From: Microthyrium microscopicum
Lineage: Eukaryota > Ascomycota > Dothideomycetes > Microthyriales > Microthyriaceae
Reading direction: 5' to 3'
Length of the DNA: 64,000 nt
Assembly: GCA_010405405.1 (NCBI GenBank)
Contig: MU004244.1
Span: 1,025,510 to 1,089,509, forward strand
Made by a program: the position numbers and the translations under genes. Below, one piece after another: positions 1-64,000 of the stretch. Under the pieces are notes generated by a model, which did no database searches, was not told where the DNA came from, and worked only from the letters and a program-made list of their open reading frames with translations. Position 1 is the stretch's first letter; the number at the start of each line of letters is the position of its first letter.

Positions 1-2117
1 GGGCTTCCTTCATTTTCGTGTTAAGGCCTTTAGCCACCGCTTTTTGCATGGAAATTTCCGTTATCCAACATACAACGTTCTTTAGTTCACCGGCCCTATT
101 CAGTTCACCATACCCTGACGCAAGTATCCAGGCCGTGTCGTGGTTCAATCCGGGCTTCTGGCCAGGCATATCCCATGGCCGCTTCAATCTAGCTTCAACA
201 GTAAGAGGACCCTTACCACTAACAATATCATCAAAAAATTGTTCCATTTTGACATAATCGTCAGGGTGAACAGCTTGAAGCCATGGTCGAGGAGTCTCCC
301 AGTCAGCTTCTTGATCAAGTATATTGAGCCTTTGAAATATCAGTAAATGTTTTGTAACATATGGAGTTTAGCACCTACCATGCTGGATTGGTATATTCTA
401 TCATGCCAATCGAACTGATGAGAGCGACGCCAATCGGTGCATGATCTGCAAAGGTTCGATACTTGACCTCACTTTGCTCTAGTTCCCGCGATCGTAACCG
501 GACTTCGTTCTCGATCCATTTAAGCTCACTGATATCCATGGAAAGAGCTGTAGCTCCCACGAGTTTGCCGTCGTCGTCTAGTTGTGGATAGGCTGTGCAA
601 AGACCGGTTTTGTAGTCGGCTTCCATGAGGCCATGCTCAACATTGTGCATACTGAAAGGTAGTTTTGTTCTAATTTGAAAGGTATTTGCTGGTTTCAGAG
701 CCAAAACTCTTGCCCATTCCTCACGTATGATATCTTCATCTTCGGGTACGACGCTATCCAGCATTGTTAAATAGTCAGAAACGCCAGGTATGTGCCCAGT
801 GAAGGCTGTCCAAGCCGAGTTAGCGTATATTACCCGACCATCCAAGTCAGAGGTAGCGACTCCCACGTTCGCTAAGCTGGCAAATTGCGCAAATCGATCT
901 TCGCTTTCTTCGAACTCCTTCGTCCGTTGGCGTAGTTGATTCGATAGCTCGGCACGTTGAAGAGCAGAAGCTCTTGCATTGTGTTCACTTTGCTTGACCT
1001 CTTCAGCAAGTATCAGTTCCGAAAGGTGGCTAGTGATGTGCTTGGTGAGGAGATGGACATAATCCTGATAGTCGGAGTCATATTTTCTCCTGGGGTTCAA
1101 GCCTACCAGCATAAAACGAACAAGTGTGCCATTCCTAGTGCGAATGGGGTATAGGAGGAATTGTTCGCTTGGGACGCCAAATCCTCGCCAATTGGTGCTG
1201 CTGAATAGATTTGGCGGGAGCTCTTTTCGCTCCACCAATGTAGGCGAGTATTTGACACTTTCAATACACCCCTTATATATTGATCCAATTCCTGACTGAT
1301 CATTGTGAAGATCAATCTTGGACAAAGACGCAATATCTTCATCGGAGACCCCCATCCATTGCTCGAGTATGCATGAGTCCACGCTATCTGGTGACCCAGA
1401 GTCACCGGCCCTCTTGGTCACTGAATACATCATGAGAAGCGGGATATCTTTATCGTTCGGCTCCAGTCCCTTGAAAAGATTGGGCCAGAAGGTATCCATG
1501 CTCTTTGTGGCGGCCATCTGTGCTTCCAACTCATGTAAAGATGCCAAACGCCTGTTGCCAATCATTTCTTTCGAGACTTCAACGACCGTCGCATAAGATG
1601 CTACAACGTATCCTTCGTTGCCAATCATTGGAACAAACTTCCAGGTGTAGTACGTCTCCTCGAGAAATCCAAAGCGATGGAACAACAACATTTGGCGATC
1701 GCCAACATGCGTCAGACCGGTCTCTTGCCCGTCGCGAATGATCTTAGCAAAGGTGTCCCAGACTTCTGCAAATCCAATCTTGGGGTCCTGGCCTTGTAAA
1801 TCAGGGTGCTTTTGGCCGATTAAAGGCACATAGGCTTCATTATAAACAATGGTGGTTTCGTCACCCCAGTAGACGACGGCAGGAAGCGGATCTGCCATGA
1901 TAAGCAAGACCATTTGGCGCAACTGGGCGGGCCATTCCTCCATTGGGCCCAAAGGTGAGTTTGCCCAGTCGACATTGCGCGTAAATTCTTGGAAGGGAGT
2001 AAGATTCGCGGGAGGAGGATTGCGAGTCCAGTCGAATCGAGGACGTGCCGGCGCATCGGCTGGAGAGACGGCATAGCGTTGAGGAGGGGAAGAAGGACTA
2101 ATCGCCGGAGGGTTCAT
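1..2117 (-). CDS. PAS-domain sensor (hybrid) histidine kinase, N-terminal part, cut by the window edge
   Basis: Starts at ATG 2117. Exon 1 runs to 379; an intron of 49 nt (330-378, GTAGGT donor, TACTGAT branch) follows; exon 2 stays open from 329 to base 1. About 690 residues are visible. The N-terminus is Pro-rich, then comes a sensor module with the WANSPLGPMEEWP and VYNEAYVPLIGQKHP motifs seen in PAS-like domains of fungal and bacterial sensor kinases. A GAF-like middle, a coiled-coil linker (near ELSNQLRQRTKEFEESEDRF) and at least two tandem PAS domains follow; the second is split by the intron. The histidine-kinase, ATPase and receiver domains would lie beyond the left edge, so kinase activity is inferred from the family. 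It probably senses an environmental cue through the fungal phosphorelay; the ligand is unknown. The reading frame is intact. Confidence 0.75.
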
Positions 2118-3108
2118 GCTGTATTATGCGCATAGTTGTACCATGCAACTAGTAAACATAATATCGAAGGGAGAGAAGTAGCATGTTGTTGTACGTTGTA
2201 GTTTTTTGAGATGCTTTGGGAGGTTTTGCTGGGAAGTGAATAGCAGGGTCTAGATTTCTGGGTCCAGATTTCTGGGTACGTTGAGCCAGGTTTTCGGGAT
2301 GATCCTTATTTAAAGTCAAACATATATCTCAATTTTTCAAAGGTCTAGATCGCTCTCAAAATTTAATATTGAAAAGAAAACAAAGAACTTGAAGACGCAA
2401 GTCTGGAGTACTCTAAGGGAAAATCAAGACAAAAATGGTAAAAATGAAAGAAGAATTGTGAAGAAATGTATTATGACGCGTTCCAATAATGTGAAGGAAC
2501 GTTACTCTATGTCTACGATATCCACACCTGGTGCTTCTTTCGTTTTCTGTGCCATCTTCAAATCTACTTACTCTTCAAGTTAGGTAGGTAAGAGTAGAGT
2601 ATTCTAACTGCTTATACCGTAGAAACATTCCACAGCTTTTCCTTTTCTACTCTTATCATTGCACACAAATCCTAGGTCATCAAGTTCCAAAATGCAGCCA
2701 AAAGAGACTTGGCTCCTCTTTTACTTGACCCCGAGCAGTGAACACAATAGAGTAACACAAAGATATTTCTAAAATCCTTCTTCATGGATGCCAGTGTTCG
2801 GTACATATATTAGGTACCTACCTAACCTATTCGAGTAGCTGCTCATATTTTTGGGCTTGCTCTCAGGCCTTCGAATCTGCAATATCTTGTGCCTCCTCAT
2901 GGTATCAATACTTCTACTAGTTGGCAGGCCTATGATATTGCGTGACAAGTCAATTGCTCGCGCAAGATTGCATGCAGTTTTCATGGTGATAATTTAGACC
3001 AGATCAAGTCCTCATCCGCTCTCGCATAAGCTTCACTGACAACCGCCCTCCCCACTTTGAGTATATGAGAAATAAAGAAAACATCTTATACTTAACAACT
3101 TCGAGAAA
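2118..3108. promoter_or_regulatory. Shared upstream region of the sensor kinase and dehydratase genes
   Basis: About 990 bp with no supported gene lie between two divergent starts. A tandem direct repeat with a 14-bp period (unit agatttctgggtcc) sits at 2252-2277, near the kinase start. A 10-bp palindrome, taggtaccta, is at 2811-2820, with related GGTA/TACC words on both sides and at 2580-2590. These could be protein-binding sites, but no known factor was matched. AT-rich sequence just before 3109 fits a 5' leader. Confidence 0.4.
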
Positions 3109-5033
3109 ATGGAACGCCCTTCATCATCCGGTCAAACTGAGGATTATGAGCTATCCATTCCCATTGAAGCTAGAACCGGATTACGACAAGGTTTAACATC
3201 ATATGGCGACGCCCACTTCTCGCTGTTTCTCCGAAAAGTGTTAATCAAGGCTCTCGGATACTCGGAAGATGCTCTCTCCAGACCAATTATTGGAATTATC
3301 AACACCTACTCAAGTTTCAATCCATGCCATGCCAACGTTCCACAACTCATTGAAGCCGCAAAGCGTGGAGTACATCTCAATGGGGGAATTGCAATAGATT
3401 TCCCTACCATTAGTGTGCATGAGTCATTTGCACATCCGACGAGCATGTTTTTGAGGAATTTGATGAGTATGGATACAGAGGAAATGATTAAAGCTCAGCC
3501 GGTTGACGCTTGTATCATGATTGGCGGTATATATCTTTATCACAACCTTTTTTCCCATATAGTACTAACATTGAAAAGGTTGTGATAAAACAGTGCCAGC
3601 TCAGTTGATGGGTGCTCTATCTGCAGACAAGCCTGTGCTTCCACTGATAACTGGTCCAATGATGCCAGGCAGTCATCGAGGAAAGCGAATAGGGGCATGC
3701 ACAGATTGCCGCAACAACTGGGCTGCTTTCAGAGCGGGCGATATTGATATCGAAGAGATATCAGAACTCAATGAAGAACTCGCGCCAACTGTACGCTTCA
3801 CCACACGCATCTTTCTTGTGTGCGCTTTTTTAACCTATTCTTCAGGCAGGGACTTGTGGTGTCATGGGAACTGCATCTACTATGGCATGCATAACAGCAG
3901 CTTTGGGTTTAATGCCCTTAAGAGGCGCTTCTGCACCGGCTGTGTCATCTTCTCGACTTCGCATTGCTGAAGAGACGGGAGCTCGGGCTGTTCAGATGCT
4001 TCAATCCGATTCACCGAAAACCTTACAGTCAATCCTTAGCAAAGAGTCATTTTTAAATGCAATTACCGTGCTTCAAGCTATTGGAGGTTCGACAAATGTC
4101 ATTGTCCATTTAATGGCGATCATAAATCGACACCCTTTACTTCAAGGAGAGATCACTTTGGATACATTCGATGAAATCGGCCGCCAAACACCTCTATTGG
4201 TAGACTTGAAACCAAGCGGCGACAACTACATGACTGATTTTCATAATGCTGGAGGCATGTTGGCACTTCTCCAAAACTTGCGCCCTCTGCTTCATCTGTC
4301 TGCTAAAACAATCACTGGAGAAACATTAGGAGACCTTTTGGATGCGACTCCCCATCGCTCATTTGAATCAACGATAATACGACCTCTAACCAACCCTCTA
4401 TATGTTGCCTCGTCTCTAGTGGTGCTACGCGGTAATCTAGCACCAAATGGCTGTGTAGCGAAGGCATCTGCGTCCAAAGATCGCACTCTTCTAAACCATC
4501 GAGGCCAGGCAGTGGTATTCGAAAACTCTACAGATATGGCGCTGAGACTCGATAGTCCAGATCTACCAGTCACACGAGACTCCGTACTAATACTGAAGGG
4601 AATTGGACCTATTGGTAACCCGGGGATGCCAGAATCCGGGCTAATACCGATTCCTCGCAAACTAGCATCACAAGGTGTGACCGACATGTTGCGGATATCT
4701 GATGGTCGAATGTCGGGAACGGCTGGTGGAACCATAGTACTACATGTATCTCCCGAGGCTGCTATCCCGGACAGTCCGTTTGGAATCGTCATGGATGGCG
4801 ACTGGATTCGACTTGATGTCGATAAGCGAGAGCTTGTCCTGGAAGTCGAGGAAGCGGAAATCAAAAGACGAATACAAAGGAGGGTCCAGCAAATCGAGGG
4901 TTCTACTGGTCCCAATGCTCCAACTTGGGTTGCTCGAAAGAGTCGACGCGGCTATCGAGGACTTTATGAGAGAACGGTAAATCAGGCTCACGAGGGAGCT
5001 GATTTTGACTTTTTGACTGCACATGGCCCATGA
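3109..5033 (+). CDS. IlvD/EDD-family dehydratase (dihydroxy-acid or sugar-acid dehydratase type)
   Basis: Three exons (3109-3526, 3579-3790, 3846-5033) encode 605 aa, the usual length for the family. Intron 1 has a perfect TACTAAC branch site. The three Cys expected to hold the Fe-S cluster are visible: NPCH (C73), GGCDKT (C141, created across intron 1) and GTCGVMGTA (C214). The C-terminal SDGRMSGTAGG motif carries the serine proposed as general base in IlvD enzymes. The family dehydrates 2,3-dihydroxy acids, either in valine/isoleucine synthesis or in sugar-acid (arabinonate, xylonate, gluconate) breakdown. The C-terminus (GYRGLYERTVNQAHEGADFDFL) resembles the pentonate-type dehydratases more than Ilv3. 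There is no obvious mitochondrial presequence, so a cytosolic sugar-acid role is my inference; the substrate cannot be settled from sequence. Confidence 0.88.
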
Positions 5034-5765
5034 AATCTTCAATGCGATAAGCGTTATTTTTTGTATCCAATTATAACCGACAAGAAATGTGTGGGAACTT
5101 TGTTGCGCATCATTATGTCTTTCATAGCGTCTAGGCCCTGGAGTCATACTATAATGGCATCATTAGCATGTATGCTGTACGCGTCGATGACTTTCCGAGA
5201 GCGACTAATTCAGTTATGAGAGAAATTAGCGATTGAATACCGGTGCCGAGATCCCTTGAGACGTCGCCGAACTCATATACAAGGGATTTTGTAAATAAAT
5301 AGAACCTATGCATGGCAGACCTTATGTTCCCTCTTTCTATCAACATCAACAAGCTGAACACCCGACCTCTAAGTTCAGCGACTCATCTTGTCTATTCCTG
5401 GCTTGACCATGTGCATGAAGCACATGTGAGTAGACTCAGGGAAAGACTCCTTTGTCGTTGGACTGCATCTCACATTCGTCCCAGCCCTTGCGTCGCATTG
5501 CTTGAATTCTTCGTTCTTCGTGCACCCGCAACTGTATTTGTGGATAAGGATCTCACAACTTATAGCATGCGCATGAGAACAAGCACCTGACAAAAAGTAT
5601 TGGCAACTTCGAATGCTGCCAACCCCATAGTCACCATCAGGCTGAAACAGTTCATTGTGAGGCACGCTAAACATTTCGCTTGATCACTTCGCACTAGGCT
5701 CTTTCTGGATTAGTATCACGTTGAATCTCGACATCAATTCTCGAGCAATCCTGTCTTGCCTGTTC
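5034..5765. other. Intergenic region before the folate gene
   Basis: About 730 bp. It contains only short frames without ATG-led, family-like content. I looked here for an upstream dihydroneopterin aldolase exon for the next gene and saw none. It probably holds the dehydratase 3' end and the folate gene's promoter and leader. Confidence 0.4.
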
Positions 5766-7522
5766 ATGATCCAACAACCTACAAAGATCATGGGGCTGCA
5801 TGCCAACTGGACACAAAGTTCCAGTTCTCTTCTCAGAGCGCTGAGACTGGGATGGAAGCCCAGTTCGTGCCAAAAGCGCGCAAAGGGAACTTTTATGAGA
5901 CCTCTTCCACCACCTCGGCCTGAACCGCCTGAAGTCGAATTCATCTATTTCCGTGGTGTGCGACGCGCTGTTAAGGAGCCGTCTAAAAACCCTGGACATT
6001 TCAATGGAATTCAACGTCTGATAGGAGGACACAAAGGGCTATCGCCAATTCATACAGCGATCGTAGCTTTCGGTAGTAATCTTGGGGACCGCGTTGCAAC
6101 CATTGAAAATGCATGTCGCAAGATCAACGGCTTGCCTACTACCAAGTTGGTACGATCGTCGTGTATTTATGAGACCAAGGCTATGTATGTGACTGATCAA
6201 GCAGATTTCTTGAACGGTGTATGCGAAGTGGGTAATATCCTGATGCTGGTTTTATGTAGTAGGTTATCTTGCTAAGTGGGAATAGGTTAAAACCAGATTG
6301 AGTCCTCTTGGACTACTTGACGGTCTGCAGTCCATAGAGAAGGAACTCAAACGAGTGAAAGTTATTGACAAGGGGCCGAGGACCATTGATCTTGATATTC
6401 TGCTTTATGGTGATTCAGTATTCCATCATGAACGGTTGGATATTCCACATAAGCTTATGCTGGAACGAGAATTCGTCCTCCGACCACTTTGCGAGTATGT
6501 CATCATTTCTTTTCATTGTAAGAGCACTTCACTAATCTTGCCGGTTTAGTTTGATTCCAGAGAAAAGTCACCCACTTCATCAAGACAACACTTTTCTTTC
6601 CCACCTAAACACCCTCTCATCAAACTCCCTTGCGCCCCTAACTTTCCTAAGCTCTGAACTACCCATCCCCAACGCAGTCTCCCCAGGACGCCCTCCTGTG
6701 GTTATGGGCATTCTAAACGTCACACCCGACTCCTTCTCAGACGGTGGCATACACGACCCAACCGACCAAGACCAACTTCAGCAAACGATATCCAACATGC
6801 TCGACTCTGGCGCCACCATCATCGACATTGGCGGTGAATCAACCCGACCCGGCAGTGAACCCATAGACGAAGACGAAGAAACCCGTCGCATTCTCCCCGC
6901 CGTCCGTACAGCTGTCGCCCTGTGCTTCAACCGCAAAGCTATCGTATCTGTAGATACCTACCGCGCAACTGTAGCCAACGCTGCTCTGATCGCAGGCGCA
7001 CACATGATCAACGACGTAACCTGCGCGCGCAATGACTATCTATTGAAAGCGGTGGCAGAACACGATGCTTCATATGTGCTGATGCACTCGCGGGGGACAG
7101 CGAAGACCATGTTCTCGGAGAAGCATACAGACTATGGAGATGATATAGTCGCTACTGTGGGAGCGGAGCTTTTGAAGGGCGTGGAGAAGGCGCAGAGGCT
7201 AGGGGTTAGAAGGTGGCGCATCGTGTTGGATCCGGGATTTGGGTTTGCAAAGACTGCTGAGCAGAATGTGGAGTTGCTGGAGAGGTTTGATGAGCTCAAG
7301 GCGTACCCGGGACTGGAGTCGTTTCCGTGGCTGGTGGGGATTAGTCGCAAGAAATTTGTTAGGGGACTGGCGGGCTTGAATGAGGAAAAGTGGGATAATG
7401 ACGGTGCGGATGAAGGGACGATGCAGGTACTAGATAAGTATCTCAGTGGGAAGGTGGACATTCACAGGGTTCATGGACCGCTGGTGGCCAAATTGGCTCA
7501 ATCCTCAGTGGAGGCATCGTGA
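5766..7522 (+). CDS. Bifunctional HPPK-DHPS folate synthesis protein
   Basis: Exons 5766-6227, 6286-6494 and 6550-7522 give about 547 aa. The first in-frame ATG is 5766; the next, 5790, is also possible. An Arg/Ser/Lys-rich N-terminal stretch of about 45 residues could target mitochondria, as in yeast Fol1. HPPK (about residues 97-245) shows VAFGSNLGD, FLNGVCEVKT and the catalytic GPRTIDLDILLYGD, then FVLRPLCDLIPEKSHP, both conserved blocks being rebuilt across introns. DHPS (about 265-540) shows MGILNVTPDSFSDGG, IDIGGESTRPGS, VSVDT, HMINDVT, VLMHSRG, LDPGFGFAKT and GISRKKF. The protein makes 7,8-dihydropteroate from hydroxymethyl-dihydropterin and p-aminobenzoate, and DHPS is the sulfonamide target. 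No aldolase (FolB) domain precedes HPPK, unlike yeast Fol1. Intron 1 uses a GTGGGT donor. Confidence 0.92.
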
Positions 7523-7608
7523 TATGCTAGAATAGCTAAGATCAGTGAGCGCTTGGCAGAGAGACACTTGGATGCTCGTGTGTATATATAGTTGTGTATC
7601 AATTAGGC

Positions 7609-9399
7609 TTAGCCATAGACAAGCACCGAGCCGCTCTCCTTTCGTCGATGTGACAGACCATCATCTGGAAGAGGTGATATAGAACCAACTCTTTCAAGTT
7701 CGTTCTCGTCTCCTTTCTCTTCAAGGCCTTCGAAGAGCATAAACTTCTCGCCTTTTGCCTCTGTTCCCCATGGAACAATATACCCACCTTGCACTTCGCA
7801 ATCATCCAGCTCGCTCTTCTCATCTCCCTTCCGTGGCCCACCCTCTACTTTGCAGCGGGGACCAAGTACGCAGTTGGTGAGCGTGACGTTGTCGCCAATC
7901 ATAGCGTTGTCCATGATCAAGCATTTAGTCAACCGTACGCCTTCACCAATGGTGCATCCGACTCCAATGACAGATTCCTTGATACCACACTTCTCGCCGA
8001 TTGTGACGTTTTCGGCTAGTAGACAGGTATCTGCCTCAACTCGAGTGATTCTGGGAACGCTGTCGGGATGTGCGATTTTGAGAGGATGGGCGAGTGGTGA
8101 TGGAGTAGCACCTTTTTCAAGTGTGCTTGTGGCCGGTAGCCGGGCAATCCGGAGAGATGTTGCCAGTAATGAGGCTTTAGTGTCAACGCGTTTGATGACT
8201 GGTGCGGAAGGAAGGGCCTCATGGATATATGCCATGATGGGAGGTATTGAAAGGGACTTTTGGGTTTTGGAGACGTTAGGTACTTTGCTGTAAGAGACTG
8301 TGCTGCTATACTCAGCAACATCGAGATCGTCTTCTTCTTCGCTTGGCCCGGGGGAGCCTTCATCTGACCCGCTGTTCTTCTCAGAGCCTTGGTTATCAGT
8401 AAAACCTAGAATATCTCTAAATCCAAGCTTCTCTGCTAAACCGGGCTGCCAGGTTGCTTTTGCCCACCATCCTAGGACATCCTCGCTGATGCTCTCGAAC
8501 CGTTCATCCTGCATCAACTCAAGTGACCAGAAAGGAAAGAGATATACATGCGAATCCCGTACTGAGGACCGCACGTTTATTCGTCCAAATTCGCGGAGTA
8601 GGGAATGTCGAACAGCATACAGCTTCTTCTCTTCCAACACATCATTTAACGAGTCTTTTGGCATCGCAGACACTAATTTCGACACCTTTGATCTTATGGA
8701 GTTGTTGGGTAGTGGGACAACCGGTTTTGTCGGGGGTACAGTAATAATGAAGTCAGTTTCTTCGCCTTTGAGCGCGGCCTCGCCTTTAGTATCATACCAC
8801 ATGCCCATAGCACCTCGCCGAGCTATGCTTTCTCCCCCACATTCCATAGGGACTGGTAGGTTTGTATCACGATCTAAACCACCGGTTGCGCCTCCTAGTC
8901 CAGCTTGAAGCACCATCCATTCCTGTAAAAGTGCTGTGCCGTCTAATTCTGAGACTAAATCGCATGGCAATACGATAAAATCTTCCTTGATCGCATCTTT
9001 TACTTCTTTTTGTCGGAACACGTCGCCAGTTCCACTCGTATTTGTGAGTTCTGTTGGGGCTAAGATGGTCGGCCGAGGTGATGGGAGGCTTGTGAGGTGT
9101 GGGTTTTGCTGAAGGGCCGCCTCCAACGCAGGCTTTGATTCAGGCGGTGTGATTATGAATATGTCTATGATAATGTTAGCATAAGATCAACAGAAATGGT
9201 GAAAGGCGCATGGACGCATACCTGATATCCCCATCCGGTAGCACCAGTCGAGCGGATACCATACCATAGGCCGGTTGGCTATGGGTACGATTGCTTTTGG
9301 AAATTCGACAGGATCGGATGTGAAGGTATCCAGTGAGGCCCCCGGTCCACACAGAATAAAGGCCTGAAAGCCCGGTGAGGGTAGAGTTGCGTGTGGCAT
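7609..9399 (-). CDS. Translation initiation factor eIF2B subunit gamma
   Basis: Two exons, 9222-9399 and 7609-9164 (intron 9165-9221), encode 577 aa. The N-terminal nucleotidyltransferase-like domain has FQAFILCGPGASLDTF, EFPKAIVPIANRP, MVWYPLDWCYRMGI and, across the intron, IFIITPPESK. A Ser/Glu-rich acidic linker (about residues 300-330) leads to C-terminal left-handed beta-helix hexapeptide repeats (CLLAENVTIGEKCGIKESVI and following). This arrangement, without the W2/HEAT domain of the epsilon subunit, fits the gamma subunit (yeast Gcd1). It works in the decameric eIF2B complex, the GDP-GTP exchange factor for eIF2 and target of the integrated stress response. It is convergent with the folate gene, whose stop is 86 bp away. 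Confidence 0.9.
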
Positions 9400-9869
9400 G
9401 ATGACGGACAGTACGTCAAGGCAACTTCTGAGATGGAGTTGGTGGGAGGAAGTTGGGGTTATGAGTGTCGAGATGGCATATTAAAGGGTGTGTGAATAGG
9501 AGGAGAAAGTGAACTATGGTACGATATATATTATGACTGTGATGTGACTTCGAAGTTCAAAGTCAAGAGAATATGGCAGGTTTAGGGCAACCAATCAAAG
9601 CCAGAACATGTCAGCTAGCGTATTTTGGCCAGCTTCCCTTCCCTGCTCAATCAACATTGAACAGAACAACAAACCATACAGCCCAGCCCAGCAACAAACA
9701 ACTCCTTTGTATAAGCTTCTTGTTTGCCCGTTTGCCAAACAGAAGCCCCAGTAAACAATAAAGTCACCACTTCAGAGCTACTCGAGCACCACAAACACAA
9801 CTCGAGCCACCCTTGGACAGCACCCCCTCCCAGCCACCGCGCTTCATACATAAATACCTCCATGTGAAT
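9400..9869. promoter_or_regulatory. Divergent promoter between eIF2B gamma and the Pex22-like gene
   Basis: 470 bp between two starts. A CCAAT pentamer lies near 9590, and a CA/CT-rich stretch (about 9660-9860) before the Pex22-like ATG looks like a 5' leader. An in-frame upstream ATG at 9813 would add 19 residues to that protein; I preferred 9870, where the family-like N-terminus begins. Confidence 0.4.
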
Positions 9870-11152
9870 ATGGCCGGCTTCTCCTACGATCGCTACGATT
9901 CGCGCCGGCGCGTCGCCTCTTCCCGCCGCTCCTCTCACACCATTCTCGGATTCTGGGTTCCCGTTCTCGTCACCACCACTCTCGCTGCCGGCGCTATCAC
10001 CGCCTGGGTTTTCCGCGCGCGCGACGATCACGACTCGACTTCCAATTCGGAGGATGACGAACATTTGAGCTATGGCGGCGATACGGACCGCGAAGAACAC
10101 AGGGGTGGTATCCGCCCACCTAGCTATGGTGTCAGTGAGGGTGTGGTGAGAGAGGATAGCAGTTTATTGGGAAGAGTGCAGTCGACGATTCGAAGAAGTC
10201 CGAGTCCGCAGCAGCTGTACGATGGCGCGACCAAACGTGTGGCTGCGGGCGTCGCGGCGGTGGGCGCTGTTGCGGGAAGTGCATTGAGTGCGATTCGTGA
10301 GGATCGGGAAGATGATTTTGCGGACCATGAACGGTGGGGAGAGGCGAGGGGGCAGGCGGGAAAGAGGGCTGTAGGGAGCGCGGGTGGGAAGAGGAGGAAC
10401 ATTGCGATTGTAGTGAGTGCGGAGGAGGGTATGATGCCAATGGAGGAGGAAGAAGATCGTGGGTGGAAGAGTGAGCATGCGGTATGTTTTACCTTGACAT
10501 ACAATGGTGGCCTTTTGCTAATCTGTTTTAGTCGCTTTTGTCGCATATCCCACAGATGGACCCAGCGACAACGAATCTGTTGATCCTGATTTATGCGCCG
10601 CGTTATCAACCACATGCATCAACTGGCGCACAGGGTGCAAAGCCATTAAGTTCGTTGGCTTCGTCATACAGCGCAATAAACACTCCGGCTGTCACACCTG
10701 GTGAGGAGTTGCATTCTATCGACCCAATGCCAGTCACTCCGGCACTCAGTGCGCGGTCTTCAGGATCGTCTTTTTACGACATGCTACACAAACAAGCGTC
10801 TCGTCTTGTCAGCGACCAAGTCAATATCATGCCATTCAGCACTCCTTCCGGGCACGTTCATATGCTCAAACATCTGAGTCCTGCCGTAGTCTACATCGCA
10901 GACTCGCTTGCGGGTCCAAGCGGTAAATACATTGAGGACATTCGTGGCTGGGTAGGCCAGATTGTTGTCGTAGTCGGTGGAGATGGTGCAGGACTTGTTG
11001 ATGACACTGAAGACGAAGGTCCTGGAGCTGAAGGAAAGGGCAAGCAATGGTGGGAGACAAGTCAGAGCGTCGGTCTAGGGAAGGGAATTGAGGTTGTCGA
11101 GGCCGTCAGAGTCGGCGATGACTGGGAGCGCAGAGTTGGCGGTAGAGACTAA
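9870..11152 (+). CDS. Peroxin-22-like peroxisomal membrane protein
   Basis: Exons 9870-10481 and 10532-11152 encode 410 aa. A short basic N-terminus is followed by one membrane segment (about residues 25-47, ILGFWVPVLVTTTLAAGAIT), an acidic stretch, then the block IRRSPSPQQLYDGATKRVAAG typical of filamentous-fungal Pex22-like proteins. The C-terminal part has alternating hydrophobic strands (NIAIVVSAEEG, TTNLLILIYAP, HVHMLKHLSPAVVYI, QIVVVVGGDG), as expected for the Rossmann-like fold that binds Pex4. By family, it anchors the ubiquitin-conjugating enzyme Pex4 at the peroxisome for Pex5 recycling. The assignment rests on recalled family pattern, not a search. The intron falls between SEHA and SLLSHIP. 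Confidence 0.75.
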
Positions 11153-11354
11153 TTTGATCATGTGTCATGCTATTGGATGTGCCTGCAAGAATGGACAGTT
11201 CGACTAAAGAATTTCTCTACGTGTTAGCTCCCTGGTAATGGGCAAGAATATTGAAACGGGTTCTGTATATACCACGCTCATAATCATACATTTCTGAAGC
11301 GCCGAACTAAGGAATAGTTGTACAAGAAACTTCTCTTATCAATTGAAGATATAA

Positions 11355-12009
11355 TCAGGATAACAACGGCACCGCCTTCTCCAAACTCGTCCTCATCGGC
11401 TCCCACATCAACCAATCACTCGTCGTAGTCGGCAACAACCCCATCGCATTAACCTTCCAAATCCCCAGCGCCAACGACAACATATTACACAGAATAAACG
11501 CGATCTTGGCCAGCAGTATCTTGTCCCGTGTACCTTCCGTCTCGAACCGTGAAAATGTGTTTTGTATCGCGATGACGGATGTTATAGGTGTTTTGAACAG
11601 CATGAAGACCATCATTATTGAGAAAATTTGTAGAGTGTTGCCCGTCATGTACATGCCTGCAAAGATAATTAGCAGTGATTTATAGAGCGTAATCTAATGC
11701 GACAAACCGATGGCGCTCATGGGTAGTTGTTTGGCGGGCGCGATGGCCACTTCCCAGGCTTTCTTGATCTTGAGGGTGTCGGTCTCTTCGGTGGTGGGGA
11801 GTTTGCGCGCGGGTTGCTTGTCTTTGGGACCTTTCTGTGAAAGTTATTAGATGTATCCTGATGGTACGAGGAATTCTGGATGAGATAGATACCTTCGTTG
11901 TGTTTGGGGTGTATCCGGGCGGGTCTACAATGTTGCTGTTGTTCTTGCTGCGCTTTGGTGTTGACTGAAGACGAGCGACCCATTCGGGAGTGGAAGGTTT
12001 CGAAGACAT
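11355..12009 (-). CDS. EMC4: ER membrane protein complex subunit 4 (EMC4)
   Basis: Three exons (11893-12009, 11708-11834, 11355-11656) encode 181 aa, the expected size for EMC4. The N-terminus (TPEWVARLQSTPKR) is cytosolic and polar; exon 2 gives the conserved linker TLKIKKAWEVAIAPAKQLPM; exon 3 gives the membrane segments with MYMTGNTLQIFSIMMVFML and FKTPITSVIAIQNTFSRFE, then LLPTTTSDWLMWEP. EMC4 belongs to the conserved ER insertase that places tail-anchored and polytopic membrane proteins. Introns are 51 and 58 nt with clear acceptors. The splice joints restore the family sequence, so the model is firm. Confidence 0.92.
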
Positions 12010-12335
12010 GCTACAGGTTCTGAGTACGATCGGACGCGTGGAGTTGTAGGGGATGCAGATGTTGTAAGTTGTTGTGAGATGGCATCTATACATTTGACGT
12101 CTTGAGCTTTGACAACCGCCAAGACTTGCCGCTACAGCCTTGTGCAAACTCATATCCAAAGAGAATTATTTTATGGCCTCTATTTCTAGGATAAGGACTA
12201 CCCCAATAGTGATACCAAAATTGCGGAAGCAAAGCGCTATAAATTTTGAGCGATATCTACCGCTCCATGAGCGCCGGTATGCATTTCGGACCTTCAATCC
12301 CTTTTATACTAGAGTAATCCAACACCCACAGTTCA
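12010..12335. other. Intergenic region between EMC4 and NIC96
   Basis: 326 bp upstream of EMC4 and downstream of NIC96, both on the minus strand. I see no gene or repeat. It should hold the EMC4 promoter and NIC96 3' end. Confidence 0.4.
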
Positions 12336-15300
12336 TTACAACGAGCCTTCCGCAGCTCTCGCCAGCACCTCAAATACACCTTGGCGGAGTTTATAACGTA
12401 CTAAGCCAGCGAAGATACCCAAGTCCTCGATCGCGGTTTTCAAATACTGCACTGTACCCTGGCGACTATCTGTCTCCCAGCCAGAGCTCATGAGCTTCTC
12501 CTTCTCCTTTGTACACGCCAATACCATCCAGATCAGTACATCTCCAATGCAGCGCGCGATCACCTGGCTGAGCTCTGAAAAGTCCTGTGCTGACTGGCGA
12601 ATGCGAGTAACGTCGCCTCGGAAATCGACTGGAAGGAGCTTGAGGTTGCCAATGGTTTCGATACACTCGACGTAATAGCGACCAAGAAGCAGCTCTTTCG
12701 CTCGGGCGAGCTGCAGAAGGACTTCAGCTGTCTTTCGTGTGTTTGGCTTGATTTTGTTGTATTCGTGCTGGCTGCTGGCCTGACTATAGAGGCTGAGCAT
12801 GTTGCGTGCGAGAACCACAGGATCGTCCACCGCTGTCAAGCTAAGGGTCGAGTTCTCTGAGAATGCCGGTCCAGACTCAACCTTGCGTGCCTTCAATGGC
12901 TCGAGACGCATTGCACTCTGTCCAAGCTCGACGGTAAGAGCTTCAGATAAGGTGCGGTTGACTATTGTCAAGACATTTTCGTACTCGCCAGCGAGATGGT
13001 AGAGAAGAACTGAGTCAGTGGTGCGTCCACCTTCATCTGCTGTTTGAGCGGCTTGTATGGTGAGTTTTTGGACAAAGTTATCCATGTCACGTAGTGAGCC
13101 GGACACCGAGCCTCGCTTGATTAAATCGGTACGAAGTTGAATTGCGCCTGGAATGCGCTGCCCATCATTGCGAACATCACCTAGGAGTTGTGCAAATTCA
13201 CGAGTTTCCAAGACAAGCTCTCGGAGCGCCTCGAGACATAGCTGCCCTTGTTGACGTCCAGCTTCCCCGGATAGGTCGGCATTAAGAGCCAACAAAATGA
13301 GATAATCAGCAGCTGCGTCCGGTTTAGCAGCTCGAAACTCGGACGTGTAATAGCCAACGATGAGAGCAAATTGCAATTGAGGCTCTTGTCTGGTGGTGAA
13401 CGATACTACTTTTGTTAGCGTTGGCAATAAACCAAAGGAATTGATACTTACGCAAGTTAGTCTGAGAGAAATCTGATACTCGTAACAGACCGTAGTATGC
13501 AAGGGCGATAGAAAAATGAACGGCTGCTATATAGTTGTAGTCGTAGAGCCATTTGATCGCGCTCTCATACATTCCTGCAAGAATCTGGAGGTAAAAGTAG
13601 ATACCATAGCTGCCGCTGCTTTCAGAAGTGGGACCAAAGTGTCGTTGTCCGATATCTGTAACAATGCTACGAAGATCTTTCAAGCTGAAAGCATCTCCTG
13701 CAACCTCATCTGCCTTGTTGACCTCGCGAGCAAGAACAAATTGTAGCCAAATCCAATCTTCTTCATCGGATGGAATTCGATCAAAGTTCTTGCGCGACAT
13801 TTCGCAACGACCAATCACTTTGTAACAGGCAATTTTGTAGGGATCAGTTTGAGATGCATCGTGAGCTCGAGATTTGCCTACATACTCGCGCGCGATCGCT
13901 GTGCGAAGATCCTGTGGAAGTCTGCGGTCTGGATCTGCCGCATATGCTTCCATGTATCTGGAAAAGTTGCGGTCTAGACTTCGAATTGCTCGCTGATTGT
14001 CTGCAACATATCTTGCAGCTTCTTCGACTAGGCCACAACGAAGAGCATAATAGATCAGTGCCCAGCAGTAGTCTGTTCCAGAAGGAGTGGTTATTTTCTG
14101 TATAGCTTGCATTTCAACATCCTGGTTCTCTGGCCCCACAAGATCTTTGCGCTGAGCCAAAACTCGAATGTACGCTCGAACCTTGTTGACTGGTTGGGGA
14201 ACACCGCCCAAATTGGCCACCTTGGGATCTTTCGCAATGACGGTTTCGACCTTGCGCCAGAAGATGCCTTCGAGACATTTTTGTGCACCTCGCGTGATCC
14301 GTTTGCGCATGTTCTCTGCACGTTGAGCATTATCATTGTAGTTGAGATATTCGTTGACGAAAGAGCGTTCCCAGCTTTTGACATTTGGATCAGAACGAGC
14401 CAGTGTAGTACTGCTTTCCTCAGCAACTTCAATCAGTGCTTTGTACGCATTAGAGATCTGATCGGCACTCTGGTCCCCAACGGCAAGTTCGATTTCAGCC
14501 AATTGGTGCGCAATTGGAAATACCAGGTCCATATTTCTAGCTTCATTGAATTCTTGAATCTTTTTGGCATAGAGTTCTTGACGTTCGCGATTTGTGCGAT
14601 CTTCCAGGCGCATACGTGGCTGGGATTTCGAATCACTTTCAGCTGCTTCACCAGGGGCACCTAGTACAGATGTTCGCAAATTGGCATTGCCAATGATCGA
14701 CTTTTGCATACCAGAAACTCGCATACCAGAAGCGGACGCTCGGAACCCTCGAGAGGAGCGGCCAAATGCCCCAGTGTTGGCTTTCGTTTGTGTAGCATCG
14801 TCATCCGCTGCATTTCCTGTAGGGGTTTTGAGACCGAAATGCTCGTAGACCTTTCTCCGTTGAGCATTCCAATTCATCTGGACTGTCTCTTCAAGGAAGT
14901 TGTCAAAGTCGCGTTTCGATTGTTCCAGTCCCTCTTGAATCATTTCCATCGTAGATTGTGTGCGCAAGTTCGAGACGAAGGTGTCAAGATCTGGATCTGG
15001 AGCAGCCTGGCCTGCAGCACCTGTTGTAGCTCCTGCTTGAGCTGCGAAATTGTTGAGATCACGGAGAGCATTGACAGTAGATACACCAGATGATGCAAGC
15101 ATGTAATGAGCTCTAGCATCTCTGTCACCAGCTCGCGCTTGTGCTGCACTGGGACCTCCAGTCCCTAGGTTTCTTGCTTTTCGAGCAATGTCCGCAAGAC
15201 CAAGCTGTAGCGTAGGAATATCACCCAAGCCTCCATTGTCCAGATGATTTCTTTTCTTTCCTCGCTCTAGCATTTGATCAAAGTAAGCAGAGCTCCCTGG

Positions 15301-15750
15301 AGCTGCGGCGGCGGCTTCTGCCTGCGCTGGTTGTGCATTTGACTGATTTGCTTGTGCCGGACCCTGCGAAGCAAAGAGACTTCCGCCAAGCGCAGGTGCT
15401 TGCTGAGGTTGAGTAGACATGTTGAATAGAGAAGGGGCCGCATTCGTATTGGTATTTGGAGTAGAACCTAGGAAACCAGGCTTGTTTGTGGTCGACGCGA
15501 AAAGAGACGGGGCCGCTGCGGGTTTTGGCGTGCCTAACCCGCCAAAAAGAGACGTACTAGGAGCAGAGGAAGCAGGGTTATTGTTGAAAAGAGACGATGC
15601 AGGAGCGGCGGCGGCAGTGGTGTTGAGTTGGGGGAAAAGGCTCGATCGCGATGTTGAGGTATCTGCTCCTAGCGGAAGTGTAGAGGAGCGTTTTAATGGA
15701 GCGCCAAAAGCACCGCTGCCAGCTGCAGCACCGGTATTGCTGCCGAACAT
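12336..15750 (-). CDS. NIC96: Nucleoporin Nic96/Nup93 family
   Basis: Exons 13452-15750 and 12336-13408 (43-nt intron, GTAAGT donor, GCTAACA branch) encode 1123 aa, longer than yeast Nic96 (839 aa). The first ~150 residues are low-complexity Ala/Ser/Pro with scattered FG and LF motifs (MFGSNTG, SLFGGLG, SLFASQG), a short FG-like tail. A coiled-coil-forming part follows, then the long alpha-helical Nic96 domain, with GVPQPVNKVRAYIRVLAQRK, TDYCWALIYYALRCGLVEEA, LQILAGMYESAIKWLYDYN and, across the intron, ALIVGYYTSEFRAAKPDAAA. Nic96 is a scaffold of the inner ring of the nuclear pore and binds the Nsp1 complex through its N-terminal coiled coil. Its start faces the ATP8-like gene 466 bp away. 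Confidence 0.92.
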
Positions 15751-16216
15751 GACGAGACCAAAATTACAGACGCTGAATTAAGAGCCGCCGGAATGCAAAG
15801 GTTGTGGTTGCTGGGTAAATGTTCTACACATTGGAAAGCGCGCTCTAATGTTTTGCTGGACAAGGATGTTATCTTGGCAGGGGCCCAAGCTCTAGTTTCC
15901 ACCCCATCCCATGTCTCATCCGTTCCGCTCCGCTGCAAATGCTTCCTTCCGAGATTCTCCATCCGAGACTCAACATCAAGAGCTTTGTAACTTGCGTGCC
16001 AACTCAAGAACCTCAATTACAGCCTGTCTGACCTCTGACCGCTTGTATACTGGCAATTGACCTCAATGTGAGTCTGCCTACCCTCTGATACCACAAATAA
16101 CTCACCTTACACAGCAAACGCTCGACAGTCACCCGCCGCAACTTGCCATCCGCAACAGTCAGTTCCAACAACAGCTATACCTCCGGTCCCCATTCCTCTG
16201 ACAAAGCCCCAGAATC
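15751..16216. promoter_or_regulatory. Divergent promoter between NIC96 and the ATP8-like gene
   Basis: 466 bp between two divergent ATGs. The half near the ATP8-like start is CA/TC-rich (about 16075-16210), as expected for a fungal leader. No named motif was recognised. Shared control of a pore scaffold gene and an ATP synthase gene is possible but only suggested by position. Confidence 0.35.
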
Positions 16217-16596
16217 ATGTCTATGTCGGCCCGCGTCCTCCGCCCGCTCATGCGGACCTCAGTTCCTGCCATGTCGGTGCGAGCACTGAGCACCAAAACC
16301 GCCGCAGCACGCTTCCAGTCTAAAAGCAAACCGCAAACCGCTGTACCAGAGAGCCGGATGCCATCCAAGGTACTACATCTCCTGACTACCGACGGCTGCA
16401 GCTCCAAGCTAATTGCCTGTTTCTTAACTAGACTGTCTTGATGGCCGCCATGCCTCAGCTCGTGCCATTCTACTTCGTCAACGAGGTTGTTGGAGCTTTC
16501 ATCGTTATTCCAACTCTCATCTATCTGATGTCGAAATACTGGCTGCCACAGATTGTACGCACCAAGTTGGCTCGTCTGTTTATCTCCAAGCTTTAA
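16217..16596 (+). CDS. ATP8: Nuclear-encoded ATP synthase F0 subunit 8 with mitochondrial presequence
   Basis: Exons 16217-16369 and 16432-16596 (62-nt GT-AG intron) encode 105 aa. Exon 1 is a typical presequence of 51 residues: rich in Arg, Ser, Ala and Lys, free of acidic residues until Glu45, with repeated R-x-L steps (ARVLRPLMRTSVPAMSVRAL). Exon 2 gives six linker residues and then a 48-residue core, exactly the length of yeast Atp8. It starts MPQLVPFYFVNEV, has one membrane segment (AFIVIPTLIYLM), then SKYWLPQIVRTKLARLFISKL, whose final FISKL matches fungal Atp8. Atp8 is a stator-associated F0 subunit in the inner membrane and is normally encoded in ascomycete mtDNA. The spliced product, the presequence and the open frame indicate a functional transferred gene. 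Standard codons are used. The identity of the 48-residue core is firm; the absence of a mitochondrial copy is unverified. Confidence 0.88.
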
Positions 16597-17216
16597 GGGG
16601 TTGTGCTGTGGGTCTGAGAGGATGTGATGGAGGGTTTTGTCTGCACCTGGATGTATGTAAAGTTAAGATCTGACATTCCGGGGCTACAAATCGACTCATT
16701 TCGGCTTTAAAATTTGTCTTTCACATGGTATTGGCGACATCGTTTGCTGCCATTTGTACCGGATGACGAAACAGGTTCCGCACGTATGAAAGAGAAAACA
16801 GCACAATCAGAGATGCGATCAATTAGACACCATCACCGGAAGCAAAGGAGCATGTATCCATCAACCAGTTTACGAATTCCCATACCAAGCGTCAGTGGCA
16901 GGTATCGCGTTTGTAGAGCTAAAGAGCAATTAGAGCGCAACCCACCATCCATTGCGTAGATGAGCAGATGGTACGTTGCTTGCAAACGAAATATCTCATG
17001 TCATCGTAAGTAGCCTACAAACGGGCATTTATAATCAGATTTGTAGCCGTTCCATTCTTGCTCAGCTCTAACACCAGGTACTGTCTCGGCAAAATACTCG
17101 AAAGACCTAGAGCATTTCTACAATACAATCTAACCTTTCTGCACTTCGACACATTTTTCAAACCTCGTTCAAACATCGTCAGTCGACATCAGCACACTTC
17201 ATCAGATACAGCTGCT
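16597..17216. other. Intergenic region after the ATP8-like gene
   Basis: 620 bp. An open frame runs from a TTG at 17058 into the next gene, but it has no ATG before 17217 and reads like leader sequence. Nothing else was recognised. Confidence 0.35.
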
Positions 17217-17720
17217 ATGCCATATTATCCACTGCATCCCTTTTTCGCACCGCCAGTTAGACTAAACCGCCCGCCCCTTCCCCTTGAGAAGAAACGCCGA
17301 GCCTTCGTCTGGCCAAAAGATGGAAGACGCGACAGAACCAAATTTGGCCGTTTCATGGATATCATGCAAGGCAAAGGGCCAGACATATTCGTCAGTGAAT
17401 ACGGCAGAAAGGATCAACCAACTCGAGGTCGTTGGACGAACCGCAACTGGCTGGATCGTGATGCATGGGGCCGGGAACATCTGGACCTCAGCACTCCATC
17501 AATGCCATGGGCCAAAAGGAGGAGGAATGAAGCCTATAACTTTAGGACAAGCAAGTACGAGCGCGAAAGGACTGGTGAAGATCCATGGGGCAGAATGTAT
17601 GTCCGGAACCCCTTTGTTTTGACCGATGCCCGCTGGCTCCCTGGAGCAGATGCAGATGCTATGCCATTTGGATACAGGTGTGCCCATGGCGATTATCACA
17701 AATGGGTCCACTATCCATGA
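17217..17720 (+). CDS. Small conserved-looking fungal protein of unknown function
   Basis: A single exon of 167 aa from the first in-frame ATG at 17217. The frame is open 159 nt further upstream but has no ATG there. The sequence is rich in Arg, Trp, Tyr and Pro (MPYYPLHPFFAPPVRLNRPP, TRGRWTNRNWLDRDAWGREH, VLTDARWLPGADADAMPFGY) and has no signal peptide, membrane segment or repeat. The even composition and Trp/Tyr content suggest a real folded protein rather than a chance frame. I do not recognise a family. It converges with the Med27 gene, 130 bp apart. Confidence 0.55.
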   Translation: MPYYPLHPFFAPPVRLNRPPLPLEKKRRAFVWPKDGRRDRTKFGRFMDIMQGKGPDIFVSEYGRKDQPTRGRWTNRNWLDRDAWGREHLDLSTPSMPWAKRRRNEAYNFRTSKYERERTGEDPWGRMYVRNPFVLTDARWLPGADADAMPFGYRCAHGDYHKWVHYP

Positions 17721-17850
17721 GGTGCTATGAGAAGTCTTCATTGTCTCATACATAGTCGATTATTGTTTGCATGGCTGGCGTTGGCGTAGATGGAATAGTT
17801 CTACAAAAGCATCATTCGACGCAAAATCCAGAGTCCAGTAACCAAATCAG

Positions 17851-18754
17851 TCATAAACAGCTCTCGTGTAGTGCAACCCAAGTGATTCGATCTTGGCCTT
17901 TGCGTTTGTCAGAGGCAATTCTCTGCTTGCGTCGTGAAAATGGTTTCGAGCCTCCAAGGCCAAAGTACTGTCCACACTTTGCACAATCCGCCTTCGCCAG
18001 GTCGTTGTCTCCATATGCCACTAGCATTTCCAGTGTAGCAAATATATCCTGTGGTGACGGACGTCTCCACATGGTTGTTGAAATGGCCTCACTTTCGTAG
18101 TTTCCACCCACCGATGTGACATCATATACGACACCATCTTTCGTGCCTCGTTTGCGAATCTCAAATCTGTACGCTGTACCTGCGCGGTCGACTTCGACAT
18201 TGATTCTAGTTTTGTCTTCGTCGTCCCAAGCACAGGTCTTGAACTTTGGCGCATATTCGGCTAAGGCGGCGGTTTCGTCTTCCTCAGTATTGCGGATTTT
18301 TTCCTGCTCAAAGTCCTTCTGCTTTGCCGCACTCAGGGCTTCTTCACGACTGACCCAGCCCCAGAGACCAATCTCGTACTGTCTAACCAAATCAATATGT
18401 TTGTTCTTCTCTTGCCCGAATTGCTGGATCATGCGCCAGGTCGCAGCATCTTCCCAGCTTTTCTTGAGGTCGTCGATCGTGGCTATAGATTGCTTGGCTG
18501 TTCGCATGTAGGATCGTTGTATATCCTGGGGATTGGAGTAGGAGCGACGGGTGAGCGTGTTAACAATGTTTCCTGGAATCGCACGCGCGCGATCAATCTG
18601 TGATATTATGAGCGTTGTGTGCTATGCGCAGAACGTTCTGTGAGGAGCATACCCGGCGCTGTATTCTCTCTAGCTCTGCTAATGCTGCGACAAACTCTTC
18701 TTCTGCCCAGTCTTCGGTCTGTAGTATTGGCGCTGAATGCGCGGGTTGCGCCAT
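17851..18754 (-). CDS. Mediator complex subunit 27 (Med27-like)
   Basis: Exons 18653-18754 and 17851-18597 (55-nt intron) encode 282 aa. The N-terminal half is helical and charged (EEEFVAALAELERIQRRIDR across the intron, then SIATIDDLKKSWEDAATWRM). The C-terminal end has a zinc-ligand pattern, CAKCGQYF ... WVALHESC, which matches the end of animal Med27 (CxxCG ... LEAFHxTC). Med27 is a Mediator tail/upper-tail subunit linking activators to RNA polymerase II. The match rests mainly on this C-terminal block and overall helical layout, so the call is likely rather than certain. Confidence 0.7.
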
Positions 18755-19332
18755 GTCTTGTTCAAAGGAGGCAGTTGTGAAGTGTTGAGATCGTCAGTTA
18801 TGCGGTTAGCGAAGATGGGTGTAGCTGGCAAAGATAAAAAAAAATGGAAACGCTGACGACGACCACAACAGTCAGGATGGTTAGAAATTCTGCTGCATTA
18901 TTGGCGGCCTATTGATTGTATTGATCGCTGAATGGGCGAGGTGAATGTTGCAGTGAATGTTGAATGCAGAGCCCCATTATTCAAAGGTCATAGCGCCCTC
19001 TATATTGGCATGTGATGTGTTTGATGGCGTCTCCCAAAGAATTGAAGTCCCGCAGACGAATAATCAACTAGTTGGAACCACTTGAATAGCAAATAATTTG
19101 TAGTTTTTGACGTTTTTGAAGAGTCTTTTGATACTCGAAAGAAAGCGTGATTGCTTGCAGGAAGCGGAGTCGATGGGAGCACTACAGGTGTTCTGCACCA
19201 TCCATACGAGTGTACTCTGGCTTCCAACATATCAAACGCATAAGAAATCAATTGCATTATGAAGGACCACCTATGCTACATAATAATTCTCAAAGGGTAT
19301 TCGATGTTGTTTTCCCGCTTCCACAGATCCTC
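18755..19332. other. Intergenic region between Med27-like and RRM genes
   Basis: 578 bp between two minus-strand genes; it should hold the Med27 promoter near 18755 and the RRM gene 3' end near 19332. A poly-A run (about 18834-18844) is present. No gene was recognised. Confidence 0.35.
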
Positions 19333-20455
19333 CTAACGACGATATTCCGAGTAACCGCCCTGAGGTATCATGCTATCACTGGCCAGTCGTCCACCACGAT
19401 GCGGTCTACGCTCCTGCTGTCCACGACCTCGCTGGCCCTCGTAACGGCCCACATAGCGATCAGTCTCAAATCCGTACCTGCCATCCTGAACGCTAGGTTG
19501 TGCTCTTCGAGGCTGCTGAGGCGGGCGTTGTGGAGAATAGTTTTGTTTACGCTGGTCTTGGTCGCTGTAGTATGGTTGATTTGTGTCCTGCTGAGCCTGG
19601 TCCACGTCCATGCCATTCTGGTCATCGTACTGTTGATCATAAGATTGGTCATCATAGCCAGCAGTTGTGTGGACCTTGGTCTCTTTCTCTTGCTCGGCCA
19701 TGTAGTTGCGTATAGCGTGAGTCTGGTTGGGAAGATATACGTGGAGCAAACGTCCATCAGCCTGAAAGCTTATTAGTTCAAAGCTTCAGTAAACAAGAGT
19801 TCCAACGATCTTACCTTTTTTCCATTGAACTTGTTTGCAATTGTGTGGGCCAGATCCACGTTGGTGCACACAATCTCTGCTATAACTGTAGGCTTATGGA
19901 CCTTGATGCTGCAGGATACTATTCCTGCTTCTGGAGCCATGACTGCCTCAATGTCCGCAGCCGTTGTGCCTGGCGCAAAGTTCTCTGCATGAACAATGGC
20001 AATACCTGAACCCATGCCTTTGATGTTCAACTCCTTTGAAGCAGGCCATGTCTTCTGATCATTATCGGAATTCGTGACTGGTCGACGGGCGAGAGGATGG
20101 ACATTGTTGCGGCGCGGTTGTCGGCCGGTAGAGGAGGAAACAGCACGAGTCAGTACGGGCTTTGCGCTTTGCGATCGCTGATTGAATATTAGCATCGTTG
20201 AGCTGCGAGAACTAAAGTGTAACGCGACTTGAACCTTTTGGACACCGGCACGACTGGCCATGTTAGCGCCACCATTTCGCGAATTTGGTGTGGTTGATCG
20301 GCCGAATATTTTTGCTGCTAAGGCTTCGTTCTTTTTCTTTTCGCGTGCTAACGCTTGTCAGTCCCTTCGCCCGCCATACTTCAGCGCAGATTGATCTTAC
20401 CATCCTTGATCATTGCCTCCAAGGACGAGGCTGAAGACTCCTTTTTGGGTGCCAT
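19333..20455 (-). CDS. RRM-domain RNA-binding protein with Gln/Arg-rich tail
   Basis: Exons 20401-20455, 19815-20347 and 19333-19761 give 338 aa if the 57-nt segment 20178-20234 is kept, or 319 aa if it is spliced out. The N-terminus is basic (KDAREKKKNEALAAKIFG). A single RRM-like fold follows (LNIKGMGSGIAIVHAENFAP ... EAVMAPEAGIVSCSIKVHKP ... NKFNGKKADGRLLHVYL); the second intron splits NGKK from ADGR. The C-terminal ~110 residues are Gln/Tyr/Asp-rich, then an Arg/Gly/Gln-rich end with RGRGQQERRPHRGGR. The layout recalls fungal mRNA-export or splicing-related RRM proteins of the Yra1/Aly kind, but the RRM is divergent and I give no specific name. Confidence 0.72.
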
Positions 20456-20765
20456 TTTGCGGTTTGATCGAGAGCAATGTAAATGAGCTGAGAGAGGGCT
20501 GACAGGTCGATATATTGGAAAGAGGAATTGATGAGGTGTGGAAGGTGTAGCAAAATATAGGAGCTGTTGAAGGGGTAGCTCACAAGCTGTTACGTGAGGG
20601 AGGTTGACGCGGTAACCCTAGCCCTTGAAAGCGCGACAAGATCACTGGCAGTTTGAACGCATGTGATAATATTCACTCGAGGGATCAGATTGTGAAATTG
20701 ACACCTCGAGAGATGATAGATTTGGTTTCATTATGTCGAGACCGGTGGTAAGCAAGTCTCCTCCA
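20456..20765. other. Intergenic region between RRM and GatA genes
   Basis: 310 bp, promoter side of the RRM gene and 3' side of the amidase gene. Nothing recognisable beyond that. Confidence 0.35.
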
Positions 20766-22545
20766 TCAAGCTGAAGCCTTGGTTCCACTTTTGGTGCCTG
20801 ACCATTGCACAGCTTTCATCCCACCACCATAGTATTTGCTCATGTTTTTATACGACATGGCAAGATTTGGATCCCATAGTTTGCCTTCTACTTGCAATTT
20901 ACTTCCCTCGTATTTGGGCGCATTAGTAAGACCGAGTTGCTCCAATAGGCCTGAAGCCTCAAGCACAAGACTGTCCGTCCCGTATTGCCCAATCAGTTGC
21001 ATTCCAATGCTACTTTTCGAGTCCCTTTGCTTCAGAGGAATGCTGATTGCTGGCAGACCTGCCAAGCTGGCTGGGACTGTAAAGACATCTGTGGTGTAAC
21101 CTTCAACTGGCGTCTGTGCCTCAACTGCAGCGAGCTCTGGTGCCGAACAAGGAGCAGTCGGGCAAAGTAAAAGGTCGACTCCGTCTTCTGTGCCAACAGA
21201 TCCTTCTTCTAGAACATTTCTTGTCTGAAAGACACGATTGAAATCTCGCTGGACCAGTCTGCGCACTCTTTGTGACTGCATAAAGTAGTTGTCCATCGCC
21301 TCAGAGCTTAGCGTGTATGTTCCTAGAAGGATGCGCCTTTTTACTTCCTCGCCAAAGCTTATATCTCGCGTCCTGGAGAACAGAGTTCCAGCGTTCATGT
21401 CGCTTCCCTCAGGACGAGTCCCATATCGGATGCCATCATACCTCGCTAGATTTGATGAAGCTTCCGCAGGTGCCAGGACGTAGTATGTTGAGAGCGCGTA
21501 CTTAGTGCTTGGAATCGATACTGCGGAAATTGAGATGTTATGATCCTGAAGAGTTTCTAGCAGTTCCACCCACGCATGACGAACGTCTTGATCCAACTCT
21601 TCAATGTTATATTCGCCCGGGATTCCAATTCTCAAAGGTCGTCCTAGCATGCGAAGGTTTGGAGTCACCTTTAAAATGTTCTTTCGAGTGCTTGGTGTTA
21701 CGCTTGTTGGATCTTTATGGTCGAACTTGGATATTGCGCTGAACGTTTGCTGTATCTTGTGGGTGGAGTTCGCAAGTATTCCAACAGTATCCAGAGAATT
21801 AGCATATGCAACGACTCCGTTCCTTGAAATCAGTCCATATGAAGGTTTGAAACCAAAAGTGCCTGTGAATGCTGCAGGTAGTCTAATGGATCCACCAGTG
21901 TCCGTCCCCAGTGCTCTTATAAACAGTCAGTATTTTGCCATAAAGCTGAGAAACTATCACTTACGCCCAGCTTTGATCAGTTGTAACGGCCATTGCACTA
22001 CCACCAGAGCTGCCACCTGCAGAGTACAATTTCCCGTCTCCACCCTGATTGACAACTGGGCCATGGGCAGAGTTGATGGAGTGAGACCCCATACCGAATT
22101 CGTCCATATTCGTCTTTCCTTGAATCAAAGCTCCAGCTTCACGAAGCAGCCGGACGACAGTACTGTCTAGGGGACTGCGAAAGCCCGCCAAGGTAGAGGA
22201 AGCACATGTTGTATCATAACCCGCGGTACAAATATTGTCCTTCACGGCAATTTTGCGACCTTCAAGAGGCCCTCTTACAGCTTTGAAAAGAGTTAGGGTC
22301 TAACATCATGTATTCATGCTAAGCATACCTTGGGTACTGATGCCATCGAGCTCGGCTGTGTGTTGGGTGATGAACGCGTTGCTAGCTGCGCCATGACTAT
22401 ATGCACGCGTGTACCGGCCATGTCGAGATACTACATTTCTCAAGCCAAATCGGTGCATTGAATAGCCACGCCTACTAGATCGCTCAGATGAGTCTGCAGA
22501 ATAGTCTTGATGCTGTCTGCTCATCCAGGATGGATATAAATACAT
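20766..22545 (-). CDS. Mitochondrial glutamyl-tRNA(Gln) amidotransferase subunit A
   Basis: Exons 22329-22545, 21965-22280 and 20766-21915 give about 560 aa. The amidase-signature triad is complete: Lys in KIAVKDN (about residue 86), the cis-Ser in [12 protein letters not shown], and the nucleophile Ser in [13 protein letters not shown], which is rebuilt across intron 2. Intron 1 joins STQ to [10 protein letters not shown]. GatA (yeast Her2) supplies the amidase for turning Glu-tRNA(Gln) into Gln-tRNA(Gln) in mitochondria, with GatB and GatF/C. The start is uncertain: 22545 and 22524 are both in-frame ATGs, and the Arg/Ser-rich segment after them could be the import signal, but the region before [11 protein letters not shown] matches the family poorly. 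An additional 5' exon is possible. Confidence 0.87.
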
Positions 22546-22732
22546 GTAGAAAGCCCAGTCGATGCTGGACGGGCCGAGATAATCCCCGGCTCGGCTGTTG
22601 CAGATCGCCTCTTCGGACCGAGCCAAACTGCATCAACATTTGATCAAGTATGGAATCAACCGCGTTGTTCGCATATTCACGAGAGAATGAGACAAGAGCC
22701 TGGAAATCACTAGCGGTAATATAGCCTCAGTC

Positions 22733-24418
22733 ATGAAAGCAACGAATATCACTTCTAATGATGAGCACACGCCACTTCTTGAGTCGTCCAGCTCCTCTAT
22801 AATCACCCCGGACACCATCAAACCACCAGCGGAGGAGTCGGACATCATCGAAGAAGATGACAAAACCTTCAACAAGACGCAGGTGCTGCTGTTGGCCCTC
22901 TGCCGCATGGTAGATCCGATTGCTTTTTTCTGTATCGTGCCATTCATCAACCAGATGATCTTCGACATCACGAACATAGAAGAGGAAGACGTCGGCTTTT
23001 ATAGTGGTATGATTGTATGTGGGACAGTCTTAGGTACTATCGTATGGAGTTGATGGGCTGACAATTCCAAGGAATCGCTCTTCTCGGTCGTCGCCATGAT
23101 CACCATGGTGCCTTACGGACGGCTTGCCGATCGCTTTGGTCGAAAACCAGTGCTGGTATGGTCTTTGGCTGGTGTCTCTGTAACATGCACGCTTTTCGGC
23201 TTCAGCAAAACTCTTTGGCAGATGATTGTACTTCGCTGCTTGGCTGGATTCTTTTCTGGCTCCGTTGTTTCCATAAGAACAATGATCAGTGAGAACAGTA
23301 CGCCTACTACACAGGCTGCTGCATTTAGCTGGTTTGCATTTTTCGGCAATATTGGAATATTCGTAGGAACTCTTATTGGAGGGCTGGCAGATCCAGCAGC
23401 CCAATATAAGGGCATCTTTGCAGAAGTCCGCTTCTTCAGAGCATTTCCATATGCGCTACCAACAATCATATCCGGCTCATTTGTACTGATCGCCCTGTTG
23501 ATAGCGATCTTCTTCGTCAACGAGGTAAGTGCTTCTTATATATCGATTTGTAGCTTACTAACTTAATAAGACCAGAGACGTGGAGAAGTCCAGGAAACGA
23601 GGTCCAGAGCCTTCTACTTGGGAAGTCATACGGTCTCCAGGCGTTCCCAACGTGCTAATAGTCTGGTGTCTGTGTTCAATGCTAGGCTTCGCCTTCACAG
23701 CCGGTAGGTCCTCCAAAGAAGACATTGCGATCATTATGTTTGGAGCTAACAATGCTTCTTCTAGTGGCCCCGGTCTTCTGGTTTACTTCTGTAGAAGCAG
23801 GAGGCTTCGCACTGACACCTCAATACATCTCTTACTTCCTCGCCGTGGCTGGAATTTCGCAAGCCATGTGGATGTTGCTAGTATTCCCCAGATTACAGCC
23901 TAGAATTGGTACCGGTGCATTGTTGAGATACTGTGCGATTCTGTGGCCATTCCTCTTTGCCTTGAATCCAGTTGCAAACATGGTATTACGGGCCCACCAT
24001 GACACTGTTTTCTGGGTTGTCGCTCCCATAGCCACTGGTCTAGGATCTGGCTGTGCAATGGCATTCAGTAAGTCTAAACTACTTAACATGGATCATTTGC
24101 TAACTAGATATAGCTGCTTCACAAATTGCAGTGAACGACATTGCACCTTCTCCAGGCGCTCTCGGTACGATCAATGGAATAGCGCTAAGTCTCAGCAGTG
24201 GAATGAGATCATTCACACCTGCTCTATTTACAAGTATATTTGCTATCGGTGTAAAAGACCAGATTTTCGGAGGATACTTGGTATGGATTGTTATGATTGG
24301 CGTTACACTCCTTTTGGGCCTTGCGTTATATTGGCTCCCTGCAAAGATAAACGAGATACCTATGAAAAAGGCATCAGAGCAGCCTAGTGACGACGAAGAA
24401 GCAACAATTGGATCATAA
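22733..24418 (+). CDS. Major facilitator superfamily transporter (12-TM, drug:H+ antiporter-like)
   Basis: Five exons (22733-23014, 23072-23524, 23571-23703, 23765-24067, 24108-24418) encode 493 aa. A Ser/acidic cytosolic N-terminus leads to membrane helices. The MFS signature between helices 2 and 3 is GRLADRFGRKPVL, and LRCLAGFFSGSV with helix-5 GNIGIFVGTLIGGLAD follows. The second half contains WCLCSMLGFAFTAVAPVFWF, SPGALGTINGIA and a last helix near LVWIVMIGVTLLLGLALYWL. The acidic C-tail ends EEATIGS. It resembles the fungal drug/metal-efflux branch (Ycr023c/ZIFL-like). The substrate is unknown. All four introns are short with normal ends. It diverges from the GatA gene across about 190 bp. 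Confidence 0.85.
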
Positions 24419-25055
24419 CTGTACAGAATGGGCGAACACCAGACTGGAGTCAGGGGTTCATACTCTCAACACTCCAATATCAACATGAGAACATGCATAT
24501 AAAAGCAATCCCCGCTTTATCACGAGATAAATGTACATAGACACACAAAACACGATAGATATAATCACTTTCCACTCGAATGTGTTAATAAGACACTTTG
24601 TACAAGTTTCTTCGGGATCATGTTATCCGTATTTGAGACTTCTGAGCAGCATTTGATATTCCAAACTGGTCACTACACCAGACATTACTTTGACTAACGT
24701 ATCACTAGCATACTCTACTACTGCACCCCACAAATTGTGAAACCAATTACTGTCATTCCGTCTCCACATTCTAGTTCCTGTGATCGACGTCTGGCGGAAA
24801 AGAGGCACCGGAATGTGTTCCGGGATTATACAATGCTGTGATGATACTAATGAACGATAAGTATATATAAAATCAAAATTGTAGGTAGTGCATGCTTGAA
24901 TAAAAGCTTGAAGTAATTAGTTGATTGATCAGAAGTGAGCTTCATTGACATATCGATAACTTCAACTTCAACATTTATACACATTACTATAGTTGAACCA
25001 AATAAGCCAACAATTATCACAACTTCCTATCACAACTTCCTATCACAACGCTATC
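24419..25055. promoter_or_regulatory. Intergenic and leader region before the ABM-fold gene
   Basis: 637 bp, AT-rich. Immediately before the ATG at 25056 a 13-nt unit, aacttcctatcac, is repeated in tandem (25021-25033 and 25034-25046), followed by the partial copy aacgctatc. This is probably a slippage repeat in the 5' leader. No other feature was seen. Confidence 0.4.
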
Positions 25056-25830
25056 ATGGGTTCAGCACCATCCGACCACTTCTCAAACTCCCTTCTCGTC
25101 TTCGCAAACGTAAACTTCCTCCCCGGAAAGTACGATGCTGTATGTCCCCTATCCCATCTCATCCCAACGCAAACTAACACTCAACAAGTGGCAAGCCGCC
25201 TTTGACGACCTCGCCGTCTACGTCAAAGCAGACGAACCAACCACAAAGACATACTACTTCGGCATCCCCTTCGACTACGCACACAACTACTCAGACACAA
25301 ATCTAATGTTCGCCTTTGAGATCTACGCTGACAACTCCGTAGTCCTTCCCCCCCTAAATCTTGCAAGTCCCTGACTAACATACTCACACCAGGCACTAAA
25401 CGACATTCACCTAACATCCCCCGCCATGCAAAAATTCCTCCCCCACGTCCTCCCCACCATGTCCACCGGCCTCGACCTCATGCACTATTCGCCTGCCGGC
25501 GGGTTTCTCGATGCGCCGGGTGACTTGTCCGAGTGTGAGATCATGACTGACACGCGCATTTGGTGCGTTGATGCCGTCTCACGCAGCTCCGTGGTGGCGA
25601 AACTGGACAATGTCGCGGGAAAAGCGGCGAGTGGTGTTTATACGTTTTTGGTGGCAGCGAGTTTGGACGATGAGACGGAGGTGAGGATTTTGTCGAGGTT
25701 TAGGGATCGTATGGCGATGGAGGAGCAGGAGAGGGCGATGGTGGGCTTTTGGCAGGGGTCGAAGGGGGAGGTTAGGAGGATGGAGTCGAGAGGGTATTTG
25801 CCGAATGGAAAGGGGTGGTTGCATCGGTGA
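25056..25830 (+). CDS. Antibiotic-biosynthesis-monooxygenase-like (dimeric alpha/beta barrel) protein
   Basis: Exons 25056-25139, 25189-25338 and 25393-25830 encode 223 aa. The first ~100 residues fit an ABM-type ferredoxin-like fold: a start strand (LLVFANVNFLPGKYDA), a helix (WQAAFDDLAVYVKADEPTTK), TYYFGIPFDY, and the typical FAFEIYAD ... ALNDIHLTSPAMQKFL segment joined across intron 2. The C-terminal half is less familiar, a long helical charged region (VRILSRFRDRMAMEEQERAM). Members include quinol oxygenases and many proteins of unknown role, so no reaction is assigned. Note the changing base use: the first exons are C-rich at third positions while the last exon's end is G-rich. Confidence 0.68.
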
Positions 25831-25975
25831 GATGGAGCTGGAGGTTGTTAGGACGTTGGTGGGATAGATTTGGGGGGTGGGACTTACTGCTGGGCGTGGG
25901 GAGATGGGTTTAGGTTCTGATATTTGAATATTACAGTTTGGGTTTGTTGATATGACCCATAGTGTGTGTCTGTGT

Positions 25976-27055
25976 TCAGCGCATTGTCCAGACAGTTGTT
26001 GATAACAGTGCGATGACTAACGAAAGTGTCTTGACCATAAGTTGAGGACCTGAAGAGACTTGAGTCGTAGGGATCCAGTTTGCGCCACAGTAGGAGTCAA
26101 TCAGTTGTGCCGCTTGGGCATATTGTGTCTTAAACACACCGCCATTTGACGAGAACACGTCCATGGTGTTTTTGATACAGCTGGAACAAGAGGTACGAGT
26201 TCCGTTAGGCAGTGACAAACCAAGCGGTAGGAAATAAGGCCAACTGTCCATGCTTGAAGTTGTACCGTTGCTGATGGCTTTGGCAAAGCAATATGATCCA
26301 TCCGTGTCCTTGAGACATCCTGCCTTGTAAAGCGGAACATAGCTTGTCAGGCCCATGTAGGCTTGTACAACAAGCGGATTGGAAGCTCGGTAGTCCGCTC
26401 CGCAGTTTTCATCCAGTGTTATTTTGCTGGCATAGCTGGAGATGGTTTTGGAACACTTGGCAACGTCGACGTTGCAGGTCGAATCCAATACTTGAGTTGT
26501 TCTGAAAAATGATCCCTCAGCTGTGAAGAAGCCGTTTGAAGTCTGGTTTGAAATGTTAGTATTATATCAACGTTGGATGCAGTTGAATCTTGAGCTACAT
26601 ACCTCTAGTAAGAGACTGAAAGGATTGCATTGAGTGAAAGAGCTATCACTGAGCCAGTTGCGCAAGAATTGAGGACATGTAGTGGTGGTGAAATTACTAC
26701 CAATTCCTAGATCAAAGGGTTGTGGTATTGCCGTGGATGATGGGTTGGACGAAGGGTTTGTGGCAGTCGCAATGTCACTGACTGCTGTGGATGTCACCAA
26801 GGTCGTTGTAGCCACTGCACTTGGGTTTCTTCGTTGGATATATGCTATGGCTGAAGTAGAAGGGGGAGGTATTGTTGCTCCATGAACGACTGGCATCAAT
26901 GATAGCACGCCAATGAGGAAGGTGAACCAGTAGATGTGCAGTCGAGATCGTCGAATTGGGGCTCCGGGGAATTTAAGATCTTCATGTCGATGGTGTTGTA
27001 CATAGTGGGCTGATCGGCGTTGAAGATCCATGTCGAGCCGACTTGACGGATCCAT
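25976..27055 (-). CDS. DUF7729-type secreted or GPI-anchored surface protein
   Basis: Exons 26603-27055 and 25976-26542 (60-nt intron) encode 339 aa. The start is the first ATG of the open frame; the extra 56 codons upstream have no ATG. A basic N-terminus precedes a hydrophobic signal or anchor (IYWFTFLIGVLSLMPVVHGA), then a Ser/Thr/Pro linker. The Cys-rich domain then begins FDLGIGSNFTTTTCPQFLRN and includes CNVDVAKCSKTISSYASKI, CGADYRASNPLVVQAYMGL, GSYCFAKAIS and CSSCIKNTMDVFSSNGG. The C-terminus is hydrophobic (LSLVIALLSTTVWTM), consistent with a GPI-anchor signal. The function of this fungus-specific family is unknown; the domain label is from memory. Confidence 0.72.
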
Positions 27056-29390
27056 TCCTAGACGATAAGTGGTGCAAAGATCTTCCTTCACGATAGCGCG
27101 AGTAGTTGTGAGATGTTGTCTAAGGCTGATAAAGAAATCCCATGTTGAATCCAGAAAGAAATATAGCCAGGTTCTTTGAAATGAGTGAAGTAGATCGGAC
27201 AGAGATTGAGCATTGAAAACCAAATCGCCAATGAAGACGTCCGGTCAAGAGGCTATGATAATAGCACGGCGGTTGCTGGTTGTAGAGATCTGAAGGTTGT
27301 CGCTGAACTGTTCAAATGATCAACTACGATATTACCGGGTCGAGCGAATGGTGGTTATAAGAACGGTCTGTGGCGTGGGGTGCCGGTATTCTAGAAGATG
27401 GATATCACGGTACGGCGAGGCAGTTGTTCAAACCACACGTTGGCAAAGTGGATTGCAGAAAAGAAAGTAGGAGATTTTACACAGAAGTGGCTTATGGGCG
27501 CACTGCGAACACATGGTTAAAATTGACAGCTTAGGCCGAGAGGCCAAAATAGGTATATTAGAAGGATTAAGTCCATGGCCTAACATGAAGGCTTGCCAAT
27601 AGTTTAAAAAAAAGTCCTTTGCAATGATGTGGTGCCAGGAGGGGAAGCAAGAGCGCTCAGACAGTCCACGCAACCACGGAGTAGAATGCGAGATCCCATA
27701 TTTCCAATGCAGTGGCTCTTGGTCAAGATTCGGTTTAGTAGTGACCAGTCCTAATTGTGAGGAAGAAGGGTGACGGTAAGGCTGCAAAGAGTCGGGAGCT
27801 CCCGCAATAATGCGCAGTGTCAGCGAGGGAGTTGCAGCGAAATTACTTATCGAGACTCGAGAGGAACAAATCCAATTGATTTCGCAACAAGTATTGTAGG
27901 CATTATTGGTTAAGATTGGGTGGAGTTCAAGCATTCTGCAAGTGGAAGATGGGTTGACGGGGGAGCTTAGTAGGCCGAGTCTTAGTCGCGGGACGGTACC
28001 AAAAAAGATATATAGCTTCAGGGGTCGGCCAATTGGAGATTTTAGGCAAATCCACGTCCAATAATCCAATTTGAGACTCGTGATGGTTCGCGGAAGAATG
28101 TATAATCAGTCTAGATCATCGCCTGTATTTCGGCGCAACGAGATAACTATGATCGAAATAAGTGGTAGAAATGGAAATGGTTGTGTTTAATTAGTAGTCA
28201 GCATATTGGGTACGATATAACCAGTTAGGGACATATTTGAAGTTGATGCGAATGGTGGTTGGCGTTAGCAGAGACATGGCGTGAACGTTGAGGCAGAGGA
28301 ATGGCGCGCATGACGGACAACGGCGCTACTATTGACTGTTACGAAAGAGGTCATCTCGGAGCGAGACCAGTAATTGAATGCGCCAGTAGTAGTAATAAGA
28401 GGAGATAGTAAGCAGATAGAACTGGGTATTGCCTTGTCAACTTGTTGATGATTTAAAGAGTAGAACCGGGGTCGTGGTTTGCTGAAGCGCCACGTGGGAG
28501 ATTATTCGAGAAGGATTAATAGAGACTAGAGTGCATGGATTAAAGGATGGAGTGATTAAGTTCTGGAACAATTGAATCAGAATCTCAGAGAGGGGCATGT
28601 TTTCTAGGTTTATGTACTTTTGTAGTGTTGACTGAAAAATCATTTTAAACTATGAGAGATCGTATCAAGATCCATCCGTATGTGCCTGATGTTAATACTC
28701 TAGAAGTTGGTCGCGTTCGAGTACATGAGGTGAATTTATGCATGTGAGGCTGCCATGAATCCTGTATGGACGCGGTTGCCGAGCTTAAATCTTTTAGTAT
28801 CACAATGTTAACGTGGTAACTCCATTGGTCTCACACATCTCATTCTCCGTCAAGAATCAAGATAGCAGGAATGATCAGCTCGCTTTTACTCCAACAATGG
28901 CCAATACACGCGATATCTTGCGAAAATGGAAGGAACAATGCGGGAACGATCGGATAGGGTAGTGGCTACTGCCATTTGCCGCATCTAAACTTTTCATGAC
29001 ACTTGACAACCGCGTTAGTCCGTTGCCGCGGGATCTTTAATTATCTCCAACACACTCTAGATTCACCCCAATCTATCTCCTCAATTCACCACCATCGACA
29101 CATTACCTTTACCTCTCCATCCCTGTGTCTCTCCGCACTTCCATATTCAGCTGGACCCTCAAATACTGCCCTCCACCTAACACGCGACCTATTTCTCTCC
29201 TTCTCATCTCTCTCCTATTACCTGATCTTGCTCAGCTGAATTGCCTCGGTGACGTACGACATACCATGATACGCTCTGCTAGTTGATACAGCCGCATTTC
29301 TTCCTTGTATATTATTCATTCCTCTTTTTCTGCGATAATATTCTTGTCGCCACCTGCTAGTCATGACCTCAGGTCTATAATCATATCACC
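27056..29390. promoter_or_regulatory. Long intergenic region between the DUF7729 and PAQR genes
   Basis: About 2.3 kb shared by two divergent genes. The largest frame (minus strand, 27428-28069) begins with TTG, has no family-like content and is rejected as a gene. A pyrimidine-rich stretch at about 29060-29240 near the PAQR gene looks like its long 5' leader. I see no RNA gene or transposon here. The size suggests long leaders or a non-coding transcript, which sequence alone cannot show. Confidence 0.35.
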
Positions 29391-30903
29391 ATGGAATCCT
29401 ACGAAGAGCCGGCCATCAGCACTTCTTCCCGGCGCTATCCCTCTTCTGCCCACCTTAGACGTCGTAGACACTCATCATGTCATTCTTTAGCATGGCATGG
29501 AGAATCAGACGATCTCCAGTTACTGGTATGGTCTATTCATTCCTTTGAAAAGCTCGGCCTAATCCTGCCTTTTCCAGATTGATAGATTCCTAGTCGAACT
29601 AAGCCGACGATTGGATTTTCTCGAATCATACGGAGCCTTAAATCTCGACACTAGTATAGACGGCGCTTGGTCCACCCTACACGCTGTTCGCGATGCGTGC
29701 TCTCGAGTCTCCGATGGTTTCCTTGATGTTGGTCGACGAAAGGCAAGAATACTGGTGGAAACCCTAGAGGGTAGCTATAATGAGGCGCTGGCGCAGAAAG
29801 AGACTCTGGAACAAAAGGTTCACGAAGGCGTTGCTCTAATGGAGTCACTATTGGCAGATTTTGAGGCCCGCGCATACGATCTCAAAGAAAACGCCATGGG
29901 ATTGAGTCCGTACGACCTACTAGACGGAGGGCGGCGCAAAGTAGACGAGGGTCTCGAACGAGCAAAGGAGGTTGTGGATGCTGGAATTGACATGGCGTGG
30001 GGCGCTGCTGAGACAATTGAGATTGCCGTCGAACGAGCACTTGATAAAGCACGGCAACAAGGCCTTCTCAAAGTTCACGAGCTTCCTATTCCATGGCGTA
30101 CAAACGAGCACATCATCCGCGGATATCGATTTCACGATACTTTGACTGGATGTCTGCGCTCCACGGTCAACCTTTCCAACGAGCTTTTCAACATCTGGTC
30201 GCACGCCATTGGATTACTTATCGTTCTCTCCATTGCATTCTACTTTTATCCTGCATCAGATCATTTCACCATTGCCACCAAAACAGATGTCTTTATTGCT
30301 GGCATTTTCTTCTTTGCGGCATGTAAATGTTTGATATGCAGCACGATATGGCATACATTCAATGCAATCTCCGAAAAGCATCTTATAGAACGATTCGCTT
30401 GCGTCGATTATTCGGGCATTTCGTTTCTAATTGCAGCCTCTATAATCACGACCGAGTATACGGCTTTTTATTGCGAACCGTTTTGGCGGTGGTCGTGGGT
30501 TCTCACCACAGCTGGCTTCGGACTCACTGGCATATATCTGACCTGGCATCCAACGTTTAATCGACACGACATGGCCTGGCTTCGTCTTACCTTTTACTGT
30601 TCTCTTGCCGCGACTGGCTTTCTACCAGCAGTCCAAGTTATGTATGTCCATGGACTGCATTGGGCCGCAGTATTCTATGCTCCCATTCTGAAAAGTCTGG
30701 CAGTCTACTTTTTTGGGGCAATACTGTACACTCTCAAAATCCCGGAGCGATGGTGTCCAGGCATGTTTGATTATGTAGGGGGAAGCCACAACCTTTGGCA
30801 CGTCGCAGTGCTGGGAGGCATATTGTTCCACTACATGGCGATGCAAGAGTTTTTCGCCAAGGCATTTTTGCGAGCTGTTTCTCAGCAATGTTCTGTTTAT
30901 TGA
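29391..30903 (+). CDS. PAQR-family (AdipoR/hemolysin III) membrane receptor, Izh3-like
   Basis: Exons 29391-29525 and 29578-30903 encode 486 aa. The long soluble N-terminus (about 240 residues), with amphipathic helices (LLADFEARAYDLKENAMGL), is the mark of the Izh3 branch rather than the short Izh1/2/4 types. The membrane part has the PAQR blocks: IPWRTNEHIIRGYRF, LFNIWSHAIGLLIVL, the Ser/His site ICSTIWHTFNAISE, DYSGISFLIA, and the terminal His pair in GGSHNLWHVAVLGGI. These His and Asp residues bind zinc in PAQR proteins, which act as receptors with ceramidase-like chemistry. In yeast, Izh proteins affect zinc and sterol balance. About seven membrane segments are visible. Confidence 0.88.
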
Positions 30904-32741
30904 AGAAAAAAAGCATTTAGTATTTCCTTGAGTCTTTGCATATTGCATGAGTGTTTGTATCTGTATATAGTACATACTTGTTCCACGACTAGATAACTGA
31001 AAGCTTCAACAAGCTCAAATAGACATATTAGATCTGAGGAAAGTTGTGATGGGGCTGGGGACGACTGAATAAGATAGCGCATTGGGAATGAGATCATCGA
31101 TATTCGATACCACCTGACGTTGTACATGTGGAACGGTGGAACTGATCAGTGAAGATATACAACCTCCACACCAGTCCTAAGAGACATCTTTGATTTGGAC
31201 AAATACCAAGCACGTGGAAGAGCTTGCAGAAACAGCTGTTGTCTGCAGACATGTGAGACATTTGTAGAGATATGCAACGAGCTACTGCTCCGTCACCAGT
31301 ACTAGTTCACCGATTGTAGTCGGTACAAGTCGCCGGTCGGTACAAATAATGGCATTGCGTCTTTTCTCCGAGAATGCGGAAGATTTACTAGCCAGCGCTA
31401 ACGTATAGCTAACCGTAAGTGGTCGGGTCCTCAGTCATAGACATATAAAATAGTCTTGTCCTTAGTCTTGTCTTAAGTCATAGACATACAAATAGAGTAT
31501 GACCCAATTACCAACAACCGCTAGATAGTCACAATGAAGTAAGTGGCAGAGTTTGAGAAATGGTGTTGCAGGTGAGAGTACAAGAATAATCTAGTATGAA
31601 TGGTGTTTCTCACCATGGTTTTACAAATTGTAGACGACTCGTAGCCTTGCAGGTACAAGCACGGGTGGCCAATCTGGTGGCTGGCTGGCGACCTGATCAG
31701 ATACAGACCTCAAGCAAGGCCCGACAGCTGCGCTGCAGATGGCGTTTATGTTTGGCCCTCTTTGGTCCATTGAGGTCTTGTTCGCCGCCTCTTTTTGATC
31801 CTCTTGACGAGCCTTTGCGGGTTTCTGGTGAAAGGTTTCGTTAAGGCTGGCAGGGTCCAATCCTAATTGAGAGCACATCAGTGATCTGCGATTTCCCTTG
31901 AACTCGTTTAGGAATTCGATCGTCCCGATTGTAGCTAAATCCATCCGAGCTTTCAGACCATCTCACACCCGCTGCCTCTCGATCCTACTTGTCTTGCCGT
32001 CTTTCTGCACCTGGCGAGCTCGAAGAGAATCTGGGCGTGCTTTCCGGGCCAGTTTGAGATCTTTGAGTTTTGGGTTTGGCAACAAAGTCCATCGACCACA
32101 GCTCACAAGCTTCTCAAGAGGCGCAACGCGGGAGGAACCTTGATTCCGCTCTTTACTACTTCTCAGCCATCTGTTGACCAGTGTGGTGTTCTGAATTAAT
32201 TTCTTACTTCCCTTTAACTTAGTACACACCTCGTTGCTGTTTTCTTCCTCGCTTCCAGCACACTGCATTTCCTGCTACATATCGGCTCCTCACTCTTCTC
32301 CGTCTTTACCATTCAACCAACCAGCAACTTGTATCGCGTGTCCCTCGCATGCACCTCTGTTCTTATCCTGTTCATGATCTGGTTCATCCAGCTGATAACC
32401 CGCTGATCTTCCAGTCCTAAACCGGTAACTGTCAAGGTACTATCAACGCTTCCGTCTCTTAAGGCTGCAGAACTGCTTGCATTACAGCCAGCCTCTCTTG
32501 CCTCTCTTTTCGAATTTTCAACGTCAACACCTCAGCTGAGCGCGATAAACATCTAATTTCAAAAAGAGGCATCATAAAACAGTCTTAAGGTGCACATTTT
32601 GGCCATTTCCTCTTCGATTACTTATCTTCATGCTTGTTTTCCACATGTCAAGGAGGTAGATACTGGGGTATTGGCTCACAAGAAGAGAGTGTTGTTTCGG
32701 GCGCCTGGTCCAGCGTATAGGACGCAATATCCATAACAAGT
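30904..32741. other. Long intergenic region before the DUF8004-type gene
   Basis: 1.84 kb without a supported gene. Short frames on both strands (for example 31596-31844 and 31898-32143, plus) look like chance. Small direct repeats occur: agtcatagacata near 31432 and 31476, and gtcggtacaa near 31319 and 31335. The part from about 32200 is pyrimidine-rich and may be a long 5' leader with several upstream ATGs. Confidence 0.35.
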
Positions 32742-35282
32742 ATGGAGCCATGGAATCACCGCGATGAAGCTCGTTCGCTGTCCAGGCCATCGGAGCTTCT
32801 CCCTGCCAAACGCTGGGATGGGATAAGCAGACTATCAACCGATTGGGATAATCTGCGCAGGGTAAAGAACCAAGATCACTCAACCCCATGAACGTCTTGC
32901 TAACATAGTTGCTGCATATAGGACCCTGAGCTCTGGCTAGAAGATGGAGACTGCCTCATACATCTCCATGCGCCTGGACAATCCCGTCGAGGACCTTCGT
33001 TCTACGTTCCATTCTCTACTCTCAAAGGCACATATCTTGCCCAGTCTGCGGTCACAGTCGAAGTAAACGTACGGCAACCTTGGGATTATGCGGGCACATT
33101 CTTGCGCAAAGAGCGTTATTCGCCGTCGATAAATCGGATTGTACGGCAAATCTTCATTCCCAGTCCTGAGAATTGCTCCAGAGAAGCAGCATTCAACTGG
33201 CATCTCACCACGCGCAACTACTTTGCCTTTGTTTGTAACAGAGCAATCGTTGGTCGGAGTCTTGGAGAGGCTTTGATTAGCTTGTATGCCAGACTTTCGA
33301 TATGGCGTCCTCAACATGATAACAATCTGAACTATCTGATCGAATATGCAGAGGACATGGGATATTGCCAGTTTGCGCATTGTCCAGATTACGCTCTTGC
33401 AATGCTACAATTTGCGGAACATTTCTTTCTGGACGAGCTTTGGGTCGATTCATTTGCTCATTGCGTCGGGATGCATGAGATGTTATCCATTAGTAGCGAG
33501 CGACTGGTCAGTTTTTGAAGGATCTTGGCTCTTTTCTTGACACTAATCACATTTCAGGGTCTGTCAACAAGCACCAAGTCGCTGATTGAAAACTACGCCA
33601 ATTTCATGAACATTCATCTAAAGAGTATAACCAAATCTCTGAGCACATTCCTGGAAGAAGACTTGTCATCCGCAAGACTAGGCCTTACTTCTGCATCACG
33701 CAACCATTTAAATCGATTTCGCAAATTTCTACATGGCTTTTATATCAAGAAGTTTGGATACTGGCCTCCACCGTCCGTGTTCTCCAAATCATTGTTCCAA
33801 TCCATGCACTCTGACTTTCGCAATCTCTACGACTTTCTGGTTGACCTGGATTCTACAGCATCCTTGGCGGATCAAAAGCTTGCCTCTGGTGGTATTTGTG
33901 TGCTTCAGAACGTTGAAGAGTTTGACCGGAGGAATGGTTACGATTCATTACCCCATCCTTTACCTCGACTACCCGGCGAGATTCCTCCTTATAGAAGAGT
34001 TAGCTCTCAGAGAACTCTATCTCTACGATTTGGCCAAAGGGTAGACTCGAGTGAAGAGTTGCTTACCCTCAGTGCACTCACAATGGCAACCAACACTGAG
34101 GATAACAAAGTCCTGAATTCTCCCTTGGTCAAGGCATACAGGACTTTCGAACATCAACTATCATCTGAAAAGGTGGAAAAGCTGTCTGTATCGGACGCTC
34201 GAAAGGTGCGATGGATATTGGTATACTGCACTCTGCAAATGCTCGTGTCTGTCACAAGAGCACCACTACAAGTCAGAGACGTAGACGGTCCAACATATCC
34301 GCTATGTTTCGATGCTTCGATGCTCCCTCCATGGCGTATGATGCCAGAGACTCCTGGCGATTTCGATCCCGTCTCGCCTGCAGAGAGTCTGATTGTTCCG
34401 GACTCGGAACCAGATCTAATCATGAAAGGCAAATCCGTGGAACGATCTATATTGCCCGATCTTTCCATAGCGCCGGACTGCCAAACAGACAACTACATTA
34501 AACATATCGAAGTCCGCAGCCAGACCTGGAGAAACACTTTGAGCATGCGAGATCCATCCACACAAGCCTTCAAAGAGCTTGCAAAGCATGCCGAAGTTGC
34601 CAGGAAAAAGTCTCTCAAAGCCTCGCGACCTAAAACATCCTCCCACAGCTCCATGGGTGCTCCCTCCCGCTACTCGCTACTCATGGGTCGACGGAACTCG
34701 ACATTTAACGGAGTTGATAGACATCCCAGCTCCTCAACAGACAATTCGTCCAGAAGCGGAGGGTCTGCAGCATCAAGGCCACCGCCTACTCGAGGATCCG
34801 AGTTTGGCCATCGACCAAAAAGCTCTAGCATGTCGTCCATTTTCTCCATGCCCTTGTCACCACTGACAAAGAGTCTTTCACGCAAGAGTTCGAGACATTT
34901 TGAGCCTGAGAAGGCACTTCCGGAGCTTCCGCGGGCGCCACCTGCATCTACACAACACTCTGATAGCCTGGAACATCATGAATGGCCGCTCCCTGCTCCA
35001 ATCACTGAGGCAGCAGCTCCAACACTGTCCAAAGAGGAGAAGGGTAGGCGGCGGCGAACGCTAGGTGCTACGATACAGGACTTTACTCGGCAACAATTCA
35101 ATATGCCAGGAATCGAAAGGCCGCAAACTCGAGCAAGGCGTGAATCTGTGTATACTCCTTCGCTCTTCAGGAGCGTGTCGAAGAGAGAGACAAGTCGGGC
35201 GGAAGAAGAACCGGACCGGACAAGAAGTATGACCCAGTCTGCGTTGCATATGTTCAGGAGCTTATCGATGAAGAGACTATGA
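32742..35282 (+). CDS. DUF8004-type fungal protein of unknown function
   Basis: Exons 32742-32861, 32922-33506 and 33558-35282 encode 809 aa. The join of exons 1 and 2 restores KRWDGISRLSTDWDNLRRDPE then LWLEDGDCLIHLH and GQSRRGPSFYVPF, a block I recall from a large fungus-only family. The middle third (about residues 60-480) is a folded helical domain with LNYLIEYAEDMGYCQFAHCP, FGYWPPPSVFSKSLFQSM and RKVRWILVYCTLQMLVSVTR. The last 300 residues are Ser/Arg/Pro-rich and probably disordered, ending MTQSALHMFRSLSMKRL. There are no membrane segments. The function is unknown; a phospho-regulated scaffold is only a guess from composition. Confidence 0.75.
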
Positions 35283-35688
35283 TATGCGACGATAGCCTTT
35301 GCATGAATTTTTTGTATGATATACCTACCTCATTTGTTAGATCATGGATGGAGAAAGTAATAATTAATGACTACCAATTTGAACATCTCCAAGCCAAGGA
35401 TCAAAATCTCCATCATCTAGCCTGATAACCTAGAGTTGTAGTTGGAGACTTGGAGACCATGCATGTAGATGCTTCAATGTTCAACTTAAACTCCGACGGT
35501 AGCCTAAGGGTGGGGTACACATCCAACCCGCGATCCCATCCCGTCAGGTCCGCGTCCATCCCCAATTCCACCAACTCCACCAACCCGTCCAGGCACCCAT
35601 CTTATGTATTAACCTGAACCAAACCCATCCAATACCCTTCCTACTCACTACACTCATCATACACCTGCCGCATGGTCAAATTGCCAAC
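35283..35688. other. Intergenic region before the coiled-coil membrane protein gene
   Basis: 406 bp. The final ~170 bp before 35689 is strongly C/CA-rich (ccaactccaccaaccc-like), typical of a fungal 5' leader. Nothing else was recognised. Confidence 0.35.
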
Positions 35689-38211
35689 ATGTTGCTCGCC
35701 CCAATAGCCGCAGCGCCCCTCACGACCACCATCTCCTCAGCCTTGCCTTGCTTGCTAACCGCCACCACCACCACAACCTCCTACCTAGCCATCTCCGGCA
35801 TACGCGCCCGTAAACTTGCATATATATCCTCTCGCAATGCCAGTACTCTCCGATACCGCCACATCCGCCTTGCGAATCAACATACCATTCTATCGCTCAA
35901 TGTGAAGACGGCACAGCCTCATCGGGCTGTTTCGCTGCCAGTTCTTGGCCAGGCGGATTTTTGGCGCATGTGTCGCCCTGGTGGCGGCGCATCACGTAGG
36001 AATGATGATAGGAGGGATGCGGAAGAGTTGCGGGGTATGTCGTGGGAAGCGCGGCGGGAGCGGATGGTGGAGGCGCGGAGGCGTGGTATGGACGATTTGA
36101 CGAGGCGGGGAGAAGGCGAAAGGGCTTGGTATATGCAAGAGGAACAAATGAGAAAGCAATGGATTGCAAGGATGGCGAAGGGGGAAGAGGAGGCAAGGCA
36201 ACGGAAGGAAGGGGAACAAGCGGAGCAAGCGGAAAAGCAATGGATTGCGGACAAGGTGAAGGCGCAGAGTGAGCTGTTGAAGGAGCAGACAGATCGTATG
36301 AGCAAACGCATGGAGCACTTTGCTGATCGGGCGGATAGAATGCATGCGATGATGAGAAGGCGGCTTGAGCGAGATCCGTATGAGGCAATCTTTGGTTGGA
36401 GTAATCGGTTGCGGGCGGGTTTACCGCCGCAGAACTGGGTTTGGGGCGATATGTTGAGGTCGAAGCAGGAGGCGAAGGAGCCGGTCAAAGAGGATGTTCA
36501 GAAGGTATCTGAGGAGGAAGATGCTGCGAAGCGTGCTCGAGCGGAGGCAGCGAAGCGATATGATGAGACTTCTTTGGGTATGGAACCGACGGGAAGTACT
36601 GCCTATAAGGACTGGTGTGCTGCCAACAATACTGAGCATGGCGCCGACGCTGACCTGGAATACGATCCAATATCAAACCGCATGGTGAGGAGGAATGCTG
36701 CTGAGTCGGATAGCTTTGGCCAGTCTTTGAATAACGCGACAAGTCTGCATGAATCGTCTGCCAGAGACAACATGCCCAGAGCTACTGAAAATGACATGCC
36801 GCAGCAAGCCTCTCCTGAGGGTATTCAAGCTGAATTGATGGCGTACAAGGCCAGGCGCTTTCCCAAAGACATGGACGAAGCAACATCTTCCTATGTATAT
36901 TCTGATGCCGTTGAAAAGGAAGGGACCTACTCGGACAAACGGGTTAGATCATCTGAAGAAACCCAGTCAGTGTCTAGTACTGGAATAGAGGCCAACAAAA
37001 GTGCTGCGCCTGACACTGAAGTCGCTCAGCGCCAGGAGCAACTTCGTGAATTGTCGGATCAACTTTCAATGCTTGGAAAGCGTCTTTCCAAACTTCCTAC
37101 CATGTTAGGCGATGTCAAGGCTAGTACGACGACCGTTGAACAACCCAAACCTCAAGGTTCTGTCCAATTTCAATCAACGACACAGACCAATGCTTCGGAA
37201 GTCCCAAGTTTTGTACAAAAGGATACTCCGGCCAGTCGGTTCCGAAATCTTCTAGAGGCTGAAAAGGATGCTGAGAAAGTCGCCGAGACGTCCGATGCTC
37301 AATATGTCAGCCGCATTAGAGCAGACAATTACCGACGGCTGCTCGAGATCGAGAGACTCAAGGAAGAGGAAGTTCGGCTAAGCCTCGAGCAACGAAAGTT
37401 GTCCAACGACTTGACCGAACTCCAATGGAATAGAAGTCCTAAACCCGCCGACAAAGCGAAGCAGCATGCGTACAATGAGCAAAGGAGACTCGCCTTGGAG
37501 GAAGAATCCTCGAGAATCCAAAGCAAGATTGCCAGACTGGAACAAGAAAAAGAGAAGGTCTACCCCTTTCGACTTTGGGATCAAGGCAGAGAGGAGCAGC
37601 CACTAAAACAGCAGCACGATAATGTCGCGAGGCCTGGCCAACTCAGTATTATTCCACCTTCACCCGATCTACTAAACAATAACGGACGTTTTGACTACGT
37701 GGTCGTAGCCTATCATCCTGCTACATCAGTAATCAGCTCTAGTATCACTAATGGCACAATCACCACCGACCCCCTGCTCGCTGCCCACCTCGAAGTTCTG
37801 AAGAAGGATGGTATGGAATTTGTCGCCATAAGCAGCAAGATAGCCCCTTTCGTGTTCGGAGGCAGTGCCCGTGGTACCTCTCGAATGTCAAGCTCGGAGC
37901 AAGCGGCAGAGACAAACATGCGGAAACCAGCGGCCGGAGATTATCAATGGACGCAACCAGCAGACCTTCTGGAAGTAATTCATCCATCCAGGCCATCGCC
38001 TAAGAGAATGGAAGAAATATATACAGGACCAAGATACGAGCAGCCGCGACGGCCTCGACGAAGATGGTTCAGGCGTATTCTCTTCTGGACTGCCACTGGA
38101 GGTGTGATCCTGTATGTCTGTGGACTAAACTCTGGATTCAAACCAGTAAGGGTTCGTGTCTATGTACACGACAAAGATCCGAAAGGGATAAAACCAGAAG
38201 GAGAAGACTGA
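35689..38211 (+). CDS. Coiled-coil, single-pass membrane protein, probably mitochondrial; function unknown
   Basis: One exon of 840 aa. The N-terminus is Thr/Ala/Arg-rich with almost no acidic residues (about residues 1-95), fitting a mitochondrial targeting signal. A long charged coiled-coil region follows (WEARRERMVEARRRGMDDL to about residue 230), then MHAMMRRRLERDPYEAIFGW, an EYDPISNRMVRRN motif, a second coiled coil (about 540-630), and a well-conserved-looking stretch starting FDYVVVAYHPATS. Near the C-terminus RRWFRRILFWTATGGVILYV makes one membrane helix, with a short tail behind it. I do not recognise a named family. The layout suggests an inner-membrane or tethering protein; this is inference. 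Confidence 0.65.
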   Translation: MLLAPIAAAPLTTTISSALPCLLTATTTTTSYLAISGIRARKLAYISSRNASTLRYRHIRLANQHTILSLNVKTAQPHRAVSLPVLGQADFWRMCRPGGGASRRNDDRRDAEELRGMSWEARRERMVEARRRGMDDLTRRGEGERAWYMQEEQMRKQWIARMAKGEEEARQRKEGEQAEQAEKQWIADKVKAQSELLKEQTDRMSKRMEHFADRADRMHAMMRRRLERDPYEAIFGWSNRLRAGLPPQNWVWGDMLRSKQEAKEPVKEDVQKVSEEEDAAKRARAEAAKRYDETSLGMEPTGSTAYKDWCAANNTEHGADADLEYDPISNRMVRRNAAESDSFGQSLNNATSLHESSARDNMPRATENDMPQQASPEGIQAELMAYKARRFPKDMDEATSSYVYSDAVEKEGTYSDKRVRSSEETQSVSSTGIEANKSAAPDTEVAQRQEQLRELSDQLSMLGKRLSKLPTMLGDVKASTTTVEQPKPQGSVQFQSTTQTNASEVPSFVQKDTPASRFRNLLEAEKDAEKVAETSDAQYVSRIRADNYRRLLEIERLKEEEVRLSLEQRKLSNDLTELQWNRSPKPADKAKQHAYNEQRRLALEEESSRIQSKIARLEQEKEKVYPFRLWDQGREEQPLKQQHDNVARPGQLSIIPPSPDLLNNNGRFDYVVVAYHPATSVISSSITNGTITTDPLLAAHLEVLKKDGMEFVAISSKIAPFVFGGSARGTSRMSSSEQAAETNMRKPAAGDYQWTQPADLLEVIHPSRPSPKRMEEIYTGPRYEQPRRPRRRWFRRILFWTATGGVILYVCGLNSGFKPVRVRVYVHDKDPKGIKPEGED

Positions 38212-38395
38212 GCTTTTGACATTGTATCATACCTACGCTATATTCATTTCGCTCATCGCTTCGATTCGTTGTATAGTATAAATCAAATACCCAACTCGCT
38301 ATATAATTCTCCATCCGGTGAGACAGGGATCTTATAATGCAGCGACTTCCCAACAACAAGAATATCCCCAGAGCTAAATTTCTACTAATTACGCA

Positions 38396-41300
38396 TCATA
38401 TAGTTTTGGATGCAACAACGACTTCGACCATTTCTTTCGTAACACCAGCTCTTGGGCGAACCTCCGATGCTTCAACAACAGTCTCAATCCCCGCAGGCGC
38501 AATCTCCTCTTCACCATACGGCAACGCATCAACATCAATCTCCCAGTTCAGCAAGCTCTTCAATATCACCTCCGCTCCAGCCTTGCTAATAACCTGATTC
38601 GCGTCCTTGCACCGCTCACTACAACAGCACTCCAGACAGCCCTGTAAACAGTAACAAGCAGTCACACGCTCCGCCGCCTGACGCAACAACATATCCACAT
38701 GCTCAAACGCACGCGTACTAATCCCAGATCCCGTACTCCCACCTTTAGCATCATAGAAGGTAAGGCGGGCAGGCCGTTTACGGTTCGATTTTTGTTTAGC
38801 GAATTCCTTGAGCGAGATTTTACATTCGGTTCGCACGTCGCCGGGCATGCTGATGACAAAGTTTGGCATTAGGCTGAGGATGGCATGCTCGGCGGCATGG
38901 ATCCCAGCAGCGACATTGAGGTTGTGGGATGTGAGTATCAAAAGGGCGGATTTGGGCACGTCAAGCCAGAAGCCTTTGCTGAACAGGACGATGGGAGGAT
39001 TGTCTACTTGCACGGCATCAAGGACTCGGCGTTTCGCGTCCATTTTGAAGAAACCGTATACGACTTGTTTGATGCGAATAGGGCCCATGAATGCGCGGGA
39101 CTGCGAATCTGGGATTCTGCGGATGACTTCGGTTTCGACGGGGTCGATGTCTGTGTAATCGCGTTGCTGAGTGGTCCAGGAAACGTCTACTTTTTCAACT
39201 CGAGCTAGCATTTTGTCCTGGCAGAATTCTTTGACTAGGTATGAACTTCCTTGGTGGAGGAATATGCCGCCTTCGTAGATGGTGAAGAATGCTCGGGATC
39301 CTTCGAGGTCTTCGAGGACTATGTTTCGTCCGTTGGTGGTGTCGATTATTGCGAAGTGGGTTTCTTCTGTGTCTCGAATCGCAACGAGACGAGAGGGATT
39401 TGGCAGGAATCGAGCGCTACAATGGTAGAAGCCTTGATCGTCCTTTCTCATACGCTCGCTAGTTACTGTGTGGATTAGAGGTCCGAAATATTTCTCATCT
39501 TCATTTGGGCGAATTGGCATCTCATGTGCTGCACACTGCAAATGTGCTTCGAGACAGAGCATGTTCTCTAGGTCTACTTGCAATGAGCAATTTGGTCTAG
39601 TGAACAGCTCATCTGGATTGCTCATGAAGTATTGATCGGTCGGAAACGAATCACCAACGAGGATGGAGAGTGAATCCTTATTCCGGCGACCAGCTCGGCC
39701 ACTCTGTTGGCGTAAGTTCGCGATAGTATACGGGAACCCCATTGTGATAACAGCATCAAGTGAACCAATGTCTATACCTAGCTCAAGAGCTGTGGTGCCA
39801 ACAATACCAAGCAGCGCTCCCTTGAACATCTGCTGCTCAATTTCACGACGATCCTGAGGTGTGTAGCCGCCTCGATATGACATGACGCGATCTACAACTT
39901 CTGGCCGGTCGAGATTTGCCAATTCTTTTCTAATTGCTTTGATGAGGTTTTCGCAGCTTTGGCGGATACGAGCAAATGCAATGACCCGGACACCGCGAAG
40001 AATCAGCTGACAAAAGAGTTTAGCCGTTTCCTTGACCGAGTCACCGCGACCAGACGTTGGGTCCTGAGGATCTCGAAAGGGCACATTCCAACAGAGGAAA
40101 GTCTTCGAACCGGAAGGAGATCCATCGACATCAGTGAGTTTTACATTATCGATCCTGAATATAGCTCGCATTTGCTCTTCGGGATTCGCGACAGTAGCTG
40201 AGCAAGAGATGAATCTGATGTTGTCATTGCCCACTGCAGCACAGACACGACGAAGACGCCTCATTATCATGGCGACATGAGATCCGAATAAGCCATTGTA
40301 GACGTGAAGCTCGTCAACAACAACGTACTTTAGGTTCTTGAGAAATGTTCTCCAGGCCTCTTCATGTGGGAGAATGGTGATATGAAGCATGTCTGGATTA
40401 GTGAATATGATTCTTGCCTCTTCTCGAATCCGATTTCGGTCGTTCATCTCAGTGTCTCCGTCAAAGGTCTCGACTACAATCTCCTCGAGACCGGGAAGAT
40501 ATCGAAGTATATCTTTGAGACTACGTCTTTGATCTTGAGCGAGCGCTTTGGTAGGAAATATATACATTGCTCGTGTGTCAATGTCTTTCTCGAGTTCATG
40601 AAGAACGGGGAGCTAAGTAAGAATTAGTTCGAGGATGGCACTCAGTGTCATTGCGAATGTTACGTACCTGGTAAATTAAGGACTTTCCTGATGAGGTTGA
40701 AGTAGAAATTATAACGTCATGTCCATCATGAAGGTTGTTTAGCGCTTCGGCCTGATGTGAAAAGAACTTTTCTATCGATTTTGTGTGATATAACGCGTTG
40801 ACTAAGTTTTGAGATAATTGAAAATTGAGCTCCCCATAGATAGGTTCTTGAGCAGCGAACACACGGTGGCCATCCGGCACAATTTGACTGGTGTAGAATC
40901 CTGCAGTTCTTTTGAGCTCGTCAATAATATCGGGTATGCTAGCTCTATCCTCTGGTTCAGGTATGGCCGCAGGCAATCGAGATCTTTGTACTATTGGGGT
41001 CATGGAGCGACTCCGAGGCTGCGTTGGAACGAAATCGGCTGACTTCAGTATGAGCTCTTCCACAGGATCCACAACTTCCGAAGCGCAAGTATTCAAATGA
41101 TAGTTGACTGCTGAAGTAAACTTCTTGTTCCTTTTTGCGACCAAATTGATCATTTGCTTCTGGCTATAGACGGGCAGTTTCAGGGCGTCTTTGCGTAATT
41201 TGGTCTTTGGTGGTTCTGCCTCACCAGTTACAGGATTCTGTACTTGTCTCTTCAATTCTCCATCGATGTATTCTATGAGTAGAACTTGATTCCTTTCGAC

Positions 41301-41891
41301 ACCAATTTCATCATCCTGTGTTTCGATAGGAGCGTATGGATCTACGGCATCTCGACCGCGTCCTCGTGTTGGAGTCTCGGATACATTGACGTCAAGCTCC
41401 GCTTCATCGACGTATCGAAAAGTAAGAGAGCGCGGTATGAGGTATGCAATCTGTGCAACCTCCTCGATGCTTGGCTCTTTACCACAGCCTGATCTAACCA
41501 AGCTCTTCATGCTGTCCAGGGTAGTGGCAAGATGCTTTCGCGTCGAGAACAAGATGTAAGTCGTGTTCAAAGCCTTGTGCAATCTTTCTAGTGCTTTGAA
41601 ATGATCGGGCCATGGATGTGTTGTTTCTACAAAATTCGAAGAATCTTGCCTGTCAAGCGCCGGAGTGCCTTTATTCGTCTTCGATTTGCGCTTCGGCCTC
41701 GCTCCCCCATCCTGTGTTTTGGTAGGAACAGCGACACTTTGATTGTTGAGCGAGACATCAGACTCGAGTATTTGGGGATCGATGGGTATATCAACAGAGA
41801 CCGGATCCTTCACGTTCCTTTTCTGCCTCTTTTTCGGGCGTGTTGCCATCGCTTCATCTTGCGACTCGGGTGATTTCCTTCCATTGACCAT
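38396..41891 (-). CDS. HRQ1: ATP-dependent 3'-5' DNA helicase Hrq1 (RecQ4-like, DUF1998)
   Basis: Exons 40668-41891 and 38396-40612 (55-nt intron) encode 1146 aa. The start is ATG 41891; the frame opens two codons earlier only with TTG. A basic, disordered N-terminus (residues 1-70, KKRQKR, PKRKSK) leads to the helicase core: Walker A STSTSSGKSLIYQ split from LPVLHELE by the intron, FPTKALAQDQRR, motif II VVDELHVYNG, motif III SCSATVANPEEQ, GTTALELGIDIGSLDAVITM and motif VI QQSGRAGRRNKDS. The C-terminal DUF1998 part ends with a Cys cluster, CLQGCLECCCSERC, which coordinates a metal in related proteins. Hrq1 acts in interstrand crosslink repair and telomere maintenance. It converges with the upstream gene, whose stop is 184 bp away. 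Confidence 0.92.
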
Positions 41892-42280
41892 GTCCAATTT
41901 CTGACGATATTTCTTGCCTTATCAGTACTGGCCGTGTATTCATTTTCAATTGATTGGCATGGGCATGAAGAAGAAGGTCCCCTTTCTCTTATGACGTTGA
42001 AGACTTGATGACGCGCCAGAAACGCGAAGTGGTCGCGAAAACACATGAGGAAGGAAAAAGCACTTTCGGCCCGATCCAGTATTAGCGTGGGTTCGTGCTT
42101 GTGCATCTCAACTTTTTTTTTGGTTTGCTTAATTTTAGTCGATACATTCACCTCAGGTTTTTCCAACCCTGCTAAACTTATAGGAGGTTCAGATTCCAAG
42201 CAAACTATCATCTTGGAACTGCTGAAATTCAAAACGGGTTCTGTGGCTACCGAACAGTGGCATTCAGTCCTCGCTGGTCA
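41892..42280. promoter_or_regulatory. Divergent promoter between HRQ1 and the RRM/Lys-rich gene
   Basis: 389 bp between two starts. It includes a T9 run at 42112-42120. The plus-strand frame is open from 42257, but that codon is GTG; the first ATG is 42281. Confidence 0.4.
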
Positions 42281-43873
42281 ATGATAGAGGAAGACCCAAG
42301 CAGCCTTGTGCGGTTGCATATCACACCGTTTACTCCGGCCCTGGTCCAAACTTATCTCTCTAAGGACGTTCAGGATATCGCTACCGATTTGTCATTCCAT
42401 TCTGTTCAAACATTTCCAGAGAAATCCTACGGCTATGTCACATTGCCCGTCCTAGAAGCTCGCAAAATGAAGAAAAAGCTTAACGGATCCATCCTCAAGG
42501 GGACCAAAGTTAGCATCGAAGATGCTAGACCTTCGAAAAGAAAAATTGATGACGAAGATGTCATTGAAGAGGAAGTAGAGCCCAAAAAAGCTCGAAAGGA
42601 GAAGAAGAAGAAGAAAGTCAAAGGTCAAGAAAACGACATTATCCTGGACGGTCATGAACTTGAAGAGGGACGGAAAGTGAAACGAGGCTGGACGGAACCG
42701 CACGCCAGTCACAAGGAGAAGAAGGAGACGAGGAGCAAAGAGGAAAAGAAAGAGAAAGGAAGCAAAGAGGATAAAAAAGAAAAGAAGGAGAGAAAGGAGA
42801 AGAGGCAAGCCGAAAAGTCAAAGTACACCAAGGAGCCAGAATTGCTGTTCAAAACCATACTTCCGCCTGGTAAAGTGAAGAAGGATAAGAGCGATAGGGA
42901 AAAGAAAAAGTCCAAAGGGTCATCCAAAGAGGTTGTTGTTCATGAATTTGAGCACACAAAAAAGCAAGCCACCTTTCTAAAGCAATCTAAAATTGATACT
43001 AAAGGAACGCACAACTTTGTTGAAGGCACAGGCTGGGTTGACGAAGACGACAATGTAGTCGAAGAAGTCAAATCCAAACCGCGCAAGACCGCAAAAGTCA
43101 AGCATCAGCCTGTCCAAGAACCAGAGATCATTACGACCAAACTAACAAAGGAGAAGAAACCAAAAAAGCCAAAGTCGCCCTCGCCAGCTCCTATTTCGGA
43201 CGACAGCAGCTCCATCATTAGCTCAGACTCGTCCGACGACAGCTCCTCTAGCGACTCTGACGCTGAGAAAGATGAGCAAGATGAGCCATCGTCTCAGAAA
43301 CCCACACCCAGATTGAAACCCACCATGACTTTGGACCTTCCCAAGACACCACATCCGCTAGAAACGCTGTTCAAGCGCACGCCGAATACTACCAAGCCAC
43401 AACCTCTCGACACCTTCAGCTTTTTCGGCGCCAATGATGACGACGATGTGGACGAAGACATGAACGACTTTGACCCAGAGTCTTCTGGCTTTGGCCCACA
43501 GACACCATTTACTCAACACGTCGAAGCTCGTCAAGAACTACGCAGCGGTGCACCCACGCCTGACACGGCAGCGGCTAACCGTCGCTTCTCGTTCTCGCGT
43601 GGTGTAGTGGGTATGGACATGCTTGAAGAAGATGAAGAAGAGGAACCGGCAGATGCGCTGATGCAGGATGCTTATGAAGAGGGCGCAGAGGAGTTCTACG
43701 CAGGCGACGACTATCCCGCAGGAAATGCGAAAGATGACGGTGATAGCGCATTTGCCAAATGGTTCTGGGAGAAGCGCGGGGATAATAATCGCGCGTGGAA
43801 AAGACGGCGTCGGGAAGCGCTGAAGGAGAAGAGACAGCGTGAGAACAAGCGCATATCAAGACGAATTGTCTGA
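42281..43873 (+). CDS. Nucleolar-type protein with N-terminal RRM and long Lys/Glu-rich region
   Basis: A single exon of 530 aa. The first ~85 residues form an RRM-like fold (LVRLHITPFTPALVQTYLS, SFHSVQTFPEKSYGYVTLP, KLNGSILKGTKVSIEDARPS). A lysine-rich stretch (about residues 90-230) holds many KKEKK and KEEKKEK runs, probably nuclear or nucleolar localisation signals. Acidic Ser/Asp tracts follow (about 315-345, SSDSSDDSSSSDSDAE), typical casein-kinase-2 targets. The C-terminus (SAFAKWFWEKRGDNNRAWKR, then RRREALKEKRQRENKR) recurs in fungal Nop8/NOL8-like proteins of 60S ribosome assembly. The match is by pattern only; a ribosome-biogenesis role is likely, not certain. Confidence 0.65.
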   Translation: MIEEDPSSLVRLHITPFTPALVQTYLSKDVQDIATDLSFHSVQTFPEKSYGYVTLPVLEARKMKKKLNGSILKGTKVSIEDARPSKRKIDDEDVIEEEVEPKKARKEKKKKKVKGQENDIILDGHELEEGRKVKRGWTEPHASHKEKKETRSKEEKKEKGSKEDKKEKKERKEKRQAEKSKYTKEPELLFKTILPPGKVKKDKSDREKKKSKGSSKEVVVHEFEHTKKQATFLKQSKIDTKGTHNFVEGTGWVDEDDNVVEEVKSKPRKTAKVKHQPVQEPEIITTKLTKEKKPKKPKSPSPAPISDDSSSIISSDSSDDSSSSDSDAEKDEQDEPSSQKPTPRLKPTMTLDLPKTPHPLETLFKRTPNTTKPQPLDTFSFFGANDDDDVDEDMNDFDPESSGFGPQTPFTQHVEARQELRSGAPTPDTAAANRRFSFSRGVVGMDMLEEDEEEEPADALMQDAYEEGAEEFYAGDDYPAGNAKDDGDSAFAKWFWEKRGDNNRAWKRRRREALKEKRQRENKRISRRIV

Positions 43874-44125
43874 TCATACCAACGGACCACTGTTGCATTG
43901 GAAAAGTTGAGGATACTGCATATTATAAGGGCGTTGGGAAGCGGGCTTGGATGAGACTGTTTCTTGTATTCATATTTGACTTCATTGTATTGGACTAGAT
44001 TTTTGTCGAATACAAAATGCTGATCATATACATCATGCTGTATTTCCACAAAACCACTATAAATAGTATTGGTAAGGAGGACTAAATATCCACTGCTAAA
44101 ATGTCGACTAATATGCAATACTCTT

Positions 44126-45495
44126 CTACATAATGCCATCTGAGTGTAGCCTCGTCGCACCTGCTGTAGTCAAAGACAGCAGGTTTGATACGCCAATTCC
44201 ATTGGCATCAGTGGTAGTTCCGCCATACGTCGTAACATGATTAAACACTTCATAGTTATCGTCTAGTAGCCAGGGAAGGTCCTCCTCCTCAGGAGGTAAT
44301 GTTCGGGCCAGTCCATTTCCTGGCTTTGGATAATGCGCTGGAGGGTCGGTTTCATACCCGTCGTATGGCTGCTCAATTGGCTGGTCGTCTTGTAGATGCG
44401 ATGTGCCGTTGATGGTAGCTTGAGGATTCGAATGTGGTGATGGGAAGATGTTGATTTGCGGACTTATCGTACTAGTATGTACGATGAGATCGACAAGTTG
44501 TGAATGTGTCAGCGTTGCCAAAGAAGATCGTTTCTGTCCCATATTAGATACGCCATCCGCACATGAAATCATAAACTTACTGCTTCCTCCGTCCACAGCT
44601 GTCCAGACACCAAATTACTCAACTCAAAAGCAGGCGGATTTTTCTCCTTTAAGCACTCATGACACAACCACTCCTTCTCAACAACTTCAAGAAACTCATT
44701 GCCGATTGGCGGATCATGGCAAAACTGGTGATATGGCGTCCCACACCCATCGCAAAATACTATCGCATTGTTGTTCGGACTGTGCCCTCGCTCACACGCC
44801 TTACACACCGCATTCTCTGGATTCTTCCGACTGCGTTTCCTCTTCTTGCCCGCGGCCACCGGCGACGGTAGCACCGGCACAAATTGCGTCGGCCGGTTTA
44901 CTGCGCGCCCTGACTTGGTCACCTTGGGAAACGCTGTGTCCGAATCACCATCCGCGCCACCATTTGCTGCGCTCTCGTCGTCTTCTGACGATACCGCCTC
45001 GCTAGCTTCGCGCTTCCGCTTGCCTCCTCGTCGACCACCGCGTGCGCCACCTCGGCCTCGACCGCGCTTGCTGGGGAGGGCCGGAATGTCGGCGAGGGTG
45101 GTGGTGTCGAGTGTTTTGAGGTGGGCGCGCGAGTTACTACCACGCGGTCGACCGCGGCCTCGCACTGCCTTTGGGGGTGGTAGCGAAGGTAGGTTATCGC
45201 TAGTCACAATGGAAGAGAGGATATGTTGACGAGCACCATCGTAGTTGGATACACGGTCTTTGTTCAAGCGCTCGAGCACTTGTGTTGTTGCTGATGAATA
45301 GCCTAGTGGTTGCGCAGGCGCGGCGGCGAGGAGAGGCACGGGAGTGTCGCCAAGTGAAGAGAGTGAGTCAAGCGATGGCACATCTGGGAGAGCGGAGAAT
45401 GCGGTTAAAGGACTGGATTTGGGAGCATCGGGAGCTCGGAGGTGAGCTAGAGCAGCGGCATCGCTAGGCTCGAGGGGGCCCATATACGTATCCAT
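44126..45495 (-). CDS. PHD-finger chromatin protein with AT-hook-like motifs
   Basis: Exons 44581-45495 and 44126-44533 (47-nt intron) encode 440 aa. ATG 45495 is the first in frame; the six codons before it start with TTG. Residues 100-160 contain RGRGRPRGSN and RGRGRGGARGGRRGGKRKR, AT-hook and RGG-like basic motifs. The PHD finger (about residues 235-290) shows C4HC3 spacing: CKACERGHSPNNNAIVFCDG, CGTPYHQFCHDPP, then WLCHECL. A helix after it (FELSNLVSGQLWTEEA, joined to KRSSLATLTHSQLVDLIVH) recurs after PHD fingers in fungal proteins. The C-tail is disordered. It probably reads histone H3 methylation, but the aromatic cage is not clear enough to name the mark. Confidence 0.78.
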
Positions 45496-46185
45496 GGTGA
45501 CGTGTGAGAGCAATTGGCCAGTTTACAGAAGATCTAGAGCATGGTAGCTTTTGAAAATGTTTTATAGGGGTTGTGTATGACATTAAGTTGCGATGGATGT
45601 TGAAGTTGAGATGCTTCAACACCTCCAATGTCCGTGCACCAGACAGGGATCTTGCTATTTGGTGGTTTTGCTCCGGCCCATGAATGATCATCCCCCCAGG
45701 ATACGAACGGACACATAAATTGTTCAAGCAAACATTCAGAAATTTATAGCACGAGGTAGATTGCCTGAGCTGGCTTGGATATACTCTTGCTTCATCTGTT
45801 ATCTGACGAGTCACATTTTCGCAATCGCGAGCTTATGCATAATGCACAATCACATGCAAAGAGAAGAGATGGTCATAAAGACATAAACATTGACAGTAAT
45901 ACATATAATAGAATAGAGATATACTTTTGTAATCCCCGGGCTAGGAGATACACAATATGATAGAAAAAACGTTGATAAACACGAAAATATGTATGCTACA
46001 TGAAGATGTAAGATGGGACCATTCGACCAATCAGAGTCCAGCTTCCTACCATAAGGCTGACAGAAAGGATTGCAGTCAAGTCCATCTGATTGTCCAGCCC
46101 AAGTCTCAAACTCGAGATAACCGTAATTCATCGTGCTGCATGCGCCCTGCGTATTTTGAATTTTTCATCATTTAATAAGTAAACT
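45496..46185. other. Intergenic region between PHD and Thr-rich genes
   Basis: 690 bp, AT-rich in the middle. It holds the PHD gene's promoter side (near 45500-45750) and the 3' end of the Thr-rich gene. No gene or RNA was recognised. Confidence 0.35.
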
Positions 46186-47438
46186 CTACTCCCAGTGCCA
46201 CTCGCCAGCGCCCCTTCGTACCATACGCTCACGGGGCTCTCGTGGAATCAACCACGCTCGCTCTCCTTTGGGTAGAAGTTCTTCCAATGGCTTGAGAAGA
46301 TCAATTCCCTTACCGGTCTTGCCGCTCCATTTGCCAGTCTTACCGCTGGTGCCAGACGATAGAGGCTTTGAGGGACGTCCGCTGCGTGATGCGCCGGTGC
46401 CGGTGGAGAGTGGGCGGTTTGGTGCCGTGCCAGTGGAGCGTATGATCGAGCGGGTAGCGGTAGTTTTGCGTGTGCTGCTGTTGAGCTTGGCGGTCTGGGT
46501 TACGCGGGCGATTGAGGTGGTCAAGGAGCCGTTGCGAGTGGTCGTAGTGGCCTGGCCATTGTTATTGTTGTTATTGTTGCCATTGGTAATGGTCTGGGTG
46601 ACAGTGACAGCGCCGTTGTTACCGAGGTTGCCCGTAGAGCTGAGTTGCTGGCGAGTCGTGGTCAGTGTCTTGGTGACGGTGATGGCTCCTTGTGGAGCAG
46701 TGATGGTCTGAGTCACGGCGTTTTGCACAGTCGATGTCTCTGTGACGGTGACCTGGGCAATATTGGTGACGCCATTAGAGCCGAGCTGAACGAGGGTGGT
46801 TTGGGTGACGGTGAGTGTTGCTTGAGCGTTGTTGTTGGGAAGAGAGGCTCGGATGGTGCTCGTTTCTGTGATGGTGCGGGTTACACCAACGTTGTTACCT
46901 GCACCCTGAACTGTGCTGGTGATGGTCTCGGTAGAAGTTACCGTAACAGCTGGCTGAGCCGCAGCGACATTGGTGATACCGGCTTGGACTGTACTAGTCT
47001 CTGTTTTAGTAACAGTCACCGCACCTTGGACATTTGTTACGGCCTGTTGGGGTGCAGTAACTGTCTGAATAACTGTCTGTGTGACAGTTTGCTGAAGAGG
47101 AGCTTGTAAACACTGTTTTGAGCTGTCAGTGTGTTTCTTGGAGAACTATATCAGAATGACAGCTCTTACGTTTGACTGAACAGCTTGGACAGTGGTCTGA
47201 GCTGTGGCAATGACTGTTGTGGTGACAGCTGCTAGGGTTTGAGTTAGTAAAGAATATTGACGCTCTGCGATGATATGTACCTTGTCTCTCGACAAGAGGT
47301 TTTGGAGCTGCATCTCGAGCGAGAAGTGCTAAATAATTGTTAGTGTTCAGTCAATCGCAAGACATTTTAGCGCAACTTACGTCCATTGCTTCCTGATACT
47401 GCTGCCACCAGTGGTAGTAAGATCAAAAGGCCCTTCAT
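46186..47438 (-). CDS. Secreted Thr/Val-rich repeat protein
   Basis: Four exons (47381-47438, 47281-47328, 47170-47231, 46186-47112) encode 364 aa. The signal peptide is MKGLLILLPLVAAVSGSNG, coded almost exactly by exon 1. A short segment with LVERQ follows, a possible Kex2-like or N-terminal processing area. The body (about residues 55-260) is built of imperfect repeats of TVT-x-T-x-T and TETSTVQ, with Gln, Ala and Asn spacers including an Asn run (NGNNNNNNNGQ). The end is Ser/Thr/Gly-rich with basic patches, then the charged tail KPLEELLPKGERAWLIPREP and further to EWHWE. There is no GPI signal. Heavy O-mannosylation and a wall-surface role are likely; adhesin-like proteins often look like this. 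No enzyme domain is visible. Confidence 0.75.
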
Positions 47439-48714
47439 ATCGAAGATGTAGAATAGAATCTAGGTAATAAACAGGAAACAAAAAGCTTAAACCAGTTAAG
47501 GATTGATAGTCTTCGCAAGCGACGACTGTTTAAAGGAGTGAATACTGAGAAAGACCCAGAAAATGCTAAACTGCCAATACTGAAAGGAATGAATGTCAAA
47601 GCCAGGACAAGTAAATGGAGGGTTCCATTCAAACTATTTGAATGCTTAAAAGTCCAGTAAGGCCACATGAGATTAGGGGATTCAAGGACAGACGGTGTGC
47701 TAAACAGAAACCACCAGCCATTGTTTTCGGCCTGGTGGCGCTATAGAGGCGGTACTTGACTGAGCAAATGTTTTTCAAAAACCAGGGAATTTTGCCAGAC
47801 GATGGTTCTGGTAGAATTAAGATTGGTTTTGCTGCAGGCATAATTGGGCAAATAAGCCCCTGGTAGAGTAAACATTGTAAATGCATGAGGAGGGTGAAGC
47901 AGGCCTTTGGAGCGGCAACGGTTTCATACTTTCGAGGGATCTATACTTTGCGCGCTTGTTTTGATCTCCCGCTCAACGGATCCAAGATATCCGTTTGAAT
48001 CTTGGCCTAAAGTTTGGCGAGAAGTTTAAACTGTAAAATGAGCGTTAGCATCCTTCGAGAAGTACCTTGACAAATTCCCCGTACTCGATCTTGGCGTTAG
48101 AGTACACGATAAAAAGAAATTACCTTGCACGTTTTTCGGGGTCGGATGACATCAATCACAAATGGCCTAATGCGAGTATTCCGGATTCCGTAGGCACTGG
48201 TGGACTGAGCCCCGACCCGAGCCTTGTGGTAGATCTGGTATAACTGCTTAGGTAGCATCGCACTATCCTAGAAGTTAACATTAGTGACATATGACTAGAA
48301 ATGACTCTTCAGACTGGATTTGTAAAGAAGGCACATAAGCCGTCTATTGAGATTTCGTGCCTCTTCAGATACAGCACCCAATCATACTATCTTGTGTAGG
48401 AATATAAAAAGGCCGAGCAATTATAAACTCTGATCCGCATGCTGTCGCTTCTGTATATCGCTATGCCACAGCGATTCACAACCCCCTGAATCGACCTAGG
48501 CGGGCCCAAACCAATGCATATCGTTTCAATTCAGCAAACAAACAGAGTAGTCAGGTTTATCCGGATAGTTCTGATTTAGCAGGCTGGCAACGAAACTTCG
48601 AATCGCTGTCCCTGCTTCAATCACAACTTTTTACAGTGCTGTCTTCTGTACATCTCAGTATTAAACAAAAACGCTGTGGAGAATTTTGGTATGTATCGCA
48701 ATCATGAAAGTCGA
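47439..48714. promoter_or_regulatory. Large upstream region of the Thr-rich secreted gene
   Basis: 1.28 kb between the Thr-rich start and the DUF7918 gene's 3' end. No frame has family content; the minus-strand frame 47629-47886 is treated as chance. A long promoter is common for regulated cell-surface genes, but no known binding site was matched. Confidence 0.35.
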
Positions 48715-50619
48715 TCATAGCTCTTCGTCCATGGCATTAGTACCTTCGCCGGCTTTCGCGTCGGCTTCAGATTCAGATTTGGGCGCATTTTTGCCAGCGG
48801 CTGAAAACATTGAACTTGTGAAGATTTCGCTGGCTCGTTTTGCGCCGCTCACATCGACTGTGCTTCCATCCGGTCCGGAGGCTGAAGCTCTAGCGCGCTT
48901 GAAGGGAGAGCCAATGGTATCGAGTCCAACTTCTGTGGCTGCGGATGACAGTTTTGCAGCTGAAAGGCCAGCCGAGCCATTCGAGTCTACAATTGGAGAT
49001 AGCTCAGAAACAGCAGCCGGAGAAGGAGACTTTTGCTCATCGGTAATGGTTAGCGGAGCCAATGGTTCAGCCGAAGCTTGGCGCTTCAACTATGTTTGGT
49101 TAGTACACCAGATATTGGTAAACAGTCAAACAGTCAAAACTTACAAGGTTGATCTTCTTCACGCCCTCGGCTAAATCTCTCTGACGAGCTGCATCCTCGG
49201 GGGAAAGCAGTCCTACTCCACTGGCATCGTCCTTGTCTTCCTCATCGGGCTCTAGCTTTACTGTGCCTTTGGGACTGACAGCCTCATCAATCTCATCTTC
49301 GTCACTGTCCATATCATCGTCTTTTCGCTTCTTATCCAAACCACGAAAGACCGAATGTTTAGCTGCATTGGCGTCCCGATAGCCTTCGTAATTTTGAGGT
49401 TTGGCCTTGAGAGGTTGCAACTTCGAGAAGTCGACATTGCCCGATTTTCGTTTAATCTCTATGGGTGTCTTTGGTGCTGTAGTGGAACCACCAAGAATAC
49501 CCATTTTGTGAAGCTGACCTGCACATTATTAGACGCGATATCAATTGATATAATTCGAAACTTACGTTGACCTCGATAAAGAAATGTAAACACAGCAAAT
49601 GGTGAGTCGGGCATATCAATTGGCGATACAGTTTGTGTGCTGATGCTTTTGGGATCTAGAGTCTTTGGTTTGGCGAAACTGGTAGTATGGTCCACGTCCG
49701 CTGTAGTGTCTTCTCGCGGGCCACTCTCGAGATCATCATCGTCATGCGCGTCGAAATGAGGGGAATACTCGCCCCGCTTGATTTCTCCGGATGCTAGCAC
49801 GCGAAAGAGAGCGACTTTGATTTGACCTGCAGCCTCTGGCATGGGCGAATCATCTTCAGAGTCCGAGTTGGACATTGAGCTGCCATCATCTGATAGACTT
49901 TCTACTGGCGCGTTCTCGTTGTCCCCGTAGCGCAGTACTCCATTTTTGTCTCGGCCAGGTCGCTGAAGGAGCTCATTATCAGAATCGTCACTATCCTTCT
50001 CTTCCTTTTTGATGCGTCGTCGCGCTTCAAGTTTTGCCCGCCGTCGTTTGATTCTCGCCGCAACATCCATATCTTTGCCTTGTAGATCAAGTCCATTAAG
50101 CCACCGCTCTAGACCAACTTCGCGGAATAGGAATTCGCGTTCAGCGAGACCTCCGCCCTCAGTGTCCGAAATGCTAACCCATCGACTGTTGACCCAAGTC
50201 TCTTCACCCCGTCGAAGAAGAGTCGCGACTTCTTCTTTTGGTCGACCATCAAAGTAAATGTACGCTGCTATGGTTTCGTTCGGAGAGGTTGTCAAGGGTT
50301 TGTACGCGATCACTGTTCCATTGCCGCCTTTCCCACGTAGGCCATCACCAGGAGCGCTGACTAGCTTTGGGCGTGGATTTGGGTCGTCTTTGGTAGGCTT
50401 CGGAGTCGAGTAAGGGACAGTATTGCCGGGAGTGAGGAGGGTAATGGATATGGCAAAGGTTGACTGCTCGGCAAGGTTGGTGACCGGATTTAGCTTTGCC
50501 TTTGGTACTGGGATGTATGAAGTGATACGCTTAAGACGGGATATGCGTTGTATCGAATATTCAGGAATAGGTCCTTCGGGTGTGTGGATGCTCACGGCTA
50601 TGCCTTGAAAGCAGGGCAT
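48715..50619 (-). CDS. DUF7918-type fungal protein of unknown function
   Basis: Exons 49566-50619, 49145-49518 and 48715-49089 encode 600 aa, starting at ATG 50619 (the frame opens earlier only with TTG). The N-terminal ~190 residues form a beta-rich domain seen in many fungi: MPCFQGIAVSIHTPEGPIPE, ITSYIPVPKAKLNP, NETIAAYIYFDGRPKEEVA, RWVSISDTEGGG and FLFREVGLE. A basic helix (KRRRAKLEARRRIKKEEKD) and acidic Ser tracts follow, then FAVFTFLYRGQRQLHKMGIL, made across intron 1. The C-terminal half is disordered, with DMDSDEDEIDE and a final MDEEL. The LYRGxxxLxxMGIL segment hints at a protein-binding motif. No reaction is known. Confidence 0.75.
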
Positions 50620-51156
50620 GGCCGCGAAAATACGCAATAGCGCGAAAAGGCGGACAAGTTGTCGAGAAGCAGGGTTAGATGATGGTATCGAACTCTATGT
50701 CATAGAAGAAGAGAGAGGATAATTTGAACGGGCGGGATGTACACGAGCGCGCGAGAGAAACTGGATGCAAATGGTATAGGAGGCCAGAGTTCTAAAGCAA
50801 TATAGAGCTTGGTTCGTGAGAGAAAGAGTGTCGAGTTGGTGATAAATGGATGGCAAGTTGAGGTTGTTGTCAAAAGTCAAAGTTCTGAGCCTGGCTGGGA
50901 GGGGCGTTGCGTCGCACGGACTATTTCTGTCGGTCAAACTTCGGAGCCAATTGGTGAATGGCTCTAGCTGAATGGCTTGCCATGAATTGCAACTGCTTCA
51001 CTCGCTGTTGCATCGGCATTTATACGATGCGACACTGAAATGATCATTGTTGTGAGGTTGTGAAAGAACTAGCTACCAAGTCGTTTCGGTTCTCAACACC
51101 TCAAGTCGGGACTTGCATTGGAGCTGGAGTGTTCTGACTAGACCATTGTCGTTTTG
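50620..51156. promoter_or_regulatory. Divergent promoter between DUF7918 and HAD genes
   Basis: 537 bp between two divergent starts. The stretch next to 50620 is purine-rich on the plus strand (pyrimidine-rich leader for the minus gene). Two CCAAT-complement (ATTGG) words lie near 50949 and 51117. No other signal was recognised. Confidence 0.35.
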
Positions 51157-52227
51157 ATGACAGCGAGGAGACCTATTCTAGTGGCACTCGATGCCTTTGG
51201 CACCATATTCTCTCCCAGGAAACCAATTGGAGAGCAATATGTATCGGTCGCGGAAGAGCATGGTTTGAAAGGGTTGAGCGTGGATGGTGTGAATCGTAGC
51301 TTTAAGTCTGCATTCAAACACATGTCACAGGAGCATCCCAACTACGGCAAGATATCTGATATGAAAAGTTCCAATCTGTGGTGGTATGAGTTGATAAATC
51401 GGACTTTTTCTCCACATTTGTCAACTGAGAAGCAACAGATGATGCCTCCTGGTCTTGCCCCTGCTCTCCTACATCGGTTTTCTTCTTCTCTGGGCTACCA
51501 AGTCCATGATGATGCTGCTCGTCTGCTCGAGAAACTGAAGAGTCTCAGAGCACAGTTGGCCGCTACGGACCAGCAACTGGTGGTTGGGGTGTTGTCAAAC
51601 TCGGACGATAGAGTTCCAAGTATTCTCAGGTCTCTTGGATTCCAGGTGAGCTTGCCAGGGTAAGTGTTTGTCGTTTAAGAACATGTTATGTGCGTTGTGG
51701 TCATATCATAGACTATTATGGCTCCCATACCACTTCATGGCTACCATAGACCTCGACGGGGTTTCATGCTGAAATGACTGTCTGGTCTTTTCAGCCCGTG
51801 TTGGCTTTGATAACACTCTTTCGTTGTTTTGGCACTAACAAATCTCAGGCTGAGCGATACACCTCAAGCCATCAACGCTCCGACGCCGAACGATCATTGT
51901 CAGTTTGTCGCGCTCAGCTATGATATTGGGTATGAAAAACCGTCTGCACAGATTTTCGATTATGCAGCAGTTCTTGTTCGAGAGTACTTGATATCGTCTA
52001 GTCGAAAGACTTGTCCAATCACCAAGTTATACATCGGAGATGATGTAGAAAAAGATATCAAAGGAGCCAACGATGCTGGCTGGCATTCCATTCTCATTGA
52101 CAGGAACGACAAATCCATTGCTGGCATCAAAGATCCTCTTCAACTCTTCAAAAGAATGGAAAGTGCTTCGAAGAATGGCCAAGTTTTCAACGAGCGAGTA
52201 TCCAGTCTATTAGAACCCGAGAATTAG
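51157..52227 (+). CDS. HAD-like hydrolase (HDHD3-type)
   Basis: Exons 51157-51659 and 51849-52227 encode 293 aa. The 189-nt intron is the longest in the window, with GTAAGT donor and CTCAG acceptor, and restores frame in phase 2. HAD motifs: I, VALDAFGTIFSPR, with the nucleophile Asp but Phe in place of the usual second Asp (as in the DAYGT/DAFGT subgroup); II, VLSNSDDR; III, the Lys of IGYEKPSAQIFD; IV, YIGDDVEKDIKGANDAGW. The cap is helical (RSFKSAFKHMSQEHPNYGK). It is probably a small-molecule phosphatase or dehalogenase-like enzyme; the substrate is unknown. The segment between LGFQ and LSDTPQ is short and poorly conserved, so the exact donor is slightly uncertain. Confidence 0.82.
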
Positions 52228-52439
52228 AGTTGAAGAATAACTACCACTGTCAGTGTCGCATCAATACTCGGAATCATCTTCTCAGAATCACTACAGCACT
52301 GAAAAATATCAAGATCAACCACAATTGATTATCTAGACAAACAAGGACACATCTTCTACTTGTCCAAGCAGCCACAAAGTTTTAATAATACATGTTTCCA
52401 TCACCAATCCACCGCAACTTTTTGCTCTACTCAACACGC

Positions 52440-53031
52440 TTAGTGAGAGTGGGAGTGTCCACCAGCCATGGCACCTGGTGCAGCTGGGGCAACTGGGGCA
52501 GCGCCCTTGGCAGCTCCACCACCGAACTTGGCCTTGAATGCCTCAAGTTGCTCTGGGGTGAGCTTTGGCATTTGTTGACCGTTGGGTGCGCCCTTTCCCT
52601 TGGGGAAACCCTTACCGCCCTTGGGGAGACCCTTTGGGAGTTCAGCGGAATCGGGCTCATGGCGGCGGACGTGGCCGTGGGAGTGGCCACCAGCCTTGGG
52701 CATAGCTGGAACCTACGGAGCGCGAACTGTTAGTATTTGCAGACGGTTTGCTGCTTGATAGGGAGATGCGTACCTTGGGGGAACCGGACTTGGGGGTGAA
52801 GCCCTTTGGTGCGGTCTTTGGGGTCTTTGGGAGAGCAGCTGGGGTTGGTGTGGCAGCGGCGGGGGTGGTAACAGCTGGTGCTGGGGCCATCATACCCTCA
52901 TCATCACCGTCTGGGCCGTGGGCGGCAACGAGAGCGCTACGGTCAAAGGTTAGCAAACTGTGCTTTGGATCGGCAATGTGGTGGAGAGAAACATACGCAA
53001 GAGCGCTGATAACGTAGAGTGAAAGCTTCAT
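52440..53031 (-). CDS. Small secreted Ala/Pro/Lys/Gly-rich protein with His-rich tail
   Basis: Exons 52997-53031, 52774-52936 and 52440-52712 encode 156 aa. The signal peptide (MKLSLYVISALALVAAHGPD) is split by intron 1. The mature part is low-complexity: an Ala/Pro/Thr stretch, KTPKTAPKGFTPKSGSPKVP, then GGHSHGHVRRHEPDSAELPK, a Lys/Gly/Pro run and QQMPKLTPEQLEAFKAKFGG, ending AMAGGHSHSH. The His-x-His clusters could bind copper, zinc or nickel, and VRRHE is a possible dibasic Kex2 site. There are no Cys. It is abundant-protein-like in codon use. I recognise no family; it could be a wall-linked metal-binding protein or an effector-like protein. Confidence 0.72.
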
Positions 53032-55451
53032 GTTGATTGATTTGTTGAGTTTGAAAAAGGATTAACTTAAGGAATGGCTGAATTGAATTGATTCGATTTG
53101 GTTGGAAGAGAAACTCTAAAGCATTGGGGAACTCTGAATTATATACAACTATGGCCTGCCCAGGTTTTTGATACCCGGGCCTTCCCACGTATCTTGCTCA
53201 CTCATTCCACAACCTGTGAGCTGCTCATGTCGCCACGCGGCAACAAATGATCCCTAATTCTTGCTAGATAATATGTAACCTTACAGTGATCCTCCGCTTG
53301 AACAGAAGATATGAGATTATTGTTGAAGCTCTGACCATGGGACAGATGGCACTGGCCCTCGAGGCCCCTGATAGACCACTTTAGATAATATAGATAATGT
53401 CACTAGGAGGATCAAACGTGTGGAGCTTGGACTGAATGACAGCTGTTTAGCGTGTGCAATCGCAATAGCCTCATGTCATATGGGACTGGATCAGAATGAC
53501 ATCTCGTATCCGTCTTCTTACACGATCACTGAAACCTATCTTGGCTACAATACGTACGGGACTAACAGAAACAGAAAAGGATATTATCTATGACCAAAAC
53601 GATCGGAAGCTCTCCATTTACTCTATCAGATCTTTTTTTTCCATGATAGGATACGCGACAAGATAACCTAAACACAATCATATGAAAGCCATCGTCCTGG
53701 AAAATGATTCCACAAACCTTGTCATTGAGATGCCAGTTACTACGCGCGCGTGGAGAGCCCAAGAGGCAGTCAAATCACCGAGCTGGAAGTACAATATGGG
53801 AAGCAATATAATATCTGCTCAAGTCTCCGTCACTCCGAGATGCAGTCGACCTGTTACAGATTGACTACAATTCCCACCCAGCCAGGATTTTCGCTGTCTG
53901 CTACTGGACCACGAGACGTGTATCCAAGATCATGCATCCCCAAGAGCATAGCATCTATAGTTCCTACATGCTAAGATCTAGATTGGTTGGTGGAGATGTA
54001 GCGGAACTGTGCACTGCTAATGACTCGCTATAGGCCACAATATAGAACCGTATCCCTGGACTTGTACCTGGATTTAGGCAAAATGACAAGCTAGATTTGG
54101 TTGAGCCCTAACGTAGTTCTGTGTACAAGAAATAGGACTCTGATTTGCACCTGGGCTGGCCTGGTCCATTTCTCTACAACGATGCTCTCTGTGCGAATTG
54201 CTTGTAAATATCAAGTGTGGGCAAAAAGACTTGGCCTTATGATCATTGACAAGGCAAATGAGCTTCAAGTCCAATGACAACAGCGCCGAGAGGTAGATCA
54301 AACTGCTTGTATAATATTTCATCTATATAGCTGTTCAGATGATAGCGAAGATTCTAGGGGTGGAAAATCTTTTCGCCATTGACGCATTGTACTCTTGTTT
54401 CTTCCTCGTGGCTCGCTTTAGATCGAAGATAACTCGTTGATTAGATCGTCCGGTGGCAATGGGCATGACGATACTTTGTTGAGGTACAGTCACTCTACTG
54501 ACAGTTTGAGCTGGGAGCACCAGGCAGCCAGGGCTAACAACAGACTTGTGATGGCATTTTAATATCTGGAATTGTACATTACAAGGTTCGTGAAGATAGA
54601 TCAAGATAGCCGATGAGCGCAAATTTGACTTATGGGAAAGCCCGAAGGCGGATATGGAATGTCATTTTGTTTTTCTGGGAGTCATTCTGAAGTCTAATCT
54701 TTGGACTGATGTCAAAACTACTAATGATCGCTGGTGGGTTCCATAATAGTGGAAAATCGGAAGTATTTCCCAAAGCAATAGTAGCCTGCCTTCGGCTCTT
54801 GAGACTGCCGACGAAGTGTAAGGCTGAAAGGCAAATGGTGGATGAGTAGTCCTTGCGAATGGTGTGAATAGTGTTGAGATACCACATGGATCATGCTGTG
54901 GCGCCTTCGTACGCTACTGCTTGAAAATTCTAGGTCATCCTTCAGTATAGATACCTATATCTAGAACCCAGCTTTGTTTTCGTACTGATTGAATAGAGCA
55001 TACATCTTACCTGGTTTCAGTCAAGAAAATCTTGGAGGCATGAACGAGGAGCGTGATTGGTCTGCAATATCGCCTCCAATATTACCAACTGCCATCATGA
55101 TCATAGATCTTTTTGCCAGGGACGGTGATCGTTGATTCGACCTACGCTTCTAGAACATGATCTCTACTCGTTCCTTGAAGTATCCGGCCTCATCCCATGA
55201 GGTAATTGCCTCAAGCTCATCTCCGCTGAGCTTGTCATATAAGCGAAGGTACTATTCGTCACCCGGCATGCAAATGGAAGCGAATATTTGATATGATCAT
55301 GTCAAGTCATTTCAGTTTTGATATTCCATGCTTTTAACTTTGGTCAAGACAAATTACCGATCTATAAAGGATCGCCAAAGCTGTATCGACCCTGTACATC
55401 ATGGACAAGGACCATCAATCTACCACGCTTAGAGCCCACTCGTTGCCAACT
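53032..55451. other. Gene-poor stretch
   Basis: 2.4 kb with only short frames on both strands. The 53682-53861 plus frame starts MKAIVLENDSTNLVI, like the first residues of MDR-type oxidoreductases, but loses likeness at once. A minus-strand piece at about 55155-55256 reads LRLYDKLSGDELEAITSWDE and continues to a stop, preceded directly by TAG; it looks like an exon tail or relic with no clear upstream exon. The region may hold decayed genes. No transposon ends were seen. Confidence 0.35.
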
Positions 55452-56009
55452 CTACTTCTCCAGCTTTTTGGCCAGATCGGCTAGGGCCTCTTGGCGCTTG
55501 TACTTTGCATCTTCGATGACATCTAAGAGCTAGGGATTAGTTTGCAGCAGTAAATAGGTCGCGAGACTTGCCAGCAGATGCGTCACTGGAGAAGTTGCCA
55601 GTCCAAACGATGAAGGTGTGTCCCTCATTCTTGCCGGTGGTGATGGGGTAGAGACGGATGGTAGAGACGACTGAAGTGTACGTCAAGGCTGGCTGGGCCG
55701 TGATGACGGAGTAGGTGATGAAATGGTCAAGGCTCTGATATTGGTTAGTACAAGCTCATTTCCGGATACCAGACTGGAACTTTTGGTTCATACCGAATGC
55801 TCTTCCTGTTTGATCTCAAGAACAGTGCCATCTTTGAAAGCCCATTTGACGACATCAGTCTCTGGTGAAGTGCCTTTGACAACCTCGCTCTTGTCTAGAC
55901 GGCTCCAGAAGGTGGGGAAGTCATTGAGCTTGATCAAGTGCCAGACTTTGGCGAGAGGAGCCGCGATGACAGCGCTCTCACGAACGCCAGAGGAAGTTGG
56001 GACAGACAT
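55452..56009 (-). CDS. START-like/SRPBCC (polyketide cyclase-type) small protein
   Basis: Exons 55794-56009, 55572-55734 and 55452-55522 encode 149 aa. The fold pattern is that of Bet v1/START-like proteins: ESAVIAAPLAKVWHLIKLND, FPTFWSRLDKSEVVKG, VVKWAFKDGTVLEIKQEEHS, then SLDHFITYSVITAQPALTYT, NEGHTFIVWTGNFSSDAS and a C-terminal helix, DVIEDAKYKRQEALADLAKK. The fold binds a hydrophobic ligand in a central cavity. Intron 2 has a GC-AG pair (donor G|GCAAGT at 55571), needed because no GT donor keeps the frame. There is no signal peptide, so it is probably cytosolic. The ligand is unknown. Confidence 0.82.
55523..55571 (-). other. GC-AG intron
   Basis: A 49-nt intron in the START-like gene. 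It begins GCAAGTC and ends CTCTTAG on the minus strand, with CTAATC as possible branch. Splicing here joins ASA to DVIEDAKYKR in frame; reading through gives a stop after 14 codons. GC donors followed by AAGT are the known minority class of U2 introns. Confidence 0.75.
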
Positions 56010-57742
56010 GTTTTGGTTTCTTCTAGTTGTTGTTGGTACTGTTTGGATTTTGTAGTGGGAGATGACGGAAAGTCGTATTGTTCTGAGAAGAGAAACCGAG
56101 GGGTTGAAGTACTTGTTATTTTGCCTAATACGGATAGTTACAGCAGGAGCGTATGAAGCGTTTGTTCTTTCTCCCTTCCGTGACTTGACCGACGGCAAGC
56201 GACTCCTTGATGCCTCCGGTCGTTAAGGATGTGGTTGGATAAAAAGACCACCATGACGTACATGATCTTGATCTGCAACAACTTCCCCACCCCTTTCTTG
56301 TCATCTTGTACAATGTTGTGTAAATCGGACATTTTATATGTGGTACAAGCACAAATCCCTAGGTCAGCGACTTTGGGGCCGATTTGGAAGTTGTAAGACA
56401 ATCCCGAAGCATACCACTCAACCGCTCTGCCAGCTATCACCACAGCAGTGACGGTTCACTTGTAACACCGCGGCGGGAGACCACATGCGACACTGGTTGC
56501 AATTGCCAACAGACCATATTAACTCAGTGGGTGATAACCAAAGGACAGTACAGTATTCTGCCATTGCAGTGAACCTTGAAAGACTTCGGCCTTCGATTGT
56601 ATTGACGGCATTTTCCCCACAGAGCTCAAGTGGTGCCAATGCTGCTCCATTTTTATGCAACGATGTCAGATCAGGGTCCATCTAGACGCTGGAGCATCAA
56701 CGTCTCGGCAGCAGCCGTTGAGCCGCATGTTAGCAAACGTTTCACACTAGCAACAAAAGCCCTCCGTACCAAAAGCCCGGTCAATGGCAGAATGGATAGC
56801 ACTGGACAAGACACGGTGAATAAATCTGGGGAGCTAAGGGACCGTGAAGTCCCGCCGTCAATATATCAGAGCGTGAACAATTCCGCTCACATATGCGAAA
56901 CGATGACAGCACACAGAGGGTTTGTGAGCCACAGGATGGCTGATAGGCTGTCCTGTGGCTTCAAAAACGTACCTCTTCCATGCATATATCTCGTTGCCTG
57001 AATGGTAGTCTTCGAATGACTCCTCTGTGACAAGGGATTCCGTGCTAGCAACGAGTGTCCAAGACTCCAAGAAGGCGAGAATACGCAGACTGTAGACACG
57101 AAACCGCGGAACACGCGTCAATTCGCGTTAAGGTTCATCAGATGAGCCGATGCCTGGAGATGGTGTAAGATAGGATTGGAGAAGAACGATTGGCTAAACA
57201 GGCCGCGAAGGCAGAAGACAAGAGAGGAACGCGTATGTTATTCTACAACCGCCTGTCGTCAACTGCGAATGTTTATTTTGAAGGTAGGATTCCAAGGATT
57301 TACCAGCAAAATAGAGGACTGTCAGTGCAAAAGCCACACGGCTTGGACTTGGCGAGGTGTTGAAGCGTGGTTGGTTGCACCTAGACGGTGGTGGTGGTGG
57401 TGGTGATGGTTGCTGCCGCTCCTCTTGCGCTCCAACGTCCTTGAACACCATCTTTTCCATCCTTCAGCTCCTTCTTACACCTTTTCCTGTTTTCATGCAT
57501 ATATTTCGACCCGCCGCGCACATCTACATAGAGCTCCGCTTGCACTCTCTTGCGCGCCCACAATAGTCGTTGTTCGTCATACTCATCGGCCGAAGTCATC
57601 TACAAGGAATATCGCCTAGACCCTCGCCTGACCCGCATCTGCGCCCCCTCAATAAACACCCACTCTCGTAAACCTCAGAATCGCCAATCTCTACTAGATT
57701 TACATCTGTAACATTCTAGTCGTTGCGCACGATCACACCATC
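56010..57742. other. Gene-poor stretch with a GGT microsatellite
   Basis: 1.73 kb. Short frames on both strands lack family content. A GGT/GTG run lies at about 57388-57408, and a pyrimidine-rich stretch after 57410 probably is the promoter and leader of the VHS-GAT gene. A tRNA-like A-box word on the minus strand near 56424-56442 has no B-box partner and was rejected. Confidence 0.35.
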
Positions 57743-59433
57743 ATGAAGCGGTTTACCAGTATCCTTAAGCAGAAGAATCGTGAGTGTATGGTGCAGCCAA
57801 AGACAAATACATGGCTAAGGCTTTTCTAGCATTCGATTCGCGAAGCAATAGTGGCTCTTCCGAGCTTCCAGCTCCTGAAGGTGATAATCCGGAGGCCAAT
57901 GCTGCTCGAAGTATTGTATGTTGCTTCTTTCGCTCTACGATCAGGCTGAGCATGACTAACTGCTACTAGAAACTCTTCTGCGAAGCTGGTGGGCCCAGCG
58001 CCGTAAGTGGATGAACGATATTTCCTCACCAGTATATCCACTAACAACAATTGCAGGAAGGCCAAGGTGAAGAAGTGCTGCATCTTCCAGTCATCGTCGA
58101 TGCCTGCGAATCCTCTCCCGCCGCTGCGGGTCTCGCTGCCCAACATATTCGCAAATACCTGTCCATGAGCAACTCCTCCCGACCTCATACACAATACAAT
58201 TCTGTCATGCTTATTCGAATCTTGGCCGACAACCCAGGTGCTACGTTCACACGCAATTTTGATTCCAAGTTTATTGCTACTATGAAAGATGTGCTGCGCC
58301 ATTGCAAGGACCCAAGCGTTCAGCAGATACTCAGGGAAACTTTGATGTCCTTGTACAGAGACAAGGCATATGATACTAATCTTTCCAACTTATTTGCCAT
58401 GTGGCAGAAAGAGAGTGGTATGTCACGGCCACCAGGAGGCTCAGGAGACCGAAGCAACGGCTCTTCAACTGTTCAAGGACCAGGCGGATTCGCACTTCCT
58501 GGCCCTCCACCGGGCTATCCTCCTCGTCCAGGCAAGGCCCTACCTGCTCCTCCTGAGCTGGCCGCGCGCATCGAAGAGGCTCGAACAAGCGCCAAGCTAC
58601 TCCAACAGCTCGTACAATCAACACCGCAAGCTGAGCTCAAAAATAACGACTTGATCAAAGAATTCGCTGAACGATGCCAATCCGCCCAACGCTCAGTTCA
58701 GGGCTACATCAGCGCGGAAAATCCCGCCCCTGACGACGACACCATGCAGACCCTCATCGAAACCACCGAGCAACTCAGCCTCGCCCTCTCCAAACATTCG
58801 CGAGCCCTCCTTCAAGCTCGCCGCGCTCAATCCTCCACTCCAACACCAACACCTCCCCCGACCAACAACTCGGCATTTGCACCTCCTTCCGGCCCACCGC
58901 CCGGTTTCGTCCCCAGTGCTGGTCTCGGCATCTCCGACCATCCTATTCCCAACTCCAACCTCGCGTACGACACTTCCATGCCCATCACCCACCCAGCGGA
59001 ATCCTACTCGCCTCCTCCGCTCCCACCACCATCCCTCGCCCGCCGTGAAGTTGCCGCCGCGCCTGACCATAGCTACTCACCACCACCGCTACCTCCGCCA
59101 TCACACAACGCGCAGACAACAGCAACGGGCTTCTCGCGCCCGCCTGTACCAGTAGGCTTGCCAGATCAGCACGATGATCCTTTTGCAGATGCGCACGAAG
59201 AGGGTGGTGACACTACTGCGCCACTGCCCGATACTGGGTTGCCGCATTCAGGCCGGCCGGGCTATAACAACGTGACGCCGTCGTACGTCAGAAGGCAAGA
59301 CAGTGCGGAGGAGCATTTGACGATGCATGGTGGGAGTCCGCCTGTAAGCCCAGAGCGTAGTCGCGTGAATGTGGCAGATGGGAGGAATAGGACGCCAGTG
59401 AGCCCTGTGTATCCTGAAGATCCAAAGCGGTAG
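57743..59433 (+). CDS. VHS and GAT domain adaptor protein (Lsb5/GGA-like)
   Basis: Exons 57743-57779, 57830-57915, 57970-58002 and 58057-59433 encode 510 aa. Tiny first exons are typical of this gene family. MKRFTSILKQK is followed by NPF (residues 12-14), whose Pro codon is made across intron 1. The VHS-like helical domain (about 35-190) shows HLPVIVDACESSPAAAGLAA, SVMLIRILADNPGATFTRNF and LRETLMSLYRDKAYDTNLSN. The GAT domain (about 235-330) shows RIEEARTSAKLLQQLVQSTP and TLIETTEQLSLALSKHSRAL. The C-terminal third is Pro-rich, with repeats of SYSPPPLPPPS, likely SH3 ligands. Such proteins bind ubiquitin and actin/endocytic machinery and sort cargo at the plasma membrane or endosome. Confidence 0.87.
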
Positions 59434-59655
59434 AGCAGTCTTCAAAATACGTGGTGGGAAGAAATGAGGACAGGAGCGCGGCTGGTTGGTAGCATTTGAA
59501 GTAGGCGGTGGACGAGAACTTTATTTGTTGTTTTTTGGAAGATAACCCCTATATCGATCATAATCCTTGACTGTACATGTGTGTTTATAGCGTTTTCGCC
59601 AAAAAAATTAGTTCTTACATTACATTATCAAAACATATGCACAACTACATCCCAT

Positions 59656-62600
59656 CTACTTCTTTTGATCTATAAAATCAGCACCCTCTCTGAAAGCCAC
59701 AGTCTTCTTCTCCCCACTCGCTGGCTCCACCTCTAATCCGCCAACGAGCCATGAGCTGGCAACTTCCAAACCAGCAGCAAATACACACAATGCACTGACG
59801 ATGCAAAATCTGCTTATCGTCTCGCCAATCTCTAGCCAACTACCTTCGTCACGCACCATCCAGAAGAAGTTGAGTGTGAGCCAGTCGCCAGCTACAATCA
59901 ACCCCATGAAGAGCGCGCCCGGCGCAAAGCCGAGCCGCTGGTTTAACATGCCCATTGCCGCACTTAGCACGGCAAATGGAACTAGTATTTTGAAGATCAG
60001 TAGTGCGCCTTGGGAGAAAGGGTCGAAGACGGGGATTAGACGGTACACAGCGTCGAGACTGAAACTGCTGATGGATGCTATGTTGCCTGTGCTGAAGAAC
60101 GCTGATTGCAGGAGATACAATGTGAACAGCGAGGGCCGGACATCGGCTAGGGTTAGTGGTCGGTGAGCTGGAGATGCCATGGCGCCATTTGCTTGGGCCA
60201 CGGGTGGTGAGAGAGCGGCTACATGTCGATATATTAGATGTTCGAGACGGACCCAGGTGAGGAGGGTGAGGGAGAAGGCGATGTAGAAGAGTCCTTCGTA
60301 GGAGATGGTGAGGATGACGAAGGAGGGGGCAAAGGCGAGGAAGAGGATTAGGAGGCGGTGGAGGTAGTGGTTGATGGGGTCTAGAGTGTGGAGGAAGGGG
60401 ACTCCGAGGGAGGCGACTGGGACGTGTTAGTGTGTGTATATCATATGGGCTAAGTAACGTACTCATTGTTAGCCAGCCGACTATTTGTGTGCCTAGGGGC
60501 AAGCCTTGTTTTGCTTGGAGTGAGGTTGCTGCTGAGTATGTCGATACCATGGAGAGCATTACCAGTCCAATCTACTAATGTTACAAATGGTTGTTTAAAA
60601 ACCATAGAGGGACACTTACCTGGAGTCCGATCACACATCTCGATAGGGTTCCTTTGGAGACTGAGTGACCAAGGATTGAGTCTTCAAGCACAAGGTATAA
60701 AACGCCGACCAAGACCATAAGGACGCCTCCCGCCATGCTGTCTAGAGTTAAAGATGACCCTTGTGAGTTGCTAGCCTTGACTTACACCATGGAAAGGTTC
60801 TCCACCTTATTTGCCGGAAGTAAGGTGAAGGCACTCATACTTAGACTGGCCACAGCCCAAGTGGAAGCGACTAAAAAGTTTTTACGAAGGAAATCGCTGC
60901 CATAAAATACTGGCCATACAACTGCAATCGCATAGCAGATCGAATAGATAGTGCGATTGCTATAACTCCATACCTAACCCGGTTAGCACAACAGACAAAA
61001 TATGGAAATAGTAGACGTACCAATGCTTGTAAGAGTCCCATAAACGCCAATGCCTGAAAGAGCAGTGATGACCGGTCCGCTTTGGAGGAGAATTTGTTGA
61101 AAAGAACCTCTTTGCCTTTGATTAATGTGTTTCGCATGGCAAAGGTTTCTTCCCAGAAAAAAACTGGGAATATGACATAGAAATAATACGTGATAGGCGA
61201 GTGTTCAGCCAGCAGGTATGAAAACAAAAGTATGAGAGTGGAAGAGAAGAAGATGTTCGATGCCGTCGATCGACGTGGTGGTACAGAGCCATGAAGAACA
61301 TGAATATCGATAATAGCAGTGAGGCCGAATGCCATCCAGCCTAGATATCCAGCGGTTACAACCGTTCGGAGGAATAGCCAGTTGTAAGTCTGAAGGTATC
61401 TCAAGCCTTCTAATCCAAGTTTAATGAGACTTGCGCAGTCAGCAGTCGCTTCCTTAGTACGACCACGATCAATGGCATTCTCAATAGCTGCAAGTCTGGC
61501 AGGTATAGTGTGCTCTGCACCAATGAACTCAGGATACGGCTTGAATCTGATTGATGCTGAGCGTTTTTGTTCTTCCTTAACGAGATACATTTCCAGAATC
61601 TCGCGGGCATTGGTAAGAATGGCCTTTGCTTTGACTTTTGGACTGGCACTAAGATAACTCAATGGAAGTTCGCCGACAGAATTCACCGGAAAAGGGAGCC
61701 CAGCGAGGTAGGCCATTAGAGCGGCAACGTCTGCTTGAGAAACATCATGCCTCTGGACGCTGTCGAGATCCCAATCCGCAGAGAAGCAGTCTTCGTGGCC
61801 TGGTGCTTTGCCTAGAAATTTTGTGACTGGCTTAGCTACTCCAGATCCCCAGGTAATCAGTGGTGTGCGTGTATTATCAGGATGCCCATCGCCATGACTG
61901 CCCCAATCACTCATGCCATGATCTGCAGTAAAGACATATGCGGTTTGTCCATCATCGTTGTAAAAGTCTTCCATAAGTGCAACAATCTCCTTGACACCCT
62001 GGTCTACAACTTTGATATTATGGAGGTATTCCTTGGAGTATGGGCGATATGAATGACCAGTTGTGTCCAATCCAAGCAGATGGAGAAAAAACACAAGTTT
62101 GTCCTGGCGTAGCTGATCGCCCAACGTCTCGTTCTTTTTGGCTTCGGCGAAGAATGCTTTGACTTTGTCAAAAACCCAGAGATCCAGTTCAACCGCATCA
62201 GTAGAGAAGTCCTCTGCTTCGTGACCGTACATGTCAACATCAATGCGACCGTCCACAGCACCATCCTTGAACATTGGCAGAATGTCCGGACTTCCCCAGC
62301 TCCATGTATGCCGACTCTTGTTGAACACACTATCGAAATCCACGGGGTTGTGCTTCCATCCAGTGGTGACTGCCGATACATCCTCATACAAGCCAGCTAT
62401 TAGTGCTACATGGCCAGGTCGAGACTCGGTGGGTACACGAGTGTGGGAGACGCCAAAGGTTCCTTCCTTCAGTATTTTGGATCGTAAAAAGGGCATAAGA
62501 TGGCGAGGTATTTTCGATTCTGGGTCGTTGGGGTCGGAAGGGGAGGGATCTGGGAAAGACTGAAAGGCTTTGTCGGCGCGCAATCCATCTCCTATATGCT

Positions 62601-62809
62601 GTTAGAATTGCGGAACACAAGTTTGAGGGGGACTTCAAACCAACGAAGAGAATCAATCGTTTTGCTGGTGCTGGTTCGTCTGGAATCTCATATTCGCGCA
62701 TGCCATGGACAATGGGGCTCGTGAAATATGTGTCGAAGACGGAATATACGTATATCAGATGGAAAATGACGGCGATGGCTAGGAAGCCATTGCGCCCAAG
62801 TCGGGCCAT
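59656..62809 (-). CDS. MCD4: GPI ethanolamine phosphate transferase 1
   Basis: Six exons (62641-62809, 61021-62591, 60786-60973, 60620-60737, 60463-60571, 59656-60416) encode 971 aa, close to other fungal Mcd4. A signal-anchor lies at residues 7-27. The lumenal alkaline-phosphatase-like domain has FVGDGLRADKAFQ (metal-binding Asp, across intron 1), TESRPGHVALIAGLYEDVSA, LLGLDTTGHSYRP and FTADHGMSDWGSHGDGHPDN. The second half is a polytopic membrane region; exons 3-6 each add helices, for example MAGGVLMVLVGVLYLVLEDS and SYEGLFYIAFSLTLLTW. Mcd4 adds phosphoethanolamine to the first mannose of GPI precursors in the ER and is needed for cell-wall proteins. The later introns are 46-48 nt. The last intron joins LTM to IASLGVPF. 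Confidence 0.93.
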
Positions 62810-63524
62810 GACGAAAGGAGTGTAGCAGTGAACCAAAGGAGAGAAAGGGTATATCGAGTCCGAATATGTTAGCGACTCATTGCATAGTGGGATGATGTGG
62901 TGCAAGAGTGAAGATGAAGGTCTCAACTTCGTAGAATATATTTGGAGATACAGACGCGGAGCAGGGATGTAGCGGTTGTGGCGCGTCTGCATCCACGTGG
63001 AGATCCTTCAACCACCATTTGATATTCGTCCATCGTGAGATAGTTCTTCATATATACTATCTTATAAATCTTGCTCATAGCATATTGTTCAACAGTTTTT
63101 CGGTCTCGCTTCAAATACACTAGCTCCACATTCTGATCAAGAACAAATTCCTTGAACCGTTTCTTATTTCGTAGTAAATTTAGTCTTGATAATCGATTAT
63201 TTCTTGCTTCACAATTACAGTATTGGGCCCTGAGAAATCGAAATTAGGGAGAAATTTGTTTGCCGTGCTGATTAAGTCAGAAGCAAGTCTGGGCGAGGAC
63301 TATATGTATAAATCCATGGTAATTTGCTGATAATCTGGTCCGTTGAACTTTGAAAAGAGTGCTGAAATCGTTGGAGTTCTTAACGAGCTTAGGATAAGGC
63401 TCTAGCCCAATTCAGCTTTGCTGTCTTTAAGCTAAAACGCATAAGTTCGAAGAATACCACCTGATCGGTATTGCAAAAGCATAATAATAGACAAAATAAA
63501 ATATGAAAATTTAACACTGCGATA
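62810..63524. other. AT-rich region upstream of MCD4
   Basis: 715 bp; the part next to 62810 is the MCD4 promoter and leader. From about 62990 it becomes AT-rich with no open frame of interest. It ends at the inverted repeat of the MITE-like element. Confidence 0.4.
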
Positions 63525-63834
63525 GGGGAGGGTTAGCAAACGAAATTCTGCAACATTCATTTGCAGATCTTTACCCAAGATAGCTAGTAAACGAATTCGA
63601 GCAGTTGCCGCTAGACCTGAGGTCTAGCGGCAACTTCTCAAAAACTTCTCCTCGAAAAGGTATAGCGCCGAAATTCATAGCTTATCATTGGTTTGTCCGT
63701 TGAGACTGGCTTTGGCTAGATAGATTGTGGATTAAATAAGGTTATGTGCTAGAGCTATAAAAGCCTAGCAGACCTGCTTTTGGTTAGAACACGAGCAAAC
63801 AAATGTTGCACGATTTCGTTTGCTAACCCTCCCC
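63525..63834. mobile_element. MITE-like non-autonomous DNA transposon, 310 bp
   Basis: Terminal inverted repeats of 40 bp lie at 63525-63564 and 63795-63834 and agree at 36 of 40 positions; the outer 22 bases are identical and begin ggggagggttagcaaacgaa. The element is flanked by ATA on both sides (63522-63524 and 63835-63837), a probable 3-bp target-site duplication. There is no coding frame inside, so any transposase must act in trans. A 3-bp duplication and GG-rich tips recall PIF/Harbinger-type elements, but the site is not the usual TWA, so the superfamily is open. The centre contains a perfect hairpin. Confidence 0.72.
63603..63635. repeat. Perfect inverted repeat (hairpin) inside the MITE
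   Basis: The arms 63603-63617 and 63621-63635 are exact complements (15 bp), with a 3-nt loop, tga. The arm reads agttgccgctagacc. It lies off-centre within the 310-bp element and could form a stable cruciform or RNA hairpin. Confidence 0.9.
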
Positions 63835-63837
63835 ATA

Positions 63838-64000
63838 AGGACTACCAGATCTGTTCAACTCGATGTCTGGTCTGGATTTTTTTTTTGTTGGCATTGTGTT
63901 TTTGAGGGAATTGAACTCAGCCTAAGCAACATACCGTAATTGTTAATTGACTTTTGACCGATCATGTGAACACGCGGAGAGACGCGTTCTATGACGCTCA
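63838..64000. other. Sequence right of the MITE
   Basis: 163 bp to the window edge. It has a T10-like run near 63878-63887. No gene is visible. Confidence 0.4.

Follow-up and report, generated by a model that had tools for sequence, protein, structure and literature searches.

A nuclear ATP8 gene with a putative mitochondrial leader beside NIC96, and the recurrence of its intron site in ATP8 genes like those of other Dothideomycetes

Our analysis of a 64-kb stretch of fungal DNA (hereafter the window), which occupies positions 1025510-1089509 of contig MU004244.1, suggests that the locus at positions 16217-16596 of the plus strand is very probably a working nuclear gene for Atp8, and its product is predicted to be the single-span F0 subunit 8 (A6L) of the mitochondrial ATP synthase. 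This function is read from the conservation of the core, the splice frame and the leader. Comparison with homologous sequences also makes it probable that ATP8 was transferred from mtDNA to the nucleus a single time in Dothideomycetes, with the leader and the intron then in place. The features of the locus are as follows (window coordinates).

16217..16369, plus strand: exon 1, 153 nt, with ATG start and a 51-residue basic leader, a putative mitochondrial presequence
16370..16431, plus strand: intron, 62 nt, GT-AG, phase 0, GTACTA...TTAACTAG
16432..16596, plus strand: exon 2, 165 nt, with six codons (TVLMAA), the complete Atp8 core and TAA
16450..16593, plus strand: 48-residue Atp8 core, MPQLVPFYF...FISKL, PF05933 positions 1-48
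16068..16114, plus strand: candidate 5'-UTR intron upstream of the ATP8 start, GTGAGT...CAG, 47 nt, recognized by sequence pattern

The joined exons encode a precursor of 105 residues, in which residues 58-105 are the Atp8 core. To define the intron, we examined GT-AG pairs that enclose 40-120 nt and whose donor is located 100 nt or further inside the gene. Six of these pairs leave the ATP8 frame open, and the 62-nt intron was preferred to the others because homologues show the same junction. A CTAAT sequence, a branch-like site, is located about 20 nt upstream of the acceptor. When we re-derived the coordinates, the limits of the core, the 62-nt intron and the six-codon spacing to the ancestral Met that had been given in an earlier note on this DNA, all of them were correct, and the proposal in that note that ATP8 is nuclear here, carries a presequence-like leader and is interrupted by a spliceosomal intron was supported.

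The precursor matched PF05933 over positions 1-48 of 48 (E = 7e-20, 71.4 bits; curated cut-off 26.1), in agreement with the earlier reading of exon 2 as containing a complete 48-residue core, and the profile against 16447-16593 alone gave E = 8.7e-21. The yeast Atp8 of the solved ATP synthase (6b2z chain A) also matches the core (E = 9.7e-12). Because all 48 positions of the family and the yeast structure chain match, a chance match is excluded. The 20 columns that are invariant among the window protein and 15 homologues are all within the core or the two residues before it. The third-position GC content of the core is 0.60, versus 0.41 for the adjoining NIC96 gene, and its sole Trp codon is TGG; the core is thus unlike a recent mtDNA insert. 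The membrane segment had been described as less hydrophobic than mtDNA-encoded Atp8, and this held as a trend but no more. The Kyte-Doolittle 19-residue maximum is 1.91 for the window protein and 2.41 for yeast; it is 1.76-2.10 for five presumed mtDNA-encoded Atp8 sequences and averages 1.75 (1.35-2.12) for 56 annotated models. The Wimley-White octanol minimum is -10.0 for the window protein and -17.4 for yeast; the five presumed mtDNA-encoded sequences range from -11.65 to -12.59, and the annotated models average -9.4.

The locus sits in nuclear DNA among nuclear genes. The GC content of the window is 44-53% over 64 kb, and nuclear-type neighbours, including NIC96 and dihydroxy-acid dehydratase, are found on it as listed here.

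3834-5033: dihydroxy-acid dehydratase, Pfam match
7609-9186: eIF2B-epsilon-like left-handed helix, Pfam match
12336..15750, minus strand: NIC96/NUP93 nucleoporin gene, two coding stretches (PF04097, E = 1.7e-96 and 6.5e-84)
17851-18621: Mediator subunit 27, weak, Pfam match below cut-off
20766-21926: amidase, Pfam match
29563-30903: haemolysin-III-related membrane protein, Pfam match

In the whole assembly (36.9 Mb, 20 contigs), the ATP8 locus was the single match to the PF05933 profile, and a search of the assembly for a second, mitochondrial-style atp8 with a presumed mtDNA-type core returned only the same locus. Searches of the assembly for cox1, atp6 and a nad-type family gave no match, and mtDNA therefore seems to be absent from the assembly. 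We also observed a nuclear ATP9 with a leader-like N-terminus at C2:3922036-3922221 on the minus strand, which was judged by eye to be the mitochondrial c subunit.

The 51-residue leader encoded by exon 1 has a net charge of +9. It has a high helical moment, although this is suggestive at most, being reached by 270 of 5000 shuffles, and it contains a processing-like R-A-L-S-T motif. Other ATP8 proteins have leaders with which it can be aligned. For 21 of the 26 such leaders compared, which were hand-chosen to span orders and restricted to ATP8, at most 25 of 500 shuffles reached the observed score; more than 25 did so in the remaining five (Vermiconidia, Phyllosticta, Aplosporella, Coniosporium and Aaosphaeria). 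Part of this likeness may reflect a common presequence style. The donor of exon 1, which was expected to be identifiable within the same genome, did not emerge; the search of that genome with the 51-residue leader, at E values up to 10, recovered exon 1 alone (a single candidate in the first pass), and the donor may be too diverged for such a search.

NIC96 and ATP8 are arranged head-to-head, and 466 bases separate their presumed start codons. To place the window fungus, we used a quick tree of NIC96, with SH-aLRT support only, from the window and 50 of the best 120 of 177 relatives, in which Eremomyces and Acrodontium have long branches. In this tree, the window grouped innermost with metagenome sequences (four rows, 99; seven rows, 100; nine rows, 96). 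Trichodelitschia, Tothia, Venturia and Verruconis joined this group next (13 rows, 99), and Rhizodiscina, Aulographum and Eremomyces joined further out (16 rows, 97); the rows of Pleosporales formed a group apart (100). According to NCBI taxonomy, Trichodelitschia belongs to Phaeotrichales (incertae sedis), Tothia to Venturiales and Rhizodiscina to Aulographales. The window fungus is thus most likely a Dothideomycete near Venturiales and Phaeotrichales, with no named species close to it among the matches listed, and the tree does not support the setting in Pleosporales to which the earlier note had pointed.

Among the matches listed (the best 120 of 606 for ATP8 and the best 120 of 177 for NIC96, each from a search that scored a limited set of candidates), 26 named species have both proteins, and the two genes are linked in seven of them. 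The locus tags are adjacent in Venturia and Verruconis, and the contigs carrying the two genes are equally long in Tothia, Trichodelitschia, Rhizodiscina, Aulographum and Eremomyces (also in Verruconis), a sign of linkage that was read by eye and does not prove adjacency. The contig sizes are ambiguous, owing to multi-member or strain clusters, for Paraphaeosphaeria, Setomelanomma, Pyrenophora teres f. maculata and Boeremia. All seven linked species belong to the clade of the window, and none of the other 19 named species showed the linkage, although nine of these 19 are absent from the NIC96 tree and are presumed from their names to lie outside the clade. The position of ATP8 beside NIC96 therefore seems to be old within the clade, and ATP8 seems to lie elsewhere in Pleosporales. 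In Venturia inaequalis (BLS_001321, beside NIC96 tag BLS_001320) and Verruconis gallopava (PV09_08612, beside PV09_08613), the gene resembles that of the window in leader, core and neighbour, with protein-level identities of 51% and 53%, respectively, over 97% of the window protein.

We also compared the position of the intron among homologues. The sites were deduced from protein read-through in unspliced metagenome ORFs, which nearly always come from relatives of named species. The residue seven positions before the core Met is Q in 43 of 52 raw metagenome ORFs versus five of 63 annotated models, of which 47 carry M there (the Fisher test for this contrast ignores kinship among the sequences). 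The Q would be an in-frame read-through of the CAG acceptor, as expected from an unspliced intron. The 63 annotated models were hand-picked by name and include P0162, which reads through, and the raw set includes the NCBI proteins P0029 and P0237; left out of the count were P0034-P0038 (presumed mtDNA), P0159 and P0161 (repeated cores), P0168, P0203 and P0241, as well as P0019, which is too short. In an alignment of 32 proteins with leaders of at least 30 residues (10 with a flush insert of at least 16 residues, 10 flush without insert and 12 others), 15 carry at least 16 extra residues before the last six codons, and in 10 of these 15 the insert is flush with the end of exon 1. At the intron site of the window, each of the 10 flush inserts, from nine raw ORFs and the annotated model P0162, has V (GTN) as its first and Q (CAG) as its last residue. 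The leaders best matching them are those of Curvularia, Didymosphaeria (twice), Didymella, Dothidotthia and Neocucurbitaria (P0162, P0166, P0167, P0169, P0183 and P0216), Tothia (P0173), Coniosporium (P0232), Extremus (P0033) and a window relative from a metagenome (P0018, which matches P0001). The other five proteins with long inserts (P0016, P0029, P0202, P0212 and P0244) could not be aligned flush and are silent on the donor side. The read-through pattern thus indicates that the same intron site is found again in ATP8 genes resembling those of Pleosporales, Venturiales, Coniosporium and Extremus, and we infer that the named species themselves carry the intron.

The recurring intron site and the likeness of the leaders together favour one old transfer. 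Such a transfer would require either that the two copies persisted side by side for a long time or that the gene moved horizontally, because Pseudocercospora retains a transcribed atp8 in its mtDNA (PMC7999263). By NCBI taxonomy, Extremus (Extremaceae) and Pseudocercospora are both in Mycosphaerellales, and the Extremus ATP8 has a leader and is presumably nuclear because it lies on a 285-kb contig. It was suggested in PMC5626475 that atp8 was lost after Dothideomycetidae and Pleosporomycetidae had split; if common descent explains the shared intron site, the nuclear ATP8 would predate that split and would have coexisted with the mtDNA gene. We give an even chance to a history in which one transfer, with leader and intron, preceded that split and was followed by coexistence, after which the mitochondrial copy was kept in Mycosphaerellaceae and the nuclear one in Extremaceae, Venturiales, Botryosphaeriales and Pleosporales. 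Alternatively, the same observations would fit a nuclear ATP8 that moved horizontally between fungi, for which an Extremus-like ATP8 from Xylariaceae may be a lead. This protein, from Xylariaceae sp. FL0804 (P0241, contig of 5.55 Mb), is of nuclear type with a leader and is 53% identical to that of Extremus antarcticus across leader and core. Xylariaceae sp. FL0804 belongs to Sordariomycetes, and its ATP8 may reflect horizontal transfer, contamination or a deeper origin. Several transfers within Dothideomycetes, the likeness of leader and intron being convergent or spread by later recombination, seem unlikely to us. They would agree with the mtDNA copy retained in Mycosphaerellaceae, with the lack of NIC96 linkage outside the clade of the window (0 of 19 named species among the matches listed) and with the weak leader similarity in five of 26 comparisons; however, genes like those of Pleosporales, Tothia, Coniosporium, Extremus and the window have an identical phase-0 site, six codons upstream of the ancestral Met, and repeated captures are hard to reconcile with such identity across these groups. 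The capture of a targeting exon, as proposed in the earlier note, fits the recurring site, but not as an event specific to this genome, since it would be old and common to several orders.

With a single transfer as the preferred reading, the gene would derive from one movement out of mtDNA into the nucleus that preceded the divergence of most Dothideomycete orders, leader and intron being gained then, and the mtDNA copy would subsequently have been lost in the lineage of the window fungus. The mRNA would be spliced and the precursor synthesised in the cytosol, the leader would carry it through TOM/TIM23, a matrix peptidase would cleave the leader near RAL/ST, and the subunit would be inserted beside Atp6. 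The N-terminus of Atp8 faces the intermembrane side, so that an imported subunit would need either re-export out of the matrix or a change of orientation on insertion. It is improbable that the nuclear gene is a spare copy, with mtDNA atp8 persisting and both being used or the nuclear one being redundant. The empty searches of the assembly for mtDNA genes leave room for a mitochondrial atp8, and Mycosphaerellaceae keep theirs, but the core and the splice frame are intact and conserved across deep divergence, and the lineages with nuclear ATP8 are reported without mtDNA atp8 (Stemphylium and other Pleosporales; PMC5626475). Likewise, atp6 and atp9 are listed as the ATP synthase genes of the mtDNA of Macrophomina (Botryosphaeriales), although atp8 is named in a figure legend of that paper as one of the genes in the tree. 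A recent functionless mtDNA insertion (numt), which has nothing in its favour beyond the mitochondrial origin of the Atp8 family, has a negligible chance of being correct and was rejected on the nuclear-type codon make-up, the leader, the intron and the shared NIC96 neighbour.

Nuclear ATP8 as a phenomenon is already in print, and a single locus is ordinary for its class. For Stemphylium lycopersici, atp8 and atp9 were published in 2017 as nuclear genes whose products have predicted targeting peptides, and the same paper lists Pleosporales with mtDNA lacking atp8 and atp9 (PMC5626475); Shiraia-like fungi are reported to have the same pattern (PMC11881002). Like the window gene, S. lycopersici TW65_04673 has an N-terminally extended Atp8 core in a nuclear scaffold, with mitochondrial import predicted by TargetP and mtDNA without atp8 and atp9. 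Stemphylium belongs to Pleosporales, whereas the window fungus is outside this order in the NIC96 tree, and section 13 of PMC5626475 does not discuss the intron, the neighbours or the origin of the leader. In yeast, experimental nuclear (allotopic) ATP8 is reported to have succeeded, with some defects (PMC10809612); it shares with the window gene cytosolic synthesis and import, but it is engineered and the window gene natural and old. A review counts fewer than six transfers of atp8 to the nucleus and regards ATP8 as rarely relocated. These statements on earlier work also draw on passages of PMC4366305, PMC10442929, PMC7225605 and PMC8451660.

Leader-bearing ATP8 proteins, many of them named ATP synthase protein 8, were found among the best 120 of 606 matches in Pleosporales, Mytilinidiales, Botryosphaeriales, Venturiales and Trypetheliales and in Coniosporium and Extremus. 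To this the present analysis adds that the fungus is placed outside Pleosporales, that its ATP8 is linked to NIC96 and that the intron site recurs. Neither the shared intron site nor the contrast between Extremaceae and Mycosphaerellaceae was met with in the retrieved passages of the open-licence PubMed Central literature, and the same holds for the ATP8-NIC96 linkage, with queries that did not include NIC96 by name. A class of fungi whose families, even within a single order, seem to retain different copies of atp8 is a natural test of the retention of genes in mtDNA.

Some minor observations concern individual homologues. In a metagenome-assembled genome of Pyrenula ochraceoflavens (P0025), a 334-kb contig carries an ATP8 whose leader (MSSARLLQPLAR...) is Dothideomycete-like; Pyrenula belongs to Eurotiomycetes according to NCBI, and mixing in this assembly is possible. 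Proteins P0159 and P0161 contain three and two repeated Atp8 cores, respectively, in one frame with identical linkers, and P0161 begins with a stretch that by eye resembles the C-terminus of Cox1, so that these sequences are perhaps mtDNA repeats or products of assembly.
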